From NCBI RefSeq assembly GCF_900103955.1, contig NZ_FNIL01000003.1, positions 124,001 to 188,000 of the forward strand: a stretch of DNA of 64,000 nt, given 5' to 3'. This stretch comes from Alkalicoccus daliensis. Its GTDB lineage: Bacteria > Bacillota > Bacilli > Bacillales > Salisediminibacteriaceae. Of this stretch, positions 1 through 64,000 are shown in pieces. Within the stretch, counting starts at the first letter, position 1. Each line of letters starts with the position of its first letter. Under the pieces are notes generated by a model. The model had not been told where the DNA came from. It ran no database searches and was given only the letters and a program-made list of their open reading frames with translations. The position numbers and the translations under genes were made by a program.

Positions 1-14
1 AGGAGGTTATCATT

Positions 15-971
15 ATGGAAAGCTTATTGTATGTAGTCACAAGTCCTCCGGTTATTCTTTTTATTGTCGGTATTCTTGCGGCAATCGGAAAGTCGAACCT
101 GAAAATGCCTGATGGATTATCTATTGGCCTGAATATGTATTTATTATTAGCGATCGGCCTGAAAGGGGGCATGGGCCTGGCAGAGGTCCGTATAGATGAA
201 GTAGTGGCGCCATTTGCCGCAGCACTTATATTAGGGCTTATTTTGCCGATTGTAGGGTACTTTATCGGGATGCTGTTCAAATTTACGTTTGAGGAACGGG
301 TTGCTATGGCTGCGACATTCGGTTCAGTTTCATTAGTTACTTTTGCTGCGGCTACCGCACAGCTTGATCAAATGGGGATTGGCTATGAGCCGTATATGAC
401 CACGCTTGTTGTTCTTTTGGAAATTCCCGGCCTTGTAGTAGCTTTAATGATTTACCAGCACTTTAAATCTCCCGTGTTTGGCATTGTACCTAGAGCCGGG
501 GCGACCCATGTGATGATCGACAGTTTGATGTCAAAAAGCATTTTGCTGCTTATTGCGGGATTAGCAGCAGGATATTTTGCACCTGATACCGCTATGCTGA
601 AACCGTTCTTTGTAGATCTTTTTCCGGGCGTACTGCTGTTGTTTTTGCTTGGATTAGGATTAAAGGTTGGACAGCAGCTCGGCGTGATTAAAGAATACGG
701 CTGGGCTCTTATTGCTGCAGGGATTGTCTTTCCTGTTATCGGGGCCGTCATCGGGTATATGATGGCTCAAGCAGCCGGCTTTTCTGAAGGAGGAACCATA
801 CTGTTTATGGCACTTGCTGCAAGCGGATCTTACATTGCAGCACCCGCGATGCTCCAAGCTTCAGTACCTGATGCAAAGCCGTCCTTTTACTTAACGATGG
901 CTCTGGCAGTCACCTTCCCGTTTAATCTGATTGTGGGGATACCGCTGTTTATTCAGTTCGTTACGGGTTAA
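15..971 (+). CDS. SbtA-like sodium-dependent bicarbonate permease
   Basis: Integral membrane protein of 318 aa resembling the SbtA (DUF897) family, whose characterised cyanobacterial members import bicarbonate with sodium. Hydrophobic segments run the whole length and fall into two similar halves, roughly residues 5-150 and 165-318, as expected for the family. An AGGAGGT ribosome site at positions 1-7 lies seven bases before the ATG, so the N-terminus is complete. A strong terminator follows directly, so this is the last gene of its transcript. The substrate in a heterotroph is inferred only; no carbonic anhydrase or SbtB-like partner is visible nearby. Confidence 0.8.
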   Translation: MESLLYVVTSPPVILFIVGILAAIGKSNLKMPDGLSIGLNMYLLLAIGLKGGMGLAEVRIDEVVAPFAAALILGLILPIVGYFIGMLFKFTFEERVAMAATFGSVSLVTFAAATAQLDQMGIGYEPYMTTLVVLLEIPGLVVALMIYQHFKSPVFGIVPRAGATHVMIDSLMSKSILLLIAGLAAGYFAPDTAMLKPFFVDLFPGVLLLFLLGLGLKVGQQLGVIKEYGWALIAAGIVFPVIGAVIGYMMAQAAGFSEGGTILFMALAASGSYIAAPAMLQASVPDAKPSFYLTMALAVTFPFNLIVGIPLFIQFVTG

Positions 972-980
972 AAAATATAG

Positions 981-1021
981 AAAGAGTGCGCCCCTGTCTG
1001 TGACAGGGGCGCACTCTTTTA
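981..1021 (+). terminator. strong intrinsic terminator
   Basis: A perfect stem of about 18 bp (AAAGAGTGCGCCCCTGTC and its complement) with a three-base loop and a short T run, placed just after the SbtA-like gene. The A-rich left flank means it could also stop leftward transcription from the small gene at 1165-1311. Confidence 0.9.
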
Positions 1022-1164
1022 GTTAACGCCCGATAAAATCATTGTGTGTCTTTACCAAACTTGTCTTTAGTTTTGTCCGAGCGTCTTTTATTTAATATTT
1101 ATATTAGCTATGTTTTATATTTTCAAAATGGGGATTTCATTAGTGTCAGTATAAATATTATAGA

Positions 1165-1311
1165 CTACAGGCTGGATGCTGACATGTTTCTTTCGTGCTG
1201 TACTTCCATTTCAGCGATACGATATTCCTGAATAAACGTATATACTACCCGTAGATCGTCTTCCGATAAGTTGTCTACTAAATGAAGGACATCTTGTTTT
1301 TCAATATTCAC
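1165..1311 (-). CDS. small 48-aa protein of unknown function
   Basis: A short reading frame starts with GTG at 1311, 6-8 bases after a GGAGGGG ribosome site, and ends at a TAG at 1165-1167. The product is acidic and helical, beginning MNIEKQDVLHLVDNL and ending in SASSL. It has no membrane segment or signal peptide. The DNLSEDDL pattern resembles the helical start of some antitoxin-like or scaffold small proteins, but I do not recognise the family. A promoter-like sequence sits just upstream, overlapping the end of the TspO-like gene. Supported by start site, promoter and codon pattern only. Confidence 0.6.
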   Translation of the reverse strand: MNIEKQDVLHLVDNLSEDDLRVVYTFIQEYRIAEMEVQHERNMSASSL

Positions 1312-1341
1312 GGAAGTCCCCTCCTTCTGTTCGATCTACAG

Positions 1342-1370
1342 GTTATATACCCCTATTCCAGAATTTTCAA
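1342..1370 (-). promoter_or_regulatory. promoter of the small gene (sigma-A or sigma-B type)
   Basis: On the minus strand TTGAAA is followed after 17 bases by TATAAC, a good sigma-A promoter. The same stretch also reads GTTGAA, 13 bases, GGGTAT, close to the sigma-B consensus GTTTAA-N12-15-GGGTAT. Which sigma factor uses it cannot be decided by eye. It overlaps the last codons of the upstream TspO-like gene. Confidence 0.5.
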
Positions 1371-2125
1371 CCGTCTAATTTCAAAATGTATTTCTTTCTT
1401 ACTAAGAAAATAATATTATAAAGCAACAGCAACGCAGCTGTAACTGCAGCTGTAACTGCAATAAACTGTACTTCCTCTGCCCTCTCCACGTATATCCCAA
1501 TAAAGGCCCATACAAATACAGATGAGTAAATTATATCTTTATATTTTTCGGCAATTATCGCAGCTATAATTCCCCCTGCAGGAATAATTATCACTGTCCA
1601 TAACTCATTTGAAATGATAAAACCGTCCTCAAATCCAAATGTATTAAATAAAATGCCTATATTTACGATAAATGCTACAGAAACCCAGCCCATATAAATA
1701 GCAAAAGGCAGCTTCGTCCATACAGATACTTTGCCAGCCTGCAGGATCTGTCTGTATATCAGAATTATAGACAGAAGCAGAGCCGCCATAGGTAGCATGG
1801 TCCATGGGAAAAATTCGTAATGAAATAACAACAGCCAGCTGACATTAAAAATCCCATTCCATACAAATAACCAGCCTATATTATCTACAGCTTTAATATC
1901 ACCTGCATGTGAAGTAAATAAAGAGCGAATTACCCAGATTCCCAATGTGATATAAATAAGACTCCAGATGCTGAATACATATCCTGCCGGGGTGAACAGG
2001 ACATTTACTTCCTGTGACAATTCTCCTGTCGTCATATTATTTAAAGGAAGAATGTTGGCAAGTGCATTCATTCCAACTATAATCACCAGCACAACTAAGT
2101 TTATCACTGGAAATTTACGGTTCAT
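1367..2125 (-). CDS. TspO/MBR-like tryptophan-rich membrane protein
   Basis: A 252-aa multi-spanning membrane protein. Residues about 45-65 carry the FTPAGYVFSIWSLIY segment typical of the TspO/MBR (tryptophan-rich sensory protein) superfamily, with further Trp residues in the helices. It is longer than classical 155-180 aa TspO and belongs to the long bacterial branch with extra helices. TspO proteins bind tetrapyrroles and affect porphyrin or stress responses; the role of this longer branch is not known to me. It diverges from kynureninase across about 155 bases. Confidence 0.7.
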   Translation of the reverse strand: MNRKFPVINLVVLVIIVGMNALANILPLNNMTTGELSQEVNVLFTPAGYVFSIWSLIYITLGIWVIRSLFTSHAGDIKAVDNIGWLFVWNGIFNVSWLLLFHYEFFPWTMLPMAALLLSIILIYRQILQAGKVSVWTKLPFAIYMGWVSVAFIVNIGILFNTFGFEDGFIISNELWTVIIIPAGGIIAAIIAEKYKDIIYSSVFVWAFIGIYVERAEEVQFIAVTAAVTAALLLLYNIIFLVRKKYILKLDG

Positions 2126-2280
2126 TTTACCACTCCTTTCCTGTAGAATTTCTTCTTCCCGGACGGTTTAACGGGTAAACTTCTCCAATGAATATGTTAC
2201 ACTCATCTTATTCAATTTGGTTTTAAAAATTTTTTCAGAACTAAGTACGATTTATCATCCACATTGCAGGGGGTATATTT

Positions 2281-3552
2281 ATGATGGAAATCTGGCAGAA
2301 AAGAGCGGAAGAGCTGGAAGAAAATGATCCACTGGCTCATTATAAAGCTGAATTTTATTTCCCGGAAAATACAAATGTTTATTTAGACGGGAACTCTCTT
2401 GGACTCCTTTCAAAACGTGCAGAGCAAGCTGTTTATAAACAATTGGACAGCTGGAAAAAACATGGAATTGATGGTTGGACACAAGGAGAGAATCCCTGGT
2501 TTTATTTTTCTGAGCAGCTTTCAGCAAAAGCTGCTGCTCTCGTGGGCGCTCATGCACATGAAGTTTCGATTACAGGGTCGATCACCGCAAATCTGCATCA
2601 GCTGCTTACTACGTTTTATAAGCCGGTTCAGGGAAGAAAAAATATTGTTATGGAAGAGCTTGCTTTTCCTACAGACCGTTATGCAGTACATAGCCAGTTA
2701 ATGCATCATGGTTTAAATGAAAATCATTTGTCTCTGATTTCTTCAAACGATGGGTACACGGTTGATATGGATGACATTCTCGCAGCTATCGATGAACAGA
2801 CAGCACTTGTTTTACTCCCTTCTGTTCTTTACCGAAGCGGACAAAGACTCGACTGGAAGGTAATCACTGATCATGCGCATCAGCAGGGCGCTGTTATTGG
2901 ATGGGATCTTGCCCATTCCTTTGGGGTTATGCCGCACGATCTCCATGACGCCGGGGTCGATTTTGCCGTCTGGTGTACCTATAAATACGCAAACAGCGGA
3001 CCCGGAGGTACTGGTGGGCTGTTTGTACACGAAAAACATCATGGGACTATTCCTGCACTTGCAGGCTGGTTCGGATCGGATAAGGAAAAGCAGTTTGATA
3101 TGAGTGGTGAGTTTTCGCCTGCTGCTGATGCTTCCGCTTTTCAAATGGGAACCCCGAATATTTTAAGCATGACTCCTTTAAAAGGCGCTCTTGAAATGAT
3201 AGAAGAGGCAGGAATTGATCGTATTAGAAGCCGCTCATTAAAACTGACTTCTTTTTTAAGGTTGGGAATTGAGGAAGCTGCTGCAGACGAATCAGCGCTT
3301 AATATTGTTACTCCTTCCGATGGGTATGGAGGACATATTGCTGTTTCCCATCCGGAGGCAGCTAAAATATGCAGAGCACTGAAAGCAAAAGGAATTGTGC
3401 CGGACTTTCGGGCCCCGGATATAATCCGGCTCGCCCCCTCCCCCCTATACACCAGCTTTCATGATATTTATGAAACTCTTGCAGTAATAAAAGAACTGCT
3501 GGAGACAAGAGAGTTTACAAAATATAAAAACACCCGGGGAATTATTGCCTGA
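2281..3552 (+). CDS. kynU: kynureninase
   Basis: PLP enzyme of 423 aa that hydrolyses L-kynurenine to anthranilate and alanine. Diagnostic features are the N-terminal DGNSLGLL motif, the WDLAHSFG segment with the cofactor-contacting Asp and His, and the TYKYANSGPGG segment carrying the Schiff-base lysine. Length matches the family. The start is ATG-ATG at 2281 after a GGGGG-rich ribosome site; the second ATG is equally possible. No tryptophan dioxygenase (kynA) or kynurenine formamidase (kynB) is adjacent, so it either serves imported kynurenine or acts with distant genes. A terminator follows. Confidence 0.9.
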   Translation: MMEIWQKRAEELEENDPLAHYKAEFYFPENTNVYLDGNSLGLLSKRAEQAVYKQLDSWKKHGIDGWTQGENPWFYFSEQLSAKAAALVGAHAHEVSITGSITANLHQLLTTFYKPVQGRKNIVMEELAFPTDRYAVHSQLMHHGLNENHLSLISSNDGYTVDMDDILAAIDEQTALVLLPSVLYRSGQRLDWKVITDHAHQQGAVIGWDLAHSFGVMPHDLHDAGVDFAVWCTYKYANSGPGGTGGLFVHEKHHGTIPALAGWFGSDKEKQFDMSGEFSPAADASAFQMGTPNILSMTPLKGALEMIEEAGIDRIRSRSLKLTSFLRLGIEEAAADESALNIVTPSDGYGGHIAVSHPEAAKICRALKAKGIVPDFRAPDIIRLAPSPLYTSFHDIYETLAVIKELLETREFTKYKNTRGIIA

Positions 3553-3567
3553 GGACTTCCATAGGGA

Positions 3568-3614
3568 GACCCCGGCGGCAGATAGAGAACTTCAGCCGTC
3601 AGGGTCTTTAATTT
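3568..3614 (+). terminator. intrinsic terminator of kynU
   Basis: A 12-bp stem with one mismatch and one G-U pair (GACCCCGGCGGC with GCCGTCAGGGTC), followed by TTTAATTT. It separates kynU from the convergent PLP lyase gene. Confidence 0.65.
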
Positions 3615-3643
3615 AATGTTTCTTTCCTCATGAACCAATTTAG

Positions 3644-4831
3644 CTAACTAAATTCATACGTGCTGTGAAGCGCTGCTTCTATATCTGCCCAGATATCCTG
3701 CTTATTTTCCAGTCCTACCGATAAACGCACGAGAGCATCCGTAATCCCCATTTTTTTCCTCTCTTCCGCTGGAACAACGGCATGTGTCATTGAAGCCGGA
3801 TGCTGAATTAACGATTCTGCATCGCCTAAACTTACAGCCCGCTGGACAACTTCGAGTGCATTCATAAATTTCTGGGCTTTTGCTTTTCCACCCGCTATCT
3901 CAAAACTTATCAGCCCCCCGAAATCTTTCATTTGTTTCTCTGCTAATTTATAACCTGAAAACTCAGGATCTCCAGGATAGATAATATGATTAACCTTCGG
4001 GTGTTGTTTCAGTTTTTCAAATATAAATCTGGCATTTTCGCAGTGCCTGTCCATTCTGACAGAAAGAGTTTTTAATCCTCTGAGCAGAAGCCATGCATCA
4101 AATGGTCCGAGCACCGCTCCGACATCTTTCTGAACGCTCATACGGATTTTTTGCATATCTTCCGACGGCCCCACTGCCGCACCGGCAATAACATCTCCAT
4201 GACCGCTGATATATTTTGTGGCACTATGTACTACAAAGTCTGCGCCAAGAGTTAATGGCTGCTGGAGGTAGGGTGAGCAAAAAGTATTATCCACTACTAC
4301 TTTTAAGTTATGCTTTTCCGCAGTTTGAATTACCATTTCCAAATCCACCAGTTTCATTGTTGGATTTATCGGAGTTTCTACATAAAGAACTCTGGACTCC
4401 GGACGGATCATTTTTTCAATTGCATCAGCTGTCTGCATATCAAATAAGTCATAATCCACCTTAAATTTGTCCTGCATAAGCTCTAGAAAACCATACGTGC
4501 ATCCATAAACTCCCTCAGATACAAGCACGTGATCTCCAGATTTCAGCAGATGCATCAATATTGCTGATACTGCCCCCATTCCAGAAGCAAACGCAATCCC
4601 TTCCTCCCCTTCTTCCAGATCAGCGAGTTTCTGCTCCAGTTCTCTCACTGTTGGATTTCCAAGTCTTGAATATACATATCCCTCCTCTTCCCCTGCAAAG
4701 CGTGCTTCTCCCTGCTCTGCGCTGTCAAATACAAAAGTAGAAGTTTGATAAATTGGGGCGGCAAGACTGCCATGATGCTTTGAACGGTCAAAGAAACTGT
4801 GAATCAATCTGGTTTCAATATCTTTCTTCAT
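3644..4831 (-). CDS. mdeA: methionine gamma-lyase-type PLP enzyme (Cys/Met metabolism)
   Basis: A 395-aa protein of the Cys/Met metabolism PLP family. The Schiff-base lysine lies in HSATKYISGHGDV, and the cofactor Tyr/Arg segment is YVYSRLGNPT. A cysteine in VYGCTYGF occupies the place of the active-site Cys of methionine gamma-lyases, and the SGHGDV wording also favours that branch. Expected reaction: methionine to methanethiol, 2-oxobutyrate and ammonia. Cystathionine gamma-lyase or O-acetylhomoserine sulfhydrylase activity cannot be excluded by eye. The gene stands alone with a cre-like site upstream, which would suit a catabolic role. Confidence 0.75.
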   Translation of the reverse strand: MKKDIETRLIHSFFDRSKHHGSLAAPIYQTSTFVFDSAEQGEARFAGEEEGYVYSRLGNPTVRELEQKLADLEEGEEGIAFASGMGAVSAILMHLLKSGDHVLVSEGVYGCTYGFLELMQDKFKVDYDLFDMQTADAIEKMIRPESRVLYVETPINPTMKLVDLEMVIQTAEKHNLKVVVDNTFCSPYLQQPLTLGADFVVHSATKYISGHGDVIAGAAVGPSEDMQKIRMSVQKDVGAVLGPFDAWLLLRGLKTLSVRMDRHCENARFIFEKLKQHPKVNHIIYPGDPEFSGYKLAEKQMKDFGGLISFEIAGGKAKAQKFMNALEVVQRAVSLGDAESLIQHPASMTHAVVPAEERKKMGITDALVRLSVGLENKQDIWADIEAALHSTYEFS

Positions 4832-4861
4832 ACAATACCCCTCCCGTCACTATTAAGATAA

Positions 4862-4875
4862 TTAAAGCGCTTACA
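4862..4875 (-). promoter_or_regulatory. cre-like CcpA site upstream of the methionine gamma-lyase gene
   Basis: On the minus strand TGTAAGCGCTTTAA matches the cre consensus TGWAANCGNTNWCA at all specified positions except one (C to A near the end). It lies 31 bases before the start codon, a position where CcpA would block transcription. The repression role is inferred. Confidence 0.45.
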
Positions 4876-4979
4876 TTATTATAACCAATTATTGTATTAA
4901 GTACCATAGCAGAACTTTAAATGGCTTTATTGAGCATCTCTCGATATGAATATATGATGGCTTTTTCCTTGTTGTTAAA

Positions 4980-5006
4980 CAAAAAAAGACCATAATCATA
5001 TGGCCT
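4980..5006 (-). terminator. intrinsic terminator of the ABC-F gene
   Basis: Read leftward: stem AGGCCAT/ATGGTCT with one G-U pair, loop of six, then a run of seven T. It lies about 70 bases beyond the stop codon of the ABC-F gene. Confidence 0.6.
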
Positions 5007-5072
5007 TTCTGCGTTCATCCGCTGGAAGCGCTGCGGGAGTCTCTGTTCCTTTTTGTAAAAGTCTTCAGCTGC

Positions 5073-6953
5073 CTAGCCTTCTACAAGCAGGGACAGTTCT
5101 TCCCAGCGTTCCATTTTTTCTTCCAGAGTTTTTTCCGTCTGCTGCTTTTCTTCATATAAATCTCTTGCTTTATCAAAATCTGCTCCCGTATCTTCAATCT
5201 GCTGATCCAGTTTTTCGATCTTTTCTTCTAAAGCAGTTATATCTTCTTCGATCGAATTCCATTCCTGCTGTTCTTTATAAGAAAGCTTTTTCTTATTATT
5301 TTTAGCGACAAAAGGCGTTTCTTTCGCTTTTTCAGAAACAGCTGTTTTTGTTTTCTCAGCTTCCTGTTCCAGCCACTCACTGTAGCTTCCGTAGTAACGT
5401 TCTATGCTTCCGCCTTTTTCACGGAAAACTAGCAGCTGGCTGACTGCTCGATCAAGGAAATAGCGATCGTGTGATACGGTAATAACTACTCCCGGAAATT
5501 GTTCCAGGTAATCTTCCAGAATTGATAATGTTTCAGTATCAAGATCATTTGTAGGCTCATCCAGAAATAAAACGTTCGGCTCTTCCATTAATACTTTTAA
5601 TAAATAAAGCCGTTTCTTTTCGCCGCCGGAAAGTCTGCGGATATATGTCCACTGTTTTGCCCTCGGAAAAAGAAATCTCTCCAGCATCTGTTCTGCTGTA
5701 ATCATTGTCCCATCTGACGTTTTCACTACTTCGGCAGTAGCTTTAATATACTCAATCATCTTTAAATTTTCATCCATTGGCTCGTGTTCCTGTGTATAAT
5801 AACCGATCGATACCGTTTCCCCTATATGCACGATTCCGCTGTCAGGCTTTATTTTCCCTGCAATCAAATGAAGAAGTGTGGTTTTGCCGACCCCATTCGG
5901 CCCAATAATACCTAAGCGGTCTCTGCGGTTGACTAAATAATCAAGTTCTTTAATTACTGTTTCTCCACCTCTGGATACAGAGACATTTTCGAGCTCAATG
6001 ACATTTTTACCAAGCCTTTTGGAGCCTATGGCAAAATCCAGATCCTCTTTTTTTGTGGGCCCTTCTTCTTCCTGCAGAGATTCGACCCGCTGTTTTCTTG
6101 CTTTTTGCTTTGTTGTTCTGGCTTTCGCCCCCCGCTTGAGCCATTCCAGCTCTCTCCGGAGAATATTCTGTCTCTTAGTTTCAGACTGCGATTCCTGTCG
6201 CTCTCTTTCCGCTTTCTGTTCGAGAAAGCGCTCGTAGTTCCCGATATATTCATATAAATTACCTTCGTGCAGCTCAAAGATTTTCTGGGTCACACGGTTC
6301 AGGAAATACCGGTCGTGGGTGATTACAATCAGTGCACCGCTGTACTGTTTCAAAAACCCTTCCAGCCATTCGATCGTAATGTTATCCAGATGGTTTGTCG
6401 GCTCATCAAGCAACAGCAGATCCGCCGGCTGTATCAATGCTTTAGCCAGTGAAACACGGCGGCGCTGACCGCCGGAGAGTGCTCCTATTTTCTTCTGGAA
6501 TTCATAAATACCCAGCTTAGTAAGAATCGTCTTCGCCTGCGTATTTGCCTCCCACGCGCTGTGTTCATCCATTTTCGATTGTGCTTTGGCAAAGCGGATT
6601 TGATTTTTTTCTTCCATGCTGTTTTCTGTAAGGGACGCTAAAGCGAATTCATACTCTCTCATTGCTTTCATTACAGGAGCATCTCCAAAAAATACTGTTT
6701 CTATTACTGTAAGTTCTTCATTCAGTTCTGGATCCTGACGCACATATTCCATTCTGAAATCATTTGCATGCAGGATGTCGCCTCCCTCTACCCCTTCAAC
6801 TCCTGAAATTGCCTTAAGCAAAGAGGACTTTCCTGTACCATTTATTCCTACCAGGCCAATTCGTTCTTTTTTCTCCACCGTAAATGAGATACGATTGAAT
6901 AGAACTTTATCACCATATGTCTTTTCGAGGTTTTCCACCCGAAGTAAACTCAT
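5073..6953 (-). CDS. yfmR: ABC-F family ATPase, YfmR/Uup type
   Basis: A soluble protein with two ABC ATPase domains and no membrane segment, about 626 aa, the size of the Bacillus YfmR/Uup branch. Domain 1 has Walker A GINGTGKSSL, signature LSGGQRRR and Walker B LLLLDEPTNHLD. Domain 2 has GPNGVGKTTL, LSGGEKKR and VLFLDEPTNDLD. They are joined by a long charged linker, and the last 80 residues form a Glu/Lys-rich coiled coil typical of Uup C-termini. ABC-F proteins act on the ribosome to rescue stalled translation. The third ATG (6953) is favoured because AGGATG lies at the right distance; two further in-frame ATGs lie at 6962 and 6959. Confidence 0.85.
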   Translation of the reverse strand: MSLLRVENLEKTYGDKVLFNRISFTVEKKERIGLVGINGTGKSSLLKAISGVEGVEGGDILHANDFRMEYVRQDPELNEELTVIETVFFGDAPVMKAMREYEFALASLTENSMEEKNQIRFAKAQSKMDEHSAWEANTQAKTILTKLGIYEFQKKIGALSGGQRRRVSLAKALIQPADLLLLDEPTNHLDNITIEWLEGFLKQYSGALIVITHDRYFLNRVTQKIFELHEGNLYEYIGNYERFLEQKAERERQESQSETKRQNILRRELEWLKRGAKARTTKQKARKQRVESLQEEEGPTKKEDLDFAIGSKRLGKNVIELENVSVSRGGETVIKELDYLVNRRDRLGIIGPNGVGKTTLLHLIAGKIKPDSGIVHIGETVSIGYYTQEHEPMDENLKMIEYIKATAEVVKTSDGTMITAEQMLERFLFPRAKQWTYIRRLSGGEKKRLYLLKVLMEEPNVLFLDEPTNDLDTETLSILEDYLEQFPGVVITVSHDRYFLDRAVSQLLVFREKGGSIERYYGSYSEWLEQEAEKTKTAVSEKAKETPFVAKNNKKKLSYKEQQEWNSIEEDITALEEKIEKLDQQIEDTGADFDKARDLYEEKQQTEKTLEEKMERWEELSLLVEG

Positions 6954-7073
6954 TGTCATCATCCTTCACATTTAAAGCATTCTTGTCTATTGTAACGAAA
7001 AAACGAACAGGCTGAAACATTTATGGGTGTGAATCGTAGAAAAGAAGAAAAGAAATTTTAGGGGGAACTACAT

Positions 7074-8777
7074 ATGATTCAAATGATATTAATAATTATG
7101 CTTGGGGCACTTACTTTTCTGCCGCTCCAGCAGACCTGGTGGCAGAGAAAAGATTTTAAAATCTGGATCCCAGCCCGTTATTTTCTCGGGCTGCTTTACG
7201 GGGCTTTCCTGTTTTATGCAGGACTGCTGGATCAGACCTGGACACTGATAACTGCAGCCTACGTACCGATTATAGCTGTCTGGCTTATAATTGATAATAG
7301 TGTAGTCTACATGCTGGTACGCTCTTTTCGTAAGAAGCAGGCAGCTGCCGGCGCCAGCATCGGTATTGTCGTTTTACTGGTTTCTGTTGTTTTCTTTATG
7401 ATTCAGCCATTGTTTCTTGCGGACAGCAAGTATGAGATTGCAGGCGGAGAAGAAGTAACAGAAGAGGATCTCAATCCAGTGAATGAAGAGAATATCCCCG
7501 TTGTTCCAAGAAGCTATGCAGAATACCGGGCAGATATTATGATGGGACAGCTGGATAACCCAGCCTTTTATAATTTGGGAACTACCCGCATTCAGCGCAT
7601 GGATGAGTCATTATACTGGATTACTCCAATTGAATATGACGGTTTTTTCCGCTGGGTCAGATCTGATGCGGTGCCGGGATATATTATTGTCAGTGCAGAA
7701 AACCCGCGGGAAGATCCGCAGCTGATTGAAGCAGAGATGAACTATGTTCCATCTGCTTTCTTCCACGAAAACTTGGAACGCCATGTCCGGATGGAATATC
7801 CTGATGTGGTCATGCTTGACACTACTTTTGAAATAGATGACGAAGGTAATCCTTTCTATATTGTAAATTACGGCCATTTCACTGAATTCCGCCGTGTCGC
7901 TGAGGTGGATGGAATTATCACTGTAAATCCTGCTACCGGGGATATGGAACAGTACGAAGCGGCTGACGCTCCTGAATGGGTAAACCGTGTTTATCCTCCT
8001 CATATTGCTGAAGAGCGAAATGACTGGTTTGGTATTTATAAGCAGGGAATTATCAATCGCTTCTTTGGCCGGGAAGGCCTGACACAGCCTACCGGATGGG
8101 GTTCGGACGATGCTGTTACTGGTATTGTTGATGACAATTTGCAGCTCAGCTGGTTTACAGATCATATGAGACTGCAGAATGAAGGAGAAGAAGGCTCGCG
8201 CTCCATGGTAGGCTTTACCATGTTTGATGCAAGGACTGGAGAACTCCGCTACTTCCGGGATGCAAGTGGTTCCTTAAATGGCCGTACGGCGATGGATCTG
8301 GCCGAGCGTACCTTCCGCCGTGATGACTACGTAGCCGGAACACCATCTCTTTATAACATTTACGGTACTTACACATGGGTGGTGCCGCTGATGGACCGCA
8401 ACTCTGTCCTTCGGGAAATTATGCTCGTAAACGCCCGTGATGAAAATATTTACGGTTATGGAGAAACAAAGCAGGAAGCTTTTAATGCTTATCAGCTGGA
8501 GCTTTCCTCCAGCACTGATGAAGATGTAGTTCCCGGGGAATTTACCGACCTAATCGAAGATACTTTTACAGTGCAGCGTGTGTATCATTGGGACAGAGAA
8601 GAAAATATCACAGTAAGACTATGGCTGGAAGGGGAAGACAGAATCTTTACTCTGGGGGCCTCCTCCCATCCTACGGCAGTTTTCATTGAGCCAGGAGATG
8701 AAATTACAATTTCCTATATGGACAACAATGAAAGTGTACAGCCAATTGAAGAACTTGAATTTGATGTTTCTCAGTAA
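7074..8777 (+). CDS. unrecognised membrane-anchored protein with large outer domain
   Basis: A 567-aa protein I do not recognise. The first 115 residues hold about four hydrophobic helices (near 1-20, 37-55, 57-80 and 92-115). After them comes a beta-rich, acidic domain of about 450 residues, predicted to lie outside the cell, with many Asp/Glu, Tyr and Trp and no cysteine. The repeated wording of short beta segments, such as FTMFDARTGELRYFRDASG, loosely recalls PepSY-like or propeller folds, but I cannot assign a family. A GGGGGAACTACAT ribosome site precedes the ATG. It is a single gene ending in a strong terminator. Confidence 0.75.
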   Translation: MIQMILIIMLGALTFLPLQQTWWQRKDFKIWIPARYFLGLLYGAFLFYAGLLDQTWTLITAAYVPIIAVWLIIDNSVVYMLVRSFRKKQAAAGASIGIVVLLVSVVFFMIQPLFLADSKYEIAGGEEVTEEDLNPVNEENIPVVPRSYAEYRADIMMGQLDNPAFYNLGTTRIQRMDESLYWITPIEYDGFFRWVRSDAVPGYIIVSAENPREDPQLIEAEMNYVPSAFFHENLERHVRMEYPDVVMLDTTFEIDDEGNPFYIVNYGHFTEFRRVAEVDGIITVNPATGDMEQYEAADAPEWVNRVYPPHIAEERNDWFGIYKQGIINRFFGREGLTQPTGWGSDDAVTGIVDDNLQLSWFTDHMRLQNEGEEGSRSMVGFTMFDARTGELRYFRDASGSLNGRTAMDLAERTFRRDDYVAGTPSLYNIYGTYTWVVPLMDRNSVLREIMLVNARDENIYGYGETKQEAFNAYQLELSSSTDEDVVPGEFTDLIEDTFTVQRVYHWDREENITVRLWLEGEDRIFTLGASSHPTAVFIEPGDEITISYMDNNESVQPIEELEFDVSQ

Positions 8778-8795
8778 TTTATATTATTAAAAACG

Positions 8796-8832
8796 ACGGG
8801 ATCGGCTGATTACAGCCGATCCCGTTTTTATA
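8796..8832 (+). terminator. intrinsic terminator
   Basis: Perfect 13-bp stem ACGGGATCGGCTG with loop ATTA, followed by TTTTTAT. It ends the unrecognised gene at 7074-8777; an A run on the left side could also serve leftward transcripts. Confidence 0.85.
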
Positions 8833-8948
8833 TATAGAATTGAATTTTAATAGTCAAACCTGAAAAGTGACTTCTTACCACATAAAACCTTTTCTTTGTC
8901 TTATAGCTCAACTGCAATTCGTGATGGTAATCCTAACGGTTTTCACAT

Positions 8949-11900
8949 TTAAATTTCGAGCAGTTCTTCAATCTCCTCTTTTCCTAGGGAAGAAAGCATA
9001 GTTTCCCCGGACTGCACTACCCGGTCCAGCAGATTTCTCTTTTTTTCCTGGAGTTCATGAATTTTTTCCTCAATCGTTCCAGTAGTAATCATCTTCGTTA
9101 CCTGTACCACGCGTTTTTGTCCGAAACGGTATACGCGGTCTGCAGCCTGGTCTTCTACAGCCGGGTTCCACCAGGAATCAAATAAAATCACAGTATCTCC
9201 ACCTGTTAAGTTAAGACCCGTGCCCCCTGCTTTTAAAGACACCAGAAACATTTCCTTTTCACCTTCGTTAAAACGATCTGCCATATCGAGACGGTCCCTG
9301 GCAGGAGTGCTCCCGTCCAGGTAAAAGTAATCCGCACCGCTTTTATCAAATCGTTCTTTCATAATAGAAAGCATTTTTGTGAACTGGCTGAAAACAACAA
9401 TTCTATGGCCATTTTTTCTTGCTTCGTCTGTATATTCCATCAGCCGCTCCAGTTTGTCGGATCCGCCCTCATAATCCTGTACAAACATTCCCGGATGACA
9501 GCAGATCTGCCGCAGTCTTGTTAATCCTGCCAGTATCTGCATGCGGTTTTCCTGCCAGGAATTTCTTTTAATCGCATCCGATGCCTCATTGCGCAGAAGC
9601 TGCAGCTGTCCAAGGTACAGCGCTTTTTGTTCCTGCGTCATATCAGTGTATTCCACTGTTTCGAGCTTGTCCGGCAGCTCTGTTAATACTTCCTTCTTCT
9701 GCCGGCGAAGTACAAATGGACGAATGCGTTTTGCGATTTCCTGCTCCGGCATATTGCGGAATTTTTCCTTTTGAGGAAACATACCCGGGAGAACGATACG
9801 GAAAATAGAATAAAGTTCTTCCAGTGAATTTTCAATCGGCGTCCCGCTTAAAGCATAGCTCGTGCCGCTCTCGATCGCCCGCACTGCTTTTGCTGTTTTT
9901 GTAGAAGCATTTTTCACGTACTGTGCTTCATCCAGTATTAATGTGGAAAATCTTCTGCTGTTATATAATGCTTCATCTCTCCGGATCACCGGATAAGAAG
10001 TGATGCAGATATCGTAGTGGTGCATTTCTTCAAATTGTTTGTCTCTTTCTGCTTTCGATCCTGTAATAATAATAGATGACAGTCCTGGAGCAAAACGTTC
10101 AATTTCTTTTTTCCAGTTATAGATCACACTCGATGGACAAATGATTAATGCAGGGTGCTTCACTTGCTGCCTCTGCAGTTTGCCGGCTAGAAACGTAATT
10201 GTCTGAAGCGTTTTACCCAGCCCCATATCATCCGCAAGAATGCCGCCAAAACCATAATAATCGAGGGAAGTCATCCACTGATAACCTGTTTTCTGATAAT
10301 CGCGAAGATCTGCTTCTATTCCTTCAGGCATAGCAAAATCCTGCTCTTCCGGCTCCAGCAGCCTCGTCAGCAGCTGTTTAAATTCAGTACTTTTCCGCAG
10401 GTTCACAGCAGCAGACTCCTCCAGCTGAAAAGCACGATAGAGCGGAAGCTGCATATCTTCTGTAATATCCCTTTCCTTCAGTTCCAGTTCCTCCACAAGC
10501 GACCTGACTCCTTCAAAAGCTTTCCCCTGCAATGGTACAAATGCTCCGGAGTCTAATTGAAAATAATCCTCTTTTCGCGTAAGAGCCTTCATCATATTTG
10601 TAACTTCGTTTTCGGAAATACCTTCAAAATCAAATGCGACATCCATCCAGCCGCCTTCACTCGACACATTTACTTCCAGCTGAGGCTCACGGGCCGGTTC
10701 ATAGACGATTTCCTGCAGTGACTGCGGCGCATAAACTTCAAAAGAACGGGAGAGTACAGGGAGCCAGGAAGACATAAAGTATAGAATTTCAGCGAAAGTA
10801 TCGAGAAAAAGTTCTTCTCCATTAAATTTAAAAGGAGCTTCCTCAATCAGTGCCATTAAGCGATATTCCTGTTTCATATCCCGTACAAGCACCTTTTCTC
10901 CTGAAATATTTTCAGAAGCAAAGGGGTTAATTTCTTTTTCCCCATACTGAAAAATAACCTTCCCAGTGACTCTATTGTTCTCATGTTCAAGATAAAGCTT
11001 CGGTTTTAAAGGAGTCATATCAATATTCGTTTCAATCGCTTCATCCATTTCCACCTGGCCTACTTCTTTCAACTGGGGAAGAAGTACAGAGGCCAGAGAT
11101 TCCATATGTTCTTCACTAAATGAGAGCTTTGAGGCTTCTTCCAGCGCAAGCGTATAATAAAGCGTATGAAGAATTCTTAACTTTTCTCCTTCTGTGCAAA
11201 AGAACTTTCCTTTGTAAAAGCAAAATTTAGAAGCTGGCCCCAGATAAATAAGTTCGTGTGCCTCCGGCCAGTGAAGCTGATACAGTTTTTCCTGTTCTCT
11301 TGTCACCATAAATGTAAATGGTTTTTCCATTGTCTGTATTTCTACAGTTTCAAACTGGCGTACCTGGTCATCTATGATTGTATTCAGTTCACTCAGCTGC
11401 TCCAGAAAAGAAACCTGATAGGCAGCCGGTATTTCAAAAGATCGCTTTGCTTCTGATTTATTTTGAAAATATGCAGAATGCATCATCTGTACTTCCATCA
11501 GCTCCTTGATTCTTTGGAGCATTGCCATGTCTTTCTCTGCAAAAACATGATCCGCTGGGTGATACGTAAATAATTTAGTGAATCTTAATGACTCTCCAGT
11601 TTCCAAAGCATAAAGAAATTCCAGCACGTCTTTCACAATATAAAAGCGTCCAGGACCAATTTTCAGTTCAATTTCCAGAGAACCTGGAATGTTTTCGTAA
11701 TAAGAAGGATACAGCTTAACTACATACTGTACCTGCAGAATTTCTTTGCCTTCTGCAGGTTCATATGCCTGATCCGGAATATACAGGGATTCAAAAGAAT
11801 GAAGAATCTGGTTCATTCTGTCTGTTTCTCTCCGGGAAAGGAGTCCCTGCGGTGCCAGCTGAAATGAGTCGTCCCGCTCCATCAGCCAGGCGACAATATT

Positions 11901-12185
11901 GTACTCTCCCATTTGCAGAAGCGCAGATAATACGTGAACACATTTTTTATCTCCTCTGCCGCAGGAGCATGAAGTATTCACTATGTTCAGCTGTAAATCC
12001 GGTTCTATGTCCACCATAAATCTTTGATTATACCGTTCTACATAAACACGGAAATGCTTTTTCTCAAAATCCCATAACAATTCTTTGACACTGCCTTCAT
12101 CTTTATATACACGAGCAATTTTTATTTGCTCGGCTGCATGCAGGTCCTGCATAAGTTCTCGTTCACTCAGCTCATCCAAACGCAC
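8949..12185 (-). CDS. SWIM zinc finger / SNF2-family helicase
   Basis: About 1078 aa. Near residues 55-90 is a SWIM zinc motif (CSCGRGDKKCVH). A long SNF2-associated region follows, then a C-terminal SNF2 motor: Walker A DDMGLGKTLQT, DEAQ box DEAQYVKN, motif III SGTPIENSLEELYSIF, and helicase C motifs SLKAGGTGLNL and ADRVYRFGQKR. All ATPase motifs are intact. Such proteins are DNA translocases thought to act in repair or remodelling. The GTG at 12185 is chosen because AAGGAGG lies seven bases before it; an upstream in-frame ATG at 12230 lacks a ribosome site. It forms a single-gene unit. Confidence 0.88.
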   Translation of the reverse strand: MRLDELSERELMQDLHAAEQIKIARVYKDEGSVKELLWDFEKKHFRVYVERYNQRFMVDIEPDLQLNIVNTSCSCGRGDKKCVHVLSALLQMGEYNIVAWLMERDDSFQLAPQGLLSRRETDRMNQILHSFESLYIPDQAYEPAEGKEILQVQYVVKLYPSYYENIPGSLEIELKIGPGRFYIVKDVLEFLYALETGESLRFTKLFTYHPADHVFAEKDMAMLQRIKELMEVQMMHSAYFQNKSEAKRSFEIPAAYQVSFLEQLSELNTIIDDQVRQFETVEIQTMEKPFTFMVTREQEKLYQLHWPEAHELIYLGPASKFCFYKGKFFCTEGEKLRILHTLYYTLALEEASKLSFSEEHMESLASVLLPQLKEVGQVEMDEAIETNIDMTPLKPKLYLEHENNRVTGKVIFQYGEKEINPFASENISGEKVLVRDMKQEYRLMALIEEAPFKFNGEELFLDTFAEILYFMSSWLPVLSRSFEVYAPQSLQEIVYEPAREPQLEVNVSSEGGWMDVAFDFEGISENEVTNMMKALTRKEDYFQLDSGAFVPLQGKAFEGVRSLVEELELKERDITEDMQLPLYRAFQLEESAAVNLRKSTEFKQLLTRLLEPEEQDFAMPEGIEADLRDYQKTGYQWMTSLDYYGFGGILADDMGLGKTLQTITFLAGKLQRQQVKHPALIICPSSVIYNWKKEIERFAPGLSSIIITGSKAERDKQFEEMHHYDICITSYPVIRRDEALYNSRRFSTLILDEAQYVKNASTKTAKAVRAIESGTSYALSGTPIENSLEELYSIFRIVLPGMFPQKEKFRNMPEQEIAKRIRPFVLRRQKKEVLTELPDKLETVEYTDMTQEQKALYLGQLQLLRNEASDAIKRNSWQENRMQILAGLTRLRQICCHPGMFVQDYEGGSDKLERLMEYTDEARKNGHRIVVFSQFTKMLSIMKERFDKSGADYFYLDGSTPARDRLDMADRFNEGEKEMFLVSLKAGGTGLNLTGGDTVILFDSWWNPAVEDQAADRVYRFGQKRVVQVTKMITTGTIEEKIHELQEKKRNLLDRVVQSGETMLSSLGKEEIEELLEI

Positions 12186-12409
12186 GGAACATCCTCCTTT
12201 TTTCGCACAAAACAGTCTATCCTTCATCATATCAAACTTTTCCTTCCGAGACGAATAGAAGACTTAAATTCCTGCAGAAGAAGGAGATTCTTTTTCCGTC
12301 TTTCAAATTAATAAACATACACATGATTGTCGTAAAAAGGATATATTCTAAAAAGAACGGCCTGGCAAAATACTAAAATTTAAGAGAGGTTTATATATAA
12401 CCAAAAATA

Positions 12410-12435
12410 AAGAGTGCCTGTTTGCAGGCACTCTT
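12410..12435 (-). terminator. intrinsic terminator of the esterase/flavin reductase pair
   Basis: Perfect 11-bp stem AAGAGTGCCTG with loop TTTG, followed on the minus strand by TTATTTTT. It lies ten bases beyond the flavin reductase stop codon. Confidence 0.85.
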
Positions 12436-12444
12436 TCTTCTTCC

Positions 12445-13050
12445 TTATTCAGGTCTTTCTAATTCGAAAACCTTGCCTAGCTTGGCGTATTTTTTTCCGC
12501 CAAGCCTTGCGACAGGTTTTACTTTTTCCGTTTGAATACTGCCGTCTTTCACCACTTTATCATCCGCGGAATAGCTTACGATACGTCCGATAATTACATC
12601 TGTCGCTCCCTCTTCCCCTTCAAAAACAAGATGCTGCTCCAGTTTACATTCTAAGCGCACCTGGCTTTCTTTCAGAGAAGGAACTCCGACAACGCTGCTT
12701 ACCATGGGAGAAAGCTTTGTGTGCTCTACTTCGCTTTCTTCCGGCTGTAAATTTGCAGAGCTTTCGTTTACCTGCTTAATATTATCTTCATCCGCTACAT
12801 GAATTACAAATTCTTCTGTCTGCAGAATGTTTTTAGCAGTATCCTTCTGCCTTTCAGCTTTTCTTCCTATTGAAACTGAAACGAGCGGAGGGTCTGCAGA
12901 AATAATATTAAAATAGCTGAACGGAGCAGCATTTAACACGCCCACGTCCGAGATAGAAGTAATAAAAGCAATGGGACGGGGTGTGACGATCGAAGTCAGC
13001 AATCGGTAATTTTCTTTTTTACTTAACGTTTTTGGATCAAATTCCGCCAT
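12445..13050 (-). CDS. flavin reductase-like FMN-binding protein
   Basis: A 201-aa protein of the flavin reductase-like/DIM6-NTAB family. The conserved SIVTPRPIAFITS start, NAAPFSYFN and PPLVSVSIGR segments form the FMN and NAD(P)H pocket. Members reduce free flavin or act as FMN-dependent oxidoreductases. It begins two bases after the hydrolase gene stop, so the two are certainly co-transcribed. Pairing with an MhqD-like hydrolase suggests a role in quinone or aromatic electrophile defence, which is inference. Confidence 0.82.
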   Translation of the reverse strand: MAEFDPKTLSKKENYRLLTSIVTPRPIAFITSISDVGVLNAAPFSYFNIISADPPLVSVSIGRKAERQKDTAKNILQTEEFVIHVADEDNIKQVNESSANLQPEESEVEHTKLSPMVSSVVGVPSLKESQVRLECKLEQHLVFEGEEGATDVIIGRIVSYSADDKVVKDGSIQTEKVKPVARLGGKKYAKLGKVFELERPE

Positions 13051-13052
13051 CG

Positions 13053-13664
13053 TTACACTCCTTTATTAGCTTCATAAAATTTATGCGCTTCCTCTACCTC
13101 GTCTCTCGTAAGCTGATGTCCCTGATCTGCCCAATACAGTTTCACTTCAGCATTCGCACTTTCCAGATGCTCGTGAAGTTCCTTAGTTTCCTCCGGAGGA
13201 CAAATAGGATCATTGGAACCTGCTCCAATAAATACCGGCAGACCGCTCATGTCAGGTAAGTCCATTCCGCGCCTTGGTACCATGGGGTGGAAAAGATAAG
13301 CCTGTTTGAATGGTTTTTCATAATGATATAAAATGCTTGCTGCAATATTGGCTCCATTGGAATACCCGACTGCGGTTACATTATTTCTGTCAAAACCATG
13401 TTCCTCTGCAGCTTCTTCAATAAATTGATGAAGCTCTCCGGTACGGAAAATAAGATCCTCTTCATCAAACACGCCTTCGGCAAGCCTGCGGAAAAATCTA
13501 TTCATTCCATTTTCATCAACATTGCCTCTTACCCCCAATACAGCTGCGTCAGGATCAATCATTTCTGCAAGCGGCAGCAGATCTTCTTCATTTCCTCCTG
13601 TGCCGTGCAGCAGAAGTAATGTTTCACTGCTGTTATTTTTTGCTGGATGAAAAATATGCTTCAT
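13053..13664 (-). CDS. alpha/beta hydrolase, MhqD/carboxylesterase-2 type
   Basis: About 203 aa, alpha/beta hydrolase fold. It shows the oxyanion segment LLLLHGTGGNEED, nucleophile elbow GYSNGAN, a catalytic Asp in GSNDPICP and a His in DQGHQL. It resembles the MhqD/YodD hydrolases of Bacillus that accompany quinone-detoxifying enzymes. The ATG at 13664 is preferred because GGGAGTG lies about ten bases upstream; an in-frame ATG at 13700 has no ribosome site. First gene of a two-gene operon with the flavin reductase. Confidence 0.82.
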   Translation of the reverse strand: MKHIFHPAKNNSSETLLLLHGTGGNEEDLLPLAEMIDPDAAVLGVRGNVDENGMNRFFRRLAEGVFDEEDLIFRTGELHQFIEEAAEEHGFDRNNVTAVGYSNGANIAASILYHYEKPFKQAYLFHPMVPRRGMDLPDMSGLPVFIGAGSNDPICPPEETKELHEHLESANAEVKLYWADQGHQLTRDEVEEAHKFYEANKGV

Positions 13665-13825
13665 ACCAAAATCACTCCCTTTTATTATTTTCACTATCAA
13701 AAAGTAAGTCCTATTCTAGTATATCCCCCACTCTTCCTAATGTGCAAACATGAAATATTTATTAATTAGTGATTTATATGAGCAAAATTGTTTGTGCTGC
13801 AGATGCCGGTATTGTAATATCGGTT

Positions 13826-13839
13826 TGAAAGCGATTACA
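13826..13839 (+). promoter_or_regulatory. perfect cre site (CcpA operator)
   Basis: TGAAAGCGATTACA matches the Bacillus cre consensus TGWAANCGNTNWCA at every specified position. It lies immediately before the AAAGGAGGGG ribosome site of the acetamidase/formamidase gene, downstream of where the promoter must be, so CcpA bound there would act as a roadblock. This predicts glucose repression of amide use. Confidence 0.8.
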
Positions 13840-13853
13840 AAAAGGAGGGGAAT

Positions 13854-15164
13854 ATGATGGCAGAAGCTAAAGAAACACTTTTAGTAAACGAGTTTGTGGA
13901 TGGTATACTTGATCCGGAAAAAACAATGCTTGGCCCTGTAAAAAATGGCGGCCATATTGTAGCAAATACTGCACCCGGATGCTGGGGGCCGATGATTACT
14001 CCCTGTTTAAAAGGCGGTCACGAAGTTACCAGGCCTGTCTATGTAGAAGGGGCAGAAGTCGGAGATACGATTGCCATCCGCATTAAATCAATCCGTGTCA
14101 CTTCAATTGCTACTGCTTCAGGAAATGACGCTCCTGTAGAGGGTCGATTTGTCGGTGACCCTTTCGTAGCGGTAAAATGTCCTGAATGCGGCACCATGCA
14201 CCCGGAAACGGAAATAAAAGGCATTGGAAATGCAGCCATCCGTTGTAAAAACTGCGGTGCTGATGTAACACCCTTTGAATTTACAAAAGCATATACCATG
14301 ACTTTTAATGTTGAAAAAAATATTGGAATTACGCTGGATAAGGAAGGTGCGGAAAAAACGGCCGTATCCGGACACCACTACATGGCTACTCCGGAACATT
14401 CTGTGCAGAACCCTATCGTAACTTTTGCGCCACACGATATGATAGGGACGATCGCCCGGCTGCGTCCGTTTTTGGGACAGCTTGGCACTACTCCTTCCAG
14501 GGCCATTCCAGACTCACACAACGCTGGAGATTTCGGATCTTTTCTTATCGGGGCTCCACATGAATTTGCGCTGACAAAAGAAGAGCTGGAAGACAGAACA
14601 GATGGACATATGGATATCAACCGCGCAAGGGAAGGCGCAGTCGTTCTTTGTCCTGTGAAAGTCCCCGGAGGCGGGGTGTATCTGGGAGATATGCATGCGA
14701 TGCAGGGAGACGGAGAAATTGCCGGGCATACTACAGATGTAGCAGGGATCGTGACACTTCAGGTAGAGGTAATTAAAAACCTTTCCATTGATGGGCCGAT
14801 TCTGCTGCCTGTGAAGGAAGATCTCCCCTATCTTGCCCGTCCCATCACCAAAAAAGAGCGCAGTGATGCGGAACGCCTTGCAGCCCAGTGGAACATGAAA
14901 AATAAACTGGAGCGGTCTTTACCGCTGTCTTTTGTCGGTACCGGCGCTGATTTAAACGAAGCTACTTCAAACGGGATGGAAAGAGCTGCAGCACTTCTCG
15001 GAATTACCGTACCTGAAGTAATGAACAGAGCCACAGTCACAGGATCCATTGAAATCGGCAGACATCCAGGTGTTATTACGGTTACTTTTCTCGTACCGGT
15101 GGAAATGCTCCGGCAGCAAAAACTGGAACAGTTTGCAATCGAACAGTATGGTGAAATCGAATAA
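13854..15164 (+). CDS. acetamidase/formamidase with zinc-ribbon-like insert
   Basis: A 436-aa member of the FmdA/AmdA family, which hydrolyses formamide or acetamide to ammonia and the acid. Family hallmarks include the early Gly/Pro-rich PGCWGPMITP region, the SHNAGDFGS segment and the GDMHAMQGDGEIAG metal/active-site motif. Unusually, residues about 103-145 contain two Cys-x2-Cys pairs (CPECG and CKNCGAD) that look like a zinc ribbon. The length fits the long FmdA branch rather than the roughly 300-aa AmdA branch. Start ATG-ATG after AAAGGAGGGG. Expression is probably under CcpA control through the cre site. Confidence 0.85.
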   Translation: MMAEAKETLLVNEFVDGILDPEKTMLGPVKNGGHIVANTAPGCWGPMITPCLKGGHEVTRPVYVEGAEVGDTIAIRIKSIRVTSIATASGNDAPVEGRFVGDPFVAVKCPECGTMHPETEIKGIGNAAIRCKNCGADVTPFEFTKAYTMTFNVEKNIGITLDKEGAEKTAVSGHHYMATPEHSVQNPIVTFAPHDMIGTIARLRPFLGQLGTTPSRAIPDSHNAGDFGSFLIGAPHEFALTKEELEDRTDGHMDINRAREGAVVLCPVKVPGGGVYLGDMHAMQGDGEIAGHTTDVAGIVTLQVEVIKNLSIDGPILLPVKEDLPYLARPITKKERSDAERLAAQWNMKNKLERSLPLSFVGTGADLNEATSNGMERAAALLGITVPEVMNRATVTGSIEIGRHPGVITVTFLVPVEMLRQQKLEQFAIEQYGEIE

Positions 15165-15193
15165 GTGTTCTTATCTGCTTCTTTCTTCACATT

Positions 15194-15222
15194 GTCACCG
15201 GCGGGTAACTCCTGTAAACTGA
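15194..15222 (+). promoter_or_regulatory. sigma-A promoter of recQ
   Basis: TTGTCA, 17 bases, TAAACT, ending 35 bases before the recQ start codon. Good hexamers and ideal spacing. Confidence 0.65.
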
Positions 15223-15257
15223 AGAAAGATATTTACAAGAAGGAATGGTGGCATAAC

Positions 15258-17360
15258 ATGTTAGCAGAAGCTCAGCAAAAGCTGAAGGAACATTATGGAC
15301 ATGAAGCTTTCCGTCCTGGACAGCAGCGTGTACTGGAGCGGGTGTTTCAACAAGAAAATACGATGGGCATGATGCCTACAGGCGGCGGGAAGTCAGTGTG
15401 TTACCAGATCCCGTCGCTTCTTCTGTCCGGTATTACTGTGGTCGTTTCCCCGCTTATTTCCTTAATGAAGGACCAAGTGGATGAATTAAAAGAAGCGGGA
15501 ATCAGTGCTACTTTTATTAACAGCAGCTTATCTGCGGAAGAAACAGGTGCCAGAATGGATGAGATTCGTCTCGGACTCCAGAAGCTCGTCTACGTAGCTC
15601 CGGAACGTCTCGAAGCCCCCAGCTTTATGAGAATGCTCCAAAGGCTGCCTGTTTCTCTGATTGCTGTAGACGAAGCGCACTGCCTTTCGCAGTGGGGACA
15701 TGATTTTCGCCCCAGCTATATGCGCATCCCTGAGCTGATTTCCTCCCTTCCTGAAAAACCAGTGGTACTCGCACTTACAGCAACAGCCACACCGGAAGTG
15801 GCTGACGATATCTGCCGTGCACTGGATATTAAAAATGAGAACGTGATCCGCACGGGATTTGCGAGAGAAAACCTTTCCTTTCATGTGGTAAAAGGAGCAG
15901 ACCGGGACCGTTATATCACGGATTATATCGAAAGAGATCCTGAAGCTTCCGGCATTATTTACTGTGCTACCCGGAAAGAAGTGGAACGTATGTATGAAAC
16001 CCTGAAGCGGAAAAATATCTCTGTCGGTAAATATCACGGCGGGATGTCCCAGGAAGCGCGGCGAGAAATGCAGGAACACTTTGTGTATGATGTAACGAAA
16101 GTGATGGTGGCAACCAATGCCTTTGGAATGGGCATAAATAAATCCAACGTCCGCTTTGTATTTCACCGGAATATGCCAAGAAATGTAGAAAGCTATTATC
16201 AGGAAGCAGGCCGAGCCGGACGGGACGGGGCGCCAAGTGACTGCATCCTCTTATTTTCCCCGCAGGACGTGCAGATTCAGCAGTTTCTGATTGACCAGTC
16301 CCAAATGAATGAGGAACGGAAACAGCAGGAATATGAAAAGCTCCAGGTAATGATGCACTACTGTCATACTGAAAATTGTTTGCAGCAGTATATGCTTCAC
16401 TATTTTGGAGACAAAGTAACAGAAGTCTGCGGACGGTGTTCGGAATGCGTAGATGAAAGAGAGCTTGAAGATATTACAAAAGAAGCGCAGATGGTGTTTT
16501 CCTGTATTAAAAGAATGGGAGAACGATTTGGAAAAACGATGGTGGCACAGGTGCTTACCGGATCTGCCAATAAGAAAGTGAAAGATATGCGGTTCCATCA
16601 GCTTTCCACTTTCGGCCTGCTGAAGAAGCGCACCCAGAAAGATGTAGCACAGCTTATTGATTTTCTCGCTGCTTCCGAATATTTAAAGCTGAGCGGTGGC
16701 GGATATCCTGTTTTACAGCTTACCGAGCACGTGATCCCTGTATTAAAAGGAGAAAAAAGCGTTACTCGTAAAACCATCAAACGTCCTGCGAAGGTCACTG
16801 CGGATCATCCATTATTTGGTGTGTTAAGAGAGCTGCGTACTTCTCTGGCAAAAGAACACGGAGTTGCTCCATATATGATTTTCTCAGATCAGACCCTCCA
16901 TGACATGTGCCGCAGACTTCCGGATAATGAAACGGAAATGCTTGCGGTAAAAGGAGTGGGCCGCAATAAAATGGATACATACGGGGGCGTGTTTCTGCAG
17001 GCCGTCCAGCAGTATCTCTCTGATCATCCGCAGACAGAGTCAGAGATATCGGAAAGCAGCAATAAAGAAAAAAGCTATAAGGAAACCGCCCGCCTGTTCC
17101 TCGCTGGTTATGATATTGAACGTATCTGTGAAGAGCGCGGCATTAAAGAAGTGACGGTGAAGAATCATTTATTTGAAGCACTCGAGGACGGAATCGAGCT
17201 GGACCTGGAGTCCCTCATCGATACCGCTCATATCCCGGAAGTGGAAGCTGCGATTGATAAGGTAGGATTGGAAAACGGATTAAAGCCACTGAAGGAATCT
17301 CTTTCTGATGAAGTTGATTACTTCACCATTAAGCTTGTGGTAAATGACTATGTATCCTAA
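15258..17360 (+). CDS. recQ: RecQ family ATP-dependent DNA helicase
   Basis: A 700-aa 3'-5' DNA helicase acting in recombination and repair. Motifs: Walker A TGGGKSVCYQIP, DEAH box DEAHCLSQWGHDFRP, motif VI QEAGRAGRDG, RQC zinc cysteines in YCHTENC and CGRCSEC, and an HRDC domain near residues 510-590. The last 90 residues form an extra helix-turn-helix-like tail (ERICEERGIKEVTVKNHLFE) seen in the longer Bacillus RecQ proteins. The ATG at 15258 is chosen because it follows the promoter; the frame is open further upstream without a ribosome site. Confidence 0.92.
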   Translation: MLAEAQQKLKEHYGHEAFRPGQQRVLERVFQQENTMGMMPTGGGKSVCYQIPSLLLSGITVVVSPLISLMKDQVDELKEAGISATFINSSLSAEETGARMDEIRLGLQKLVYVAPERLEAPSFMRMLQRLPVSLIAVDEAHCLSQWGHDFRPSYMRIPELISSLPEKPVVLALTATATPEVADDICRALDIKNENVIRTGFARENLSFHVVKGADRDRYITDYIERDPEASGIIYCATRKEVERMYETLKRKNISVGKYHGGMSQEARREMQEHFVYDVTKVMVATNAFGMGINKSNVRFVFHRNMPRNVESYYQEAGRAGRDGAPSDCILLFSPQDVQIQQFLIDQSQMNEERKQQEYEKLQVMMHYCHTENCLQQYMLHYFGDKVTEVCGRCSECVDERELEDITKEAQMVFSCIKRMGERFGKTMVAQVLTGSANKKVKDMRFHQLSTFGLLKKRTQKDVAQLIDFLAASEYLKLSGGGYPVLQLTEHVIPVLKGEKSVTRKTIKRPAKVTADHPLFGVLRELRTSLAKEHGVAPYMIFSDQTLHDMCRRLPDNETEMLAVKGVGRNKMDTYGGVFLQAVQQYLSDHPQTESEISESSNKEKSYKETARLFLAGYDIERICEERGIKEVTVKNHLFEALEDGIELDLESLIDTAHIPEVEAAIDKVGLENGLKPLKESLSDEVDYFTIKLVVNDYVS

Positions 17361-17417
17361 CAAAATCTGCATCGCTTTCACCTGTATGCAGAAAGCTTTT
17401 CCTACGTGACATTATTA

Positions 17418-17455
17418 AGGAGCCTGATTCTTTTTTGAATCAGGCTCCTCTTTTA
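17418..17455. terminator. bidirectional terminator between recQ and nos
   Basis: Stem AGGAGCCTGATTC with its exact complement around a T-rich loop, followed by CTTTT. It sits between two convergent genes and has A/T runs on both sides. Confidence 0.85.
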
Positions 17456-17467
17456 AATATATAAGTA

Positions 17468-18574
17468 CTACTTTTTATTAGAGAACGGACAGCTTGTGAT
17501 GCCCGGAGAATCCCGGTAACGAAAACAGGGAGATTTTTCTTCTGCATCATATTCCTGATGAAAAATATGCGTAGCTGCCGGAGAAACAGGGGGAATCAGC
17601 CACGTCCAGTCGCCAGTTATCTCTCTGCCTTTTCTTTCTTCCCTTTCGCAGAATATCCGGAACTGCTCCGCGGCTGTATGATGATCTACCAGGCTGACTC
17701 CCTCTTCCTGAAAAGAATAAATCACCGCACGGTTTAATTCCACCAATGCTCTGTCTTTCCAAAGAGAGGTTGCCTTGGACACATCGAGCCCTAAACAGAC
17801 AGCCACCTCCCGTAACTTATTGTAGCGGAAATCATCAGCTAAATTTCTGGCTCCGATTTCTGTCCCCATATACCAGCCGTTAAAAGGAGCTGCAGGATAA
17901 ATAATACCTCCGATTTCAAGTTCCATATCACTGATTACAGGTACCGCATACCATTGCAGTCCAAGCTTTTCAAATCCAGCTTCTTCCGGATGCCGCAGTC
18001 TTATCTCTCTTATTGCTGTCATGTTTTTCAGCTCAAATAAATGTACTTTCTCTTCCGCATCTTCTATAAGTAACGGGAGTATGTCAAAATCACCTCCGGC
18101 AGCCTTCCATCCCTGCTGCAGGGCATGATGAGTCATGTGAATCGAAGCAGGGTCCCCTCGCCCATCCTTATAGCCTGCATAACGTATCAGCTGATGGTTT
18201 AAAAACCGGACTGGATCTTTCCCCTCCGGCGTACGCGGAGGGAAAATGGTAATAGTGGAGCGGATCTTTCCCTCGTTTTCTGCAAACTCCAGATGACGCT
18301 TTGCTGCGATAGCAACCTGTGCCGGGTCTGCTGTATTTCTTTCATCAAATACAGTGAGTGTTTCCCAGAACAGTCTTCCGATACATTTATTTGCGTTTCT
18401 CCAGGCAAGTTTTGCTCCATATGTTAATTCTTCCACTGTGTGAGTATACATAGCTGTTTCGTTTATTTCTTTATTAATTTCATATAAACGAAGCGCTGTT
18501 TCATCCTTTGTCCTGCCCCATTCGCTGTAGCATAAAGTGATGAATTCCTCCGCCTGTTTCATCAGAGTCTTCAA
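17468..18574 (-). CDS. nos: nitric oxide synthase oxygenase (bacterial NOS)
   Basis: About 368 aa, oxygenase domain only, like the Bacillus enzymes of about 360 aa. It makes NO from arginine using a borrowed reductase. The heme-ligand cysteine (residue 64) is in WRNANKCIGRLFW, and the substrate segment GWYMGTEIGARN and the C-terminal tetrahydrobiopterin-contacting region are present. A TTG at 18574 lies eight bases after AAAGGAG and is the likely start; an ATG at 18562 is an alternative. It stands alone between recQ and a TPP riboswitch, so its reductase partner is not encoded here. Confidence 0.92.
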   Translation of the reverse strand: MKTLMKQAEEFITLCYSEWGRTKDETALRLYEINKEINETAMYTHTVEELTYGAKLAWRNANKCIGRLFWETLTVFDERNTADPAQVAIAAKRHLEFAENEGKIRSTITIFPPRTPEGKDPVRFLNHQLIRYAGYKDGRGDPASIHMTHHALQQGWKAAGGDFDILPLLIEDAEEKVHLFELKNMTAIREIRLRHPEEAGFEKLGLQWYAVPVISDMELEIGGIIYPAAPFNGWYMGTEIGARNLADDFRYNKLREVAVCLGLDVSKATSLWKDRALVELNRAVIYSFQEEGVSLVDHHTAAEQFRIFCEREERKGREITGDWTWLIPPVSPAATHIFHQEYDAEEKSPCFRYRDSPGITSCPFSNKK

Positions 18575-18683
18575 GCCGGCATCTCCTTTCACTGTTCCAA
18601 TTGTGCCTAAGTATGATACTATAGGGAACAAAGAAGAAAGCGCAAGCGTATACATCTTTGTTCACAAATATATCAAGATTTAC

Positions 18684-18768
18684 CACTAGGGGTGCATCCT
18701 GCTGAGACAGACATTTGTCTGATCCCTTCGAACCTGATCTGGTTGATACCAGCGTAGGAAAGTGGAAC
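18684..18768 (+). ncRNA. TPP riboswitch upstream of thiM
   Basis: A THI-box element. It contains ACTAGGGGTGC, the CTGAGA core, CCCTTCGAACCTGATCTGG and the CAGCGTAGGAAAG end, in the right order and spacing for a thiamine pyrophosphate aptamer. It precedes thiM-thiD-thiE and is followed by a terminator whose left arm can pair instead with the aptamer end (GGAACG, 18764-18769), giving a clear on/off switch. Confidence 0.95.
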
Positions 18769-18780
18769 GTGAATTCTGGT

Positions 18781-18816
18781 CGTTCCCTGTTATCTCAGCA
18801 GCGGAACGTTTTTTTA
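18781..18816 (+). terminator. riboswitch-controlled terminator
   Basis: CGTTCC...GGAACG stem extended by CTG/CAG, then seven T. The same CGTTCC can pair with GGAACG at 18764-18769, forming the antiterminator. Bound TPP should therefore cause termination. Confidence 0.8.
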
Positions 18817-18943
18817 TTTACTCGGTCTGCGGCAGCCCTTTTCCCCGGGGTACATGAGGAATTCTTCAATTTTTCGTTTGCATAAATGCATCCCTTTCCT
18901 TTTGCTGGCATCTATACTTAATTAATTAGAAAGGGTGATTCTG

Positions 18944-19753
18944 TTGCTTAAAGTAGCAGCTATGAGAGAAAGTATAAAAGAAAACTCCCCATTGATTCAT
19001 AATATAACGAATGTCGTTGTGACGAATTTTACTGCCAACGGGCTGTACGCTTTAGGGGCAAGTCCGGTCATGGCGTATGCTATGGAAGAAGTAGAAGACA
19101 TGGCAAAAATTGCGAAAGCACTTGTTCTTAATATCGGGACGCTGACCCGTGAAACAAATGAAGCAATGTTAGCTGCAGGTCGTACAGCGAATGCCCACGG
19201 GGTTCCTGTTGTGCTCGACCCTGTAGGAGCCGGAGCTACTCCATTCAGAACGGAATCTGCGAAAATGCTCTTAAATGAACTGCAGATTGCAGTGATCAGA
19301 GGCAATGCCGGTGAGATTGCTAATTTATCTGATTCCCCCGTCCCTATGCAGGGAGTGGATTCCAGGTTTTCTTCCGAGAATGAAAAAGAACTTGCCGTGC
19401 AGGTAGCGAAAGAATGGAATACAGTTGTCTGTATGACAGGAGAAAACGATATTATTACAGATGGAGAGACGCACTATGTAGTATCCAACGGGGATAAAAT
19501 GCTTACGAAAGTTACCGGGGCCGGCTGCCTGCTGAGCTCGGTCACCGGTGCATTTCTAACATTGGAAGAATCTCCTCTTGATGCAGCAGCTGCTGCGTGT
19601 ATCTATTATGGTATAGCTGCAGAGAAAGCTGCTTCCAGGCAGCACCTTCCCGGTCCGGGCCACTTTCAAATGAACTTTTTAGACATGCTTGACGAACTGA
19701 CTGAAGCAGAAATAAAAACCTATATGAAATTTAAAAAGGAGGAGATCGAATGA
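18944..19753 (+). CDS. thiM: hydroxyethylthiazole kinase
   Basis: About 269 aa; phosphorylates 4-methyl-5-(2-hydroxyethyl)thiazole in thiamine salvage. The NFTANGLYALGASPVMA start, VLDPVGAGATPFR and the C-terminal VTGAGCLLSS motif with the catalytic Cys region are typical. A TTG at 18944 follows GAAAGGGTG and aligns with family N-termini; the in-frame GTG at 18935 overlaps that ribosome site and is less likely. First gene of thiMDE, overlapping thiD by four bases. Confidence 0.93.
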   Translation: MLKVAAMRESIKENSPLIHNITNVVVTNFTANGLYALGASPVMAYAMEEVEDMAKIAKALVLNIGTLTRETNEAMLAAGRTANAHGVPVVLDPVGAGATPFRTESAKMLLNELQIAVIRGNAGEIANLSDSPVPMQGVDSRFSSENEKELAVQVAKEWNTVVCMTGENDIITDGETHYVVSNGDKMLTKVTGAGCLLSSVTGAFLTLEESPLDAAAAACIYYGIAAEKAASRQHLPGPGHFQMNFLDMLDELTEAEIKTYMKFKKEEIE

Positions 19754-20577
19754 TTAGAGCATTAACAATTGCAGGATCAGACAGCGGCGGAGGCGCCGGT
19801 ATTCAAGCCGATCTTAAAACGTTTCAGGAATTAGATGTATATGGGATGAGTGCAATTACAGCACTAACAGCGCAGAACACGCTTGGAGTGCAGGGGGTTT
19901 TTCCTGCATCCGCAGAAGCTCTCCGTGCACAGATAAGTTCAGTGCTGGACGACATCGGAACAGATGCTGTGAAAACAGGCATGCTCGTGGATGAAGAACG
20001 GATTAATGTTGTTGCAGAATTTGCCCAGGATGGAAAGCTTCCTAAATTTATCCTCGATCCGGTAATGATAGCAACTTCGGGTGCCGAACTGCTTGACCCT
20101 TCTGCCAAAGAAGCGTTAATGAATAAATTATTTCCTTATGCAGCGCTGATAACGCCGAATATTCCGGAAGCAGAGGCAATTACAGGAATTGAAGCCAACT
20201 CATTAAAATCCCGGAAAGATATAGCAAAAACGATTTTATCCTACGGAGCAGAAGCCGTGCTGCTAAAAGGTGGACATGAAGAAGGAACGGATACGATTAC
20301 TGATATTTATTATGATGGTGCGGAATTCCGCTATTATACCGTTCCGAAAATTAATACTGTGCATACGCACGGCACAGGATGCACCTATGCTGCTGCAATA
20401 ACCGCTTATTCTGCAGCTAATAAAGAAATGAAAGATGCCATTTATGCTGCTAAATGCTTTATTCACCAGGCCATTATGGAAGCTTCCCCAATCGGCGGCG
20501 GAGATGGGCCCGTTCACCATGCTGCACACCGGACAGCGGAAAAGCCTCCAATTTTTACAGAGGTGGAGCAAGGATGA
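19750..20577 (+). CDS. thiD: hydroxymethylpyrimidine (phosphate) kinase
   Basis: A 275-aa ribokinase-like enzyme that phosphorylates HMP and HMP-P to HMP-PP. Motifs: N-terminal AGSDSGGGAGIQADLKTF, DPVMIATSG, LLKGGH and HTHGTGCTYAAAI with the catalytic base region. AAAGGAGGAG lies before the ATG, which overlaps the thiM stop as ATGA. The next gene starts four bases before the stop, so translation is coupled through the operon. Confidence 0.94.
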   Translation: MIRALTIAGSDSGGGAGIQADLKTFQELDVYGMSAITALTAQNTLGVQGVFPASAEALRAQISSVLDDIGTDAVKTGMLVDEERINVVAEFAQDGKLPKFILDPVMIATSGAELLDPSAKEALMNKLFPYAALITPNIPEAEAITGIEANSLKSRKDIAKTILSYGAEAVLLKGGHEEGTDTITDIYYDGAEFRYYTVPKINTVHTHGTGCTYAAAITAYSAANKEMKDAIYAAKCFIHQAIMEASPIGGGDGPVHHAAHRTAEKPPIFTEVEQG

Positions 20578-21236
20578 CTTCGCTTTTCACAAGAGATAAA
20601 CTGGCAGTATATTTTATTGCAGGCTCCCAGGATACAGCCCGCCCACTTCGGGAAGTTGTATTTGAAGCTCTGCGCGGCGGCGTAACAATATTCCAGCTCC
20701 GGGAAAAAGGAGAAGGCAGTTTACAGCAGGAAAATGAACGACTGGAACTGGCTCTTCAAATGAAAGAGCTGTGTGACAGTTTTCATGTCCCTTTAATAAT
20801 CAATGATGACGTAGAGCTTGCGCTCCAATGTAACGCGGATGGCCTTCATATTGGCCAGGAAGATATGGATCCGGAAGAAGCAAGAAAAAAAATGGGAGAC
20901 AATAAAATTCTGGGGGTTTCGGCATATACAGTGGCTGAAGCAAGGTCAGCAGGAAAATACGCAGATTATATTGGAGTTGGACCGATGTATGAGACACAAT
21001 CAAAAGCGGATGCAAAATCAGCTGTAGGCCCTTCCCGCATAAAGATGATGCGGGAGGAAGGGATCCAGACGCCAATCGTAGCCATAGGCGGCATCCGCAC
21101 TGATCATGTTTCGAGCATTCTGCAGGCAGGTGCAGATGGTGTATCCGTAATCTCTGCAATTGCCCGGGCAGAGGCGCCGGAGAGCGCAGCGGTGGAATTT
21201 GTCAGAGAAACAAAAAAATTCACTGCTGCCAATTAA
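20574..21236 (+). CDS. thiE: thiamine phosphate synthase
   Basis: A 220-aa TIM-barrel enzyme joining HMP-PP and thiazole phosphate to give thiamine phosphate. Diagnostic segments are FQLREKG near residue 40, INDDVELAL, GLHIGQED, IGVGPMYETQSK and AIGGI. The true start is the ATG at 20574, which overlaps the thiD stop and follows GAGGTGGAG; the longer open frame upstream is spurious. Its stop overlaps that of the convergent thiF by four bases. Confidence 0.93.
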   Translation: MTSLFTRDKLAVYFIAGSQDTARPLREVVFEALRGGVTIFQLREKGEGSLQQENERLELALQMKELCDSFHVPLIINDDVELALQCNADGLHIGQEDMDPEEARKKMGDNKILGVSAYTVAEARSAGKYADYIGVGPMYETQSKADAKSAVGPSRIKMMREEGIQTPIVAIGGIRTDHVSSILQAGADGVSVISAIARAEAPESAAVEFVRETKKFTAAN

Positions 21237-22243
21237 CCACTGATATAACGCTGATACAGAGCCAATGCTTTTGATTTTTGATTGGTATCATGGATCAGCG
21301 CTCTTCCATCATGAAAGATAACTACACGATGTCCTTCCAGTTCCACCTGCAGCACATGCTCGTTTGCTTTCGGTGCGTAAGGAGACAATCTATCTTTTAA
21401 TTCATTAAAACGCAGACTTCCAGGCGGCCTGACCTGTACCGTGTTTCTGCCGCACAGGACCGCTGTCTGGGTCTGGCTCGTTTTTTCCAAATAAGGATAT
21501 TCCGGTGTGGACCCGCAGGAAGGACAATCGTCCTTCTTCAGGCGGTTCACACCTATTTTTCTTGTTTCGTTTGTCCAGACGTCAAACTGAATAAGCTCTT
21601 CACGAAGAGCTTCCATGTTCCCTGTCAATAATTTCATCGCCTCTGCCACCTGATAAGAAGCAACTATTTGAACAGCAGGACTGATAACACCGACTGTATC
21701 ACAAGTATCCCCGCCTGCAGGAACTGCTCCTAAAATACAGTGCATACAGGGCTTTGACCCGGGGAGGACCGTGTAAGATAATCCGTAGCTTGCTACACAA
21801 GCCCCGTAAATCCACGGAATCTTATATTTTTGTGATGCATCATTAATCATCATTCTCGTTTCAAAATTATCCAGTGCGTCAATAATTAAGTCAGCCTGCT
21901 GAAACCGCTCAAATGTTTCAGGAGAGACATCTTCAACAATGCCCTCCACCTTTACTCCACTGTTGATAGCGCGCAGCCTTTTTTGAGCAGCCGCAGCTTT
22001 CGGAATCCCTTCATCTGCGTCTGCTTCCGTATACAATTGCTGCCGCTGCAGATTTGAGTACTCAATATAGTCCCGATCCAGTATTGTAATTCTTCCAGCT
22101 CCTGCTCTGGTGAGCATTTCTGAAGAGGCGCTTCCAAGAGCTCCGGCACCAATGATCACCACGTGCGCTTCAGATAATTTCTGCTGTCCTGCTTTCCCGA
22201 TTTTCTGGAAAAGCTCCTGTCTTGAATAACGGTCATTACGAAT
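21233..22243 (-). CDS. thiF: ThiF adenylyltransferase (ThiS activation), apparent AUU start
   Basis: An E1-like enzyme that adenylates the ThiS C-terminus. It has the nucleotide-binding [11 protein letters not shown] motif, [13 protein letters not shown], the DALDNFETR segment and two zinc CxxC pairs (CMHC and CPSC). Homologous sequence begins about 27 codons before the first GTG of the frame, at [15 protein letters not shown]. In that part no ATG, GTG or TTG exists; an in-frame TGA lies three codons upstream. ATT at 22243 sits six bases after GGAGTGA and gives 336 aa, the size I recall for Bacillus ThiF. The start is inferred; the coding extent is well supported. Overlaps thiG by eight bases. 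Confidence 0.85.
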
Positions 22244-23003
22244 GGGGGCTCACTCCTTCAACAGGACTGCTTGGCTGTGCATACTGTACTTTTTCAATGC
22301 GGCCTGCCAGAAAACCTTTTCTGCCTGCTTCAACTGCTTCCTTCATTGCTTCAGCCATTAACACCGGATTGCCTGCTTTCGCTACTGCAGAATTCATCAG
22401 TACCCCGTCTGCACCCAGCTCCATCGCGTAGGCTGCATCAGCAGGACTTCCGAGACCGGCATCTACAATAATCGGTACTGTTGCCTGCTCCACAATCTGC
22501 TGTAAATTATATGGGTTGATAATTCCCAGGCCTGAACCAATGGGAGAAGCTGCCGGCATAACAGCATGGACGCCAAGCTCCTGTAATTTTCTCGCCAGAA
22601 CTACATCATCAGACGTGTAGACGAGCACGGTAAACCCTTCGTCCAGCAGCTGTTCTGATGCTTTGAGTGTTTCAATTGGATCTGGCAGAAGCGTTCGATC
22701 GCAGCCGATCACTTCAACTTTAACCATATCACAAAGCCCTGCTGCATAGGCTAATTTTGCTGTCCTTACAGCTTCAGCAGCTGTTTTAGCTCCCGCAGTG
22801 TTTGGGAGCAGCTTAAACTTATTAAGATCAATCCCTTCAAACGCATCCTTCGCTCCATCTTCCAAAGAAGTTCTTCGTACTGCAAACGTCAGCACTTCAG
22901 ACGCTGAAGCTTCCACTGCCTGTTTTTGAATATCAGTATTTTCATACTTTCCTGTTCCTAACAGCAATCTTGATGATAATTCATATTTTCCTATTTTTAA
23001 CAT
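22236..23003 (-). CDS. thiG: thiazole synthase
   Basis: A 255-aa TIM-barrel enzyme that forms the thiazole phosphate carboxylate from DXP, dehydroglycine and ThiS thiocarboxylate. Hallmarks: [11 protein letters not shown] near the N-terminus, [29 protein letters not shown] (with the Schiff-base lysine) and [15 protein letters not shown]. The ribosome site GGAGGCGG is made of the last Gly codons of thiS. The 3' end carries the GGAGTGA that serves thiF. Confidence 0.95.
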
Positions 23004-23004
23004 A

Positions 23005-23208
23005 TTAACCGCCTCCTACAAAGTGTACAATCTCTATTTTGTCCTGCTCTCCAAGTAACGTTTCATCCCATTCTTCTTTCATAAGAATATTACCGTTTTG
23101 TTCTACAGCAATTCTGGCATCTTCCAGCTGATACTTTTTTAATAAATCAATTACTGTTACAGTATCTTCCGTTACTGCCCGTGTTTCTCCATTGATAATA
23201 ATATTCAT
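23005..23208 (-). CDS. thiS: sulfur carrier protein ThiS
   Basis: A 67-aa ubiquitin-like sulfur carrier. The C-terminus ends in Gly-Gly-Gly after EIVHFV, providing the GG tail that ThiF adenylates and that becomes a thiocarboxylate. It lies between thiO and thiG, with one or no bases between genes. Its ribosome site AGGAGG is inside the end of thiO. Confidence 0.95.
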
Positions 23209-24291
23209 TTATGAATGCCTCCTCTGTGGATCAAGCAATTGTAATTCCTTGTTTTTGGTTTCCTGCAGCATTTCTTCACTTAATAGTCTGCCGGAAAGAC
23301 CAGACATGAGAATGCCATTGCGGTAATATCCTGAACTTACATATAACCCCTCTTTCACTTTTCCGGCAAACGGATATCCATCGATACTCTTCGGCCTCAC
23401 TCCTGCCCAAACTTCATGAATCGGAGCATCTGCCAGTGCAGGTACAATCCGGATTGCTTCCTGAAGTAAATAGGATACTGCGCCGGCAGTTACGGTGGTG
23501 GAACAGTCCCCTTCTGTTTCTGTCGCTCCAATAATCAGCCTGCCGTCTCCTTTTGGCACAAGGTATACATCAGGGGTAAATATAGTAGAAGTAAAAGGAA
23601 GCACATCCGGCTTTACAGCAACACATTCTCCCTTTACAGGGACAACTCCGGGTACCTCCAGGTTCATCAGTTTTGCAGTTCCCGCAGCGAGTAATAATTT
23701 TTTCCCGTAGTAAATCTGCTCCCCCGCAGTAACTTTCCAACCAACATCTTTTTGTTCTATCTTCGTAATCTCTGCATTTTCCACTAAATCTCCCTGCTGC
23801 CTTACTGCTTCAATAAGCGCAGCAGTATAGCTCCGCGCATCTACCTGTGCTTCTGCCGGAAAAAAGGCAGCATCAACATTTTCCGTATTCAAGCCCGGGA
23901 GCTTTTCCTGAAGATCTGTGCCGGTGAAGTCTGTTACTTCTTCTCCTGCTTGCTGCTGCCTGTGGATTAACTGCTCTAGTTCTTTTTTTTCCTGCTTCGA
24001 TCTGGCAAATTTCCAGGCACCTTCTCTTCGGTAATAAATATTTTGGTTAGATATCTCTTCCAGTTCTTCCGTGAAAGTTTGAAAATAATTCCTGCATTTC
24101 ACTGCAAATTGAAACATCTCTGCACTTTGATGCAGTTCCGTCTGCGCCCCCAGCATTCCCGCTGCTGCAAAAGAAGCACCTTTTCCGGCTGCATTTTTAT
24201 CTATGACTAACACTCGTTCCCCACTTTTTGCAAGATGATAGCCAGTCGACAAACCTGTTACACCTGCACCGGCTATTATTACGTCATACAT
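23209..24291 (-). CDS. thiO: glycine oxidase
   Basis: A 360-aa FAD enzyme that oxidises glycine to the imine used by ThiG. The N-terminal Rossmann motif is VIIAGAGVTGLSTGYHLA, with a DAO-family GKGASFAAAGMLGA segment and the C-terminal IHEVWAGVRPKSIDGYPF and YVSSGYYRNGILMS. The start ATG touches the tenI stop. Membership of the thi operon distinguishes it from other amino-acid oxidases. Confidence 0.93.
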   Translation of the reverse strand: MYDVIIAGAGVTGLSTGYHLAKSGERVLVIDKNAAGKGASFAAAGMLGAQTELHQSAEMFQFAVKCRNYFQTFTEELEEISNQNIYYRREGAWKFARSKQEKKELEQLIHRQQQAGEEVTDFTGTDLQEKLPGLNTENVDAAFFPAEAQVDARSYTAALIEAVRQQGDLVENAEITKIEQKDVGWKVTAGEQIYYGKKLLLAAGTAKLMNLEVPGVVPVKGECVAVKPDVLPFTSTIFTPDVYLVPKGDGRLIIGATETEGDCSTTVTAGAVSYLLQEAIRIVPALADAPIHEVWAGVRPKSIDGYPFAGKVKEGLYVSSGYYRNGILMSGLSGRLLSEEMLQETKNKELQLLDPQRRHS

Positions 24292-24867
24292 TCAGTTGCC
24301 TCCCTGTTTCCGAAAATTCTGAGCTGCCTGCACAGGATCCTTCTGAAGAAAAACCGCAGAAATTGCTGCTGCTCCTGCAGCACCTGCAGCTCGCACCTCA
24401 GGTAATCTTTCCGGAGAAATCCCTCCCACCGCGATAACAGGCAGAGATACCGTTTGTGTAATTTTATTTAATTCATCCGTTCCCGCCCCCATAACTCCTG
24501 GCTTTGAAAAAGGAGAATACACCGGACCGAACACAAGGTAGGAGGCCCCTATTTCCTCTGCCCGCTGTGCTGCTGCGAGTGAATGTACAGAAACCCCTCC
24601 TTTTTTCAGGGTTACTTTCTGCATTTCGGCTTCCGGATAGTGAAAGAGACCCTGCCAGAAGAAGGAACCTGGAGTCTTGGTATTGACGATTACTTTATCT
24701 GTTAAACCATTTCTGTTTGAAAATTCCTGAAGCACGTTCCTTAAATCAGTTTTGGACCAGGAGGGCTCTCTTATATGAAGAAAATCCACGTGCGCCTGTA
24801 TTTTTACAGCTGTATCCATCCAAGTCTGCGGATTAATACTGCCGGGAGATATCACATGCAGTTCCAT
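24292..24867 (-). CDS. tenI: thiazole tautomerase TenI
   Basis: A 191-aa ThiE-like TIM barrel lacking parts of the ThiE active site. Segments HIREPSWS, GGVSVHSL, YLVFGPVYSPFSKPG and IAVGGI match TenI, which aromatises the thiazole tautomer made by ThiG. First gene after the minus-strand TPP riboswitch; AAGGGCGG precedes the ATG. A ThiE role is unlikely because thiE is present at 20574-21236. Confidence 0.88.
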   Translation of the reverse strand: MELHVISPGSINPQTWMDTAVKIQAHVDFLHIREPSWSKTDLRNVLQEFSNRNGLTDKVIVNTKTPGSFFWQGLFHYPEAEMQKVTLKKGGVSVHSLAAAQRAEEIGASYLVFGPVYSPFSKPGVMGAGTDELNKITQTVSLPVIAVGGISPERLPEVRAAGAAGAAAISAVFLQKDPVQAAQNFRKQGGN

Positions 24868-24909
24868 AATTACCGCCTTTCCCTCACAAGATCTATTTAT
24901 ACAGCTGAC

Positions 24910-24940
24910 AAAAAGCCGCTCCCTAAAATAGGAAGCGGCT
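24910..24940 (-). terminator. riboswitch-linked terminator
   Basis: On the minus strand AGCCGCTTCCT, loop, AGGGAGCGGCT, then TTTTTG. It lies between the TPP aptamer and tenI and is the expected expression platform. Confidence 0.85.
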
Positions 24941-24977
24941 ATACTTAACCAATAAACAAACTGCTCTCATCAGTTAT

Positions 24978-25073
24978 ATCTCACTTCCCTACGCCAGTAC
25001 GATCTGGATCAGGTTCTGGGAGTCCCGAAGTAAAACTTCAATCTCAGCCCTTTTAAAAGGCACCTCCAGTGAA
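24978..25073 (-). ncRNA. TPP riboswitch upstream of tenI-thiOSGF
   Basis: On the minus strand: ACTGGAGGTGCC, GGGCTGAGA, GGGACTCCCAGAACCTGATC and GGCGTAGGGAAGTGAGA. These are the conserved THI-box elements in order. It controls the second thiamine operon by transcription termination. Confidence 0.95.
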
Positions 25074-25131
25074 TCTTGTATGAAATTATATCTTTACTTT
25101 AATAGTTTGTGAATGCGTTGTCAATCCCTAG

Positions 25132-26859
25132 CTATACACTCGTGTGCTTTTCAATTTCACTGTCAAAATATCCTAAATCAGTAAGCTTTAAAGATGGAAT
25201 GACGGGAAGACACATAAATGACAATGCTGAGAGCGGATTAAAACTGCCAGTAAAGCCAAGCTCTGCAAACCCTTTTTCCACTGTGATTAAATCTTCTACA
25301 GCTTCAGCTGCTGGACCGGTTGACATAAGACCAGCTAAACTCAGTGAAAGGCTGGCGATCACGCTGCCTTCTTTTACGAGAACAAGCCCTCCCTGCATTT
25401 CATGGACTTTTTCCACCGCAATTTTCATATCTTCATCTCTATATCCTGCAGTCACTATATTGTGCGAATCGTGTGCGACAGTCAGTGCAAATGCTCCTTC
25501 TTTAAAAGCAAGACCCCGAATAAACCCGAGACCTATATTGCCGGTGTTTTTATGCCTTTCAATCACAGCAAGCTTCATTGTATCTTTTTCTGCGGAAGCC
25601 TCAAATCTGCAGTCTTTTACAGGGAGTTTCACTTCTGCTTTTTTCGTAACAATACTGTTAGGAATATAATCAATACAGAGTGCGGTATCTTTTCCATTTG
25701 CGTTAATTTCAAAGGTATTATCTTTTAGTTCCGGTATGACTACTGTATGTGTGAGGCTTTCCGGTACGGGTGCCTGGAGTGTCTCTCCTCCTAAAATATT
25801 TCCATGTTGGGCTACTATTTTTCCCTGCTGATATACTTCTTCCACAGTTAACTTTTCAAGATTGTCAACAATAAGAAGATCTGCATCATATCCCGGTGCT
25901 ACTGCTCCCTTTTCAGTCAGTCCGAAGCATTCTGCTGCATTTATAGTTGCCAGCTGGACTGCTGTAAGTGGGTCCATCCCCTGTTTCACTGCCATGCGTA
26001 CGCTGGCATCGATACTGCCTTCTTCCATTAAGGCATCCAGATGTTTATCGTCAGTACAAAATAAAAATCTGCGTGAATTAGCTTCGGTCACAGCCGGGAG
26101 CAGTGCTTCCAGATCTTTAGCTGCAGAACCTTCCCGGATAATTACATACATTCCTCTGCGGACCCGGTCCTGTGCTTCTTCTGCCGTAGTACATTCATGA
26201 TCTGTTGTAATTCCTGCTGCCCGATAGAGATTCACCTGATGTTTATCAAAACCTGCGCCATGGCCATCAATATTCGCCAGCTGCCTTTGCGCATCTGTAA
26301 GCTTCTGCATCATATCAGGAGAAGTGCCTGCAACAGAAGGATAGTCCATCACTTCCGCCAGGCCGATCACGCGTGGATGCTGATAAAAAGGTCTTAAATC
26401 TTCCGCAGTCAATACTGCCCCCGCGTTTTCAAATGGGGTTGCCGGTACACAGGATGGAAGCATAAAATAAGCATTTAACGGTCCTTCTTCAGAATCGTCG
26501 AGCATATATTGTATACCTTCGCTTCCTTTCACGTTCGCAATTTCATGCGGGTCTGTAACTATCGTAGTTACGCCTTTCGGCACGACCACATCCGCAAATC
26601 TGCTCGGAGAAACCATGGAAGACTCAATATGCACATGCCCATCGATAAATCCCGGCAGCAAGTAGCGTCCCTCCATTTCCACCTCTTCTTTTCCTTCATA
26701 GGATCCCAGTCCCGCAATTTTTCCAGCAGTTATTCCAACATCGAGTGTTTCAACCTCTTTCGTAAACACGTTTACAACTTTTGCATTTTTAAAGACGAAT
26801 TCCGCTTTTTCTTTCTTGTCAGCGGTTTTTATCAGGCGTTTCATTATATCTTTTTCCAT
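25132..26859 (-). CDS. ade: adenine deaminase
   Basis: About 575 aa; converts adenine to hypoxanthine in purine salvage. Metal-dependent amidohydrolase with PGFIDGHVHIESSM near residue 75 providing the first metal histidines, DPHEIANV, GHGAG and the late FCTDDKH motif, which are features of Ade. GGAGGAG before the ATG at 26859 sets the start; an in-frame ATG upstream at 26907 has no such site. Single gene. Confidence 0.93.
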   Translation of the reverse strand: MEKDIMKRLIKTADKKEKAEFVFKNAKVVNVFTKEVETLDVGITAGKIAGLGSYEGKEEVEMEGRYLLPGFIDGHVHIESSMVSPSRFADVVVPKGVTTIVTDPHEIANVKGSEGIQYMLDDSEEGPLNAYFMLPSCVPATPFENAGAVLTAEDLRPFYQHPRVIGLAEVMDYPSVAGTSPDMMQKLTDAQRQLANIDGHGAGFDKHQVNLYRAAGITTDHECTTAEEAQDRVRRGMYVIIREGSAAKDLEALLPAVTEANSRRFLFCTDDKHLDALMEEGSIDASVRMAVKQGMDPLTAVQLATINAAECFGLTEKGAVAPGYDADLLIVDNLEKLTVEEVYQQGKIVAQHGNILGGETLQAPVPESLTHTVVIPELKDNTFEINANGKDTALCIDYIPNSIVTKKAEVKLPVKDCRFEASAEKDTMKLAVIERHKNTGNIGLGFIRGLAFKEGAFALTVAHDSHNIVTAGYRDEDMKIAVEKVHEMQGGLVLVKEGSVIASLSLSLAGLMSTGPAAEAVEDLITVEKGFAELGFTGSFNPLSALSFMCLPVIPSLKLTDLGYFDSEIEKHTSV

Positions 26860-27038
26860 ATACTCATCTCCTCCAGCACTCTTCTCGTTTCTATGTATTA
26901 TACGCAAGTAGAGGTCAGACGTCTATGAACAACCTGATTCTCCCCCTTCCATCTGCGCAGACTATTTGTTAGAACCTCCTGCAAAAGAGTGATAAACTGT
27001 ATCACATGTTCATTTTCGTAAGAAGGAAGGTCCTGTGT

Positions 27039-28496
27039 ATGAAAAAACCGTCTAAAAATATATTGATTGCTGCTATCCTGCTAATTGGCTCATTTGTTAC
27101 TATTTTAAATCAGACCCTCATGATCACAGCAATTCCGCCGATAATGCAGGAATTTAATATTACAGCCAACACGGCACAGTGGCTGACTACAGTATTTATG
27201 CTTGTAAACGGCATTATGATTCCCATTACTGCCTTTCTAATTGAAAAATTCACTACACGGCAGCTCTTTATGGCAGCCATGACTGCGTTTGCTGCCGGCA
27301 CAATTATTGGGGGCTTCGCCACTAATTATGAATTTTTAATTCTCGGCAGAGTCGTACAGTCCATGGGGGCAGGAATAATGCTCCCGCTCATGCAGACTGT
27401 TTTTCTGCTGATTTTCCCTGTTGAAAAACGCGGCACAGTAATGGGATTTGTAGGATTGACAATTTCTTTTGCTCCAGCCATCGGACCTGCGCTGTCCGGC
27501 TGGATCACTGAAACTTTTACCTGGAGATTTCTTTTCTGGTTTGTTCTTCCTCTTATACTTATTATTACTATCATTGCTTACAAAGTGCTGGAAAACGTGA
27601 CAGAGCTGAAAGATCCTAAAGTGGATCCTCTTTCCATCATTTTATCATCTGTCGGATTTGGAGGCCTCCTCTATGGCTTTACCAGTGCCGGAAACCACGG
27701 CTGGGCTTCAGCTGTCACTTTACTCACCCTGCTTATCAGTGCAATCGCGCTGTTTACCTTTATCATGAGACAGTTAAAAATGCATCATCCAATGCTCGAA
27801 TTCCGGGTATTTAAGCTGCGGACTTTTACTATTGCTACTATTATTGGAATGATCGGGTTCCTTGGCTTAATAGGGCTTGAAACACTGATTCCATTATATA
27901 TGCAGGAAATGCGCGACTTTACTGCGCTGGATTCAGGGCTTGTCCTGCTGCCGGGGGCCTTGGTATCTGGTCTTATGTCCCCAATTTCAGGGTATATTTT
28001 TGATAAAGTCGGCGCCAGAGCACTTGCTTTTACAGGTTTGAGTATTATGACAATAGCGACCCTGGGCTTCGTTTTTATTGATATGTATGCAAGTATGATG
28101 CTGCTTGCACTGCTTTTCACCATGAGAATGTTTGGATTTGCTATGGTATTAATGCCGGTTACCACGTCAGGGTTAAACGAGCTTCCAAGGAAACTCATCC
28201 CTCACGGTGCTGCAATGAACAACACAATGAGGCAGCTGGCTGCTTCAATAGGAACAGCTCTTCTCGTTACTGTCATGACAACGACAGCAATGCAGGTGGA
28301 AACAACTTCTCCAGCACGAACACCTGATATTATCGGGTTAAACGCCGCAATGGCGGTAATAACAATATTAACATTTGCAGGGCTGATTCTTGTATTTTTC
28401 CTGAAAAATACTTCTCCGATGACGGACGAGGAATGGGATGAAAGAGAAGAGCTCACCAGACTGAGAAAAATCGAACGAAAGAAGAAAAAACAGTAG
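27039..28496 (+). CDS. MFS drug exporter, DHA2 family (LmrB-like)
   Basis: About 485 aa, rich in hydrophobic helices, with the 14-helix DHA2 layout of EmrB/QacA/LmrB. The first helices carry LNQTLMITAIPPIMQEF and QWLTTVFMLVNGIMIP, close to LmrB-type lincomycin/multidrug exporters, and motif C-like GPALSGWI. Expected to export toxic compounds by proton antiport; substrates cannot be told. GAAGGAAGG supports the ATG at 27039. Ends in a terminator. Confidence 0.82.
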   Translation: MKKPSKNILIAAILLIGSFVTILNQTLMITAIPPIMQEFNITANTAQWLTTVFMLVNGIMIPITAFLIEKFTTRQLFMAAMTAFAAGTIIGGFATNYEFLILGRVVQSMGAGIMLPLMQTVFLLIFPVEKRGTVMGFVGLTISFAPAIGPALSGWITETFTWRFLFWFVLPLILIITIIAYKVLENVTELKDPKVDPLSIILSSVGFGGLLYGFTSAGNHGWASAVTLLTLLISAIALFTFIMRQLKMHHPMLEFRVFKLRTFTIATIIGMIGFLGLIGLETLIPLYMQEMRDFTALDSGLVLLPGALVSGLMSPISGYIFDKVGARALAFTGLSIMTIATLGFVFIDMYASMMLLALLFTMRMFGFAMVLMPVTTSGLNELPRKLIPHGAAMNNTMRQLAASIGTALLVTVMTTTAMQVETTSPARTPDIIGLNAAMAVITILTFAGLILVFFLKNTSPMTDEEWDEREELTRLRKIERKKKKQ

Positions 28497-28537
28497 GGCA
28501 GCTTCGGGCTCCTAACTCGAAAAACTTTATAATGATA

Positions 28538-28578
28538 AGCTCCCGTTCCTCTTTTAAGAGAAACGGGAGCTATTTTTT
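28538..28578 (+). terminator. intrinsic terminator of the MFS gene
   Basis: AGCTCCCGTT stem with an inner CTCTT/AAGAG stem, closed by AACGGGAGCT and followed by ATTTTTTAT. Confidence 0.85.
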
Positions 28579-28732
28579 ATAGAGAGAGTCCCCTCCGGAA
28601 AGCGTCCGTCGGAAGCAGAACGTCTTAGCGCATTCCAAATTAAGAAGCTCTTTCCTCTTTTTTAGACAAAAAAACACAGGATATCACTTGGTTTATAATG
28701 GATCATCTGCAGCATTGATAACGTAATTTTTC

Positions 28733-30574
28733 TCAGGAAGTTACGCCGGAGTAAGTGTGGGAAACATTTTTTTGACTGTGAAATAAATCAGCATAAAATC
28801 CGTCATGTTCCAGCAGTGTTTCATGACTGCCGGCTTCTATTACTTCCCCTTCACGCAGCACAATAATCTGGTCAGCTTCTCTGATAGTGTTTAACCGGTG
28901 TGCGATCACAATACTCGTTCTCCCCTGCATTAATCTTCGTAAAGCCTGCTGGATTTTAATTTCAGTGATCGTGTCTATACTGCTTGTAGCCTCATCAAGA
29001 ATAAGAATCTCTGGATCTGCAAGCAAGGCTCTGGCAATCGACAGCAGCTGTTTCTGCCCCTGGCTGATCCCTGCCCCTTCTGCATCAATTTTCGTCTCAT
29101 ATCCCTCCGGCAGCTTGGAAATAAACGAATGCGCATTCGCTGCTTCCGCTGCTTTCTCTATAGCTTCATCGCTCGCTGTAAGTTTCCCATAACGAATGTT
29201 CTCCCTGATAGTGCCTGCAAATAAAAAGGAATCCTGAAGTACAAACGCCATATACTTTCGCAGTGATTTCTTTTTCACCTCGCGAATATCCTGATTATCA
29301 ATACTGATTACGCCCTGATCCGGGTCATAAAACCGGGAGAGTAAACTGATAATTGTGGTTTTTCCAGCTCCCGTAGGTCCTACAAATGCAACAGTTTCCC
29401 CTCGCTCTGCCGTGAAGGACACGTTGTTAATAGTAACTTCCTCACCATATCCGAAAGTTACATTATCAAAACTGATACTTCCCTCTTTATACTGAAGATC
29501 CTTCTTCCCACTTTCATCGTGGGACTCATCTTTTTCATCCATGATCTGAAATACTCTCTCTGCACCGGCAATTGCTGATAACAAAACGTTAAACTGGTTG
29601 GCAAGATCGTTTAACGGACGTGTAAATTGCCGCGCATATTCTGCAAAAATAACGATAACTCCAATAGTAATCATCCCGTTTAATGCGAATATTCCACCGA
29701 TACCTGCGATAACCGCAAAGCTTACGTTATTCAGCATATTCATCAATTTAGGAATAAATCCGGAGATTGTCTGCGCCCAGAATCCGGCAAGGCGGAGATT
29801 TTTATTTTTCTGTTCAAACTCACGCATCACCCGTTCTTCCTGAGAAAATGACTTTATAATACGCTGCCCCGACATCGTTTCCTGGACATAACTGTTTACA
29901 CTGCCTAAATTATGCTGCTGGGCTTTAAATAAAGGACCGGTTCTTCGTGTAATCCACTTCATGCCGAGCACCATCACCGGCACAATTATTAAAGTAATCA
30001 TAGTAAGCAATGGGCTTAAATAAAGCATTACGATTAAAATACCAGCCAGGGTCAGTACACTCTGGAAAATTTGAATCACAGAACTGTTCAGCGTGTTGCT
30101 GATATTTTCCATATCATTTGTGAGTCTGCTCATTAAATCCCCATGCTGTCTTTTATCAAAAAATGGGATTGGGAGTTTCTGCAGGTGGTCAAACAGCTGC
30201 GTACGGATAGTGTATACCGTTTTCTGCGCAATACTAACCATCCAGAAGTGCTGCAGAAATACAGTTAATGAGTGAAAAATATATACCGCCCCTAATACAA
30301 ACAGGACGAGTACTATGAGAGAAGTGTCACCTTCCACTAAAAACCTGTCGATAGATAAACCAACGATCAACGGTCCTGCAAGCGCCAGCAGTGAACTTAA
30401 GGTAATCATCAGAATCACCAAAAATAATACCGTACGATGCACCATTAAATAGGTCCAGATTCTTTTTAAGGTCCCCCGCCAATCCTGTGCCCTTTTTTTC
30501 CCGGAAGTATTATTTGAATCGGAAAGGGGAAGCTTCGGGTGCTGAAATGGTTCGAGCCACCGATTGTTAAGCAT
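28733..30574 (-). CDS. yfiC: ABC multidrug exporter half, YfiC-like (canonical site)
   Basis: About 613 aa: six transmembrane helices then an ATPase domain. Walker A GPTGAGKTT, signature ISQGQKQL, Walker B ILILDEATSSID with a normal catalytic Glu, and an H-loop His. The start overlaps the upstream half-transporter stop by eight bases (ATGCTTAA), with GGAGAGGGGG before it. It should form a heterodimer with the neighbouring half. Note the slightly altered signature (ISQGQ for LSGGQ). Substrates unknown; the YfiB/YfiC assignment rests on size and order. Confidence 0.85.
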   Translation of the reverse strand: MLNNRWLEPFQHPKLPLSDSNNTSGKKRAQDWRGTLKRIWTYLMVHRTVLFLVILMITLSSLLALAGPLIVGLSIDRFLVEGDTSLIVLVLFVLGAVYIFHSLTVFLQHFWMVSIAQKTVYTIRTQLFDHLQKLPIPFFDKRQHGDLMSRLTNDMENISNTLNSSVIQIFQSVLTLAGILIVMLYLSPLLTMITLIIVPVMVLGMKWITRRTGPLFKAQQHNLGSVNSYVQETMSGQRIIKSFSQEERVMREFEQKNKNLRLAGFWAQTISGFIPKLMNMLNNVSFAVIAGIGGIFALNGMITIGVIVIFAEYARQFTRPLNDLANQFNVLLSAIAGAERVFQIMDEKDESHDESGKKDLQYKEGSISFDNVTFGYGEEVTINNVSFTAERGETVAFVGPTGAGKTTIISLLSRFYDPDQGVISIDNQDIREVKKKSLRKYMAFVLQDSFLFAGTIRENIRYGKLTASDEAIEKAAEAANAHSFISKLPEGYETKIDAEGAGISQGQKQLLSIARALLADPEILILDEATSSIDTITEIKIQQALRRLMQGRTSIVIAHRLNTIREADQIIVLREGEVIEAGSHETLLEHDGFYADLFHSQKNVSHTYSGVTS

Positions 30575-32288
30575 GACTGTCTTCCCCCTCTCCAAACTGC
30601 GAATAATAAATCTGCTGATAAAGTGCAGAGCTGTGCATAAGTTCTTCATGTGTTCCTTCTGCCGCCAGTTTTCCATCATCAAGCAGAAGCACCCTGTCTG
30701 CTTCCATTGTCGTACTCAGTTTCTGAGTGATCATTAAGGTGGTGCACTCGTATTCGTCCAGCGCTTCCAGAAGCTTTTTTTCCGTTTTCACATCAAGAGC
30801 ACTCGTACTGTCATCCAGCAGCAGGATTTTAGGATTTCGAATCAGCGCCCTGGCGATAGATATCCGCTGTTTTTGACCGCCGGATAAATTCACACCCCGC
30901 TGCCCGATTCTGGTATTCAGTCCCTCAGGCAGTTCTTTGATCGTTTCATATATCTGTGCATCCTTCAGAACTTGAATCATTTCGCTTTCTTCTGCAGCTT
31001 CTTTGCCCCATTTTAAATTTTCTGCGATGGTTCCCGTAAACAGCATTGCTTCCTGAGGGACATAGCCTATCTGCGACCGAAGGCTTTTCCAGCTGAACAG
31101 GCTTACGTCTGAACCATCGATACTCACTTCTCCTTTGGAAGTGTCATAGAGCCTTGGAAGAAGCTGAAGCAAAGAGGTCTTTCCCGAGCCTGTCGCTCCA
31201 AGAATTGCTATTCTTTCTCCTGCCCTCACTTTAAAAGTAATATCAGTAAGTACCGCCTCTTTTTTATCGGGGTAATGAAAGGATACATTTTTAAAAGAGA
31301 GATCTCCATAAAAGGAAGGTGCTTTTTGGGTTGTATCTTCCATGTCCTCTGAAGTATGAAGTACATCAGAAACTCTTTCAGCCGAGGCTTTTGCACGGGA
31401 AAAAATAATGATGATCATGGAAAATATGGACAGCGCGCCTGTCATTCGGGTGATATAGTTGATAATTGCTACCACTTCCCCCACGGAAACTGCCCCGGTA
31501 TTGACGCCGGTAGTGCCGAACCATAATACCGCCATAATACTTACATTCATAACGAGTAAAATCAGCGGCATCGTAGCTTCGACAATTCGAAGTGTACGTA
31601 CTGTTTTATGCTGGAGCTGCGCAGAGGCCGTATCAAATCGGCCCGACTCATAAGGCTGGCGGCTGAAAGATTTAATCAGGCGTATCGCAGTCAGGTTTTC
31701 CTGTACTACATTATTCACCCGGTCTACTCTTGCCTGCACCTGTTTAAACATCTTCCCTGCTGCACGCATTATCAGAAGCAGAAGACTCACCAGAAGCGGA
31801 ATCGTAATTACTAATACAAGGGCAAGCTGCCAGTTTACAAATAAAGCCATGATGACTGACCCCGCCACCAGGAGCGGCGCCCGCAGCATAATACGCAGAC
31901 TCATAAAAATGGTGTTCATTAACTGATTTATATCGTTTGTGATCCGGGTTAATAACGAAGAAGTGGGGAACTGCTGAAAGTTTTTAAAAGAAAATGTCTG
32001 AATCCTTTTATATAAATCTTTTCTCATATCAAATCCGGCATGCTGACTTGCATGTGCTGCATAAAAGGAATTAATAATCCCTGCTGCAAAAGCAATCAAA
32101 GAAAGGAGGAGCATAACTCCTCCCCAGGTTAGGACCACCTGCATATCTTCCATCATAATCCCGTCATCTATAATCCGTGATATAAGAAGCGGCTGTACCA
32201 GTTCCACACCAAGTTCTATAAGCGTAAGAACCAGGGCAACTGTTACCGCAAATTTATATTTACGTAAGTAAGTGAATATTAGTCGCAT
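30567..32288 (-). CDS. yfiB: ABC multidrug exporter half, YfiB-like (degenerate site)
   Basis: A 573-aa membrane-ATPase fusion. Walker A GATGSGKTSL and signature LSGGQKQR are intact, but Walker B reads ILLLDDSTSALD: the catalytic Glu is Asp. This is the mark of the non-hydrolysing site in heterodimeric exporters such as BmrCD, LmrCD and TM287/288. First gene of the pair; it overlaps its partner. A hairpin lies in the leader upstream. Confidence 0.87.
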   Translation of the reverse strand: MRLIFTYLRKYKFAVTVALVLTLIELGVELVQPLLISRIIDDGIMMEDMQVVLTWGGVMLLLSLIAFAAGIINSFYAAHASQHAGFDMRKDLYKRIQTFSFKNFQQFPTSSLLTRITNDINQLMNTIFMSLRIMLRAPLLVAGSVIMALFVNWQLALVLVITIPLLVSLLLLIMRAAGKMFKQVQARVDRVNNVVQENLTAIRLIKSFSRQPYESGRFDTASAQLQHKTVRTLRIVEATMPLILLVMNVSIMAVLWFGTTGVNTGAVSVGEVVAIINYITRMTGALSIFSMIIIIFSRAKASAERVSDVLHTSEDMEDTTQKAPSFYGDLSFKNVSFHYPDKKEAVLTDITFKVRAGERIAILGATGSGKTSLLQLLPRLYDTSKGEVSIDGSDVSLFSWKSLRSQIGYVPQEAMLFTGTIAENLKWGKEAAEESEMIQVLKDAQIYETIKELPEGLNTRIGQRGVNLSGGQKQRISIARALIRNPKILLLDDSTSALDVKTEKKLLEALDEYECTTLMITQKLSTTMEADRVLLLDDGKLAAEGTHEELMHSSALYQQIYYSQFGEGEDSHA

Positions 32289-32527
32289 ATTTTTCGCTGC
32301 CTTTCTTACCTGAACCAGTTTATAAGAAAAGTTCTAAAAATTTTAACGGACAGCAGAAGGTCTATTTTTTCTGCCTGGATAAAGGCAAGCCCGAAGCATT
32401 CAGGAACCTTTTTCTATCTTCTGACTTCGCTGAAGTTCATAATGAAATTTGCTTCCTTTGATTAACAATCAGTTTACCATAATTATTTTTGTTCCCGAAG
32501 TAATTGAAACTTTCCGGGAAATTTTAA

Positions 32528-33520
32528 TTAAGCAAGCCGATAGTACATTAACACCATAAATGAAAGAACCAGAATAAAATTCACGGAGATAAAAGTAATC
32601 TGCTGCCAGGTTCTTTCGTGAAAGGAAACAGGCGGCTTGTAAAAGGAAACCCCCTCAATAATAAAGGTGAGCAGAATCACATGTATCGGAAAATGTCCTA
32701 TGAGCTCCAGCCAGCCAAATAACAGAGCTGTACTGAAAAATATACCCGTCAGCACCAGTGCCAGGAGCCGGTTTAATAAGCCAATGATCAGCAGGTATCC
32801 CACGACAAATTCTACGAACCCGAGCATCATCGCAAATGTACCAGGCTCAAACCCAAATGTGAAAATATCATGATTAATCAGTACATTTGCCGACATATTT
32901 GGGTAGACCCATTTTTCTACTGCTACCCAGCAGAGGGAAAACCCTGTAGTTAAGTATAAAAAAGGAAAGGTCCATAGGTTAAGTTTCGTCCGATAAAAGA
33001 AAAAGATAAAAATAATTCCCAAGTAAAAAACGTAGTCAAGCATATGAAGCCAGCTGTGTACATAAATGGTAACTCCATACAGGAAAAGCAGAATAACCCC
33101 CGCACTTCTTACTGTAATTCTCATCGGAATAAGCAGGAGAATTACAGTAATAACTGTGAGCCAGAGCCAAATACCTTCCAGCGCCATTAATTCCGGGGCA
33201 AATAAATTCCCTCTGAAAATCTGGATTACCAAAGATACAGCTGTGCCGTATTGAAGTATCACAAAAGTATAGGCCCGTAAGCTTGCTACCCGGCTTTCCA
33301 GTTTTACCGAAGGTTTATGAGTACGCAGTTTTTTTAAGGCAAAAGGCAGGAACGAAATTATTACAGCTGACAACAATGCGAAAAATGCAAAGGCAGGCGT
33401 GATAATTTGATCAATAGAAGCTTGTTCCGCATCGGTTTCTGTAAACCATTTAACATGTGCATAGGCGGATGCCGGCAGTAAGTATAAAATCATAATTAAA
33501 ATAATAAGATATCGGTTCAT
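32528..33520 (-). CDS. DoxX-like multi-spanning membrane protein
   Basis: A 330-aa protein with a signal peptide (cleavage likely after ASAYA, before HVKWFT) and about eight hydrophobic helices. The C-terminal half resembles the DoxX fold, with the VEFVVGYLLIIGLLNR and conserved W/E pattern. Function unknown; relatives sit in redox or copper-related loci, but nothing here shows that. Single gene. Confidence 0.6.
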   Translation of the reverse strand: MNRYLIILIMILYLLPASAYAHVKWFTETDAEQASIDQIITPAFAFFALLSAVIISFLPFALKKLRTHKPSVKLESRVASLRAYTFVILQYGTAVSLVIQIFRGNLFAPELMALEGIWLWLTVITVILLLIPMRITVRSAGVILLFLYGVTIYVHSWLHMLDYVFYLGIIFIFFFYRTKLNLWTFPFLYLTTGFSLCWVAVEKWVYPNMSANVLINHDIFTFGFEPGTFAMMLGFVEFVVGYLLIIGLLNRLLALVLTGIFFSTALLFGWLELIGHFPIHVILLTFIIEGVSFYKPPVSFHERTWQQITFISVNFILVLSFMVLMYYRLA

Positions 33521-33613
33521 CCCATCGTCCCCCTGAGCATATAAAGTTTTTTAACTTACTTTTCCCCCCTCCCCTTACTTGAAACCTTTCGTGTGACATT
33601 GTTGATAATTTAC

Positions 33614-33797
33614 TACCTTGAAAATAAAAGTTCCGCTAAAAAGAAGTAATAATGCTGCTCCACTTTCGGAGAGGCTTACCCAAGGGCTTGTTCTCGACTA
33701 ATTTTGACGGAAAGAACATCCGCCAAAATGGATTCTCGAACGGCGCTCATCCTTTGGGTGTCCTCTCCTTCGTTACACAGCATTATTAATTTTCATA
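33614..33797. repeat. long imperfect palindrome (MITE-like), copy A
   Basis: The two halves of this intergenic stretch are inverted copies. AGTAATAATGCTG near 33645 pairs with CAGCATTATTAAT near 33778; GGAGAGGCTTACCCAAGGG pairs with CCTTTGGGTGTCCTCTCC; the centre is ATTTTGACGG/CCGCCAAAAT near 33717. It encodes nothing. The left half recurs at 44.5, 44.9 and 49.6 kb, so it is a dispersed repeat. The gap 33521-33980 otherwise holds only the alpha-glucosidase leader. Confidence 0.75.
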
Positions 33798-33850
33798 CTT
33801 CATGGTGCAAAAATTTTGCATGAGTGTCTCTGTTAATTTAAGAAGTTGCA

Positions 33851-33945
33851 TTGTATTTCCCTTGTGAATTCGTTATCATAGTAAGATAGTAGCACAATGA
33901 GCCTGGCGCTCTTTTTTTATTTACTATTTGGAAAACCGTTTGCAC
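33851..33945 (+). promoter_or_regulatory. alpha-glucosidase promoter and possible operator
   Basis: TTGTAT, 17 bases, TATCAT forms a plausible sigma-A promoter at 33851-33879. Downstream, a short GAGC/GCTC hairpin with seven T (about 33899-33918) and GAAAACCGTTTGCAC (33931-33945) resemble a leader attenuator and a LacI/CcpA-type operator half. The operator matches cre poorly (three mismatches), so a sugar-specific LacI-family repressor is as likely. Confidence 0.4.
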
Positions 33946-33980
33946 AAATGCTATGCAATTAAAATATTGAGGTGAATCGA

Positions 33981-35654
33981 ATGGAAAAGGTTTGGTGGAA
34001 AGAAGCTGTAGGTTATCAAGTGTATCCCCGCAGTTTCCAGGATAGTAACGACGATGGTTTTGGAGATTTACAGGGAATGATCAGCAGACTCGATTACTTA
34101 AAAGAGCTTGGGATCGACTTTATCTGGATTTGCCCTATGTATAAATCGCCTCTGGACGATAACGGCTATGATATTTCTGATTATCAGGATATCTTAGAAG
34201 ATTTCGGTACGATGGAAGACTTTGATCAGCTGCTGGATGAATGCCATAAGCGGGGAATCCGCCTGATTATTGACCTTGTACTTAATCACACGAGTGATGA
34301 ACATCCATGGTTTCTGGAATCGCGTGCGAGCAGAGAAAGTGAAAAGCGGGACTGGTACATTTGGCGCGATGGAAAGAGTGAAGATGCACCGCCAAACAAC
34401 TGGGAAAGTATTTTTGGAGGCTCTGCCTGGGAATATGATGCAAAAACAGATCAATATTTTTTACATGTATTCAGTAAAAGACAGCCCGATTTAAACTGGG
34501 AAAATGAAGAAGTGCGCCAGGCATTGTTTGAAACTGTCAACTGGTGGCTGGATAAAGGTGTTGATGGGTTCCGTATTGATGCTATCTCCCATATTAAAAA
34601 GCGTCCCGGTTTTCCAGACATGCCAAATCCGGAAAAGAAAAAATTCGTTTCCTCTTTCGATATGCACATGAATCAGGAAGGTATCCATACATTTCTGGAA
34701 GAATTTCAACAAGAAACATACAGCAAGTATGATCATGCAATGACTGTCGGGGAAGCAAACGGTGTAAGTGTGGAAGAAGCACACCTGTGGGTTGGTGATC
34801 AAGGAAAAATGGACATGGTATTTCAATTTGAACATCTTGATTTATGGGATCAGGATGCAGAAGAAGGGCTGGATGTTGTCAGCTTAAAGAAGGTTCTTAC
34901 AAGCTGGCAGACCGGGCTGGACAATAATGGCTGGAACGCGTTGTTTATTGAAAACCATGATAAATCGAGAGTGGTTTCTACCTGGGGAGATGACGAAGAA
35001 TACTGGAAAGCCAGTGCGAAATCACTTGCAGCCATGTATTTTCTTATGAAAGGCACGCCTTATATTTATCAGGGACAGGAAATCGGTATGACAAATATCT
35101 ACTTTGACACAATTGATGACTACGATGACGTAGCAGCAAAGAATTTATTTATTGAAAAGGCCGGCGAAGGAAAAACAGAAGAAGCACTCGAAATTTTAGC
35201 AAAAACTTCCCGCGATAACAGCAGGACTCCCATGCAGTGGTCTGCTGACAGCCAGGCTGGATTTACGAACGGCGATCCTTGGCTGAAAGTCAATCCAAAT
35301 CATAAGGAAATTAATGTAGCATACCAGGAGCAGGATCCAGCTTCTATCTTATCTTTTTATAAAAAATTAATTCAGCTTCGAAAACAACATGAAGTTTTCG
35401 TCTACGGCTCTTACAAGCTGCTGATGGAAGATGATCCAAGAGTATATGCGTATGCAAGGGAACTTGATAATAAAACAGCAGTTGTTATTGCGAATTTAAC
35501 GATGCAGCCAGCTGTATGGGACGAAGAAGGCAGCGGCATCCAGCTTTCTTCAGAACAGCTTCTGCTGCACAATCAGGAAGAGGAAATAGAGCATGAGAAA
35601 ACAGATTCGTTTCTGCTGCACCCATATGAAACAAGAGTTTATATGATAGAGTAA
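33981..35654 (+). CDS. alpha-glucosidase, glycoside hydrolase family 13
   Basis: A 557-aa intracellular GH13 enzyme of the oligo-1,6-glucosidase/alpha-glucosidase branch; no signal peptide. Catalytic residues are visible: nucleophile Asp200 in GFRIDAI, acid/base Glu258 in VGEANG, and Asp327 in IENHDKSR. In this branch the residue after the nucleophile guides linkage choice: Val goes with alpha-1,6 and Ala with alpha-1,4 enzymes. Ala here suggests a maltase-like alpha-1,4 preference. GAGGTG supports the ATG at 33981. No sugar transporter or regulator is adjacent. Confidence 0.88.
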   Translation: MEKVWWKEAVGYQVYPRSFQDSNDDGFGDLQGMISRLDYLKELGIDFIWICPMYKSPLDDNGYDISDYQDILEDFGTMEDFDQLLDECHKRGIRLIIDLVLNHTSDEHPWFLESRASRESEKRDWYIWRDGKSEDAPPNNWESIFGGSAWEYDAKTDQYFLHVFSKRQPDLNWENEEVRQALFETVNWWLDKGVDGFRIDAISHIKKRPGFPDMPNPEKKKFVSSFDMHMNQEGIHTFLEEFQQETYSKYDHAMTVGEANGVSVEEAHLWVGDQGKMDMVFQFEHLDLWDQDAEEGLDVVSLKKVLTSWQTGLDNNGWNALFIENHDKSRVVSTWGDDEEYWKASAKSLAAMYFLMKGTPYIYQGQEIGMTNIYFDTIDDYDDVAAKNLFIEKAGEGKTEEALEILAKTSRDNSRTPMQWSADSQAGFTNGDPWLKVNPNHKEINVAYQEQDPASILSFYKKLIQLRKQHEVFVYGSYKLLMEDDPRVYAYARELDNKTAVVIANLTMQPAVWDEEGSGIQLSSEQLLLHNQEEEIEHEKTDSFLLHPYETRVYMIE

Positions 35655-35661
35655 TACATGA

Positions 35662-35697
35662 AGAGAGCCCGCCTTTTTAATATTAAGGCGGGCTCTC
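35662..35697 (+). terminator. terminator hairpin, copy 1 of a 36-bp duplication
   Basis: AGAGCCCGCCTT/AAGGCGGGCTCT stem with loop TTTAATATT directly after the alpha-glucosidase stop. The T run expected after it is missing (AGG follows). An identical 36-base copy lies at 36179-36214. Confidence 0.7.
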
Positions 35698-36178
35698 AGG
35701 CCATTGAAAAAGTATTTTTCTGTTTAAGCATACGCTTTTATGCTTTGCCTTCGAAGGTACGCGTTCCGGAGGGAACTCTCTCAGCTAACCTGCCTCTGGC
35801 AGGTGGATCTTCGAATCGTCCTACTTCCTCCCGGAGTCGACCTTCTGCGACTGCAGCTGAGAAAAAAGACGGTTGGATTTTATACAGCGTCTCCAGCACA
35901 GGCGCAGCTTTTTCTATAAAAACCTATTCTCCATAGCGCCTGGCAATGACAGCGGGATTCAAGCGCAGTCTGTGAGGGAATGTCCAAACGATTGTTCTGG
36001 ACATTCTCTTCAAACTTGAGGGATGTGGCTGCGTGAACCCAAGCTCTTCTTATTTTATTGAATCCGGCAGGCATTGCAAATAACTGAAGACGAGCTGGCA
36101 AGCTTCTGCCGGAAAGCGGAGGAGAACCCATACACAGCAAATCATAAATATACAAAATTCCTTACTTTATAAACACTC
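35698..36178. other. 481-bp non-coding segment between duplicated hairpins
   Basis: No credible gene. It contains CCGGAGGGA and TCCTCCCGGAG in inverted arrangement (about 35767-35835), a hairpin GAATGTCCA/TGGACATTC near 35977-36006, and a copy of the AAATAACTGAAGACG repeat near 36079-36117. It looks like accumulated or inserted repeat DNA. Confidence 0.55.
36079..36117. repeat. second dispersed repeat, copy 1
   Basis: AAATAACTGAAGACG, then GGCAAGCTTCTGCCGG. The same pattern occurs near 53647-53685 (GGCAAACTTCCGCCGG), and both copies have a CCGGC-containing stretch 20-45 bases upstream. Confidence 0.5.
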
Positions 36179-36214
36179 AGAGAGCCCGCCTTTTTAATAT
36201 TAAGGCGGGCTCTC
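36179..36214 (+). terminator. terminator hairpin, copy 2 of a 36-bp duplication
   Basis: Identical to 35662-35697, but followed by TTTT, as a rightward terminator should be. It lies beyond the end of the minus-strand diguanylate cyclase gene. Confidence 0.65.
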
Positions 36215-36225
36215 TTTTGCATTTA

Positions 36226-38679
36226 TCACAGGAATTTCATATTCTTTTCAAAAACGGAAAAACCGTCTTTTTGATTGTGTTTTCTTTGGTACATTGCCTT
36301 ATCAGCATTTTTCAATAATTCCTGAACATTATTGCCATGATCCGGGTAAAGAGCAACCCCTATCGATGCTTTTACGCGCAGCGCATTATCTTCTACAGGA
36401 ATAGGCTGTTCCAGCGCTCTAAGCACTCCGTTCACGGCAGCGGTCAATTCATCAAAAGAAATTATATTTGTGAATAAAATTAAAAATTCATCTCCAGCCA
36501 TGCGTGCTACGGTATCTGTTTCTCTTACTGATGCATTTAAGCGCTCCGCTACCCGAATGAGAAGTGTGTCTCCTATATCATGTCCGAAATTGTCATTAAT
36601 TTTTTTGAAATCGTCTAAATCCACAAACAGCAGGCCTAATTTCGCCTCGGTTCTCCCACACTGCAATATCTGCTGTTCCAGCCGGTCTACGAGAAGTCTC
36701 CGGTTGGGCAGTCCCGTAAGCTCATCATGATAAGCCATTTCCTTCATTTTCTCCGCAAGTTTTCTATACCGGGTCTCACTCTTTTTTAAAGCTTCTTCAT
36801 ATTTTTTAATTTCCGTCATATCGTTCAGATAGCCGCTGAAAATAATACCTCCGTCACTCATCTTCTCTGGTACGGATGATCCGTAAACCCACTTTTCTTT
36901 TCCGTTGGGCAGGACAATTCTGAAGACTTCTCTGAAAGTGCTCAGTTTTTCTCTTGCTTCATTCATTTTATGCAGCATCCATTCCCTGTCATCCGGAGAA
37001 AGCAGCTCAATCATATCTATTTTCACCATTTCAGCTTCAGATATTTCTGTTTCCAGCAAATCAGCAATACTTCCTGTCGCAGTTAGAAATGTAAAGTCAT
37101 CCCTTCCGTAGCTGACACTTTGAAAAATTACTCCGGGTACTCTTGAAGAAATGTCTGCAATCAGCTTGTCTCTCTTTTTCAGCTTTTCTTCTTTTTCATA
37201 CAGCTCTGTAATGTCATATACGTATCCATTCATATTTAAGGTACTCTCATTTATCCGCTTCGGTGTTGCTCCGGTTCTTACCCACCGAATTCCTTTATCA
37301 GGGTGGCAGATACGATATTCTTTAGAAAATACCCCTCCGGACTTCATTGATTTTTTTATAGCATTCGATACCTCTTTTACATCATCTGAAAAAATTAAAT
37401 TGCAGAAAACTGAAGGATCTTTTAAAATATCCTGCGAAGAAACTCCAAATAATTCTTCCGCAAACTCTGAAGCAACATTAAAATTAAATTCTTTTTCATC
37501 TTTTATTTCCAGCTGAAACAGCATGCCCGGGAGGTGGTTATATAAATTCCTCATCTTTTCTTCACTTTCCTGAAGAAGAAGGTGCTGCTTTTTTTCTTCC
37601 GTAATGTCGGAAACATAGCCATTCCAAATAACATTCCCATCGTTTAAAAAGGTGGATTTTGCTTTGCCGCGGATCCAGCGCACTTTCTTGTCCTGCGTGT
37701 ATATCCGGTACTCTGCATTCCATATGTTGTTGTTTTCTGCAGCCTGCAGGGAAGTAAGTACATCCTGTTCATCCTCAGGATGTAAGATTTCAAATGCAAG
37801 CCCTGCATTCTGCTTAAATTGAGCATCTGAAATATCATATACTGCCAGAAAGCTCCGGGAATAATATGGAAAAGAAATCTGTCCTTCTGAAGAAACTGAA
37901 AGTTGGAAAATGCCTCCCGGGAGGTTATCGGCAAGCTCTTCAAGCAATACCTGACGCTGGTTAAGCTCTTCCTCCTTTAAACGAAGCTCAGTTACATCAG
38001 CAGAAGCGCAGTACACAGCGCTTCCTCGCATAAAAACGTGCCACTCAATTTCTAATACAGCACCTGTTTTGTTAATTACCCTATTGATAAATTTGCTTTT
38101 CGTTTCTCCTTGAATAACTTTTAGAAAAGCCTCTTTTGACTTTACTCTATCTTCCGGATGTATTAATTCCAGCATATTTCTTCCATATAATGAAGACTCT
38201 TTATATCCAGTAAGGCTGTACCAGTCTGCACTTAATTCCACAATATTTCCCTGCTGATCTAATTGAGCCAAAAGACCCATATTATCCGCGAATTTATTTT
38301 CGTTTTTTTCAGGTTCTTTTTCACTCGTCACATCATAAAAAACCACCGAAAAAAATTGTGCCTCATGTGGAGTAACCGTAATGCGAAACCAGCGCTGCAG
38401 ATATTCTAAATAGTGATCGAACCGGACAGTTTTTTTGTCTTTAAAAGCTTCCAGATACTTACCTATCAAGTATTGATGCTCTTTGTTCAATGGAGAATTT
38501 AGAGAGTGGACTCGACTGCCTGCAGCTTCTGAAACGTTTACTTGAAGGATGTCTGCCATTTTTTTATTCAAATCTACAATTTCATAAGTTAACAAATTTT
38601 CCTTTTGGCTGATTAGTTTTTGATAAGCATAACCTGCAGGAAGTGAACGTATCGTATTTAAATAGTCCCTCTCTTTCAT
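36226..38679 (-). CDS. multi-PAS diguanylate cyclase
   Basis: An 817-aa cytoplasmic signalling protein with about five PAS modules over residues 1-640 (PAC-like YRIYTQDKKVRWIRG and YRICHPDKGIRWVR recur), then a GGDEF domain near 650-810. The active motif is AGDEF, a common functional variant. A product-binding RETD I-site stands five residues before it, so c-di-GMP feedback inhibition is likely. No EAL domain and no membrane segment. Stimulus unknown; no heme or flavin signature can be assigned by eye. AGGAGG supports the ATG. Confidence 0.88.
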   Translation of the reverse strand: MKERDYLNTIRSLPAGYAYQKLISQKENLLTYEIVDLNKKMADILQVNVSEAAGSRVHSLNSPLNKEHQYLIGKYLEAFKDKKTVRFDHYLEYLQRWFRITVTPHEAQFFSVVFYDVTSEKEPEKNENKFADNMGLLAQLDQQGNIVELSADWYSLTGYKESSLYGRNMLELIHPEDRVKSKEAFLKVIQGETKSKFINRVINKTGAVLEIEWHVFMRGSAVYCASADVTELRLKEEELNQRQVLLEELADNLPGGIFQLSVSSEGQISFPYYSRSFLAVYDISDAQFKQNAGLAFEILHPEDEQDVLTSLQAAENNNIWNAEYRIYTQDKKVRWIRGKAKSTFLNDGNVIWNGYVSDITEEKKQHLLLQESEEKMRNLYNHLPGMLFQLEIKDEKEFNFNVASEFAEELFGVSSQDILKDPSVFCNLIFSDDVKEVSNAIKKSMKSGGVFSKEYRICHPDKGIRWVRTGATPKRINESTLNMNGYVYDITELYEKEEKLKKRDKLIADISSRVPGVIFQSVSYGRDDFTFLTATGSIADLLETEISEAEMVKIDMIELLSPDDREWMLHKMNEAREKLSTFREVFRIVLPNGKEKWVYGSSVPEKMSDGGIIFSGYLNDMTEIKKYEEALKKSETRYRKLAEKMKEMAYHDELTGLPNRRLLVDRLEQQILQCGRTEAKLGLLFVDLDDFKKINDNFGHDIGDTLLIRVAERLNASVRETDTVARMAGDEFLILFTNIISFDELTAAVNGVLRALEQPIPVEDNALRVKASIGVALYPDHGNNVQELLKNADKAMYQRKHNQKDGFSVFEKNMKFL

Positions 38680-38740
38680 TTCACAATCCTCCTATAGACC
38701 CTTTTATTAAATACAGTATATAACATTTAACGGGGCAAAA

Positions 38741-39187
38741 CTACTTATTTATATATAAGTTCATATCTATGTGAGGTATATCATCTTCCAAATATACGTC
38801 TGAAATTCTGCTGAAACCGAAAGAAGCATAAAAACGCTCTGCGTATTCCTGTGCCTGAATGCGGATTACTGGTTCACCGGTGCTTTCAATAAAAGCGATG
38901 GCACGTTCCATCAGCTCTTTTCCGAGTCCTGTGCCACGTTTATTTTTATGGACCAGCACCCTGCCGATAGATGCTTCTTGATAAGTGATACCATGAGGAA
39001 AAAGTCTCGCGTATGCTTTAATTTCTCCATTCTCTCTGCCTATTAAATGCCATGACTTTTTATCATACCCGTCTACTTCCGGATAAGGACATTCCTGTTC
39101 TACTACAAATACATTTACTCTTGCCTGCAGAATATCATAAAGTTCTTCCGCAGTAAGTTCCCCAAACGTTTTTATATTCCAATTCAT
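38741..39187 (-). CDS. GNAT acetyltransferase, ElaA-like
   Basis: A 148-aa GCN5-related N-acetyltransferase. The N-terminal LYDILQARVNVFVVEQECPY segment is the ElaA signature, and the acetyl-CoA loop is RGTGLGKELM. Substrate unknown. AAGGTGGGGG precedes the ATG. Single gene, upstream of and on the same strand as the diguanylate cyclase, 61 bases apart. Confidence 0.85.
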   Translation of the reverse strand: MNWNIKTFGELTAEELYDILQARVNVFVVEQECPYPEVDGYDKKSWHLIGRENGEIKAYARLFPHGITYQEASIGRVLVHKNKRGTGLGKELMERAIAFIESTGEPVIRIQAQEYAERFYASFGFSRISDVYLEDDIPHIDMNLYINK

Positions 39188-39295
39188 ATAATTTCCCCCA
39201 CCTTTATTTAAATAAATATTATTGTAGCATGCTTAGAATAAAAGATGAGAGGGTAAGTGAGTTAAGGACACAAAGATTTTCAGGAGGTAATAATA

Positions 39296-39769
39296 ATGAA
39301 GAAGTTACTGACAACTGCTTTGATTACAGGCTCCGCTGCGGCTGCCGGAGTTTTCTTTACCAAAAAAAATAATACGATTCCACAGAATACGGGAGTTTAC
39401 CGGGGCAGAATGGCACCAGTATCAAACATTCCCAATGCGGTTTCTTCCCAGGCAGAAGGAAACAGATACGTTGCTCCATTTTATCCGCCGGAAGGTAAGA
39501 GAAACAGCTGGGCTGCATTAGGCGAAATTATTGAAAGAAAAGAAAATGCTGAGATTATCACTAAAACTGATGACTATCTTCATGCAGTTTTCCATTCGCC
39601 GAAGCTGCGGTTTAAGGATGACGTTGAATTTTATTTCCATCAAGAAGAAGGCCATATCGATGTACGCTCTGCTGCCCGTGTAGGCAGTTATGATATGGGA
39701 GTAAACCGTGAACGGGTAGAGCAGCTGCGGGAAGAATACAAAAATGCTGTAGCGATCCGTGATTTGTAA
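39296..39769 (+). CDS. DUF1499 family protein with N-terminal anchor
   Basis: A 157-aa protein. A short hydrophobic N-terminus (LLTTALITGSAAAAGVFF) acts as signal or anchor. The body shows the DUF1499 pattern: FKDDVEFYF, HVRSAARVGSYDMG-like wording and NRERVEQLR. Function of the family unknown. CAGGAGG precedes the ATG and a terminator follows. Confidence 0.8.
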   Translation: MKKLLTTALITGSAAAAGVFFTKKNNTIPQNTGVYRGRMAPVSNIPNAVSSQAEGNRYVAPFYPPEGKRNSWAALGEIIERKENAEIITKTDDYLHAVFHSPKLRFKDDVEFYFHQEEGHIDVRSAARVGSYDMGVNRERVEQLREEYKNAVAIRDL

Positions 39770-39783
39770 TTATAAAAACGATA

Positions 39784-39822
39784 AAAACCGGGCCTGTCCT
39801 GATGACGGGTCCGGTTTTTTGT
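39784..39822 (+). terminator. intrinsic terminator
   Basis: AAAACCGG-CC-GTC stem with small mismatches, loop CTGAT, then TTTTTTG; also A-rich to the left, so it may serve the convergent HemAT gene too. Confidence 0.8.
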
Positions 39823-39844
39823 GCTGTTAATATTTATTGTTTGC

Positions 39845-41143
39845 TTATAAATTTTTTGAATGGTCGAGGAGTTCTTCTGCAGTAATCGAAATCTGATTGG
39901 AAGCTTTGGAAACTTCCTTCACTACATCTACAAAAGCTACTAGCTCATTTTCTATATCTGTATTTTTCCCAACCGCTGATTCCATTTTTGTAAGAATTAA
40001 TTTAAACGAATCCTGCACCGTACTTACATATTCATTTCCTTCTTCAATACTCTCGGCAATTTGTCTGGAAAGTTTTGCGTTTTCCTGTACTCCAGCGTCT
40101 GTCTGATCCGTCAAATCTTTTACTTTTACTACTGAATTTTTTGTCTGCTCCGAAAGTTTCCGTACCTCATCTGCTACAATCGCAAACCCCCGGCCGTGTT
40201 CTCCAGCTCTTGCTGCTTCAATCGCCGCGTTTAAAGCTAATAAATTCGTTTCATCCGCAATGCCCTGCACGATCCCTACAATATCCTGAATCTCTTTTGA
40301 GAAGGAAGCAAGTTCTTTCATCTGCTTATCAATAGTTTGAATCCTTTCCGTAGTCTCAGACATTACTCCGGCAAGAGATTCTAACCGGCCCTGGCCGTCC
40401 TGTGCTGCTTTTTTAGATTCATTAGAGAGCGAGGTGCCTTCCTGAGATTTAAAAGTAATTTCTTCCGCCTGTGCCATCATTTCCTGGATGGAAGCATTGG
40501 TTTCTTCAGCAACAGCACCCAGTTCCTCTGATTTTCCAGTAATGTATTCATCCAGCTGTTCCCGCAGCGCTGCTTCCCTCTTTCTCGTATCTTCCATTTC
40601 ATTTTCAAATGCTTCCAGCACCAGCTGCTGCTCCAGGCTTAACATTTTCGATACTGCGTCTACAGCATCCGTAAGATCTTTTTCTTTAAATTCCTGATAG
40701 ATCAGGTGAAATATTTTAATTTGCAGCGCCTGGTAGGAACTAAGATACCATTTTGGTTCCAAGCCAATTTTCACATGTATTTTTGCAATTCTAATCCGCT
40801 TTTCGATAAATTCTTCATCCAGTCTGCCGGAAAACATTTCTACAATATGAACTCGAAGCGTCTGCTTTAAACGTTCTACTGAACTGTTTTTATTAATAAT
40901 TTCCATTAGATGAGGTTTAATTTCCAGATTTTCATAAAAAAAGTCAATCAACTCGTTGATATTATGATTAATTAACGGCTGCAAAGACTGAAGAATATAC
41001 AACGTTTCTTCATTTAAGCCTGTCATACGGAGCTGTTTTTCAATTTCAGAACCCGGCTGTATCTGTAGCATTATCTGTTCCTTTTTTTCTAATAAAGCTG
41101 TCCCTGTTTCCTCATTAGTCTTTTGACGCTGAAACCATTTCAC
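39845..41143 (-). CDS. hemAT: heme-based aerotaxis transducer HemAT
   Basis: A 432-aa soluble chemoreceptor with an N-terminal globin sensor (residues about 25-180) and a C-terminal methyl-accepting signalling domain. The proximal heme His is residue 123 ([14 protein letters not shown]) and the distal Tyr is residue 70, the same numbers as in B. subtilis HemAT. The hairpin tip [22 protein letters not shown] is intact. It senses oxygen and signals through CheA/CheW. GTG start after AAGGGGG. Confidence 0.94.
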
Positions 41144-41586
41144 CAGCTAATCCCCCTTGATATAAACTATGATGCTTATATCGGTTTCATCAGGCTGAAT
41201 GTTTATGGTATTAACAAATAATGTATTTATTCAGAACCGCTCCGTTGATCATCAGGTTGTCACCGAAACAATTTTGGACATAAATTCAGATAAAAAAGAG
41301 TTTTCCCTGCCTGTCGCCCTTTCGCCGAACGTCATCAGGAGAATGTATTTTTCGTTCCCCAAAAAAATCAGCGCGTTAAGAGCACGGAGCCATTCCCGCG
41401 TTTTATTACCAAGTAGAGAGAATTGCATTCTTAATTTATTCCGTTAGAAGATCTCCTGTCTGCAGTCTGAGGTGATTTATGCGTTCCTGCAATTTTTAAA
41501 AGCAGCATCTGCACTTCACTGTTCCTCAAAACACATTGGGTTATGGTAAACTGTTGAAAGAAGTTTCAACAGAAAGGTGGAGACAC
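41144..41586. other. intergenic gap
   Basis: About 440 bases between divergent genes. I see no gene with a ribosome site. The only clear structure is the inverted repeat at 41551-41572 next to the downstream start. Confidence 0.5.
41551..41572 (+). promoter_or_regulatory. perfect inverted repeat before the 41587 gene
   Basis: CTGTTGAAA, spacer GAAG, TTTCAACAG: nine-base perfect arms. It overlaps a TAAACT (-10-like, 41547-41552) and ends six bases before the GGTGG ribosome site. It could be an operator or an mRNA hairpin near the ribosome site. Confidence 0.45.
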
Positions 41587-42369
41587 ATGTCAGTATTTCA
41601 GCAGATGTCCTTAAAGCGCCAGGGCCGCAAACATAAACAATTTTTCGAAAAGATGCAGCTCTATCCTTATCCTGTGCAGATAAATGGCCAGACATATTTT
41701 TTAATTAACTATCTTAAGGCAAAAGCGACTACAGGAAGTGCAGTAATTTCTTTAGACCAGGAATCGGCGGATGAAGCGAAAAAAGCACATCGTCTGCTAT
41801 TTCCTTTTTATGTACTGCATGAAAAAATTAATACAGAAGGAAGAATGCGGGCGGGAATTAATATTGATTTTTTCCGAAGTCCGCTTGAACTCATGGATGC
41901 AAATAAAAACGCTTCCTTAAAGCCAGGTTACGACCTTATTGATAGTATCCTCGAGCTGCAGTTGAAATACAGAAAAACATATGACAATTTTCAGTCACTG
42001 CTGAAAGAATTAGAATCTGAAGAACGCTCCCTCACAGATAAAGATTTACAGACAGCAGCTGAGTCAGCTGCGATGCTGGACGTTCTGCAGTATCAGATCG
42101 TCCATACACTCGGTGCAGGAACAAAAACTCTAAGAAATTGGATAGAAGCAATGAAACAGGCAGATCTCTGGGAAAAGCTCACAAAAGCTCAGCAGGTATT
42201 TTATCAGCAGATGCTTCAAAATGAAGAATTAATGCTGAAAGAAAGCAAAAATATGCCTGTAGTAAAGCATGAAAATTTTGATAAAATGCTTAAGCTGAAT
42301 TTGGACAAAATGAAAAGCTATAAAAGAAAAGAACAGCAGGAAGAAGAAGCAGCACTCCGACATCCTTAG
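41587..42369 (+). CDS. hypothetical cytoplasmic protein (260 aa)
   Basis: I do not recognise this protein. It is soluble, charged and mostly helical, with long heptad-like stretches in residues 120-260 and a basic/acidic C-terminus rich in Lys, Glu and Gln. No membrane segment, signal peptide or enzyme motif. The ATG at 41587 follows AGGTGGAGAC. The upstream inverted repeat suggests regulation. A GAAGCAGC/GCTGCTTC hairpin spans the stop region but lacks a T run. Confidence 0.7.
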   Translation: MSVFQQMSLKRQGRKHKQFFEKMQLYPYPVQINGQTYFLINYLKAKATTGSAVISLDQESADEAKKAHRLLFPFYVLHEKINTEGRMRAGINIDFFRSPLELMDANKNASLKPGYDLIDSILELQLKYRKTYDNFQSLLKELESEERSLTDKDLQTAAESAAMLDVLQYQIVHTLGAGTKTLRNWIEAMKQADLWEKLTKAQQVFYQQMLQNEELMLKESKNMPVVKHENFDKMLKLNLDKMKSYKRKEQQEEEAALRHP

Positions 42370-42405
42370 GAGGGCTGCTTCTGTCATGATTATCGCACTT
42401 ACTTT

Positions 42406-44379
42406 TTATAGGAGAGCATATTCCCCGCCCTGTGCAAGCTTTACTGTCATATTTTCTACTGTCTGCGGCGGATCATAAAAATACCCTTGTATCAGTTCAC
42501 ATGCCGCTTCATGCAAAAACAATTTTTGAAGCTGGGTTTCCACGCCTTCCGCTACTACAGTAAGTCCTAAGCTTCTCCCCAAAGAAATCACTGCTTTTAA
42601 TACCGCTTCTCCTTTTAAGCTGGAACCTATTTCATCGATAAAACACTTATCAATTTTAATTTTATCAAAAGGAAATTTTGTTAAATAATTTATTTTGGAA
42701 TATCCCGTACCAAAATCATCAATAGCAATAATAAAACCTTTTTTACGAAGCTGCTGCAGATAAGAATTAATTTCCACAGATTCTACCAGATCCATATCTT
42801 CTGTAATTTCGACCTCGATGACATGGTCAGGAATTTGATTATCTTCTTTTGAACAAATAAGAAAATTTTGAAATTCACTTATTTTTAATAAAGAAGAAGG
42901 CACATTGAATGCTATCGTTCCCTGATAGGAATATTTATTTCGCCAGCTGATAAGCTGATTTATACCTGCTTCAATAATCTTTTCCGTTAAATATTGCAGC
43001 TGGCCAGTCCGCTCTGCCGCTGCTATAAACTCTGGAGGAGGGATGAAACCTAATTTCGGATGTTTCCAGCGTGTTAATACTTCCATCCCGCTTATTTTTT
43101 CTGTTTCCGTGTTGATCTGAGGCTGATATACAAGAAAAAAATCGTTGGTTGATATACTGCTTTTCATGTCTTTTTCGATCGAGAGCTGTCTTCTCATCTG
43201 TTCAGTTAATTCACTTCTGTAAAAATATATGTTTTCTTTTAGGTATTTTTTTTGTTTTGCCTCTTTCATTGCAGCATCTGCTGCACTGATCAGTCTGTAT
43301 GAAGTGCCTCCATCCTGTGGAAACTTTGCTGCACTCATGCTTCCCGTAACTGTAATCTCAATATTTTCTTCAAACTTATACGGCAGCTGCAAAATTTCTG
43401 ATATTATATCTGCTTTTTCTTTTATCTCAGCTGAATTGTCAGTAAGAACAATTAATGCCAGTTCGTCTCCTCCAAATCTGCCGATGATCTCCTCAGAAAA
43501 TGATTCCTGAAGTCTTCTTGCGGTTTCATTCAGCAGCTGGTCGCCTACATAGTGGCCGTAAACATCGTTTATCAGCTGAAAATCATTTAAATCAATGTTT
43601 AAAAGTGTAAAAGGAGATTGTTCCTCAATAAGATTCGTCATCATTTTTGACATATATTTTCTGTTGGGAAGCCCGGTAAGCGAATCGTAATTCACTGATT
43701 CCCATAATTTAGTTTCTGATTTTTTTATCTCGTTTAAGTTCTGAAAAAATATAAAAAGTCCGCCTCTGCTGCGTGGGTAAATATGTACTTTAAGCCATGC
43801 ATCCACCGGTTCAAAATAATATTCCAGCTTGTAAGCTTTTTCATTTGCAGCAGCGAGAAGATAAAATTCTTCCAGCCTGCTCCCTGCTGCCTCAGGAAAC
43901 ATGTCCCAGATGTTTTTGCCGACAATATCATCTCTGCTGACATGAAGCTGCTCTTCCGCTGCTTTATTAATACTAGTGAATATAAAATCCTCATCTAAAG
44001 TGTAAAAAGCATCCGACATATTATCCAGCAGGTGAAAATGCTCTGCAAACTGCTCATAATTCTCATCCCGCTGTTCCTCCACAATTACTGGCGCGTGTTT
44101 CTTCTGGTCCTGCATGGCATATACTCTTACTGTTATTCGGCTGTTTTCCGCTTCACTGTATTGAAATTCGCAGAAGGAACTCTTTCCCTGGGTGACTTCT
44201 TTGAATGATTCAATTGTTTTAATTGATGCTTTTTGCTGAAGGTGTGTAAAATAATTATCGATTCTTTCCTGTTCACTCCACGATTGTGCTGCTTTATTTA
44301 CACTTTCCACAGTTCCATCTTCTTCCACGATAAAAATCCGCTGACGCATAGTATCAAGAATCGATTGATTGTTAATCAT
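42406..44379 (-). CDS. PAS-GGDEF-EAL c-di-GMP protein, probable phosphodiesterase
   Basis: A 657-aa cytoplasmic protein: PAS region (about 85-220), GGDEF domain (about 225-390, motif GGDEL) and EAL domain (about 400-650). The EAL core is present: EVLTRW, an Asn in FNVPSSLL, the Glu in EVEITED, DDFGTGYS, KIDKCF and VAEGVET. The phosphodiesterase is therefore likely active, while the cyclase motif is altered (GGDEL) and may be regulatory. GGAGGGGGG precedes the ATG. Confidence 0.88.
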   Translation of the reverse strand: MINNQSILDTMRQRIFIVEEDGTVESVNKAAQSWSEQERIDNYFTHLQQKASIKTIESFKEVTQGKSSFCEFQYSEAENSRITVRVYAMQDQKKHAPVIVEEQRDENYEQFAEHFHLLDNMSDAFYTLDEDFIFTSINKAAEEQLHVSRDDIVGKNIWDMFPEAAGSRLEEFYLLAAANEKAYKLEYYFEPVDAWLKVHIYPRSRGGLFIFFQNLNEIKKSETKLWESVNYDSLTGLPNRKYMSKMMTNLIEEQSPFTLLNIDLNDFQLINDVYGHYVGDQLLNETARRLQESFSEEIIGRFGGDELALIVLTDNSAEIKEKADIISEILQLPYKFEENIEITVTGSMSAAKFPQDGGTSYRLISAADAAMKEAKQKKYLKENIYFYRSELTEQMRRQLSIEKDMKSSISTNDFFLVYQPQINTETEKISGMEVLTRWKHPKLGFIPPPEFIAAAERTGQLQYLTEKIIEAGINQLISWRNKYSYQGTIAFNVPSSLLKISEFQNFLICSKEDNQIPDHVIEVEITEDMDLVESVEINSYLQQLRKKGFIIAIDDFGTGYSKINYLTKFPFDKIKIDKCFIDEIGSSLKGEAVLKAVISLGRSLGLTVVAEGVETQLQKLFLHEAACELIQGYFYDPPQTVENMTVKLAQGGEYALL

Positions 44380-44481
44380 ATTTTCCGCCCCCCTCCATCT
44401 AAAATCCTTCTATTCTAACCATCGACTAAATTTATATAATTTTAACACCTGGCCTAATTTCATGATGCACTTTTCTAAAGT

Positions 44482-44620
44482 GCTGCCTTGAAAAACAGCT
44501 TTTTATCAGAAGGTATGTTACGCTGTTCCACTTTCGGCAAGCCCTTGGGTAAGCTTCTCCAAAAGTGAAGCAGCAGAATATTCTTTTTGAAAACTTTTAT
44601 TTTCAAAGTAGCTTTATAAA
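44482..44620. repeat. palindromic dispersed repeat, copy B
   Basis: GCTGCCTTGAAAA...GCTGTTCCACTTTCGG on the left, and CCAAAAGTGAAGCAGCAG...TTTTATTTTCAAAGTAGC on the right, are inverted copies of each other. The centre holds GCAAGCCCTTGGGTAAGCTTCTCC, the reverse complement of the GAGGCTTACCCAAGGGCTTG core seen in copies A and D. Confidence 0.65.
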
Positions 44621-45239
44621 GAAACCCTCCATGTATGAGACAGTTCCTTTCCGTCTTTTGGATATAACTCTATCGATAAAACACTTAAAAGTAATTCACT
44701 TTGTTGAGTTAATTCATTACATTTATTATATCAGCAGTCATCTTTTAAAATCTCTTAATTTTAAAATATTCAGTAAATTAAGCATTTTCTTGTGGATGGA
44801 AGTTTTTCCAGCAAGCAGTTTTCCTTTTTATGGGCTCCCTTTTAATGAATTCTTTTATGAGATATACATTATGCCTCCGAAAGTGCAGCAGTGTTAATAC
44901 TTCTTTATAGCAAAACTTTTAATTTCAAGGTAGCTTTATAAAAAAGGAACCAATTGCATAAGTACATGTATGTTGATCTTTTCCACGGCAGGCCATATGA
45001 AGTGAAATTACCTTATGCCACTACTGATAATTCACAGAGTATTTTAGTGAAAATTGATGAAAGAAGATCATCGCAAAATATAACTTTCCCTTTTTATCCG
45101 CAGAATGGCTGGAAGGATTCGCCTATTATTCTGCACACTTTATTGTTTTACTTTTTATAAAGAAATATTTTTGTAAGCTCTTTTCCACCTTTTGAATATT
45201 CCCATATAGTGAATTTCATTGTATAGTATAGGTAACTAG
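44621..45239. other. AT-rich intergenic stretch with repeat fragment
   Basis: Contains repeat copy C (44874-44945). Open frames across it are AT-rich and partly made of repeat sequence; I find no convincing gene. It leads into the c-di-GMP riboswitch. Confidence 0.45.
44874..44945. repeat. dispersed repeat, half copy C
   Basis: CCTCCGAAAGTGCAGCAGTGTTAAT, then CTTTTAATTTCAAGGTAGCTTTATAAA. This is the reverse complement of the left half of copies A and D. No partner half is obvious within the next 100 bases. Confidence 0.6.
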
Positions 45240-45244
45240 GATTT

Positions 45245-45345
45245 TAGAAATCTATAATTTCAAGATAAAGGCAAAACTATTGAAAAATAGTGACGCAAAG
45301 CCATGGGTCTAAGGGGATTTCCTAGGATTGCCAGGCTGCCGAAGC
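45245..45345 (+). ncRNA. c-di-GMP-I (GEMM) riboswitch
   Basis: The stretch reads AAAGGCAAAACTATTGAAAAATAG, TGACGCAAAGCCATGGG, TCTAAGG and GCCAGGCTGCCG. These are the conserved pieces of the GEMM-I aptamer: the GGCAAA strand, the GNRA-like tetraloop hairpin, GACGCAAAGCC, the CTAAGG receptor and the CAGG-TGCCG closing part. It lies 55 bases before the DUF342 gene. A GAAGCAG/CTGCTTC hairpin (45341-45360) directly after it may be the expression platform. Exact ends are approximate. Confidence 0.9.
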
Positions 45346-45367
45346 AGGTCTTTCTGCTTCCTTTATC
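45341..45367 (+). terminator. possible riboswitch expression-platform hairpin
   Basis: GAAGCAG, loop GTCTTT, CTGCTTC, then CTTTATCC. The stem is clear but the T run is weak, so terminator function is uncertain; it could instead mask part of the leader. Confidence 0.45.
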
Positions 45368-45400
45368 CACTTTATTCAGGAAGAAAGGTGGCAGAGCCTA

Positions 45401-47434
45401 ATGGAAAAAAATCATATTTTCACCGGAGAGAGTGTGGATGAAGCTGTTCAAGTTGCTCTGGCTGCTTTAAATGTAGCAGAAGAGTCGGTTGATATAAAAA
45501 TTCTGCAAAATGAAGGACCTGGTTTTTTCGGACTCGGACGCACAAAAGCAAAAATAAAAGTGGTGCATAAGATGCCTTCCGAGGAAACAGGATGGGAAAA
45601 TATGCTTCAGAAATATACCGCGGAAAATACATCTTCTGAAGAACGGGGAGAAGAGCTTCAATTAAATCTGGATGGAAAAGCCTGGATAAAAGAGGGCTCT
45701 TTATATTTCCAAGATACAGCTGAGCAGAAGCCAGTGCTTATTCTGCCCGGTGGTGTCACAGCTTTAAAAAATGGAAAGCCGGTTGAAAAAAAGACCATTC
45801 TTTCCCAAGGAGACAGACTTGATTTTTCACTGGAAAAGCAGGCTCGTGAAACAAGCTGGTCTGTGAAGGTGGATAACCAAAAGCAGCTCGTGGAGCTGAG
45901 AGTCACACCTGGTGCTTATTTTGTAAGTACCATTGAAGATGCGCCACCTGCCGCGAACCTTTACATTTCCACAGCTTCACAGGAAATACCTTTAAATCAG
46001 CTTACGGAAAAAGATATTTATGAGCAGCTGGAGAGAATGGATATCGTGGAAGGGATCTGTGAAGAGGAAATTAAAGCAGCTACGAGGGCGGAAAGACCTG
46101 CTTCATTTATCATTGCCAAAGGAAAACTACCCGTTCACGGAAATAATGGGAAAATTAATTTTATTATTGATATTCGGCAGCAAAGCGGTAATTATAAAGA
46201 AAAACTCGACGGTACCATTGATTTCCGGGAATCTATTCATATTCCCACGGTGAATGAAGGTACGGTATTTGCCTCCATAATAGAACCGACCCCCGGAGAA
46301 GATGGCATCAGCGTATTTGGAGAAGTGTTAAAAGCAAAAGCCGGCAAACCTATACAGCTTGCCCCCGGCGCCGGAATTGAAATTAATGAGGAAACGAACG
46401 AAGTGGTTGCTGTAAGCAGCGGAAGACCGCATGTAGACCAAAGAGGACAGTCTGTGCGTCTTTCCATCCTTCCTAAATTGCTGCACCGCGGTGATTTAAG
46501 CCTGCAGGATGGGAATATACATTTCATAGGGGATGTAGAAGTCCATGGCTCAGTACATGAACAGATGATGATTGAAGCTGCAGGAGATATCTGGATTCAT
46601 AAAAACGTTGATAAAGCATCTCTCCAGTCGAGTAAGTCGATAATAATTAATGCAAATGCATTAAACAGCAAGATTGTCGCCGGACAAAGCAGTGCTATTT
46701 ATGAAGAAGCACTTAAACTTCTGAAGCAGTTTCTCTACAATTATCCTTCCTTTTTAAAAGTTTTCCAGCAGGTCACTTCATCAGAGGCATTTCAGTCTTC
46801 CTATAATGGAAAAAACGGCTGGGGTCCTTTAGTGAAAGCACTGCAGGAGAAGAAGTTTCCGGAAGTGAAAAAATCTGCAGAAGCATTAACTGCCTATATT
46901 AACGCCCAGAAGACTTTGTTTGAAGGTAAGTGGAAAGATTTTTCCGATATGATTCAATATGGGCTGCTTACTTTTCACCATAAATCACCGCTTGCAGAAG
47001 ATCACTTTTTTGAAATAGAACGACAGGCTTTCCAATTACATGACGTGCTGGAAAGCCCCTCTGCCAGCAGTTCACGAATTGCTTTAAAATACGCTGCCTA
47101 CAGTGAAATGTATTGTGACGGCGAAGTTGATATTCTGGGGAAAGGGGCCATCCACTCTCATATATATGCAGATGGCTATGTAACCATTCACCAAAAATTT
47201 ATCGGTGGTAAAATTTCCGCGAAAAAAGGAATGAATATTAAAGAAGCAGGCTCCCCTGGAGGAGCGAAAACGCTCCTCCAGACGGACAGTACCGGTGTAA
47301 TTAAGATAGAACATGCGCACCCCGACGTCCTTCTCTCTGTAGGCGGAATAAATCATAAGATCCGTATGGAGGAGTTTTACCTCACTGCCAGGCTTGATAG
47401 TGAGGGCAGGATGAAGATTTCGCGAAATAATTAA
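45401..47434 (+). CDS. DUF342/FapA-like protein with N-terminal Jag-N domain
   Basis: A 677-aa cytoplasmic protein. Residues 1-53 form a Jag-N domain (IFTGESVDEAVQVALAAL, GFFGLGRTKAKI) like that of the RNA-binding/cell-elongation protein Jag/EloR. The rest is a FapA/DUF342 polymer-forming beta-helix type with repeated Gly-rich hydrophobic turns (VHGSVHEQMMIEAAGDIWI, GAIHSHIYADGYVTI) around a helical insert at about 440-550. Function of the family is unclear; it is sometimes tied to cell surface or motility traits. Control by c-di-GMP is indicated by the riboswitch. AAAGGTGG precedes the ATG. Confidence 0.85.
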   Translation: MEKNHIFTGESVDEAVQVALAALNVAEESVDIKILQNEGPGFFGLGRTKAKIKVVHKMPSEETGWENMLQKYTAENTSSEERGEELQLNLDGKAWIKEGSLYFQDTAEQKPVLILPGGVTALKNGKPVEKKTILSQGDRLDFSLEKQARETSWSVKVDNQKQLVELRVTPGAYFVSTIEDAPPAANLYISTASQEIPLNQLTEKDIYEQLERMDIVEGICEEEIKAATRAERPASFIIAKGKLPVHGNNGKINFIIDIRQQSGNYKEKLDGTIDFRESIHIPTVNEGTVFASIIEPTPGEDGISVFGEVLKAKAGKPIQLAPGAGIEINEETNEVVAVSSGRPHVDQRGQSVRLSILPKLLHRGDLSLQDGNIHFIGDVEVHGSVHEQMMIEAAGDIWIHKNVDKASLQSSKSIIINANALNSKIVAGQSSAIYEEALKLLKQFLYNYPSFLKVFQQVTSSEAFQSSYNGKNGWGPLVKALQEKKFPEVKKSAEALTAYINAQKTLFEGKWKDFSDMIQYGLLTFHHKSPLAEDHFFEIERQAFQLHDVLESPSASSSRIALKYAAYSEMYCDGEVDILGKGAIHSHIYADGYVTIHQKFIGGKISAKKGMNIKEAGSPGGAKTLLQTDSTGVIKIEHAHPDVLLSVGGINHKIRMEEFYLTARLDSEGRMKISRNN

Positions 47435-47660
47435 TGTGCTGTTTGATTATATTTTTAACAGAGATCGGATGCAGCCGCACAAGGAAAACTTTGCAGGCAA
47501 GCTACTTCTACTTCCGAGGAAAAAGATGCAGCCCTTTTTCCTCGGAACATTTTTTCCTGATTTTTTCTTTAACGTATTTAGAGATAAATTATAATCAGAC
47601 ACATTGATTAACCCATCCAGTTCAAATCAAATATTATCTCGTATTTCCCCCCTGAAAGCA

Positions 47661-48551
47661 TTATATATTTTCAACTGTTAATTCTTCTATCTCTTCATCA
47701 ACTATTTCCGCAAAGAAAGTGTTGTTTCTAAGTAAAAAAAGTGTTTTTGCTCGTTCATAAAAACGCAGCGCTTCTTTTTTTGATAACTGCCCTCCTTTCC
47801 ACCCACTCTGTCCGCACTGAAAATAAAATTCCCCAAGTATATAGAGAGAATCGTTCTGGAGACAATATTTCACCCCTTCCTGTGAAAATTTCAAGGATGT
47901 TTTGTAATTCTCCTGGTCAAATTCATTTTTGCTGTAATTGTAATAGGTTCTCAGAAGAAGCTTATTACTCAGCACATATGGATGACGGGCTATTTCTTTC
48001 AAGAGAAGCTTATAAATGGAAGCTGCTTCTTGATACCTTTCCATCACACTGTAAATAATCGCTTTGCTTAAAAGGATATCCAATTCTCTCTCTGATTTGT
48101 TTTTCGCAGTTGTAGGAGCAAGTGCCAAGGCTTCATCTAAACAATCAACTGCACTTGCTGCATCTTCTTCCAGATGAAAAAGACAAATGCCTTTTCTCCA
48201 TAATAAATACTGTTTTAAATCTGCCCTTTTAAATATTGGATTCTCTTCTTCTGCTTCCACCATCTCCAGTACTTCTGCATACTTGGCCCTGTCTATATTT
48301 TTCGAAATGGAGTCAATAACTTTATACATATAATTCACCTTCGTTACATCCGCAAAGGGATCAAAAAAATACTGCGGCGCTACGCCAAGGCGCTCTGCTA
48401 TCATGGAAAGTACATTAGCTGAGGGATGCACAAGACCTTTTTCCAGTTTACTAATAAAACTTTGATTGCAGATCCCTTCACATAAATCCGCTTGAGAAAT
48501 TCTATAAAATGAACGAAGTTCTTTTATTTTTCTTCCAATTTCAATATCCAC
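47661..48551 (-). CDS. HTH-TPR transcription regulator, RNPP/PlcR-like
   Basis: About 296 aa. Residues 3-58 form an Xre-type helix-turn-helix (IGRKIKELRSFYRISQADLCEG, SFISKLEKG). The remainder is a helical array of tetratricopeptide-like repeats (LLWRKGICLFHLEEDAASAVDCL and similar), the layout and length of PlcR-type peptide-sensing regulators. The GTG at 48551 follows GGAGGGAGAGG and is preferred over an upstream frame extension. It diverges from a tiny secreted peptide gene 161 bases away, the expected cognate signal. No phosphatase or enzyme domain. Confidence 0.85.
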   Translation of the reverse strand: MDIEIGRKIKELRSFYRISQADLCEGICNQSFISKLEKGLVHPSANVLSMIAERLGVAPQYFFDPFADVTKVNYMYKVIDSISKNIDRAKYAEVLEMVEAEEENPIFKRADLKQYLLWRKGICLFHLEEDAASAVDCLDEALALAPTTAKNKSERELDILLSKAIIYSVMERYQEAASIYKLLLKEIARHPYVLSNKLLLRTYYNYSKNEFDQENYKTSLKFSQEGVKYCLQNDSLYILGEFYFQCGQSGWKGGQLSKKEALRFYERAKTLFLLRNNTFFAEIVDEEIEELTVENI

Positions 48552-48588
48552 GGCCTCTCCCTCCAAATAAATATTCCTATATGAATAC

Positions 48589-48616
48589 AGTTTACACCTT
48601 TTTATCAGAATACCAA
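48589..48616 (-). promoter_or_regulatory. probable promoter of the RNPP regulator
   Basis: On the minus strand TTGGTA, 16 bases, GTG-preceded TAAACT. Acceptable hexamers placed about 40 bases before the GTG start. Confidence 0.45.
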
Positions 48617-48662
48617 GTTTTTTGGCCAATTAAGCCATAATTCAGCCTCTGACGCTGTTTCG

Positions 48663-48699
48663 GTATTTTTTTTACTTATCGTATACTTAAAAAAAATAC
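48663..48699 (+). promoter_or_regulatory. perfect 12-bp inverted repeat around the peptide gene -10
   Basis: GTATTTTTTTTA (48663-48674) and TAAAAAAAATAC (48688-48699) are exact inverted arms 13 bases apart. The spacer contains TATACT (48682-48687), a perfect-looking -10 box with only a poor -35. A dimeric regulator bound to the arms would straddle the -10, so this is the best candidate operator for the divergent HTH-TPR protein. Confidence 0.65.
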
Positions 48700-48712
48700 G
48701 AGGAGGCTTCTT

Positions 48713-48826
48713 ATGAAAATATTAGTGTTCGCTTGTACTGCTGTCATGGTTATGGCTTTTGCCGGGGTAGATCTGCTGGACGTGGTGGAACCTCTCGGTA
48801 AAGGACTTCCTTATAAGCACGGTTAA
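48713..48826 (+). CDS. 37-aa secreted pro-peptide, candidate pheromone
   Basis: Starts with ATG after AGGAGG (eight-base spacing) and ends at TAA. The N-terminus MKILVFACTAVMVMAFAG is a short signal peptide with an AFA cleavage site; the remaining 20 residues end in GKGLPYKHG. Size, signal peptide, short C-terminal tail and divergence from an HTH-TPR regulator match the PapR/NprX kind of autoinducer precursors. The mature peptide is unknown; the L-P-aromatic core recalls PapR. A terminator follows at once, so it is its own transcript. Too short for ordinary gene calling. Confidence 0.72.
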   Translation: MKILVFACTAVMVMAFAGVDLLDVVEPLGKGLPYKHG

Positions 48827-48840
48827 TATTTGAATAACTA

Positions 48841-48870
48841 AAGCCGCCCCTTCATGGGACGGCTTTTTTG
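48841..48870 (+). terminator. terminator of the peptide gene
   Basis: AAAGCCG-CCC stem with one mismatch, loop TTCAT, GGG-CGGCTTTTTT. Fifteen bases after the peptide stop codon; it may also end the convergent azoreductase transcript. Confidence 0.8.
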
Positions 48871-48883
48871 GTTCATGCATTAT

Positions 48884-49510
48884 TTAGAAGCTTGCTGCCT
48901 GCTTTTCTGTTTTAGCAAGACCTTCCTGGATAATTTCTTCTGCCTTTTCCGGGAACTGATTGTGACCTTCGATAATAACGCTTGAGCGGTTATCAATACC
49001 AAAGAAGTTCATGATCGTCTCCACATAGTTCACAGCCATCTCCATAGAAGCAGCTGCACCTTCTGAATAAACACCGCCGCGTGCATTCAGCAGCATTACT
49101 TTTTTCTCGGACATCATGCCTACCGGGCCAGCTTCTGTATATCTGAAAGTTGTACCTGCCTGACAAAGGTAGTCAAAATACGTATGAAGTACAGCAGGGA
49201 CACTGAAATTCCACAGTGGGAATGCAATTACTACTTTATCTGCTTCAAGAAACTGGTTTAAATAACCTTTTACAAGCGTAGCTGCTTTTTCTTCTTCTGG
49301 AGAAAGTTCAAGCCCTTTTGCTGTTTTAAACATTCCATGAATTTTATCAGCATCGTAATAAGGAAGATTTTCTTTAAACAGATCAAGTTCCTGTATACGG
49401 TCATTCGGATTTTCCTTCAAATAATTTGCTTTAAAAGTATTGTACATCTGCAGGCTCACCGCCTGGTCGTCCGGACGAGAGTTTGCCTTAATAAATAATA
49501 CATTTGCCAT
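48884..49510 (-). CDS. azoR: FMN-dependent NADH-azoreductase
   Basis: A 208-aa flavodoxin-fold enzyme. The FMN-binding start VLFIKANSRPDDQAVS, PLWNFSVPAVLHTYFDYL and NARGGVYSEG are typical of AzoR/AcpD, which reduces azo dyes and quinones and protects against thiol-reactive stress. CCAGGAGG precedes the ATG. Single gene. Confidence 0.9.
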   Translation of the reverse strand: MANVLFIKANSRPDDQAVSLQMYNTFKANYLKENPNDRIQELDLFKENLPYYDADKIHGMFKTAKGLELSPEEEKAATLVKGYLNQFLEADKVVIAFPLWNFSVPAVLHTYFDYLCQAGTTFRYTEAGPVGMMSEKKVMLLNARGGVYSEGAAASMEMAVNYVETIMNFFGIDNRSSVIIEGHNQFPEKAEEIIQEGLAKTEKQAASF

Positions 49511-50130
49511 TTTGTAAATGTCCTCCTGGTGAAAATTAATTTTTCAGCTTTTATGCTGAGTTTTAAACTTACAAAAATATAGTATATACAGATTCGTTTA
49601 TAGATGCAAATAGAATGCTTGTACTTTAAGAAAAAGCTGCCTTAAAAATAAAAGTTTCTTCAAAAAAGCATTACTGCTGCTGCACTTTCGGAGAGGCTTA
49701 CCAAGGGCTTGTTCTCGACTAATTTCTCTACAGGGCACGGCTTCCATCAATCCACAGACAGCAGGACAGGGACCGCCATGCTGTCTTTATCGCGCCAACT
49801 TGGCCTGCCGTGGAGGATCTCTTCAGCTACCTCGCTTTGCTGCGGGAACTTCCCGGCTGGGCACCCGCAGGTTTTCGCTTCATTTTTTACTTTGTGAAAC
49901 AATAGAAAAAGCATTCCTTCTTTTTGAAGAAAATTATATGTGAATGTACTGCCGATGTTTTAATTTTTCTTCAGCAGTCAGCTGGGATATGTATGAGAAG
50001 CGTTCGTTTACATAGCTTGGTCCGATCCCTATAATGATTACAGATAATATTTTAAGATTTATTAATTACTGAATCACCTTTCTTACCCTTACCTTTTTAT
50101 CATTCACTATTGTTCATGGAGGTTTTATTT
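49511..50130. other. intergenic gap with repeat copy D
   Basis: About 620 bases. The middle is repeat copy D and its degenerate continuation to about 49938. The rest is AT-rich. A minus-strand frame ending at 49934 lacks a usable start codon and is not called. Confidence 0.5.
49634..49732. repeat. dispersed repeat, copy D
   Basis: AAGCTGCCTTAAAAATAAAAG, then GCTGCTGCACTTTCGGAGAG, GCTTACCAAGGGCTTGTTCT and CGACTAATTT. It matches the left 90 bases of copy A (33614-33703) in the same orientation with few differences. A degenerate inverted right end (GCATTCCTTCTTTTTGAAG) lies near 49911-49930. Confidence 0.7.
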
Positions 50131-51495
50131 TTGGCAGAAAATCAAAAGCGATCACTAGGCTTATTTTGGATCATCGCTTTACTGGCTGGAGGCGGAGCTG
50201 CCTTCCTTTTATTTTCCGACAGCTTTACAGAACAGGAAGAACAAAATAATTCCCGTTCTCCTGAGTCTGCAGAAGAAGAAAGTATGGAACCCCATAGCCA
50301 GGGGATATTAAAAACAAATCTTGATTTTACTATAGAAGATTTTGCGGCGGAAGCCCGGAATCTGGAAGGAGCTCCCTTTTCTTCCGGAGGAAATCATCCA
50401 GATGAAGGGTTTAACACTTCTGGTTTTGTGCAGTATGTTTATGAAGAAGCAACAGGAATACGCATGCCCAGAATCAGTGCCCACCAATACGATCTGGGAG
50501 AGGATGTCGGCAGAGAATATCTTCAGATGGGGGACGTTGTTTTTTTTCAGGCAGAAACGTTAATGTCCGGAATTTACATGGAAGATGATGAATTCATGAC
50601 CGCTACGGAAAGTGACGGTGTAATTACTTTAAATCTGGAAGAAGATGCTTTCTGGAATGATAATTATATCGGTGCGAAAAGACTGGAAGAAAATGAAATT
50701 GAATCACTTCATCCCGGCACATACAGTGATCATGAAAACCCGGTAGTCCGGGAAGCAATGAATTATCTTGGCACCCCCTATGAATTTGGAGGAGATACGC
50801 TGGAAGCTTTTGACTGTTCCTACTTTATTCAAGAAGTTTTCAGAGAGCACAAGGATGTTTATCTGCCCCGTGTGACACTGAATCAATTTGAAGTGGGCGA
50901 AGACATTGAAGAGGATGACATCAGACCTGGAGATGTCCTCTACTTTTCTGATATAGACGCAGCAGATGACATGCGGGAAGATGGAGAAGTGACGCACGCG
51001 GGCATTTATGTCGGCAATAATTTTATGATCCACGCGAGCAGGACAGAAGAAATGACACAGATTTCTTTTTTAAATGACTACTGGAGTGAGAATTTTACTG
51101 GAGCAAAACGTTTCGATGATATGACGCTGGATGGGGCTGCACCTGCAGTGGAAGAAGCAGCCTCCCATTTAAATATTCCCTATGCTTCTGGCGGGAACCA
51201 TCCGGAAGAAGGTTTTAATCCCATAGGTTTCGTAAGCTATGTTTATGAAAAAGCTGGAACAGGGACACTTCCGTCCACTGCAGAACAGCTTTGGGAAAGT
51301 GGAAACGCAGTGGAAAAAGAAAATCTTCAGCCTGAAGATATCGTATTTTTTGATGGAGAGACAAATCTTCTCCCCGGGATTTATGCCGGGCACGATCTTT
51401 TTATTATTGCAACCCCCTCCTCAGGCATTACGATACGCCATTTGGAGTACAGTGATTATTTTTCAGACCTTTATATAGGGGCAAGAAGATTTTAA
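50131..51495 (+). CDS. membrane-anchored protein with three NlpC/P60 modules
   Basis: About 454 aa. A signal-anchor helix (residues 9-27) is followed by an acidic linker and three NlpC/P60-like modules of about 130 residues. Only the middle one has the catalytic set: Cys229 in FDCSYFI, His289 in VTHAGIY and His301 in IHAS. The first has Thr96 (FNTSGFV) and the third Pro364 (FNPIGFV) where the Cys should be. Likely a cell-wall peptidase or binder acting outside the membrane; the outer modules may only bind peptide stems. A TTG at 50131 lies eight bases after GGAGG. It converges on the amino-sugar operon. Confidence 0.82.
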   Translation: MAENQKRSLGLFWIIALLAGGGAAFLLFSDSFTEQEEQNNSRSPESAEEESMEPHSQGILKTNLDFTIEDFAAEARNLEGAPFSSGGNHPDEGFNTSGFVQYVYEEATGIRMPRISAHQYDLGEDVGREYLQMGDVVFFQAETLMSGIYMEDDEFMTATESDGVITLNLEEDAFWNDNYIGAKRLEENEIESLHPGTYSDHENPVVREAMNYLGTPYEFGGDTLEAFDCSYFIQEVFREHKDVYLPRVTLNQFEVGEDIEEDDIRPGDVLYFSDIDAADDMREDGEVTHAGIYVGNNFMIHASRTEEMTQISFLNDYWSENFTGAKRFDDMTLDGAAPAVEEAASHLNIPYASGGNHPEEGFNPIGFVSYVYEKAGTGTLPSTAEQLWESGNAVEKENLQPEDIVFFDGETNLLPGIYAGHDLFIIATPSSGITIRHLEYSDYFSDLYIGARRF

Positions 51496-51560
51496 CTGAC
51501 TTGCTGCAGGTCCAGGCATTTAAAGCCGAATTATAAAAATCTGCGAATACCCTGCTAATA

Positions 51561-51618
51561 AATAAACCGAACTATCATGAAACTCTGAGGAGAGTTTCAA
51601 AAGATAGTTCGGTTTATT
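51561..51618. terminator. bidirectional terminator
   Basis: AATAAACCGAACTATC with its exact complement, enclosing a second stem GAAACTC/GAGTTTC. It lies between the convergent NlpC/P60 gene and the amino-sugar operon. Confidence 0.85.
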
Positions 51619-51757
51619 CATGTAACAAAAACACTTTATCTGTTCAAGAAAAGGCTTCTATACCTTCTCTTCGAAGATACATTTCTGCCTGGAAACGAAA
51701 GAGGACCTGATGCTCAGAAAATTATTCAAAAGAAAAATCCTTGCTTCAAAACAGTGA

Positions 51758-52642
51758 TTACTGTTTTCTTCCACTTTTCATAAAATCCATCGCTGACTTA
51801 ATCTCTTTCAAATAATCGGAAGCAATGGTGTATTGATCCGTCACAACGCTCACAAACAGTATATCAATCATGTGCAGCTGCGCAAGCCTTGAAGAGGTTG
51901 CCCCGCTCCGAAATGGAGCCGGCACTTCACGCGTCGCTGAAATGTACAGCGCGATGTCGGCACAATCAGCAATCTGCGAGTGTCCATACCTGGTCAGACT
52001 GATGGTTTTTGCACCTCTGTCCTTTGCAAGTTCCATAATTTTCAGCGTTTCATAGGTTTCTCCTGAAAAAGATATACCGACTACCACATCATTTTCACTG
52101 ACATTCGCAATGTACATGGAAGCATTGTGAATGTCAGTGAAGCACGATACGGACTTATTCATCCGCAGAAATTTCTGCTGGGCATCCTGGGCGATAATGC
52201 CGGAAGCGCCGACGCCAAAGAAATGAATTCTGTCTGCATTCTTTAAAGCTTCCACTGATTCACTCAATGCTTCGTAATTCATTAATTCCGCAGTTTCCTG
52301 CAGGGCCTGTACACCATTGTTTGTAAGCTTATCAACAATCGCTTTCTGTGTTTCTCCAGGTTCGATATTACTGTACTGCACAGCAGGCGATTTCTGCAGA
52401 TCCCCCGAGATTCTTAATTTTAAGTCCGGAAAACCCTTCAACCCTATAGACTTGCATAAACGTATGACCGCTGCACTGCTTGTGGCACTTTCTTCCCCCA
52501 GCCGTGCAGCGGTGAAGCGTATTGCTTCATGGGGATTTGAAATAATATATTCTGCAACCTTTTTCTCAGAAAGCGGCAGTTTATGCTTTATTTCGTTCAG
52601 CATGACTAACCCGCCAGATAAAGAATCGTTGTTCACTTTCAA
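51758..52642 (-). CDS. MurR/RpiR family transcriptional regulator
   Basis: A 294-aa repressor: N-terminal HTH_6 domain (residues about 15-90, SATSSAAVIRLCKSIGLKGFPDLK) and a C-terminal SIS sugar-phosphate-binding domain (FFGVGASGIIAQD, GISFSGETYETL). Last gene of the operon, after the permease. By context it should sense MurNAc-6-phosphate or GlcNAc-6-phosphate and control this operon. TTG start after GGGAGGAG. Confidence 0.87.
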   Translation of the reverse strand: MKVNNDSLSGGLVMLNEIKHKLPLSEKKVAEYIISNPHEAIRFTAARLGEESATSSAAVIRLCKSIGLKGFPDLKLRISGDLQKSPAVQYSNIEPGETQKAIVDKLTNNGVQALQETAELMNYEALSESVEALKNADRIHFFGVGASGIIAQDAQQKFLRMNKSVSCFTDIHNASMYIANVSENDVVVGISFSGETYETLKIMELAKDRGAKTISLTRYGHSQIADCADIALYISATREVPAPFRSGATSSRLAQLHMIDILFVSVVTDQYTIASDYLKEIKSAMDFMKSGRKQ

Positions 52643-52667
52643 TTCGTCTGTCTCCTCCCTTTGATTA

Positions 52668-53513
52668 TTATCCTTTAATTGCTCCTTCTGTCATTCCTTT
52701 GGAAATTCGTCGCTGGAAAATAGCGTACAAGATAATAATTGGAATTATAGCGATTGTCAGACTCGCAAAGAGTGTGCCCCAGGCATTCGTGTAGGCCGCC
52801 TCCCGGCTGATAAAATCAATCGCCAAGCCCAGTGTGTAATTTTCTCTGGACTGAAGAAAAATTAATGCCATGAAATATTCGTTCCAAAATTGAATGGCAT
52901 TCATAATAGTTACTGTAATAATACCAGACATCGAAAGCGGGGTAATAATTTTCCACAGGATTTTATAAGGAGACATCCCATCGATCGCTGCAGATTCTTC
53001 CAGTTCCTTAGGAATAGAGCCCATAAATGTAGTAAGCACAAAAATGCTGAAAGGAAGCTGCGAAACTGCGTAGACAATTGCCAGACCGAATAAATTATCA
53101 AGCATCCCAATATTCATCAGCAGGAAAAATAAAGGAATCCAGCCAAGTACCATTGGTATCATCATCGCTGCGATATATAAATTAAATAAAAGAGTACTCC
53201 CCTTAAAATTCAGCCGCTCCAGGGCATAAGATGTGGGAACTGCAAGCACAAGTGTTAACAGCGCCCCCAGTACGGTAACGAATAAGCTGTTAAATACCCC
53301 CAGGTCAATATTATAATTATTCCAGGCATCTATAAAGTTATTGAAATTAAATGATTCCGGCAGTCCCCATGGGTTCGCATAAATCTCTGCGTTTGATTTA
53401 AATGATCCCAGTATCATCCATATGATCGGATACAAAACCGCAATAGACCACAATATTAGCGGAAGTCGAATTCCTGCCCGTGTTAAAAATTTCCCTTTAG
53501 CCTCGCGTTCCAC
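52668..53513 (-). CDS. carbohydrate ABC transporter permease (MalG type)
   Basis: About 281 aa, six helices, with the EAA loop LEESAAIDGMSPYKILWKIITPLS. Partner of the 53754 permease. The GTG at 53513 lies eight bases after GGAGG and is preferred; an ATG ten codons upstream has no ribosome site. It precedes rpiR by 25 bases. No ATPase is encoded here, so a shared MsmX-type ATPase is probably used. Confidence 0.88.
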   Translation of the reverse strand: MEREAKGKFLTRAGIRLPLILWSIAVLYPIIWMILGSFKSNAEIYANPWGLPESFNFNNFIDAWNNYNIDLGVFNSLFVTVLGALLTLVLAVPTSYALERLNFKGSTLLFNLYIAAMMIPMVLGWIPLFFLLMNIGMLDNLFGLAIVYAVSQLPFSIFVLTTFMGSIPKELEESAAIDGMSPYKILWKIITPLSMSGIITVTIMNAIQFWNEYFMALIFLQSRENYTLGLAIDFISREAAYTNAWGTLFASLTIAIIPIIILYAIFQRRISKGMTEGAIKG

Positions 53514-53619
53514 TGCATGAACCTCCCTCTGTAAATCCTTCATGTCGCACTTTTATAGAAACTGATTTATCAGCGTAATGGTTTTTTGTGCACTATTTCG
53601 TGAACCTTTGTATTAAACG

Positions 53620-53690
53620 CCGGCTTTCCTCTATCTCCAAACAGAAGAAATAACTGAAGACGGTTCGGCAAACTTCCGCCGGTACTCACA
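53620..53690. repeat. second dispersed repeat, copy 2
   Basis: CGCCGGCTTTCCT, AAATAACTGAAGACG and GGCAAACTTCCGCCGG. It shares its core with 36079-36117 and sits between the two permease genes of one operon, where it forms an imperfect CCGGC/GCCGG palindrome. Confidence 0.5.
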
Positions 53691-53753
53691 GGAGAAAATC
53701 AAATCACAACAGTGAATAATAATACGCTATTTACCAATTTTTCAGCAGCCTCG

Positions 53754-54647
53754 TTAATACTGTACCTTTTCTCTCTTCATTAACTTCTGCAGAAGAAAAA
53801 CTGTAAGTAGAGATAGAACAAGAATCATTACACCAATCGTTGCTCCGTATCCAAAATTGTATTGCTGGAAGGCCTGCTGATAAAGATAGGAACCCATAAC
53901 GTGCGTCGAATTGTTCGGCCCTCCGCCTGTCATAATCTGCACGATAATAAAGGAACCATTTAATGTGGTAATCACAATATAAAGAACTGCTACTTTAATC
54001 TGCGGCCATAACAATGGTACGGTTACTTTCCAGAACTGCTGCCATTCATTTGCACCATCTAATTCTGCAGCTTCATAATAGCTCTTGGAAATTGTACCGA
54101 TTCCTCCCATCAGCATCAGCATGAATAGTCCTATTCCTGCCCATATAGAAGGAAGGACAATTGCCGGCAGCGCCCAGGTTTCACTTCCAAGCCACGGCCG
54201 TGCTAATTGTTCAAGACCGACTGCCTCTAAACCGGAGTTAATTAAACCCATACTCGGGTTATAAATAAATGTCCATAAAATACCGATAACTACCACTGAC
54301 ATAATATTTGGAAAAAAGAAGATAATCCGGTAAAACGGAGCTTCTTTAATTTTCATCTGCATAATGGCAACCGCAAAATACATTGCAAGCACCATAATTC
54401 CAAACACCTTTGTGATTACGAGAAAGTAATCATGCAGGATGGTTCTGGGAATAATTCCATCGTTAAACAACCGGATATAGTTATCTATTCCTATAAATTC
54501 TCTTGCAGCAGCAGAGCCTGACCAGCTGAAAAAGGAGAAATACAGTCCGCTGAACAATGGATATAGCGTGAAGATAGCAAACAGTATGAATGTAGGCACT
54601 AAGCAGAACGCTAAAAATAAGTATTTTTGTTTTTTCGTTTGTACCAT
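53754..54647 (-). CDS. carbohydrate ABC transporter permease (MalF type)
   Basis: A 297-aa permease with six helices and the EAA loop YYEAAELDGANEWQQFWKVTVPLL. Belongs with the binding protein upstream and the MalG-type permease downstream. AAGGGGTTAAG precedes the ATG. The 210-base gap after it holds a dispersed repeat but no terminator I can see. Confidence 0.9.
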   Translation of the reverse strand: MVQTKKQKYLFLAFCLVPTFILFAIFTLYPLFSGLYFSFFSWSGSAAAREFIGIDNYIRLFNDGIIPRTILHDYFLVITKVFGIMVLAMYFAVAIMQMKIKEAPFYRIIFFFPNIMSVVVIGILWTFIYNPSMGLINSGLEAVGLEQLARPWLGSETWALPAIVLPSIWAGIGLFMLMLMGGIGTISKSYYEAAELDGANEWQQFWKVTVPLLWPQIKVAVLYIVITTLNGSFIIVQIMTGGGPNNSTHVMGSYLYQQAFQQYNFGYGATIGVMILVLSLLTVFLLQKLMKREKVQY

Positions 54648-54758
54648 CTTAACCCCTTCTCTCCCATCAAACTTCTCTGGTAAGATTGTTTCATTGTGAA
54701 TCCTTTACGTGTACATAATTTCTCCGCGGCAGGGGGAACAGCTTTATAAAATAAGGAA

Positions 54759-54799
54759 TGTAAAAGCAAAGACGATACTTTGCCTTTACATTCCTTTCT
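54759..54799 (-). promoter_or_regulatory. intergenic hairpin between binding protein and permease
   Basis: GGAATGTAAA-GCAAAG pairs with CTTTGC-TTTACATTCC around a six-base loop. On the minus strand it is followed by TTATTTTATAA. It probably acts as a partial terminator or mRNA 3' stabiliser, giving more binding protein than permease, as in other sugar ABC operons. Confidence 0.65.
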
Positions 54800-54805
54800 C
54801 AAGCT

Positions 54806-56215
54806 TTATTCTCCTCGGTAATCAGCAGTTGCCGCTTCAGCATCTTCAATAAATTCTTCTACTGTAATTGTTCCAAGCATCAGCGCTGTTAAAGAATCCC
54901 CGATCGGTGTTTCAAGATCGGCACTCATTGGGTGCGGACGGTGGTAAATTTGCACCTGATCCGGATCATTGATCATGGCGTTTGCTTCGATCAGGTAATC
55001 TGGTACATTTTCATTCTCCGATAGATCTACGCCTTCCAGATTCATAATCGCTCCTGTATGCTCAGAAAACAATGTGGCATATTCCTGTGTAAATACAAAT
55101 TCAACGAATGCTTTTGCTGCATCAGGGTTATCTGCATTCTCTGCGATAGCCAGCGGACGCAGATCCGGTACGATGGCATAAGGTTCTCCTTCATCCTGCA
55201 TTGGAGAAGGAATAAATCCATACTCAAAATCTTCCGGTGTATCCTCTGCCATCTCGTTCGGCAGCCAGAAACCTACCGGGATAAATGCGTTGTCACCAAG
55301 AAGGAAGTTCATTTGAGACTGCGTATGGTTAAATGCACCAAAGCCGTCATCAATATATCCTGCCTCCTGCATCTCAGCTACCTTTTCCATTTGAGCTACT
55401 ACTTCTTCCCGCTCCCATACTCCTTCTTCGCCTGTTACGATATCCGCAAGCAGTTCATCGCCACCTGCTGCGCCAAAGGCTGGTGTTAACACACCGCGCA
55501 GGAAGTAATACGGATGCTGGCCAGTAGTTACGAATGGAGCAATCCCTTCATTATCCTGAATTTCCCCCATCGTACTCATATAGCTGTCAAAATCGGTCGG
55601 CACTTCATAGCCTTCTGCTTCAAACTGTGCTGCATTGTACCAGGTACCCCAGGTATCAAATACGAGCGGCAGGCTGTGAATTTGTCCGTCATATGTCGCA
55701 GGGTCTACAATAAAGCTGTCTTCAAGCTGTTCGCCGTCCGCAGTTTCCACCTCGCTTAACCAGTCAGTTAAATCCATCAGCTGGCCGTCTTCCACCATCT
55801 GTGTTTCACTTGATCCGGCCCCGTCGATGTAAACAACATCCGGCGGATCATCGGACACCCAGCGCGACCGCATTTCATCATTAATATTCGGGCCTGCATG
55901 ATGGGTCACTGTAACATCAGGATATTCAGCTTCAAAATCACTGATTACTTCCTGCCACCAGGAATCTCCATAGCCGCCTACAAAGTATTGAATTTCCAGC
56001 TCCCCTGCTACTTCCCCGTTTCCTTCGCCATTACTGTTTCCCTCAGCATTATTTCCGTTATTTTCTTCAGCAGTGTTATTTCCTCCGGAAGCATTATTTT
56101 CAGCTTCGTTATCTGCTCCTGCATTTTCTCCATTCCCGCCGCATGCGGCCAGTGCACTCAACATCAAACCAGTCGAACAAGCAACAGTAAAACTTCTTTT
56201 AAAAGATCTGTTCAA
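54806..56215 (-). CDS. sugar ABC transporter substrate-binding lipoprotein
   Basis: A 469-aa extracellular lipoprotein: signal peptide with lipobox LAAC (Cys about 25), a 40-residue Asn/Glu/Gly linker, then a family 1 solute-binding fold (LEIQYFVGGYGDSWWQEVISDFEA). The very acidic linker and body suit a salt- or alkali-adapted exterior. Context predicts MurNAc, GlcNAc or a muropeptide sugar as ligand. TTG start after AAGGGGG. Confidence 0.9.
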   Translation of the reverse strand: MNRSFKRSFTVACSTGLMLSALAACGGNGENAGADNEAENNASGGNNTAEENNGNNAEGNSNGEGNGEVAGELEIQYFVGGYGDSWWQEVISDFEAEYPDVTVTHHAGPNINDEMRSRWVSDDPPDVVYIDGAGSSETQMVEDGQLMDLTDWLSEVETADGEQLEDSFIVDPATYDGQIHSLPLVFDTWGTWYNAAQFEAEGYEVPTDFDSYMSTMGEIQDNEGIAPFVTTGQHPYYFLRGVLTPAFGAAGGDELLADIVTGEEGVWEREEVVAQMEKVAEMQEAGYIDDGFGAFNHTQSQMNFLLGDNAFIPVGFWLPNEMAEDTPEDFEYGFIPSPMQDEGEPYAIVPDLRPLAIAENADNPDAAKAFVEFVFTQEYATLFSEHTGAIMNLEGVDLSENENVPDYLIEANAMINDPDQVQIYHRPHPMSADLETPIGDSLTALMLGTITVEEFIEDAEAATADYRGE

Positions 56216-56307
56216 CTTAAATCCCCCTTATAGATAAATTTGATTTATATGAAACGCTCCTGCTCCGCTCCCATTCAGCAGGCTGCGAATTCAACATTTC
56301 TCAAGAA

Positions 56308-57216
56308 TCATTTTTGGGCGAACGCAATTGCTTCTCCCACATAGCCATTATTCTTTTTAATTGCTTTCAACGCCTCTTCATAGCTTACCTGTGTTTCAAT
56401 CATGATAATGGCAGGTTTCACCTGCCAATCAGCAAGTTCAAGTGTTTTTTCTGCTTCAGCTGCATCTGCATTTGTTATTTCTGTAACAATATACTTGGCT
56501 CGCTCTTTCAGTTTGTGATTGCTGGCATGTACATCCACCATCAAATTTTCATATACTTTTCCGAGCTTCACCATTACCGCAGTGCTTATCATATTCAAGA
56601 TCATCTTATGAGCAGTTGCTGCTTTCATTCTGGTCGATCCTGTCAGTACTTCCGGGCCTACAATTACTTCTATCGCACAGTCGGCATAACCACTGATGGT
56701 TGAATTTTTATTACAGGAAAGAGATATTGTTCTGGCATCTGCTTCTGCAGCAGATTTTAAAGCTCCGATCGGATAAGGTGTTCTGCCGCTGGCGGTTATG
56801 CCAACTACTACGTCTTTCTGTGTTACACCCATTTTTTTCAGATCATTTTTTCCGTCTTCTTCATGATCTTCAGAACCTTCCGCGGCATTTGTAAAAGCTT
56901 CATTTCCGCCGGCCATCACGGTCTGGATCATTTCCGGCGGCGTCATAAATGTGGGCGGGCATTCAGACGCATCGATAATGCCCAGCCTTCCACTTGTACC
57001 GGCGCCTACATAAAACAATCTTCCATTATCCCGTAACGCTTCAAATATTATTTCAACAGCTTTTTCAATTTCCGGCAGCACCTTTGAAACAGCTGGTGCT
57101 ACCTTCATATCTTCTTTATTAATTACTTCAAGCATCGCTGCTGTAGAAAGCTCACTTAACTTCATACTGTTAGGGTTTCTGCCTTCTGTAGTTAATTTGG
57201 ATAGCTCTTTTTCCAC
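56308..57216 (-). CDS. murQ: N-acetylmuramic acid 6-phosphate etherase
   Basis: A 302-aa SIS-domain lyase that cleaves the lactyl ether of MurNAc-6-phosphate to GlcNAc-6-phosphate and lactate. Diagnostic: FYVGAGTSGRLGIIDASECP with the catalytic Glu, VMAGGNEAF and the AATAHKMILNMIS segment. GTG start after AGGTGATGACAG, six bases after the kinase stop, so the two are coupled. Confidence 0.94.
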   Translation of the reverse strand: MEKELSKLTTEGRNPNSMKLSELSTAAMLEVINKEDMKVAPAVSKVLPEIEKAVEIIFEALRDNGRLFYVGAGTSGRLGIIDASECPPTFMTPPEMIQTVMAGGNEAFTNAAEGSEDHEEDGKNDLKKMGVTQKDVVVGITASGRTPYPIGALKSAAEADARTISLSCNKNSTISGYADCAIEVIVGPEVLTGSTRMKAATAHKMILNMISTAVMVKLGKVYENLMVDVHASNHKLKERAKYIVTEITNADAAEAEKTLELADWQVKPAIIMIETQVSYEEALKAIKKNNGYVGEAIAFAQK

Positions 57217-57222
57217 CTGTCA

Positions 57223-58200
57223 TCACCTGACTTTTCTATTATCTTTGAGCAGCTGTTCCGCAAGAAGGCAGGCTCCATAAACTGGAGTACTTCGTGCAGG
57301 AGAAATCACTCCCAAATCCCGCGAATGGATCTGCTGTTGAAAATAATTCATTACTACTGCTGAATTTTCAAAAATAGATCCTGCTGTCATCACCGGCGTG
57401 TCTTTATGAAAATCACCACTTTGCAGATGGAGGCTTTCTACATGGAGCACCAGTTCCTCTGCAGCCTTTTTCAATATGCGCACCGCAACTTCATCTCTCT
57501 CTTCTGATGCTTCAATTACTAATTTCGCAAACGCTGCAATTTCTTTTTTATCCGCTTTATGCTGATAAACAAAATTTCTAACTTCCATCAGGTGGTCCCA
57601 ATTCATAAAATTTAAAATTTTCTCCGTCAATAAAGTAGGAGCACCACGTTTGTCAAACGCTTTCGTCAAATGCTGTAATGCATGCATTCCAATCTGATAT
57701 CCGCTTCCCTCGTCACCTAAGAAATGGCCCCAGCCCCCACTCCGGAAAAATTCTCCTGAATTTATAATGCCGAGTGAATTTGAGCCAGTACCGGAAATAA
57801 CTAAAATCCCTTCCTCTTTGTCTTCGGGAATGGCACCATACAAAGCAATAAAAGAGTCTGAATGCACTGATAAAAATAAATTTTCTGAAAAATCAAGCTC
57901 CAAAAAGATCTCTTTTATTATTTTCTCGGTATGTTTTATATCCTGTGAGCTTCCCAGACCGGCAATTCCGCAGCTTACTGCGCTTATATCTCCGGCTGTA
58001 ATATTAAAAGTTGATAAACCATTTGAAAGTAATCTTCGTAAACGTTCTTTCATTGTTTTAAAGCCAACAGACTGCGGGTTCGTTCCTTCTCCAGTAACGA
58101 TAAATGCACTATCGCTGCCTGGATAAGAAAAGCTGCCGGGTTTATTAAATAAACAAGTGGTTTTTGTGCCACCTCCATCTATTCCAACAACATAACTCAT
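57223..58200 (-). CDS. BadF-type amino-sugar kinase (MurNAc/GlcNAc kinase)
   Basis: A 325-aa BadF/BadG/BcrA ATPase-family kinase: phosphate-binding GIDGGGTKTTCLF, the second phosphate loop VISGTGSNSLGI and the adenosine loop MTAGSIFEN. Relatives include MurK of Clostridium, which phosphorylates MurNAc and GlcNAc. Placed first in an operon with murQ and an ABC importer, it would make MurNAc-6-phosphate for MurQ. GGAGGTAAC precedes the ATG. Confidence 0.85.
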   Translation of the reverse strand: MSYVVGIDGGGTKTTCLFNKPGSFSYPGSDSAFIVTGEGTNPQSVGFKTMKERLRRLLSNGLSTFNITAGDISAVSCGIAGLGSSQDIKHTEKIIKEIFLELDFSENLFLSVHSDSFIALYGAIPEDKEEGILVISGTGSNSLGIINSGEFFRSGGWGHFLGDEGSGYQIGMHALQHLTKAFDKRGAPTLLTEKILNFMNWDHLMEVRNFVYQHKADKKEIAAFAKLVIEASEERDEVAVRILKKAAEELVLHVESLHLQSGDFHKDTPVMTAGSIFENSAVVMNYFQQQIHSRDLGVISPARSTPVYGACLLAEQLLKDNRKVR

Positions 58201-58230
58201 TTGTTACCTCCATGGAGTAAGTATAGGTAA

Positions 58231-58259
58231 AGTATATGTTCATTGAATTATTATGTCAA
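58231..58259 (-). promoter_or_regulatory. sigma-A promoter of the amino-sugar operon
   Basis: On the minus strand TTGACA, 17 bases, TATACT: near-consensus. It lies 31 bases before the kinase ATG. No clear RpiR operator palindrome was recognised beside it. Confidence 0.85.
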
Positions 58260-58339
58260 TACTATTTATTATATTTGTATTTTTATTTTAAAATTTTATT
58301 TTAATTATAAAAACTTCCTTGCTTCATAAGCATATTAAA

Positions 58340-58370
58340 AAACCCGCAGAGCAATTCCCCACGGGCCATT
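58340..58370 (-). terminator. intrinsic terminator of the YeeE/YedE gene
   Basis: On the minus strand CCCGTGGGG, AATTGCT, CTGCGGG, then TTTTTT. Just beyond the YeeE/YedE stop codon. Confidence 0.65.
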
Positions 58371-58377
58371 CAAATAA

Positions 58378-59604
58378 TTAAGTTTGTTCTCCTTCTTTCG
58401 CAGAGCCGAGAAATTGAAATTTGTTATTGAGAAATGCAGCTGTATAAACTCCTGATACTGCCATCACCGTCCAAATCCAGGCGTGGAGGCTCATGGAAGC
58501 AAGACCACTGAAGTAAGCGCCTACGTTTGCTCCATAAGAAATGCAGGCACCGTATCCCATAAGAAAGCCCCCGAGTAAAGTGATACATGCCATCTGAAGA
58601 GATATCTTGCTGAATTTCAATAAGCCTGCCAGGGACATTGTCAACAGCGTTCCGGTAAACACTCCGAAATTCAGTACGCTGAGATCATTCATAAATACCG
58701 AGCTGTTTAACTCTATCATCAATTCCTGCTGTCCCCAGTATCCCCAGGAAGAAGGGGTAAGACCAAATTGATCTGCAATCTGCGAACCCCAGAGAGTAAA
58801 TGGTGCCGTGAACTTCCACGGACTTCCCTGCACGAGCAGAACGGCAGCATTTAAAGTCGCAAGCACCGTTGCTCCTACCCAAATCGGCCAGGTGCTGAAA
58901 AGTATTTCCGTCCAGCCGGTACCTCTTGGCATCGGTGGAAGAGCAGGAGGACGCTTCCTCTTTTTATAAATATATGTTCCAAAAGCAATAGCTGCAAAAA
59001 TTGCAATTTGTACTAGCCAGGCCCCGACATAACCAAGCGGAGTATTATCCGCAAGCGAAACCCCCGGGCGATTCGGAAGCGACTCGTTCCAGAAAGAAAA
59101 GTGTACTGCTCCTATGGTAGCTCCTAAAAGAAAGCCTGCCAAAGTAAATAATAAAGAAGTGCGGCCGCCTTTTTTCGTACGCATAGAAGAAGGCCCCAAA
59201 TTACTTCCGATGTTCATACCGAACCCGAATATAAAGGAACCGAGTACTAAGCCGATACTGATTGGGGAAACGGCACCTTCCGGAAGGTTGCCGAACAAGT
59301 TCCATTGATTCGCAAGAATAAGCGAAAATAAAGTAGTCGCGATAATCAGCTTCTGCATATGTCCCCGAAGCATCTGGGTATTTCCATCTTCAATAAGGTG
59401 TTTATACACAGTCGCGAAACCATAATTGGAATGAAATAATGTATATCCAATCAAAAATCCAAGTACAAATAATACGACAAAAGCCCAGCCTGAATGTATA
59501 TAGGCAATGTAGGCAATAATGCCGCCGGCCAATAAAATGATAAACGAGATTAAGTATTGGGGTCCCGGATAAGAAGGTCGGGAGTTTTCACTGTTTTCAG
59601 ACAT
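58378..59604 (-). CDS. YeeE/YedE family transporter (sulfur compound uptake)
   Basis: A 408-aa membrane protein with about ten helices and two family modules (FGFGMNIGSNLGPSS in the first, GYGACISYGANVGAYFSGLAS in the second). Characterised members import thiosulfate (TsuA). The TusA-like sulfurtransferase often found next to them is missing here. AAAGGAG precedes the ATG. Substrate is inference. Confidence 0.8.
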   Translation of the reverse strand: MSENSENSRPSYPGPQYLISFIILLAGGIIAYIAYIHSGWAFVVLFVLGFLIGYTLFHSNYGFATVYKHLIEDGNTQMLRGHMQKLIIATTLFSLILANQWNLFGNLPEGAVSPISIGLVLGSFIFGFGMNIGSNLGPSSMRTKKGGRTSLLFTLAGFLLGATIGAVHFSFWNESLPNRPGVSLADNTPLGYVGAWLVQIAIFAAIAFGTYIYKKRKRPPALPPMPRGTGWTEILFSTWPIWVGATVLATLNAAVLLVQGSPWKFTAPFTLWGSQIADQFGLTPSSWGYWGQQELMIELNSSVFMNDLSVLNFGVFTGTLLTMSLAGLLKFSKISLQMACITLLGGFLMGYGACISYGANVGAYFSGLASMSLHAWIWTVMAVSGVYTAAFLNNKFQFLGSAKEGEQT

Positions 59605-59700
59605 AATTATCTCCTTTCTTCTATATCTGCGGCAATCCCCTCTCTATTACCTTTATAATCCCGAATCAAACATGCGGCTGGATTAGATCATTGACGGGAG

Positions 59701-60351
59701 TCAGGTTTCTTTTACTTTTAGTCCAAGCAATTGAGAAAACACTATTGCCTGTTCTTTGGAGACTTCACAGCCCTTCAGCGTTTCTAAAGAAACATGAATT
59801 TTCTCAAAACTGGAATCGCTGATATCCATTCCTTTTAAAGAGGCCTGCGCAAAATCTGCATCCTGCAGATTGCATTGTGAGAATTGTGCTTTTGCAAAGT
59901 CGGTTTCCCAGAAGTTTGCTCCTTCTAAAATGGTATCTTTAATGACTACCTGTTTTAACGTTGTGCTTGAAAAATCACTTAAACTCATGTCAGACTGGCT
60001 GATCTGCACATTTCCCATATGTACACCTTCCAACTGTACCCCTACCAGTTTACAATCCGTAAAGGAAGTTCTATGCAGAAGTCCTTCTTTAAATGACACA
60101 TTGGAAAGGTTACAGTTTTCGAAGATGACATCCGTCATGTCCACCCGCTCAAACATAGAATTTACGATTGTTACATTTTTGAATTTCACTTTTGACAATA
60201 TTAAGCGGGGTATTTCTGCTTCTTCAATAAAATCACCTGAGAGTTGACACTGCAGGAGCTCAGGCTCTTCCTGCAGGAAAATTTCTTTAAACTCCATCTT
60301 TCTCATATTATCCGGTACTTTCGGAATTTCCACTCGTACTTTTGCTGCCAT
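59701..60351 (-). CDS. pentapeptide-repeat protein
   Basis: A 216-aa protein with tandem five-residue repeats (A/S-x-F/L pattern, such as FENCNLSNVSF, ADFAQASLKGMDISDSSF) over residues 40-190, forming a right-handed quadrilateral helix. Some relatives (Qnr, MfpA) protect gyrase from quinolones, but many have no known role; the sequence alone does not show which. It follows the small gene at 60423, 71 bases upstream. Confidence 0.8.
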   Translation of the reverse strand: MAAKVRVEIPKVPDNMRKMEFKEIFLQEEPELLQCQLSGDFIEEAEIPRLILSKVKFKNVTIVNSMFERVDMTDVIFENCNLSNVSFKEGLLHRTSFTDCKLVGVQLEGVHMGNVQISQSDMSLSDFSSTTLKQVVIKDTILEGANFWETDFAKAQFSQCNLQDADFAQASLKGMDISDSSFEKIHVSLETLKGCEVSKEQAIVFSQLLGLKVKET

Positions 60352-60392
60352 TAAATTACCTACTTTTTATGTTTATTTATGTACAGAGAAAA

Positions 60393-60416
60393 GCGTATAA
60401 CTGCTTTTCTCTGTAA
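60393..60416 (-). terminator. hairpin after the small gene
   Basis: ACAGAGAAAAGC, eight-base loop, GCTTTTCTCTGT: a perfect 12-bp stem without a strong T run. It may attenuate transcription into the pentapeptide gene. Confidence 0.5.
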
Positions 60417-60422
60417 CAATGT

Positions 60423-60644
60423 TTAAAGAAGTTCTCTCATCTGCTGGTTACGGACTTTCTTTTCTTCTTCTGAAGCTAAATCGTATTTTTTCAGCAGATG
60501 AAACAGTTCGTTCAATTCCACCTGTGAAGGGGTGCCCTTTAAAAATAGTTCACTTTTCTCAAACAGATCTTCTGGCAGAAAGCTTTTCTGCGCCTCCAGC
60601 TTTTTCTGCGTATCTTCTGCAGAGTGGTCCAGATTACAAGCCAT
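60423..60644 (-). CDS. small conserved-looking 73-aa protein
   Basis: A 73-aa soluble helical protein, MACNLDHSAED... to NQQMRELL, with a LNELFHLLKKYDLASEEE segment. I do not recognise the family. GAAGGAGG precedes the ATG at good spacing, which supports a real gene. No metal or enzyme motif; a single Cys at position 3. Confidence 0.65.
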   Translation of the reverse strand: MACNLDHSAEDTQKKLEAQKSFLPEDLFEKSELFLKGTPSQVELNELFHLLKKYDLASEEEKKVRNQQMRELL

Positions 60645-60764
60645 CCTTATTTCCCTCCTTCTTTCATGTTTTCTTGATGAACTGATATTTCCACTGTCAT
60701 TATAACAATTTTAGAGGCCGGAAAAAAATGTGTCTAAAAATTGAACTTTTGATCTTTTACCTAT

Positions 60765-60778
60765 TGTAAATGCTTTCA
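60765..60778 (+). promoter_or_regulatory. weak cre-like site before the OFA carrier
   Basis: TGTAAATGCTTTCA fits the cre consensus at every specified position but the central C (TG for CG). It lies in the 380-base gap before the OFA gene. The central mismatch lowers confidence. Confidence 0.3.
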
Positions 60779-60832
60779 TATAAAGGTAAGATAAAGAATG
60801 AATTCAAAGAGATATGCGTGATTGAGATGCGA

Positions 60833-60914
60833 GACAGCGATCCTGTCGTCGGTTTAATCAGCATATTTAATTTGACGATAACCGTTGGTCATTTAAGCAG
60901 CGAACCTGCTTAAA
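60833..60914 (+). other. tandem pentaloop hairpins in the leader of the OFA gene
   Basis: GACAG-CGATC-CTGTC (60833-60847) and TTTAAGCAG-CGAAC-CTGCTTAAA (60892-60914) share the core CAGCGNNCCTG. The second is a perfect nine-base stem. They lie in the long 5' region before the OFA carrier and may be part of a structured leader. No riboswitch class I know fits. Confidence 0.45.
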
Positions 60915-61027
60915 GATAGCCGTTGCGTATTTTCAGGAGAGAAGTCTCTTTCTTTTCTGGAAGTTACAGCAGCGGTTTTTTATTTGCAATTTTACAACTA
61001 TGTTTATTCGAACGAAGGAGTGGTCAC

Positions 61028-62278
61028 ATGTCAGGAAAATTAAAAAATCGTTGGCTCATTGCACTTTCAGCTGTAGGAATCCATATTTCTATAGGATCTG
61101 TTTATGCATGGAGTGTATTTACCAATCCGCTGTCAGAACAATTTGGCTGGAGCCTGAGTGCTATCTCATTAACATTTAGTATTGCTATTGCGTTTCTCGG
61201 GCTTTCTGCAGCTTTTATGGGACATTTTGTAGAAAAATATGGTCCGAGAATCTCCGGTTTAGTCTCTGCTACATTCTTTGGTATTGGAATTATTGGATCA
61301 GGGTTTGCTGTGCAGGTGGAATCCCTATGGCTTCTCTATGTAACTTATGGAGCACTCGGCGGTATTGGACTCGGTGTAGGTTATATTACTCCTGTTTCCA
61401 CTTTAGTAAAATGGTTCCCGGACCGGCGCGGGCTTGCTACCGGCCTGGCAATTATGGGCTTTGGTTTTGCGGCAATGATATCCAGTCCTATTATGGCATC
61501 GTTAATTGACAGTGTAGGTATCGCAAATACCTTTTATATTTTAGGTGTTACTTACTTCATTATCATGTTTTCTTCTTCTTTATACTTAGAACGTCCACCG
61601 GAAGGCTACATGGAAGATGTAAAGGTGGATTCCGGCAAAAAAGTAAAAGCCGATTTGTCACAGCTTACTGCGAACGAAGCTGTAAAAACAAAGCGTTTCT
61701 GGTTTTTGTGGATCATGCTGTTTATTAATGTAACGTGCGGAATTGCAATTCTTGCAGTTGCCTCTCCTATGGCGCAGGAAATTGCAGGTCTTACCGCTGT
61801 TGCAGCCGCTACTATGGTAGGAATTATGGGATTTTTCAACGGCGTAGGACGTCTTGCCTGGGCATCAATTTCTGATTATATCGGCCGCCCAAATGTATAT
61901 ACTGCGTTTTTCGCAATCCAGATCGGCGCATTTTTCGTGCTTCCTTCTGTGACACATGCCATATTGTTTCAGGCTTTGCTCTTCCTTATCATTACCTGTT
62001 ACGGCGGCGGTTTCGCTTCTATCCCTGCATATATCGGTGACTTGTTCGGTACAAAGCAGCTGGGTGCGATACACGGATATATTCTTACTGCCTGGGCGCT
62101 TGCAGGTCTGGTGGGTCCTATCCTGGCAGCAAATGTACGGGAAGCTACAGAAAGCTACGCAGCAACCTTATACATTTTTGGAGGAATGTTTGTTATAGCA
62201 CTTCTCGTTTCCATAATTATTCGCTGGGACATTCAAAAGCTTCAAAAAGAAAATGCTGCCGCAAAGTTGGCAAGTTGA
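61028..62278 (+). CDS. OFA-family MFS carrier (oxalate/formate type)
   Basis: A 416-aa, 12-helix major facilitator of the oxalate/formate antiporter family. The first helix GIHISIGSVYAWSVFTNPL and the loop WFPDRRGLATGLAIMG are family signatures. Neighbouring DUF2294 and molybdoenzyme genes suggest formate or another small monocarboxylate as substrate. GAAGGAGTGG supports the ATG at 61028. Confidence 0.83.
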   Translation: MSGKLKNRWLIALSAVGIHISIGSVYAWSVFTNPLSEQFGWSLSAISLTFSIAIAFLGLSAAFMGHFVEKYGPRISGLVSATFFGIGIIGSGFAVQVESLWLLYVTYGALGGIGLGVGYITPVSTLVKWFPDRRGLATGLAIMGFGFAAMISSPIMASLIDSVGIANTFYILGVTYFIIMFSSSLYLERPPEGYMEDVKVDSGKKVKADLSQLTANEAVKTKRFWFLWIMLFINVTCGIAILAVASPMAQEIAGLTAVAAATMVGIMGFFNGVGRLAWASISDYIGRPNVYTAFFAIQIGAFFVLPSVTHAILFQALLFLIITCYGGGFASIPAYIGDLFGTKQLGAIHGYILTAWALAGLVGPILAANVREATESYAATLYIFGGMFVIALLVSIIIRWDIQKLQKENAAAKLAS

Positions 62279-62338
62279 CTTTTCCTGCATGAACGACTAA
62301 TCTTTTTTTATAAAGTATAAGTGAAGGAAAGGATAATT

Positions 62339-62704
62339 ATGAATAAAGTAGAAGCTGAGTTCAGTAATTTGGTACGGGCATTTCGAAAAAGACACATGGG
62401 TAAAGGACCAAGCAGGATTAGCACTACGTTCTGCAAAAACTGGGCTATCAGTGAAATGGAAGGAAACCTTTCTCCTATTGAGAAATTTATTGCAGGTGAT
62501 GCAGACGGAAAGCAGATGCTGCGCGCCGCAAGAACAGAGATGGTAAAGGAAATGTACCGAAAAAACCGTCCGGTGGAAATGGAAGAATTACTGGGCTGTA
62601 ATTTTGTAGAACTTTTCGTGGATATTGATATTGAGCAGGATAAAGGCATGTCGATATTCGTTTTCGAAGATAATCTGGAGAAAAAATTTTCACACCTGAA
62701 TTAA
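62339..62704 (+). CDS. DUF2294 family protein
   Basis: A 121-aa soluble protein of the DUF2294 type (RHMGKGPSRISTTFCKNW, EGNLSPIEKFIA, RTEMVKEMY). Such proteins are often found beside formate dehydrogenase genes in Bacillus, as here; their biochemical role is not established. GAAGGAAAGG precedes the ATG at 62339. A terminator follows, so the molybdoenzyme is transcribed at least partly on its own. Confidence 0.8.
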   Translation: MNKVEAEFSNLVRAFRKRHMGKGPSRISTTFCKNWAISEMEGNLSPIEKFIAGDADGKQMLRAARTEMVKEMYRKNRPVEMEELLGCNFVELFVDIDIEQDKGMSIFVFEDNLEKKFSHLN

Positions 62705-62722
62705 TATCAGGTTAGGCACTTG

Positions 62723-62735
62723 GCAGCGTTCCTGC
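62723..62735 (+). other. third CAGCGNNCCTG hairpin
   Basis: GCAG-CGTTC-CTGC, sharing its core with the two hairpins at 60833-60914. It sits between the DUF2294 stop and its terminator. Confidence 0.35.
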
Positions 62736-62745
62736 TTAAGACTCA

Positions 62746-62792
62746 ACCACCGAAGAATGGCGCAGTGCGCCTGTTTTCGGTGGTTTTTATTT
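62746..62792 (+). terminator. intrinsic terminator after the DUF2294 gene
   Basis: ACCACCGAA/TTCGGTGGT outer stem with an inner GGCGC/GCGCC stem, followed by TTTTTATTTT. Either a plain terminator or an attenuator ahead of the molybdoenzyme gene 53 bases on. Confidence 0.85.
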
Positions 62793-62844
62793 TATGCCAT
62801 CAGCTGCATAATCATCATGCAAAGACAAAAAAGGAGTGTTGGAC

Positions 62845-64000
62845 AATGGGAAAAACGAAACATGCAGGACCTATGAAAAAATCAAAAATTCCGGCACCGG
62901 AGCACTGGGTCAGCCCTGTACCGTTTGGGCTGGGCAAGATTAAACCGACACATATCCGGGACTCATTTAAAACCATGTGGGAAAATAAAGATAACCTGAA
63001 TTATGCCAAAAATATTATTACCAAGGGTGTCTGTGACGGCTGTGCGCTTGGGGTTTCCGGGTTATATGATCAGACGCTTACCGGACCGCATGTCTGCACG
63101 ACAAGATTCAATGTACTCCGCTTAAATACGATGCCTGCAATCAGTGAAGATATTCTTCACGCAGATATTTCTGAGCTGAAAAAGTATTCCAGTACGGAAC
63201 TTCGAAAGCTCGGCCGCATTCCGTATCCTATGATCCGCCGTAAAGGAGAAACCAAATTTTCAAGACTCAGCTGGGATGAAGCAATGGACACGATTGCTGA
63301 TAAAATGAAGCAGCTGGATCCGAAGCAGTATGCGTTTTATATGACTTCCCGAGGTATCACAAACGAATCTTATTATGTTGGTGGAAAAGTATCCCGCTTT
63401 CTCGGGACAAACAATGTAGATAATGCCTCCCGCATCTGTCACTCTCCGAGTAAAACAGCGATGAAACGATCGATTGGCGTAGGCGCATCTACTTCCAACT
63501 ACCAGGACTGGATCGGCACGGATGTTCTATTGTTCTGGGGAAGTGTTGCTTCCAACTCTTCCCCCGTTTCCACAAAGTATATGCTCGAAGCAAAGAAAAA
63601 AGGTACGAAAATCATTGTAGTCAATCCTTACCGGGAACCTTCCATGGACAAATACTGGGTGCCTTCTGTACCTGAATCTGCCCTCTTCGGCACAAAGGTC
63701 GCAGATGATTTTTATCAGGTGAATATCGGCGGTGACATTGCCTTTATGCACGGTATTATGAAACATTGGTTTGAAATGGAAGAAAAGCAGCATGGCGCTG
63801 CAATCAACCATGAATTTGTACAGGAACACGTCAATGATTATGAACTGCTTAAAGAAAAAGTAGAAGCACAGAACTGGGAAGAAATCGTGGAATCTTCTGG
63901 TGTATCAAAGGATAGAATTTTTGAACTGGCAGAACTTCTTGCCAACAGCAAAAACGCGGTATTTGCATGGGCGCTCGGCTTAACAATGCATTCTTTCGCT
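62845..64000 (+). CDS. FdhF/YdeP-type molybdopterin oxidoreductase (partial, cut by window end)
   Basis: Starts with ATG after AAAAGGAGTG and stays open to the last base (385 codons seen), so the 3' end is missing. The N-terminal CDGCALG and later HVC cysteines are followed by molybdopterin-family sequence. RICHSPSKTAM places a cysteine where FdhF has the metal-ligand Sec/Cys. WGSVASNSSPVSTKYM and KIIVVNPYREPS are guanylate-dinucleotide-binding segments. It resembles the FdhF/YdeP branch; formate dehydrogenase activity is suggested by the OFA and DUF2294 neighbours but not proven. A complete 4Fe-4S motif is not evident. Confidence 0.85.

Follow-up and report, generated by a model that had tools for sequence, protein, structure and literature searches.

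The locus and its features

The window, a stretch of 64,000 nucleotides from Alkalicoccus daliensis, contains a regulator gene that diverges from a gene of only 37 codons. The locus raises the question of whether the two encode a receptor and its peptide pheromone of the RNPP type, whether such a pair would be of a new kind, and which genes it would control. We compared it with the other seven Alkalicoccus genomes (G001-G007, G000 being the window's own genome) and with a family set of 35 genomes. The features concerned are the following:

47661..48551, minus strand: PlcR-like RNPP regulator (HTH and TPR), 296 aa, with a GTG start at 48551
48572..48587, minus strand: candidate operator box of the regulator gene, TATTCATATAGGAATA, 20 bp upstream of its start codon
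48682..48687, plus strand: TATACT, possible -10 hexamer for the small gene, found by eye, without a good -35
48713..48826, plus strand: pheromone precursor gene, 37 aa, with a signal peptide (by eye) and a tail ending PLGKGLPYKHG
48840..48870 (approximate), plus strand: probable terminator (hairpin and T run) separating the small gene from the convergent azoR
48884..49510, minus strand: azoR (FMN-dependent NADH-azoreductase), a neighbour that is not thought to be a target

The small gene, with its AGGAGG ribosome site, is present and divergent from the regulator as the sequence-only reading had described; the ribosome site of the regulator is GGAGGGAGAGG. A probable terminator also stands 3' of the small gene, a hairpin with imperfect pairing and a T run (-15.5 kcal/mol, z -3.6, from folding of about 48840-48870); a simple terminator pattern scan of the locus reported none, this hairpin included. 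A promoter scan of the plus strand 5' of the small gene found nothing matching sigma-70. A longer, 322-aa reading of the regulator from a TTG start is unlikely, since the starts of the orthologues coincide with the GTG start of the 296-aa reading. Downstream of the regulator (45401-47434) lies a gene for a FapA-like protein with a Jag N-terminal domain; a similar gene stands at the same place in G003 (L013, judged by eye), and other genes are found there in G002, G004 and G006.

The regulator resembles PlcR

In Pfam the regulator matched RNPP_C (E 4e-21) and HTH_3 (E 9e-7), both above cut-off, with TPR models below cut-off. Its best relative of solved structure by sequence was PlcR, found in a PDB search at 1.2e-10 with the sequence alone and at 8.6e-23 with a profile. 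The AlphaFold model is all-helical (pLDDT 80.5, pTM 0.77), with low confidence in the HTH part, and its top Foldseek matches were the PlcR entries 3u3w, 2qfc and 4fsc. The best of these, 3u3w, which contains PlcR with PapR7 and DNA, was matched with E 3.9e-8 and TM values of 0.65 and 0.68, for a superposition that is loose (rmsd 7.8).

Two residues, N205 and K208, are invariant in the five sequences of the genus and align with Asn201 and Lys204 of PlcR. In a docking model of PlcRa, as described in the available part of its report, residues N205 and K208 touch the peptide (PMC3519770). Three marks of the RNPP/PlcR subfamily are found together here, namely an HTH and a TPR domain, the Asn and Lys of the TPR groove (N205/K208), and an adjacent gene for a small exported precursor in 5/5 genus orthologues, export being judged by eye. 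The sequence-only proposal of a PlcR-type RNPP regulator with a cognate pheromone gene is corroborated by Pfam, the PDB search, the fold match, the five orthologous loci and the selection described below.

The small gene is conserved with the regulator

The regulator is present in five of the eight Alkalicoccus genomes, the window's included, the other four sequences being 53-61% identical to it. In all five, the small gene occupies the same place and is divergent, with a ribosome site and a signal-peptide-like start; a regulator kept beside a broken or absent small frame was looked for in the genus and seen in none of the five. The precursors measure 35-37 aa, and their best-conserved part is the C-terminal tail, which reads PLGKGLPYKHG in the window and G003, TLGGGLPYRHG in G002, PLGDLPYRHR in G004 and PLGDLPFRHR in G006. 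The L-P-aromatic core that the sequence-only reading had seen in common with PapR holds for the genus, and related proline-aromatic tails are found in the family. A search for the peptide in plasmid records gave one chance match.

In the closest pair, G004 and G006, the peptide gene shows eight synonymous and two nonsynonymous changes (pN/pS 0.08, p = 3e-4). Purifying selection was tested in nine pairs in and outside the genus, some of which share a sequence, and was significant (p <= 0.02) in six. The remaining pairs were G000/G003 (ratio 0.70, p 0.21), in which the signal peptide has diverged and the last 11 residues are identical, L056/L057 (p 0.06), and L066/L067 (p 0.23, a single change). 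A small frame free of purifying selection, the outcome named beforehand as adverse, is contradicted in the six pairs and not in these three.

Divergent pairs recur in the wider family

Regulators of the same profile (E <= 1e-30) occur in 22 of the 35 family genomes, the five of the genus included. The 40 profile matches comprised 30 with loci (five of the genus, 22 of the family and three of a paralogue set) and ten that were left out. Small genes of the family were chosen for their hydrophobicity, position and ribosome site, with no formal control, and on these terms a divergent small gene is found at 18 of the 22 loci outside the genus, with tails such as NEDIPFKHG, APPxYTHG, DLPPIHM, DIPYIHL, LPYEH, FDYEH and DLPEQH. 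No comparable peptide series appeared when this rule was applied to a shorter stretch on the downstream side of these loci. A candidate peptide is present at two of the three loci of the paralogue set, and paralogue loci within the genus carry a divergent peptide in 7/9 cases, with a near-terminal DLPYE (six) or DSPYE (one).

A second RNPP regulator was found in the window's genome (L019 1501-2370, G000:C3:34918-35787), and its divergent precursor (L019 1271-1417, minus strand) carries two PapR-like cores, ADLPYED and MDLPYED. Scanning genome contigs with an alignment of the regulator gave three loci (A. saliphilus 6AG, A. luteus H11 and an Alkalicoccus MAG), and the same scan with the single protein gave no relative. 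In the regulator tree, the five Alkalicoccus sequences stand together (90/99, below star level), separate from the subtilase-linked regulators described below, with no firm order among the groups; of the rows in this tree, G001p comes from an incorrect reading frame and G001q is uncertain.

The divergent order, taken at first to be unlike that of any known pair, is in fact the common one both at the family loci and at the paralogue loci. The RRNPP_detector survey, in the part available, likewise tabulates differing receptor/peptide orientations (PMC10075063). Since the divergent order and the proline-aromatic tails recur in the family and in the second Alkalicoccus pair, the regulator and its small gene are, on sequence grounds, a member of the PlcR/PapR kind and not a separate kind.

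A 16-bp box at the regulator and at htpG

A 16-bp near-palindrome, TATTCATATANGAATA, is present in exactly two copies in each of the five regulator-bearing genomes, the first 20-26 bp before the regulator start codon and the second before htpG (Hsp90). When the eight genus genomes were searched with the pattern TATTCNTATANGAATA, two sites were found in each of these five, one in G005, also 5' of htpG, and none in G001 and G007; the reversed pattern, used as a control, gave none. All 11 sites conform to TATTCATATANGAATA when read in gene direction. At the regulator, 15 of the 16 columns are invariant in the five orthologous loci, as compared to 5/60 columns upstream and 0/17 downstream, and at htpG the same number is invariant in six genomes, as compared to 5/60 and 3/17.

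The htpG of the window's genome sits on another contig (G000:C6) and was therefore outside the view of the sequence-only reading. Its identity is given by NF003555 (524 bits versus a cut-off of 371, on the first 402 aa), and the proteins of the other genomes are 78-82% identical to it. The box ends 20, 22, 19, 19, 19 and 19 bp from the TTGACA (-35) of htpG in the six genomes. At all six box-bearing promoters a CIRCE element, TTAGCACTC-N9-GAGTGCTAA, starts 38 bp past the start of the -35, which places htpG with the HrcA/CIRCE heat-shock genes.

In 29 other family genomes the exact box occurs four times in ~128.6 Mb (~0.03 per Mb), a rate at which the chance of a site in a given 300-bp upstream region is ~1e-5; the reversed pattern gave four sites in all 35 genomes. 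The four background sites are in coding sequence (G010), before a dehydrogenase-like gene (G015), intergenic (G019) and, in G030, starting 34 bp before the frame of a distant RNPP paralogue. htpG was found in 32/35 family genomes and carries the box only in the six Alkalicoccus. The region upstream of htpG was read at 23 of 30 loci, those of G030, G023, G029, G032, G018, G016 and G008 being left out and G013 and G017 having no locus; in a whole-genome scan that included these nine genomes, htpG was nowhere accompanied by an exact box. For the box in the intermediate genus (G011 and G012), each genome has one exact site, at the regulator, and two-mismatch sites number four and five versus two and five in the control.

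With one mismatch allowed (exact sites included), sites and reversed-control sites numbered 3 and 3 in G000, 5 and 0 in G002, 3 and 1 in G003, 3 and 2 in G004, 2 and 1 in G005, and 2 and 2 in G006. One-mismatch sites are noise in most genomes, G002 excepted, where these counts suggest that the regulon may be larger. The extra site in G000 and the exact site in G010 lie inside acyltransferase-like coding sequence, and one G002 site falls within a frame resembling rsmG (genes named by eye); sites L073, L075, L076 and L077 are intergenic or at gene starts, next to differing genes.

Among the six near-complete Alkalicoccus genomes, four have the regulator and the box and two have neither (Fisher p 0.067). 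The latter, G001 and G007, keep azoR and htpG and have neither the pair nor the box. This co-occurrence is drawn from few, related genomes and possibly reflects one evolutionary gain. G005, a genome that is 80% complete, has the htpG box and no close match to the regulator; the contig with its azoR breaks off 72 bp beyond that gene, in the direction in which its relatives carry the pair.

A different box and a probably different output in the sister genus

The regulators of the sister genus (seven genomes, G023-G026 and G028-G030) and of G016 and G018 form a related clade, also with a divergent peptide and a box just before the regulator start. Their box, however, is ATTAACATATTAAT, and its second copy is mostly found before an adjacent S8 subtilase gene. 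In six of the nine genomes (G016, G018, G024, G026, G028 and G029) the box recurs exactly in the interval that separates the regulator from the downstream S8 subtilase gene; the copy in G025 differs by one base, and in G023 and G030 this interval holds only weaker resemblances to it. Matches to this box number 21, with 15 at regulator-subtilase loci and six elsewhere, and the control gave seven; none of the matches listed is at htpG in these genomes. The S8 family was assigned by Pfam in G028, G016, G029 and A. saliphilus, and in the other genomes by likeness in listings. The reading of the subtilase side covered 24 of 27 loci, the downstream side of L049, L065 and L061 being left out.

A secreted-looking S8 gene, without a box, also lies 3' of the regulator in A. 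saliphilus and in the MAG (L010 2420-3658 and L011 1361-2521), and may take part in precursor trimming or be left over from an earlier output. Comparison of the two groups suggests that the output seems to have been rewired, from an exoprotease in the sister genus to a chaperone in Alkalicoccus, a direction of change that we infer.

Proposed circuit and alternative readings

We propose, with a probability of about 0.7, that the locus encodes a PlcR/PapR-like quorum-sensing pair whose peptide-loaded regulator would bind the 16-bp box, repress its own gene and activate htpG. Observed here are the gene pair and its conservation, the selection on the peptide, a conserved box, and the joint occurrence of box and regulator. 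The 37-aa precursor would be exported via its signal peptide and trimmed to a C-terminal oligopeptide containing LPYKHG. After re-import, this peptide would occupy the TPR groove of the regulator, whose gene diverges from that of the precursor, and the regulator in its loaded form would then recognize the box. Since the self box is found at about the expected transcript start, binding there would limit the level of the regulator. At htpG, the box is centred near -63 to -66 of a sigma-A-type promoter, with the start site taken from the -35/-10 hexamers; a position just upstream of the promoter is a usual place of an activator, and binding there would increase the transcription of htpG in addition to its heat-shock control by HrcA/CIRCE. 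The shared box suggests that the pheromone pair probably controls the level of HtpG. On balance we also favor the broader reading, in which htpG would be the only conserved outside target, a population signal would set chaperone supply, and the change from protease to chaperone would have come about through one relocated operator.

The block between the ROK kinase gene and htpG (about 1180-1420 of L030, and the same place in L032, L034, L035, L037 and L039) carries a hairpin and T run on the strand opposite htpG, and is a possible small RNA. The htpG box could serve this divergent side, that is, a minus-strand small RNA with its terminator or the ROK kinase gene, with htpG as a bystander. Indeed, the hairpin and T run are conserved, and -10-like TATAAT/TATACT hexamers are found ~100 bp beyond the box, with nearly constant spacing in the six genomes (by eye). 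However, the consensus htpG -35 is only 19-22 bp from the box, the spacing between the box and the IDIGGT motif in the ROK gene ranges between 289 and 921 bp, and Rfam, run on the six htpG upstream loci, gave no family at gathering score and one chance-level match in L039. We thus consider this reading unlikely. The regulator could also repress htpG, with the peptide relieving or imposing the repression, as some RRNPP regulators, such as PrgX, are repressors. This is an improbable arrangement here, the box ending 19-22 bp upstream of the -35 and leaving the promoter uncovered.

Another DNA-binding protein might own the box, the RNPP gene and htpG being merely co-regulated by it, and the presence of the box before the dehydrogenase-like gene and in the intergenic site, once each, could be read in this way. 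Such ownership appears quite unlikely, however, since both near-complete Alkalicoccus genomes without the regulator are also without the box, the sister-clade RNPP regulators are associated with a palindrome of their own in a similar position, and the RNPP paralogue of G030 has the same box before its frame. That the small gene encodes an unrelated small membrane protein and no pheromone might be suggested by the size of its product and by the lack of a Pfam or NCBIfam match, but is very improbable given the conservation of the tail, a core like those of PapR7 (ADLPFEF) and PapRa7 (CSIPYEY) in the available part of PMC3519770, and the recurrence of the same arrangement with related RNPP regulators. 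The least credible reading is that azoR is the target, as the sequence-only reading had considered: azoR adjoins the pair in the four genomes assembled on that side (G000, G002, G003 and G004), but it runs convergently toward the small gene, shows no box in the window within two mismatches and occurs in G001 and G007, where the pair is absent; together these points speak strongly against it.

Comparison with known systems

The preferred reading, a pheromone pair acting on itself and on htpG, can be set beside PlcR/PapR of the Bacillus cereus group. Both regulators have an HTH and a TPR domain within ~290-300 aa and align nearly end to end, with the Asn/Lys of the peptide groove, a small exported precursor with a C-terminal LP-aromatic core, and a 16-bp palindromic box with TAT at its start and ATA at its end; identity over the fold alignment is, in contrast, 21-22%. 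papR lies downstream of plcR in the same direction, whereas the peptide gene here is divergent, and PlcR commands a large virulence regulon, whereas conserved exact boxes are found here only at the regulator itself and at htpG. The box also differs, being TATGNAN4TNCATA for PlcR in the available part of PMC3519770, and the pair is thus not PlcR/PapR in the strict sense, in box as in gene order. PlcRa/PapRa of B. cereus, a PlcR paralogue with a small peptide gene upstream and an IPY core, has a role in stress responses according to the title of the report; the part available describes a peptide internal to a 93-aa precursor, no palindromic box found by the authors, and abrB2 as the direct target (PMC3519770).

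The candidate clusters of RRNPP_detector share the association of a receptor with a small exported neighbour, as far as the available part of the survey goes (PMC10075063). Alkalicoccus is not named in the main texts of three RRNPP surveys (PMC10075063, PMC12700828 and PMC9765709), and htpG is absent from the main text of the first. A literature search for htpG with RNPP and quorum sensing, or with RRNPP, gave no paper combining them, and titles and the beginnings of abstracts, including those on HrcA/CIRCE and quorum sensing, gave no link between a pheromone and htpG. The pair itself is of the known PlcR/PapR kind, and the htpG output is its unusual part.

Known RRNPP circuits, in the accessible part of the RRNPP_detector survey, control virulence, competence, necrotrophism, sporulation, biofilm formation and conjugation (PMC10075063), and bacterial HtpG is described, in the portion available of another report, as less well characterised (PMC8957991). 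The small regulon and the defined 16-bp box make the proposed circuit directly testable. If it is true, a pheromone-gated Hsp90 would link population signalling with protein-folding capacity and would give bacterial HtpG a concrete regulatory role, and the contrast between protease and htpG in related genera would be a clean example of a rewired quorum-sensing output.
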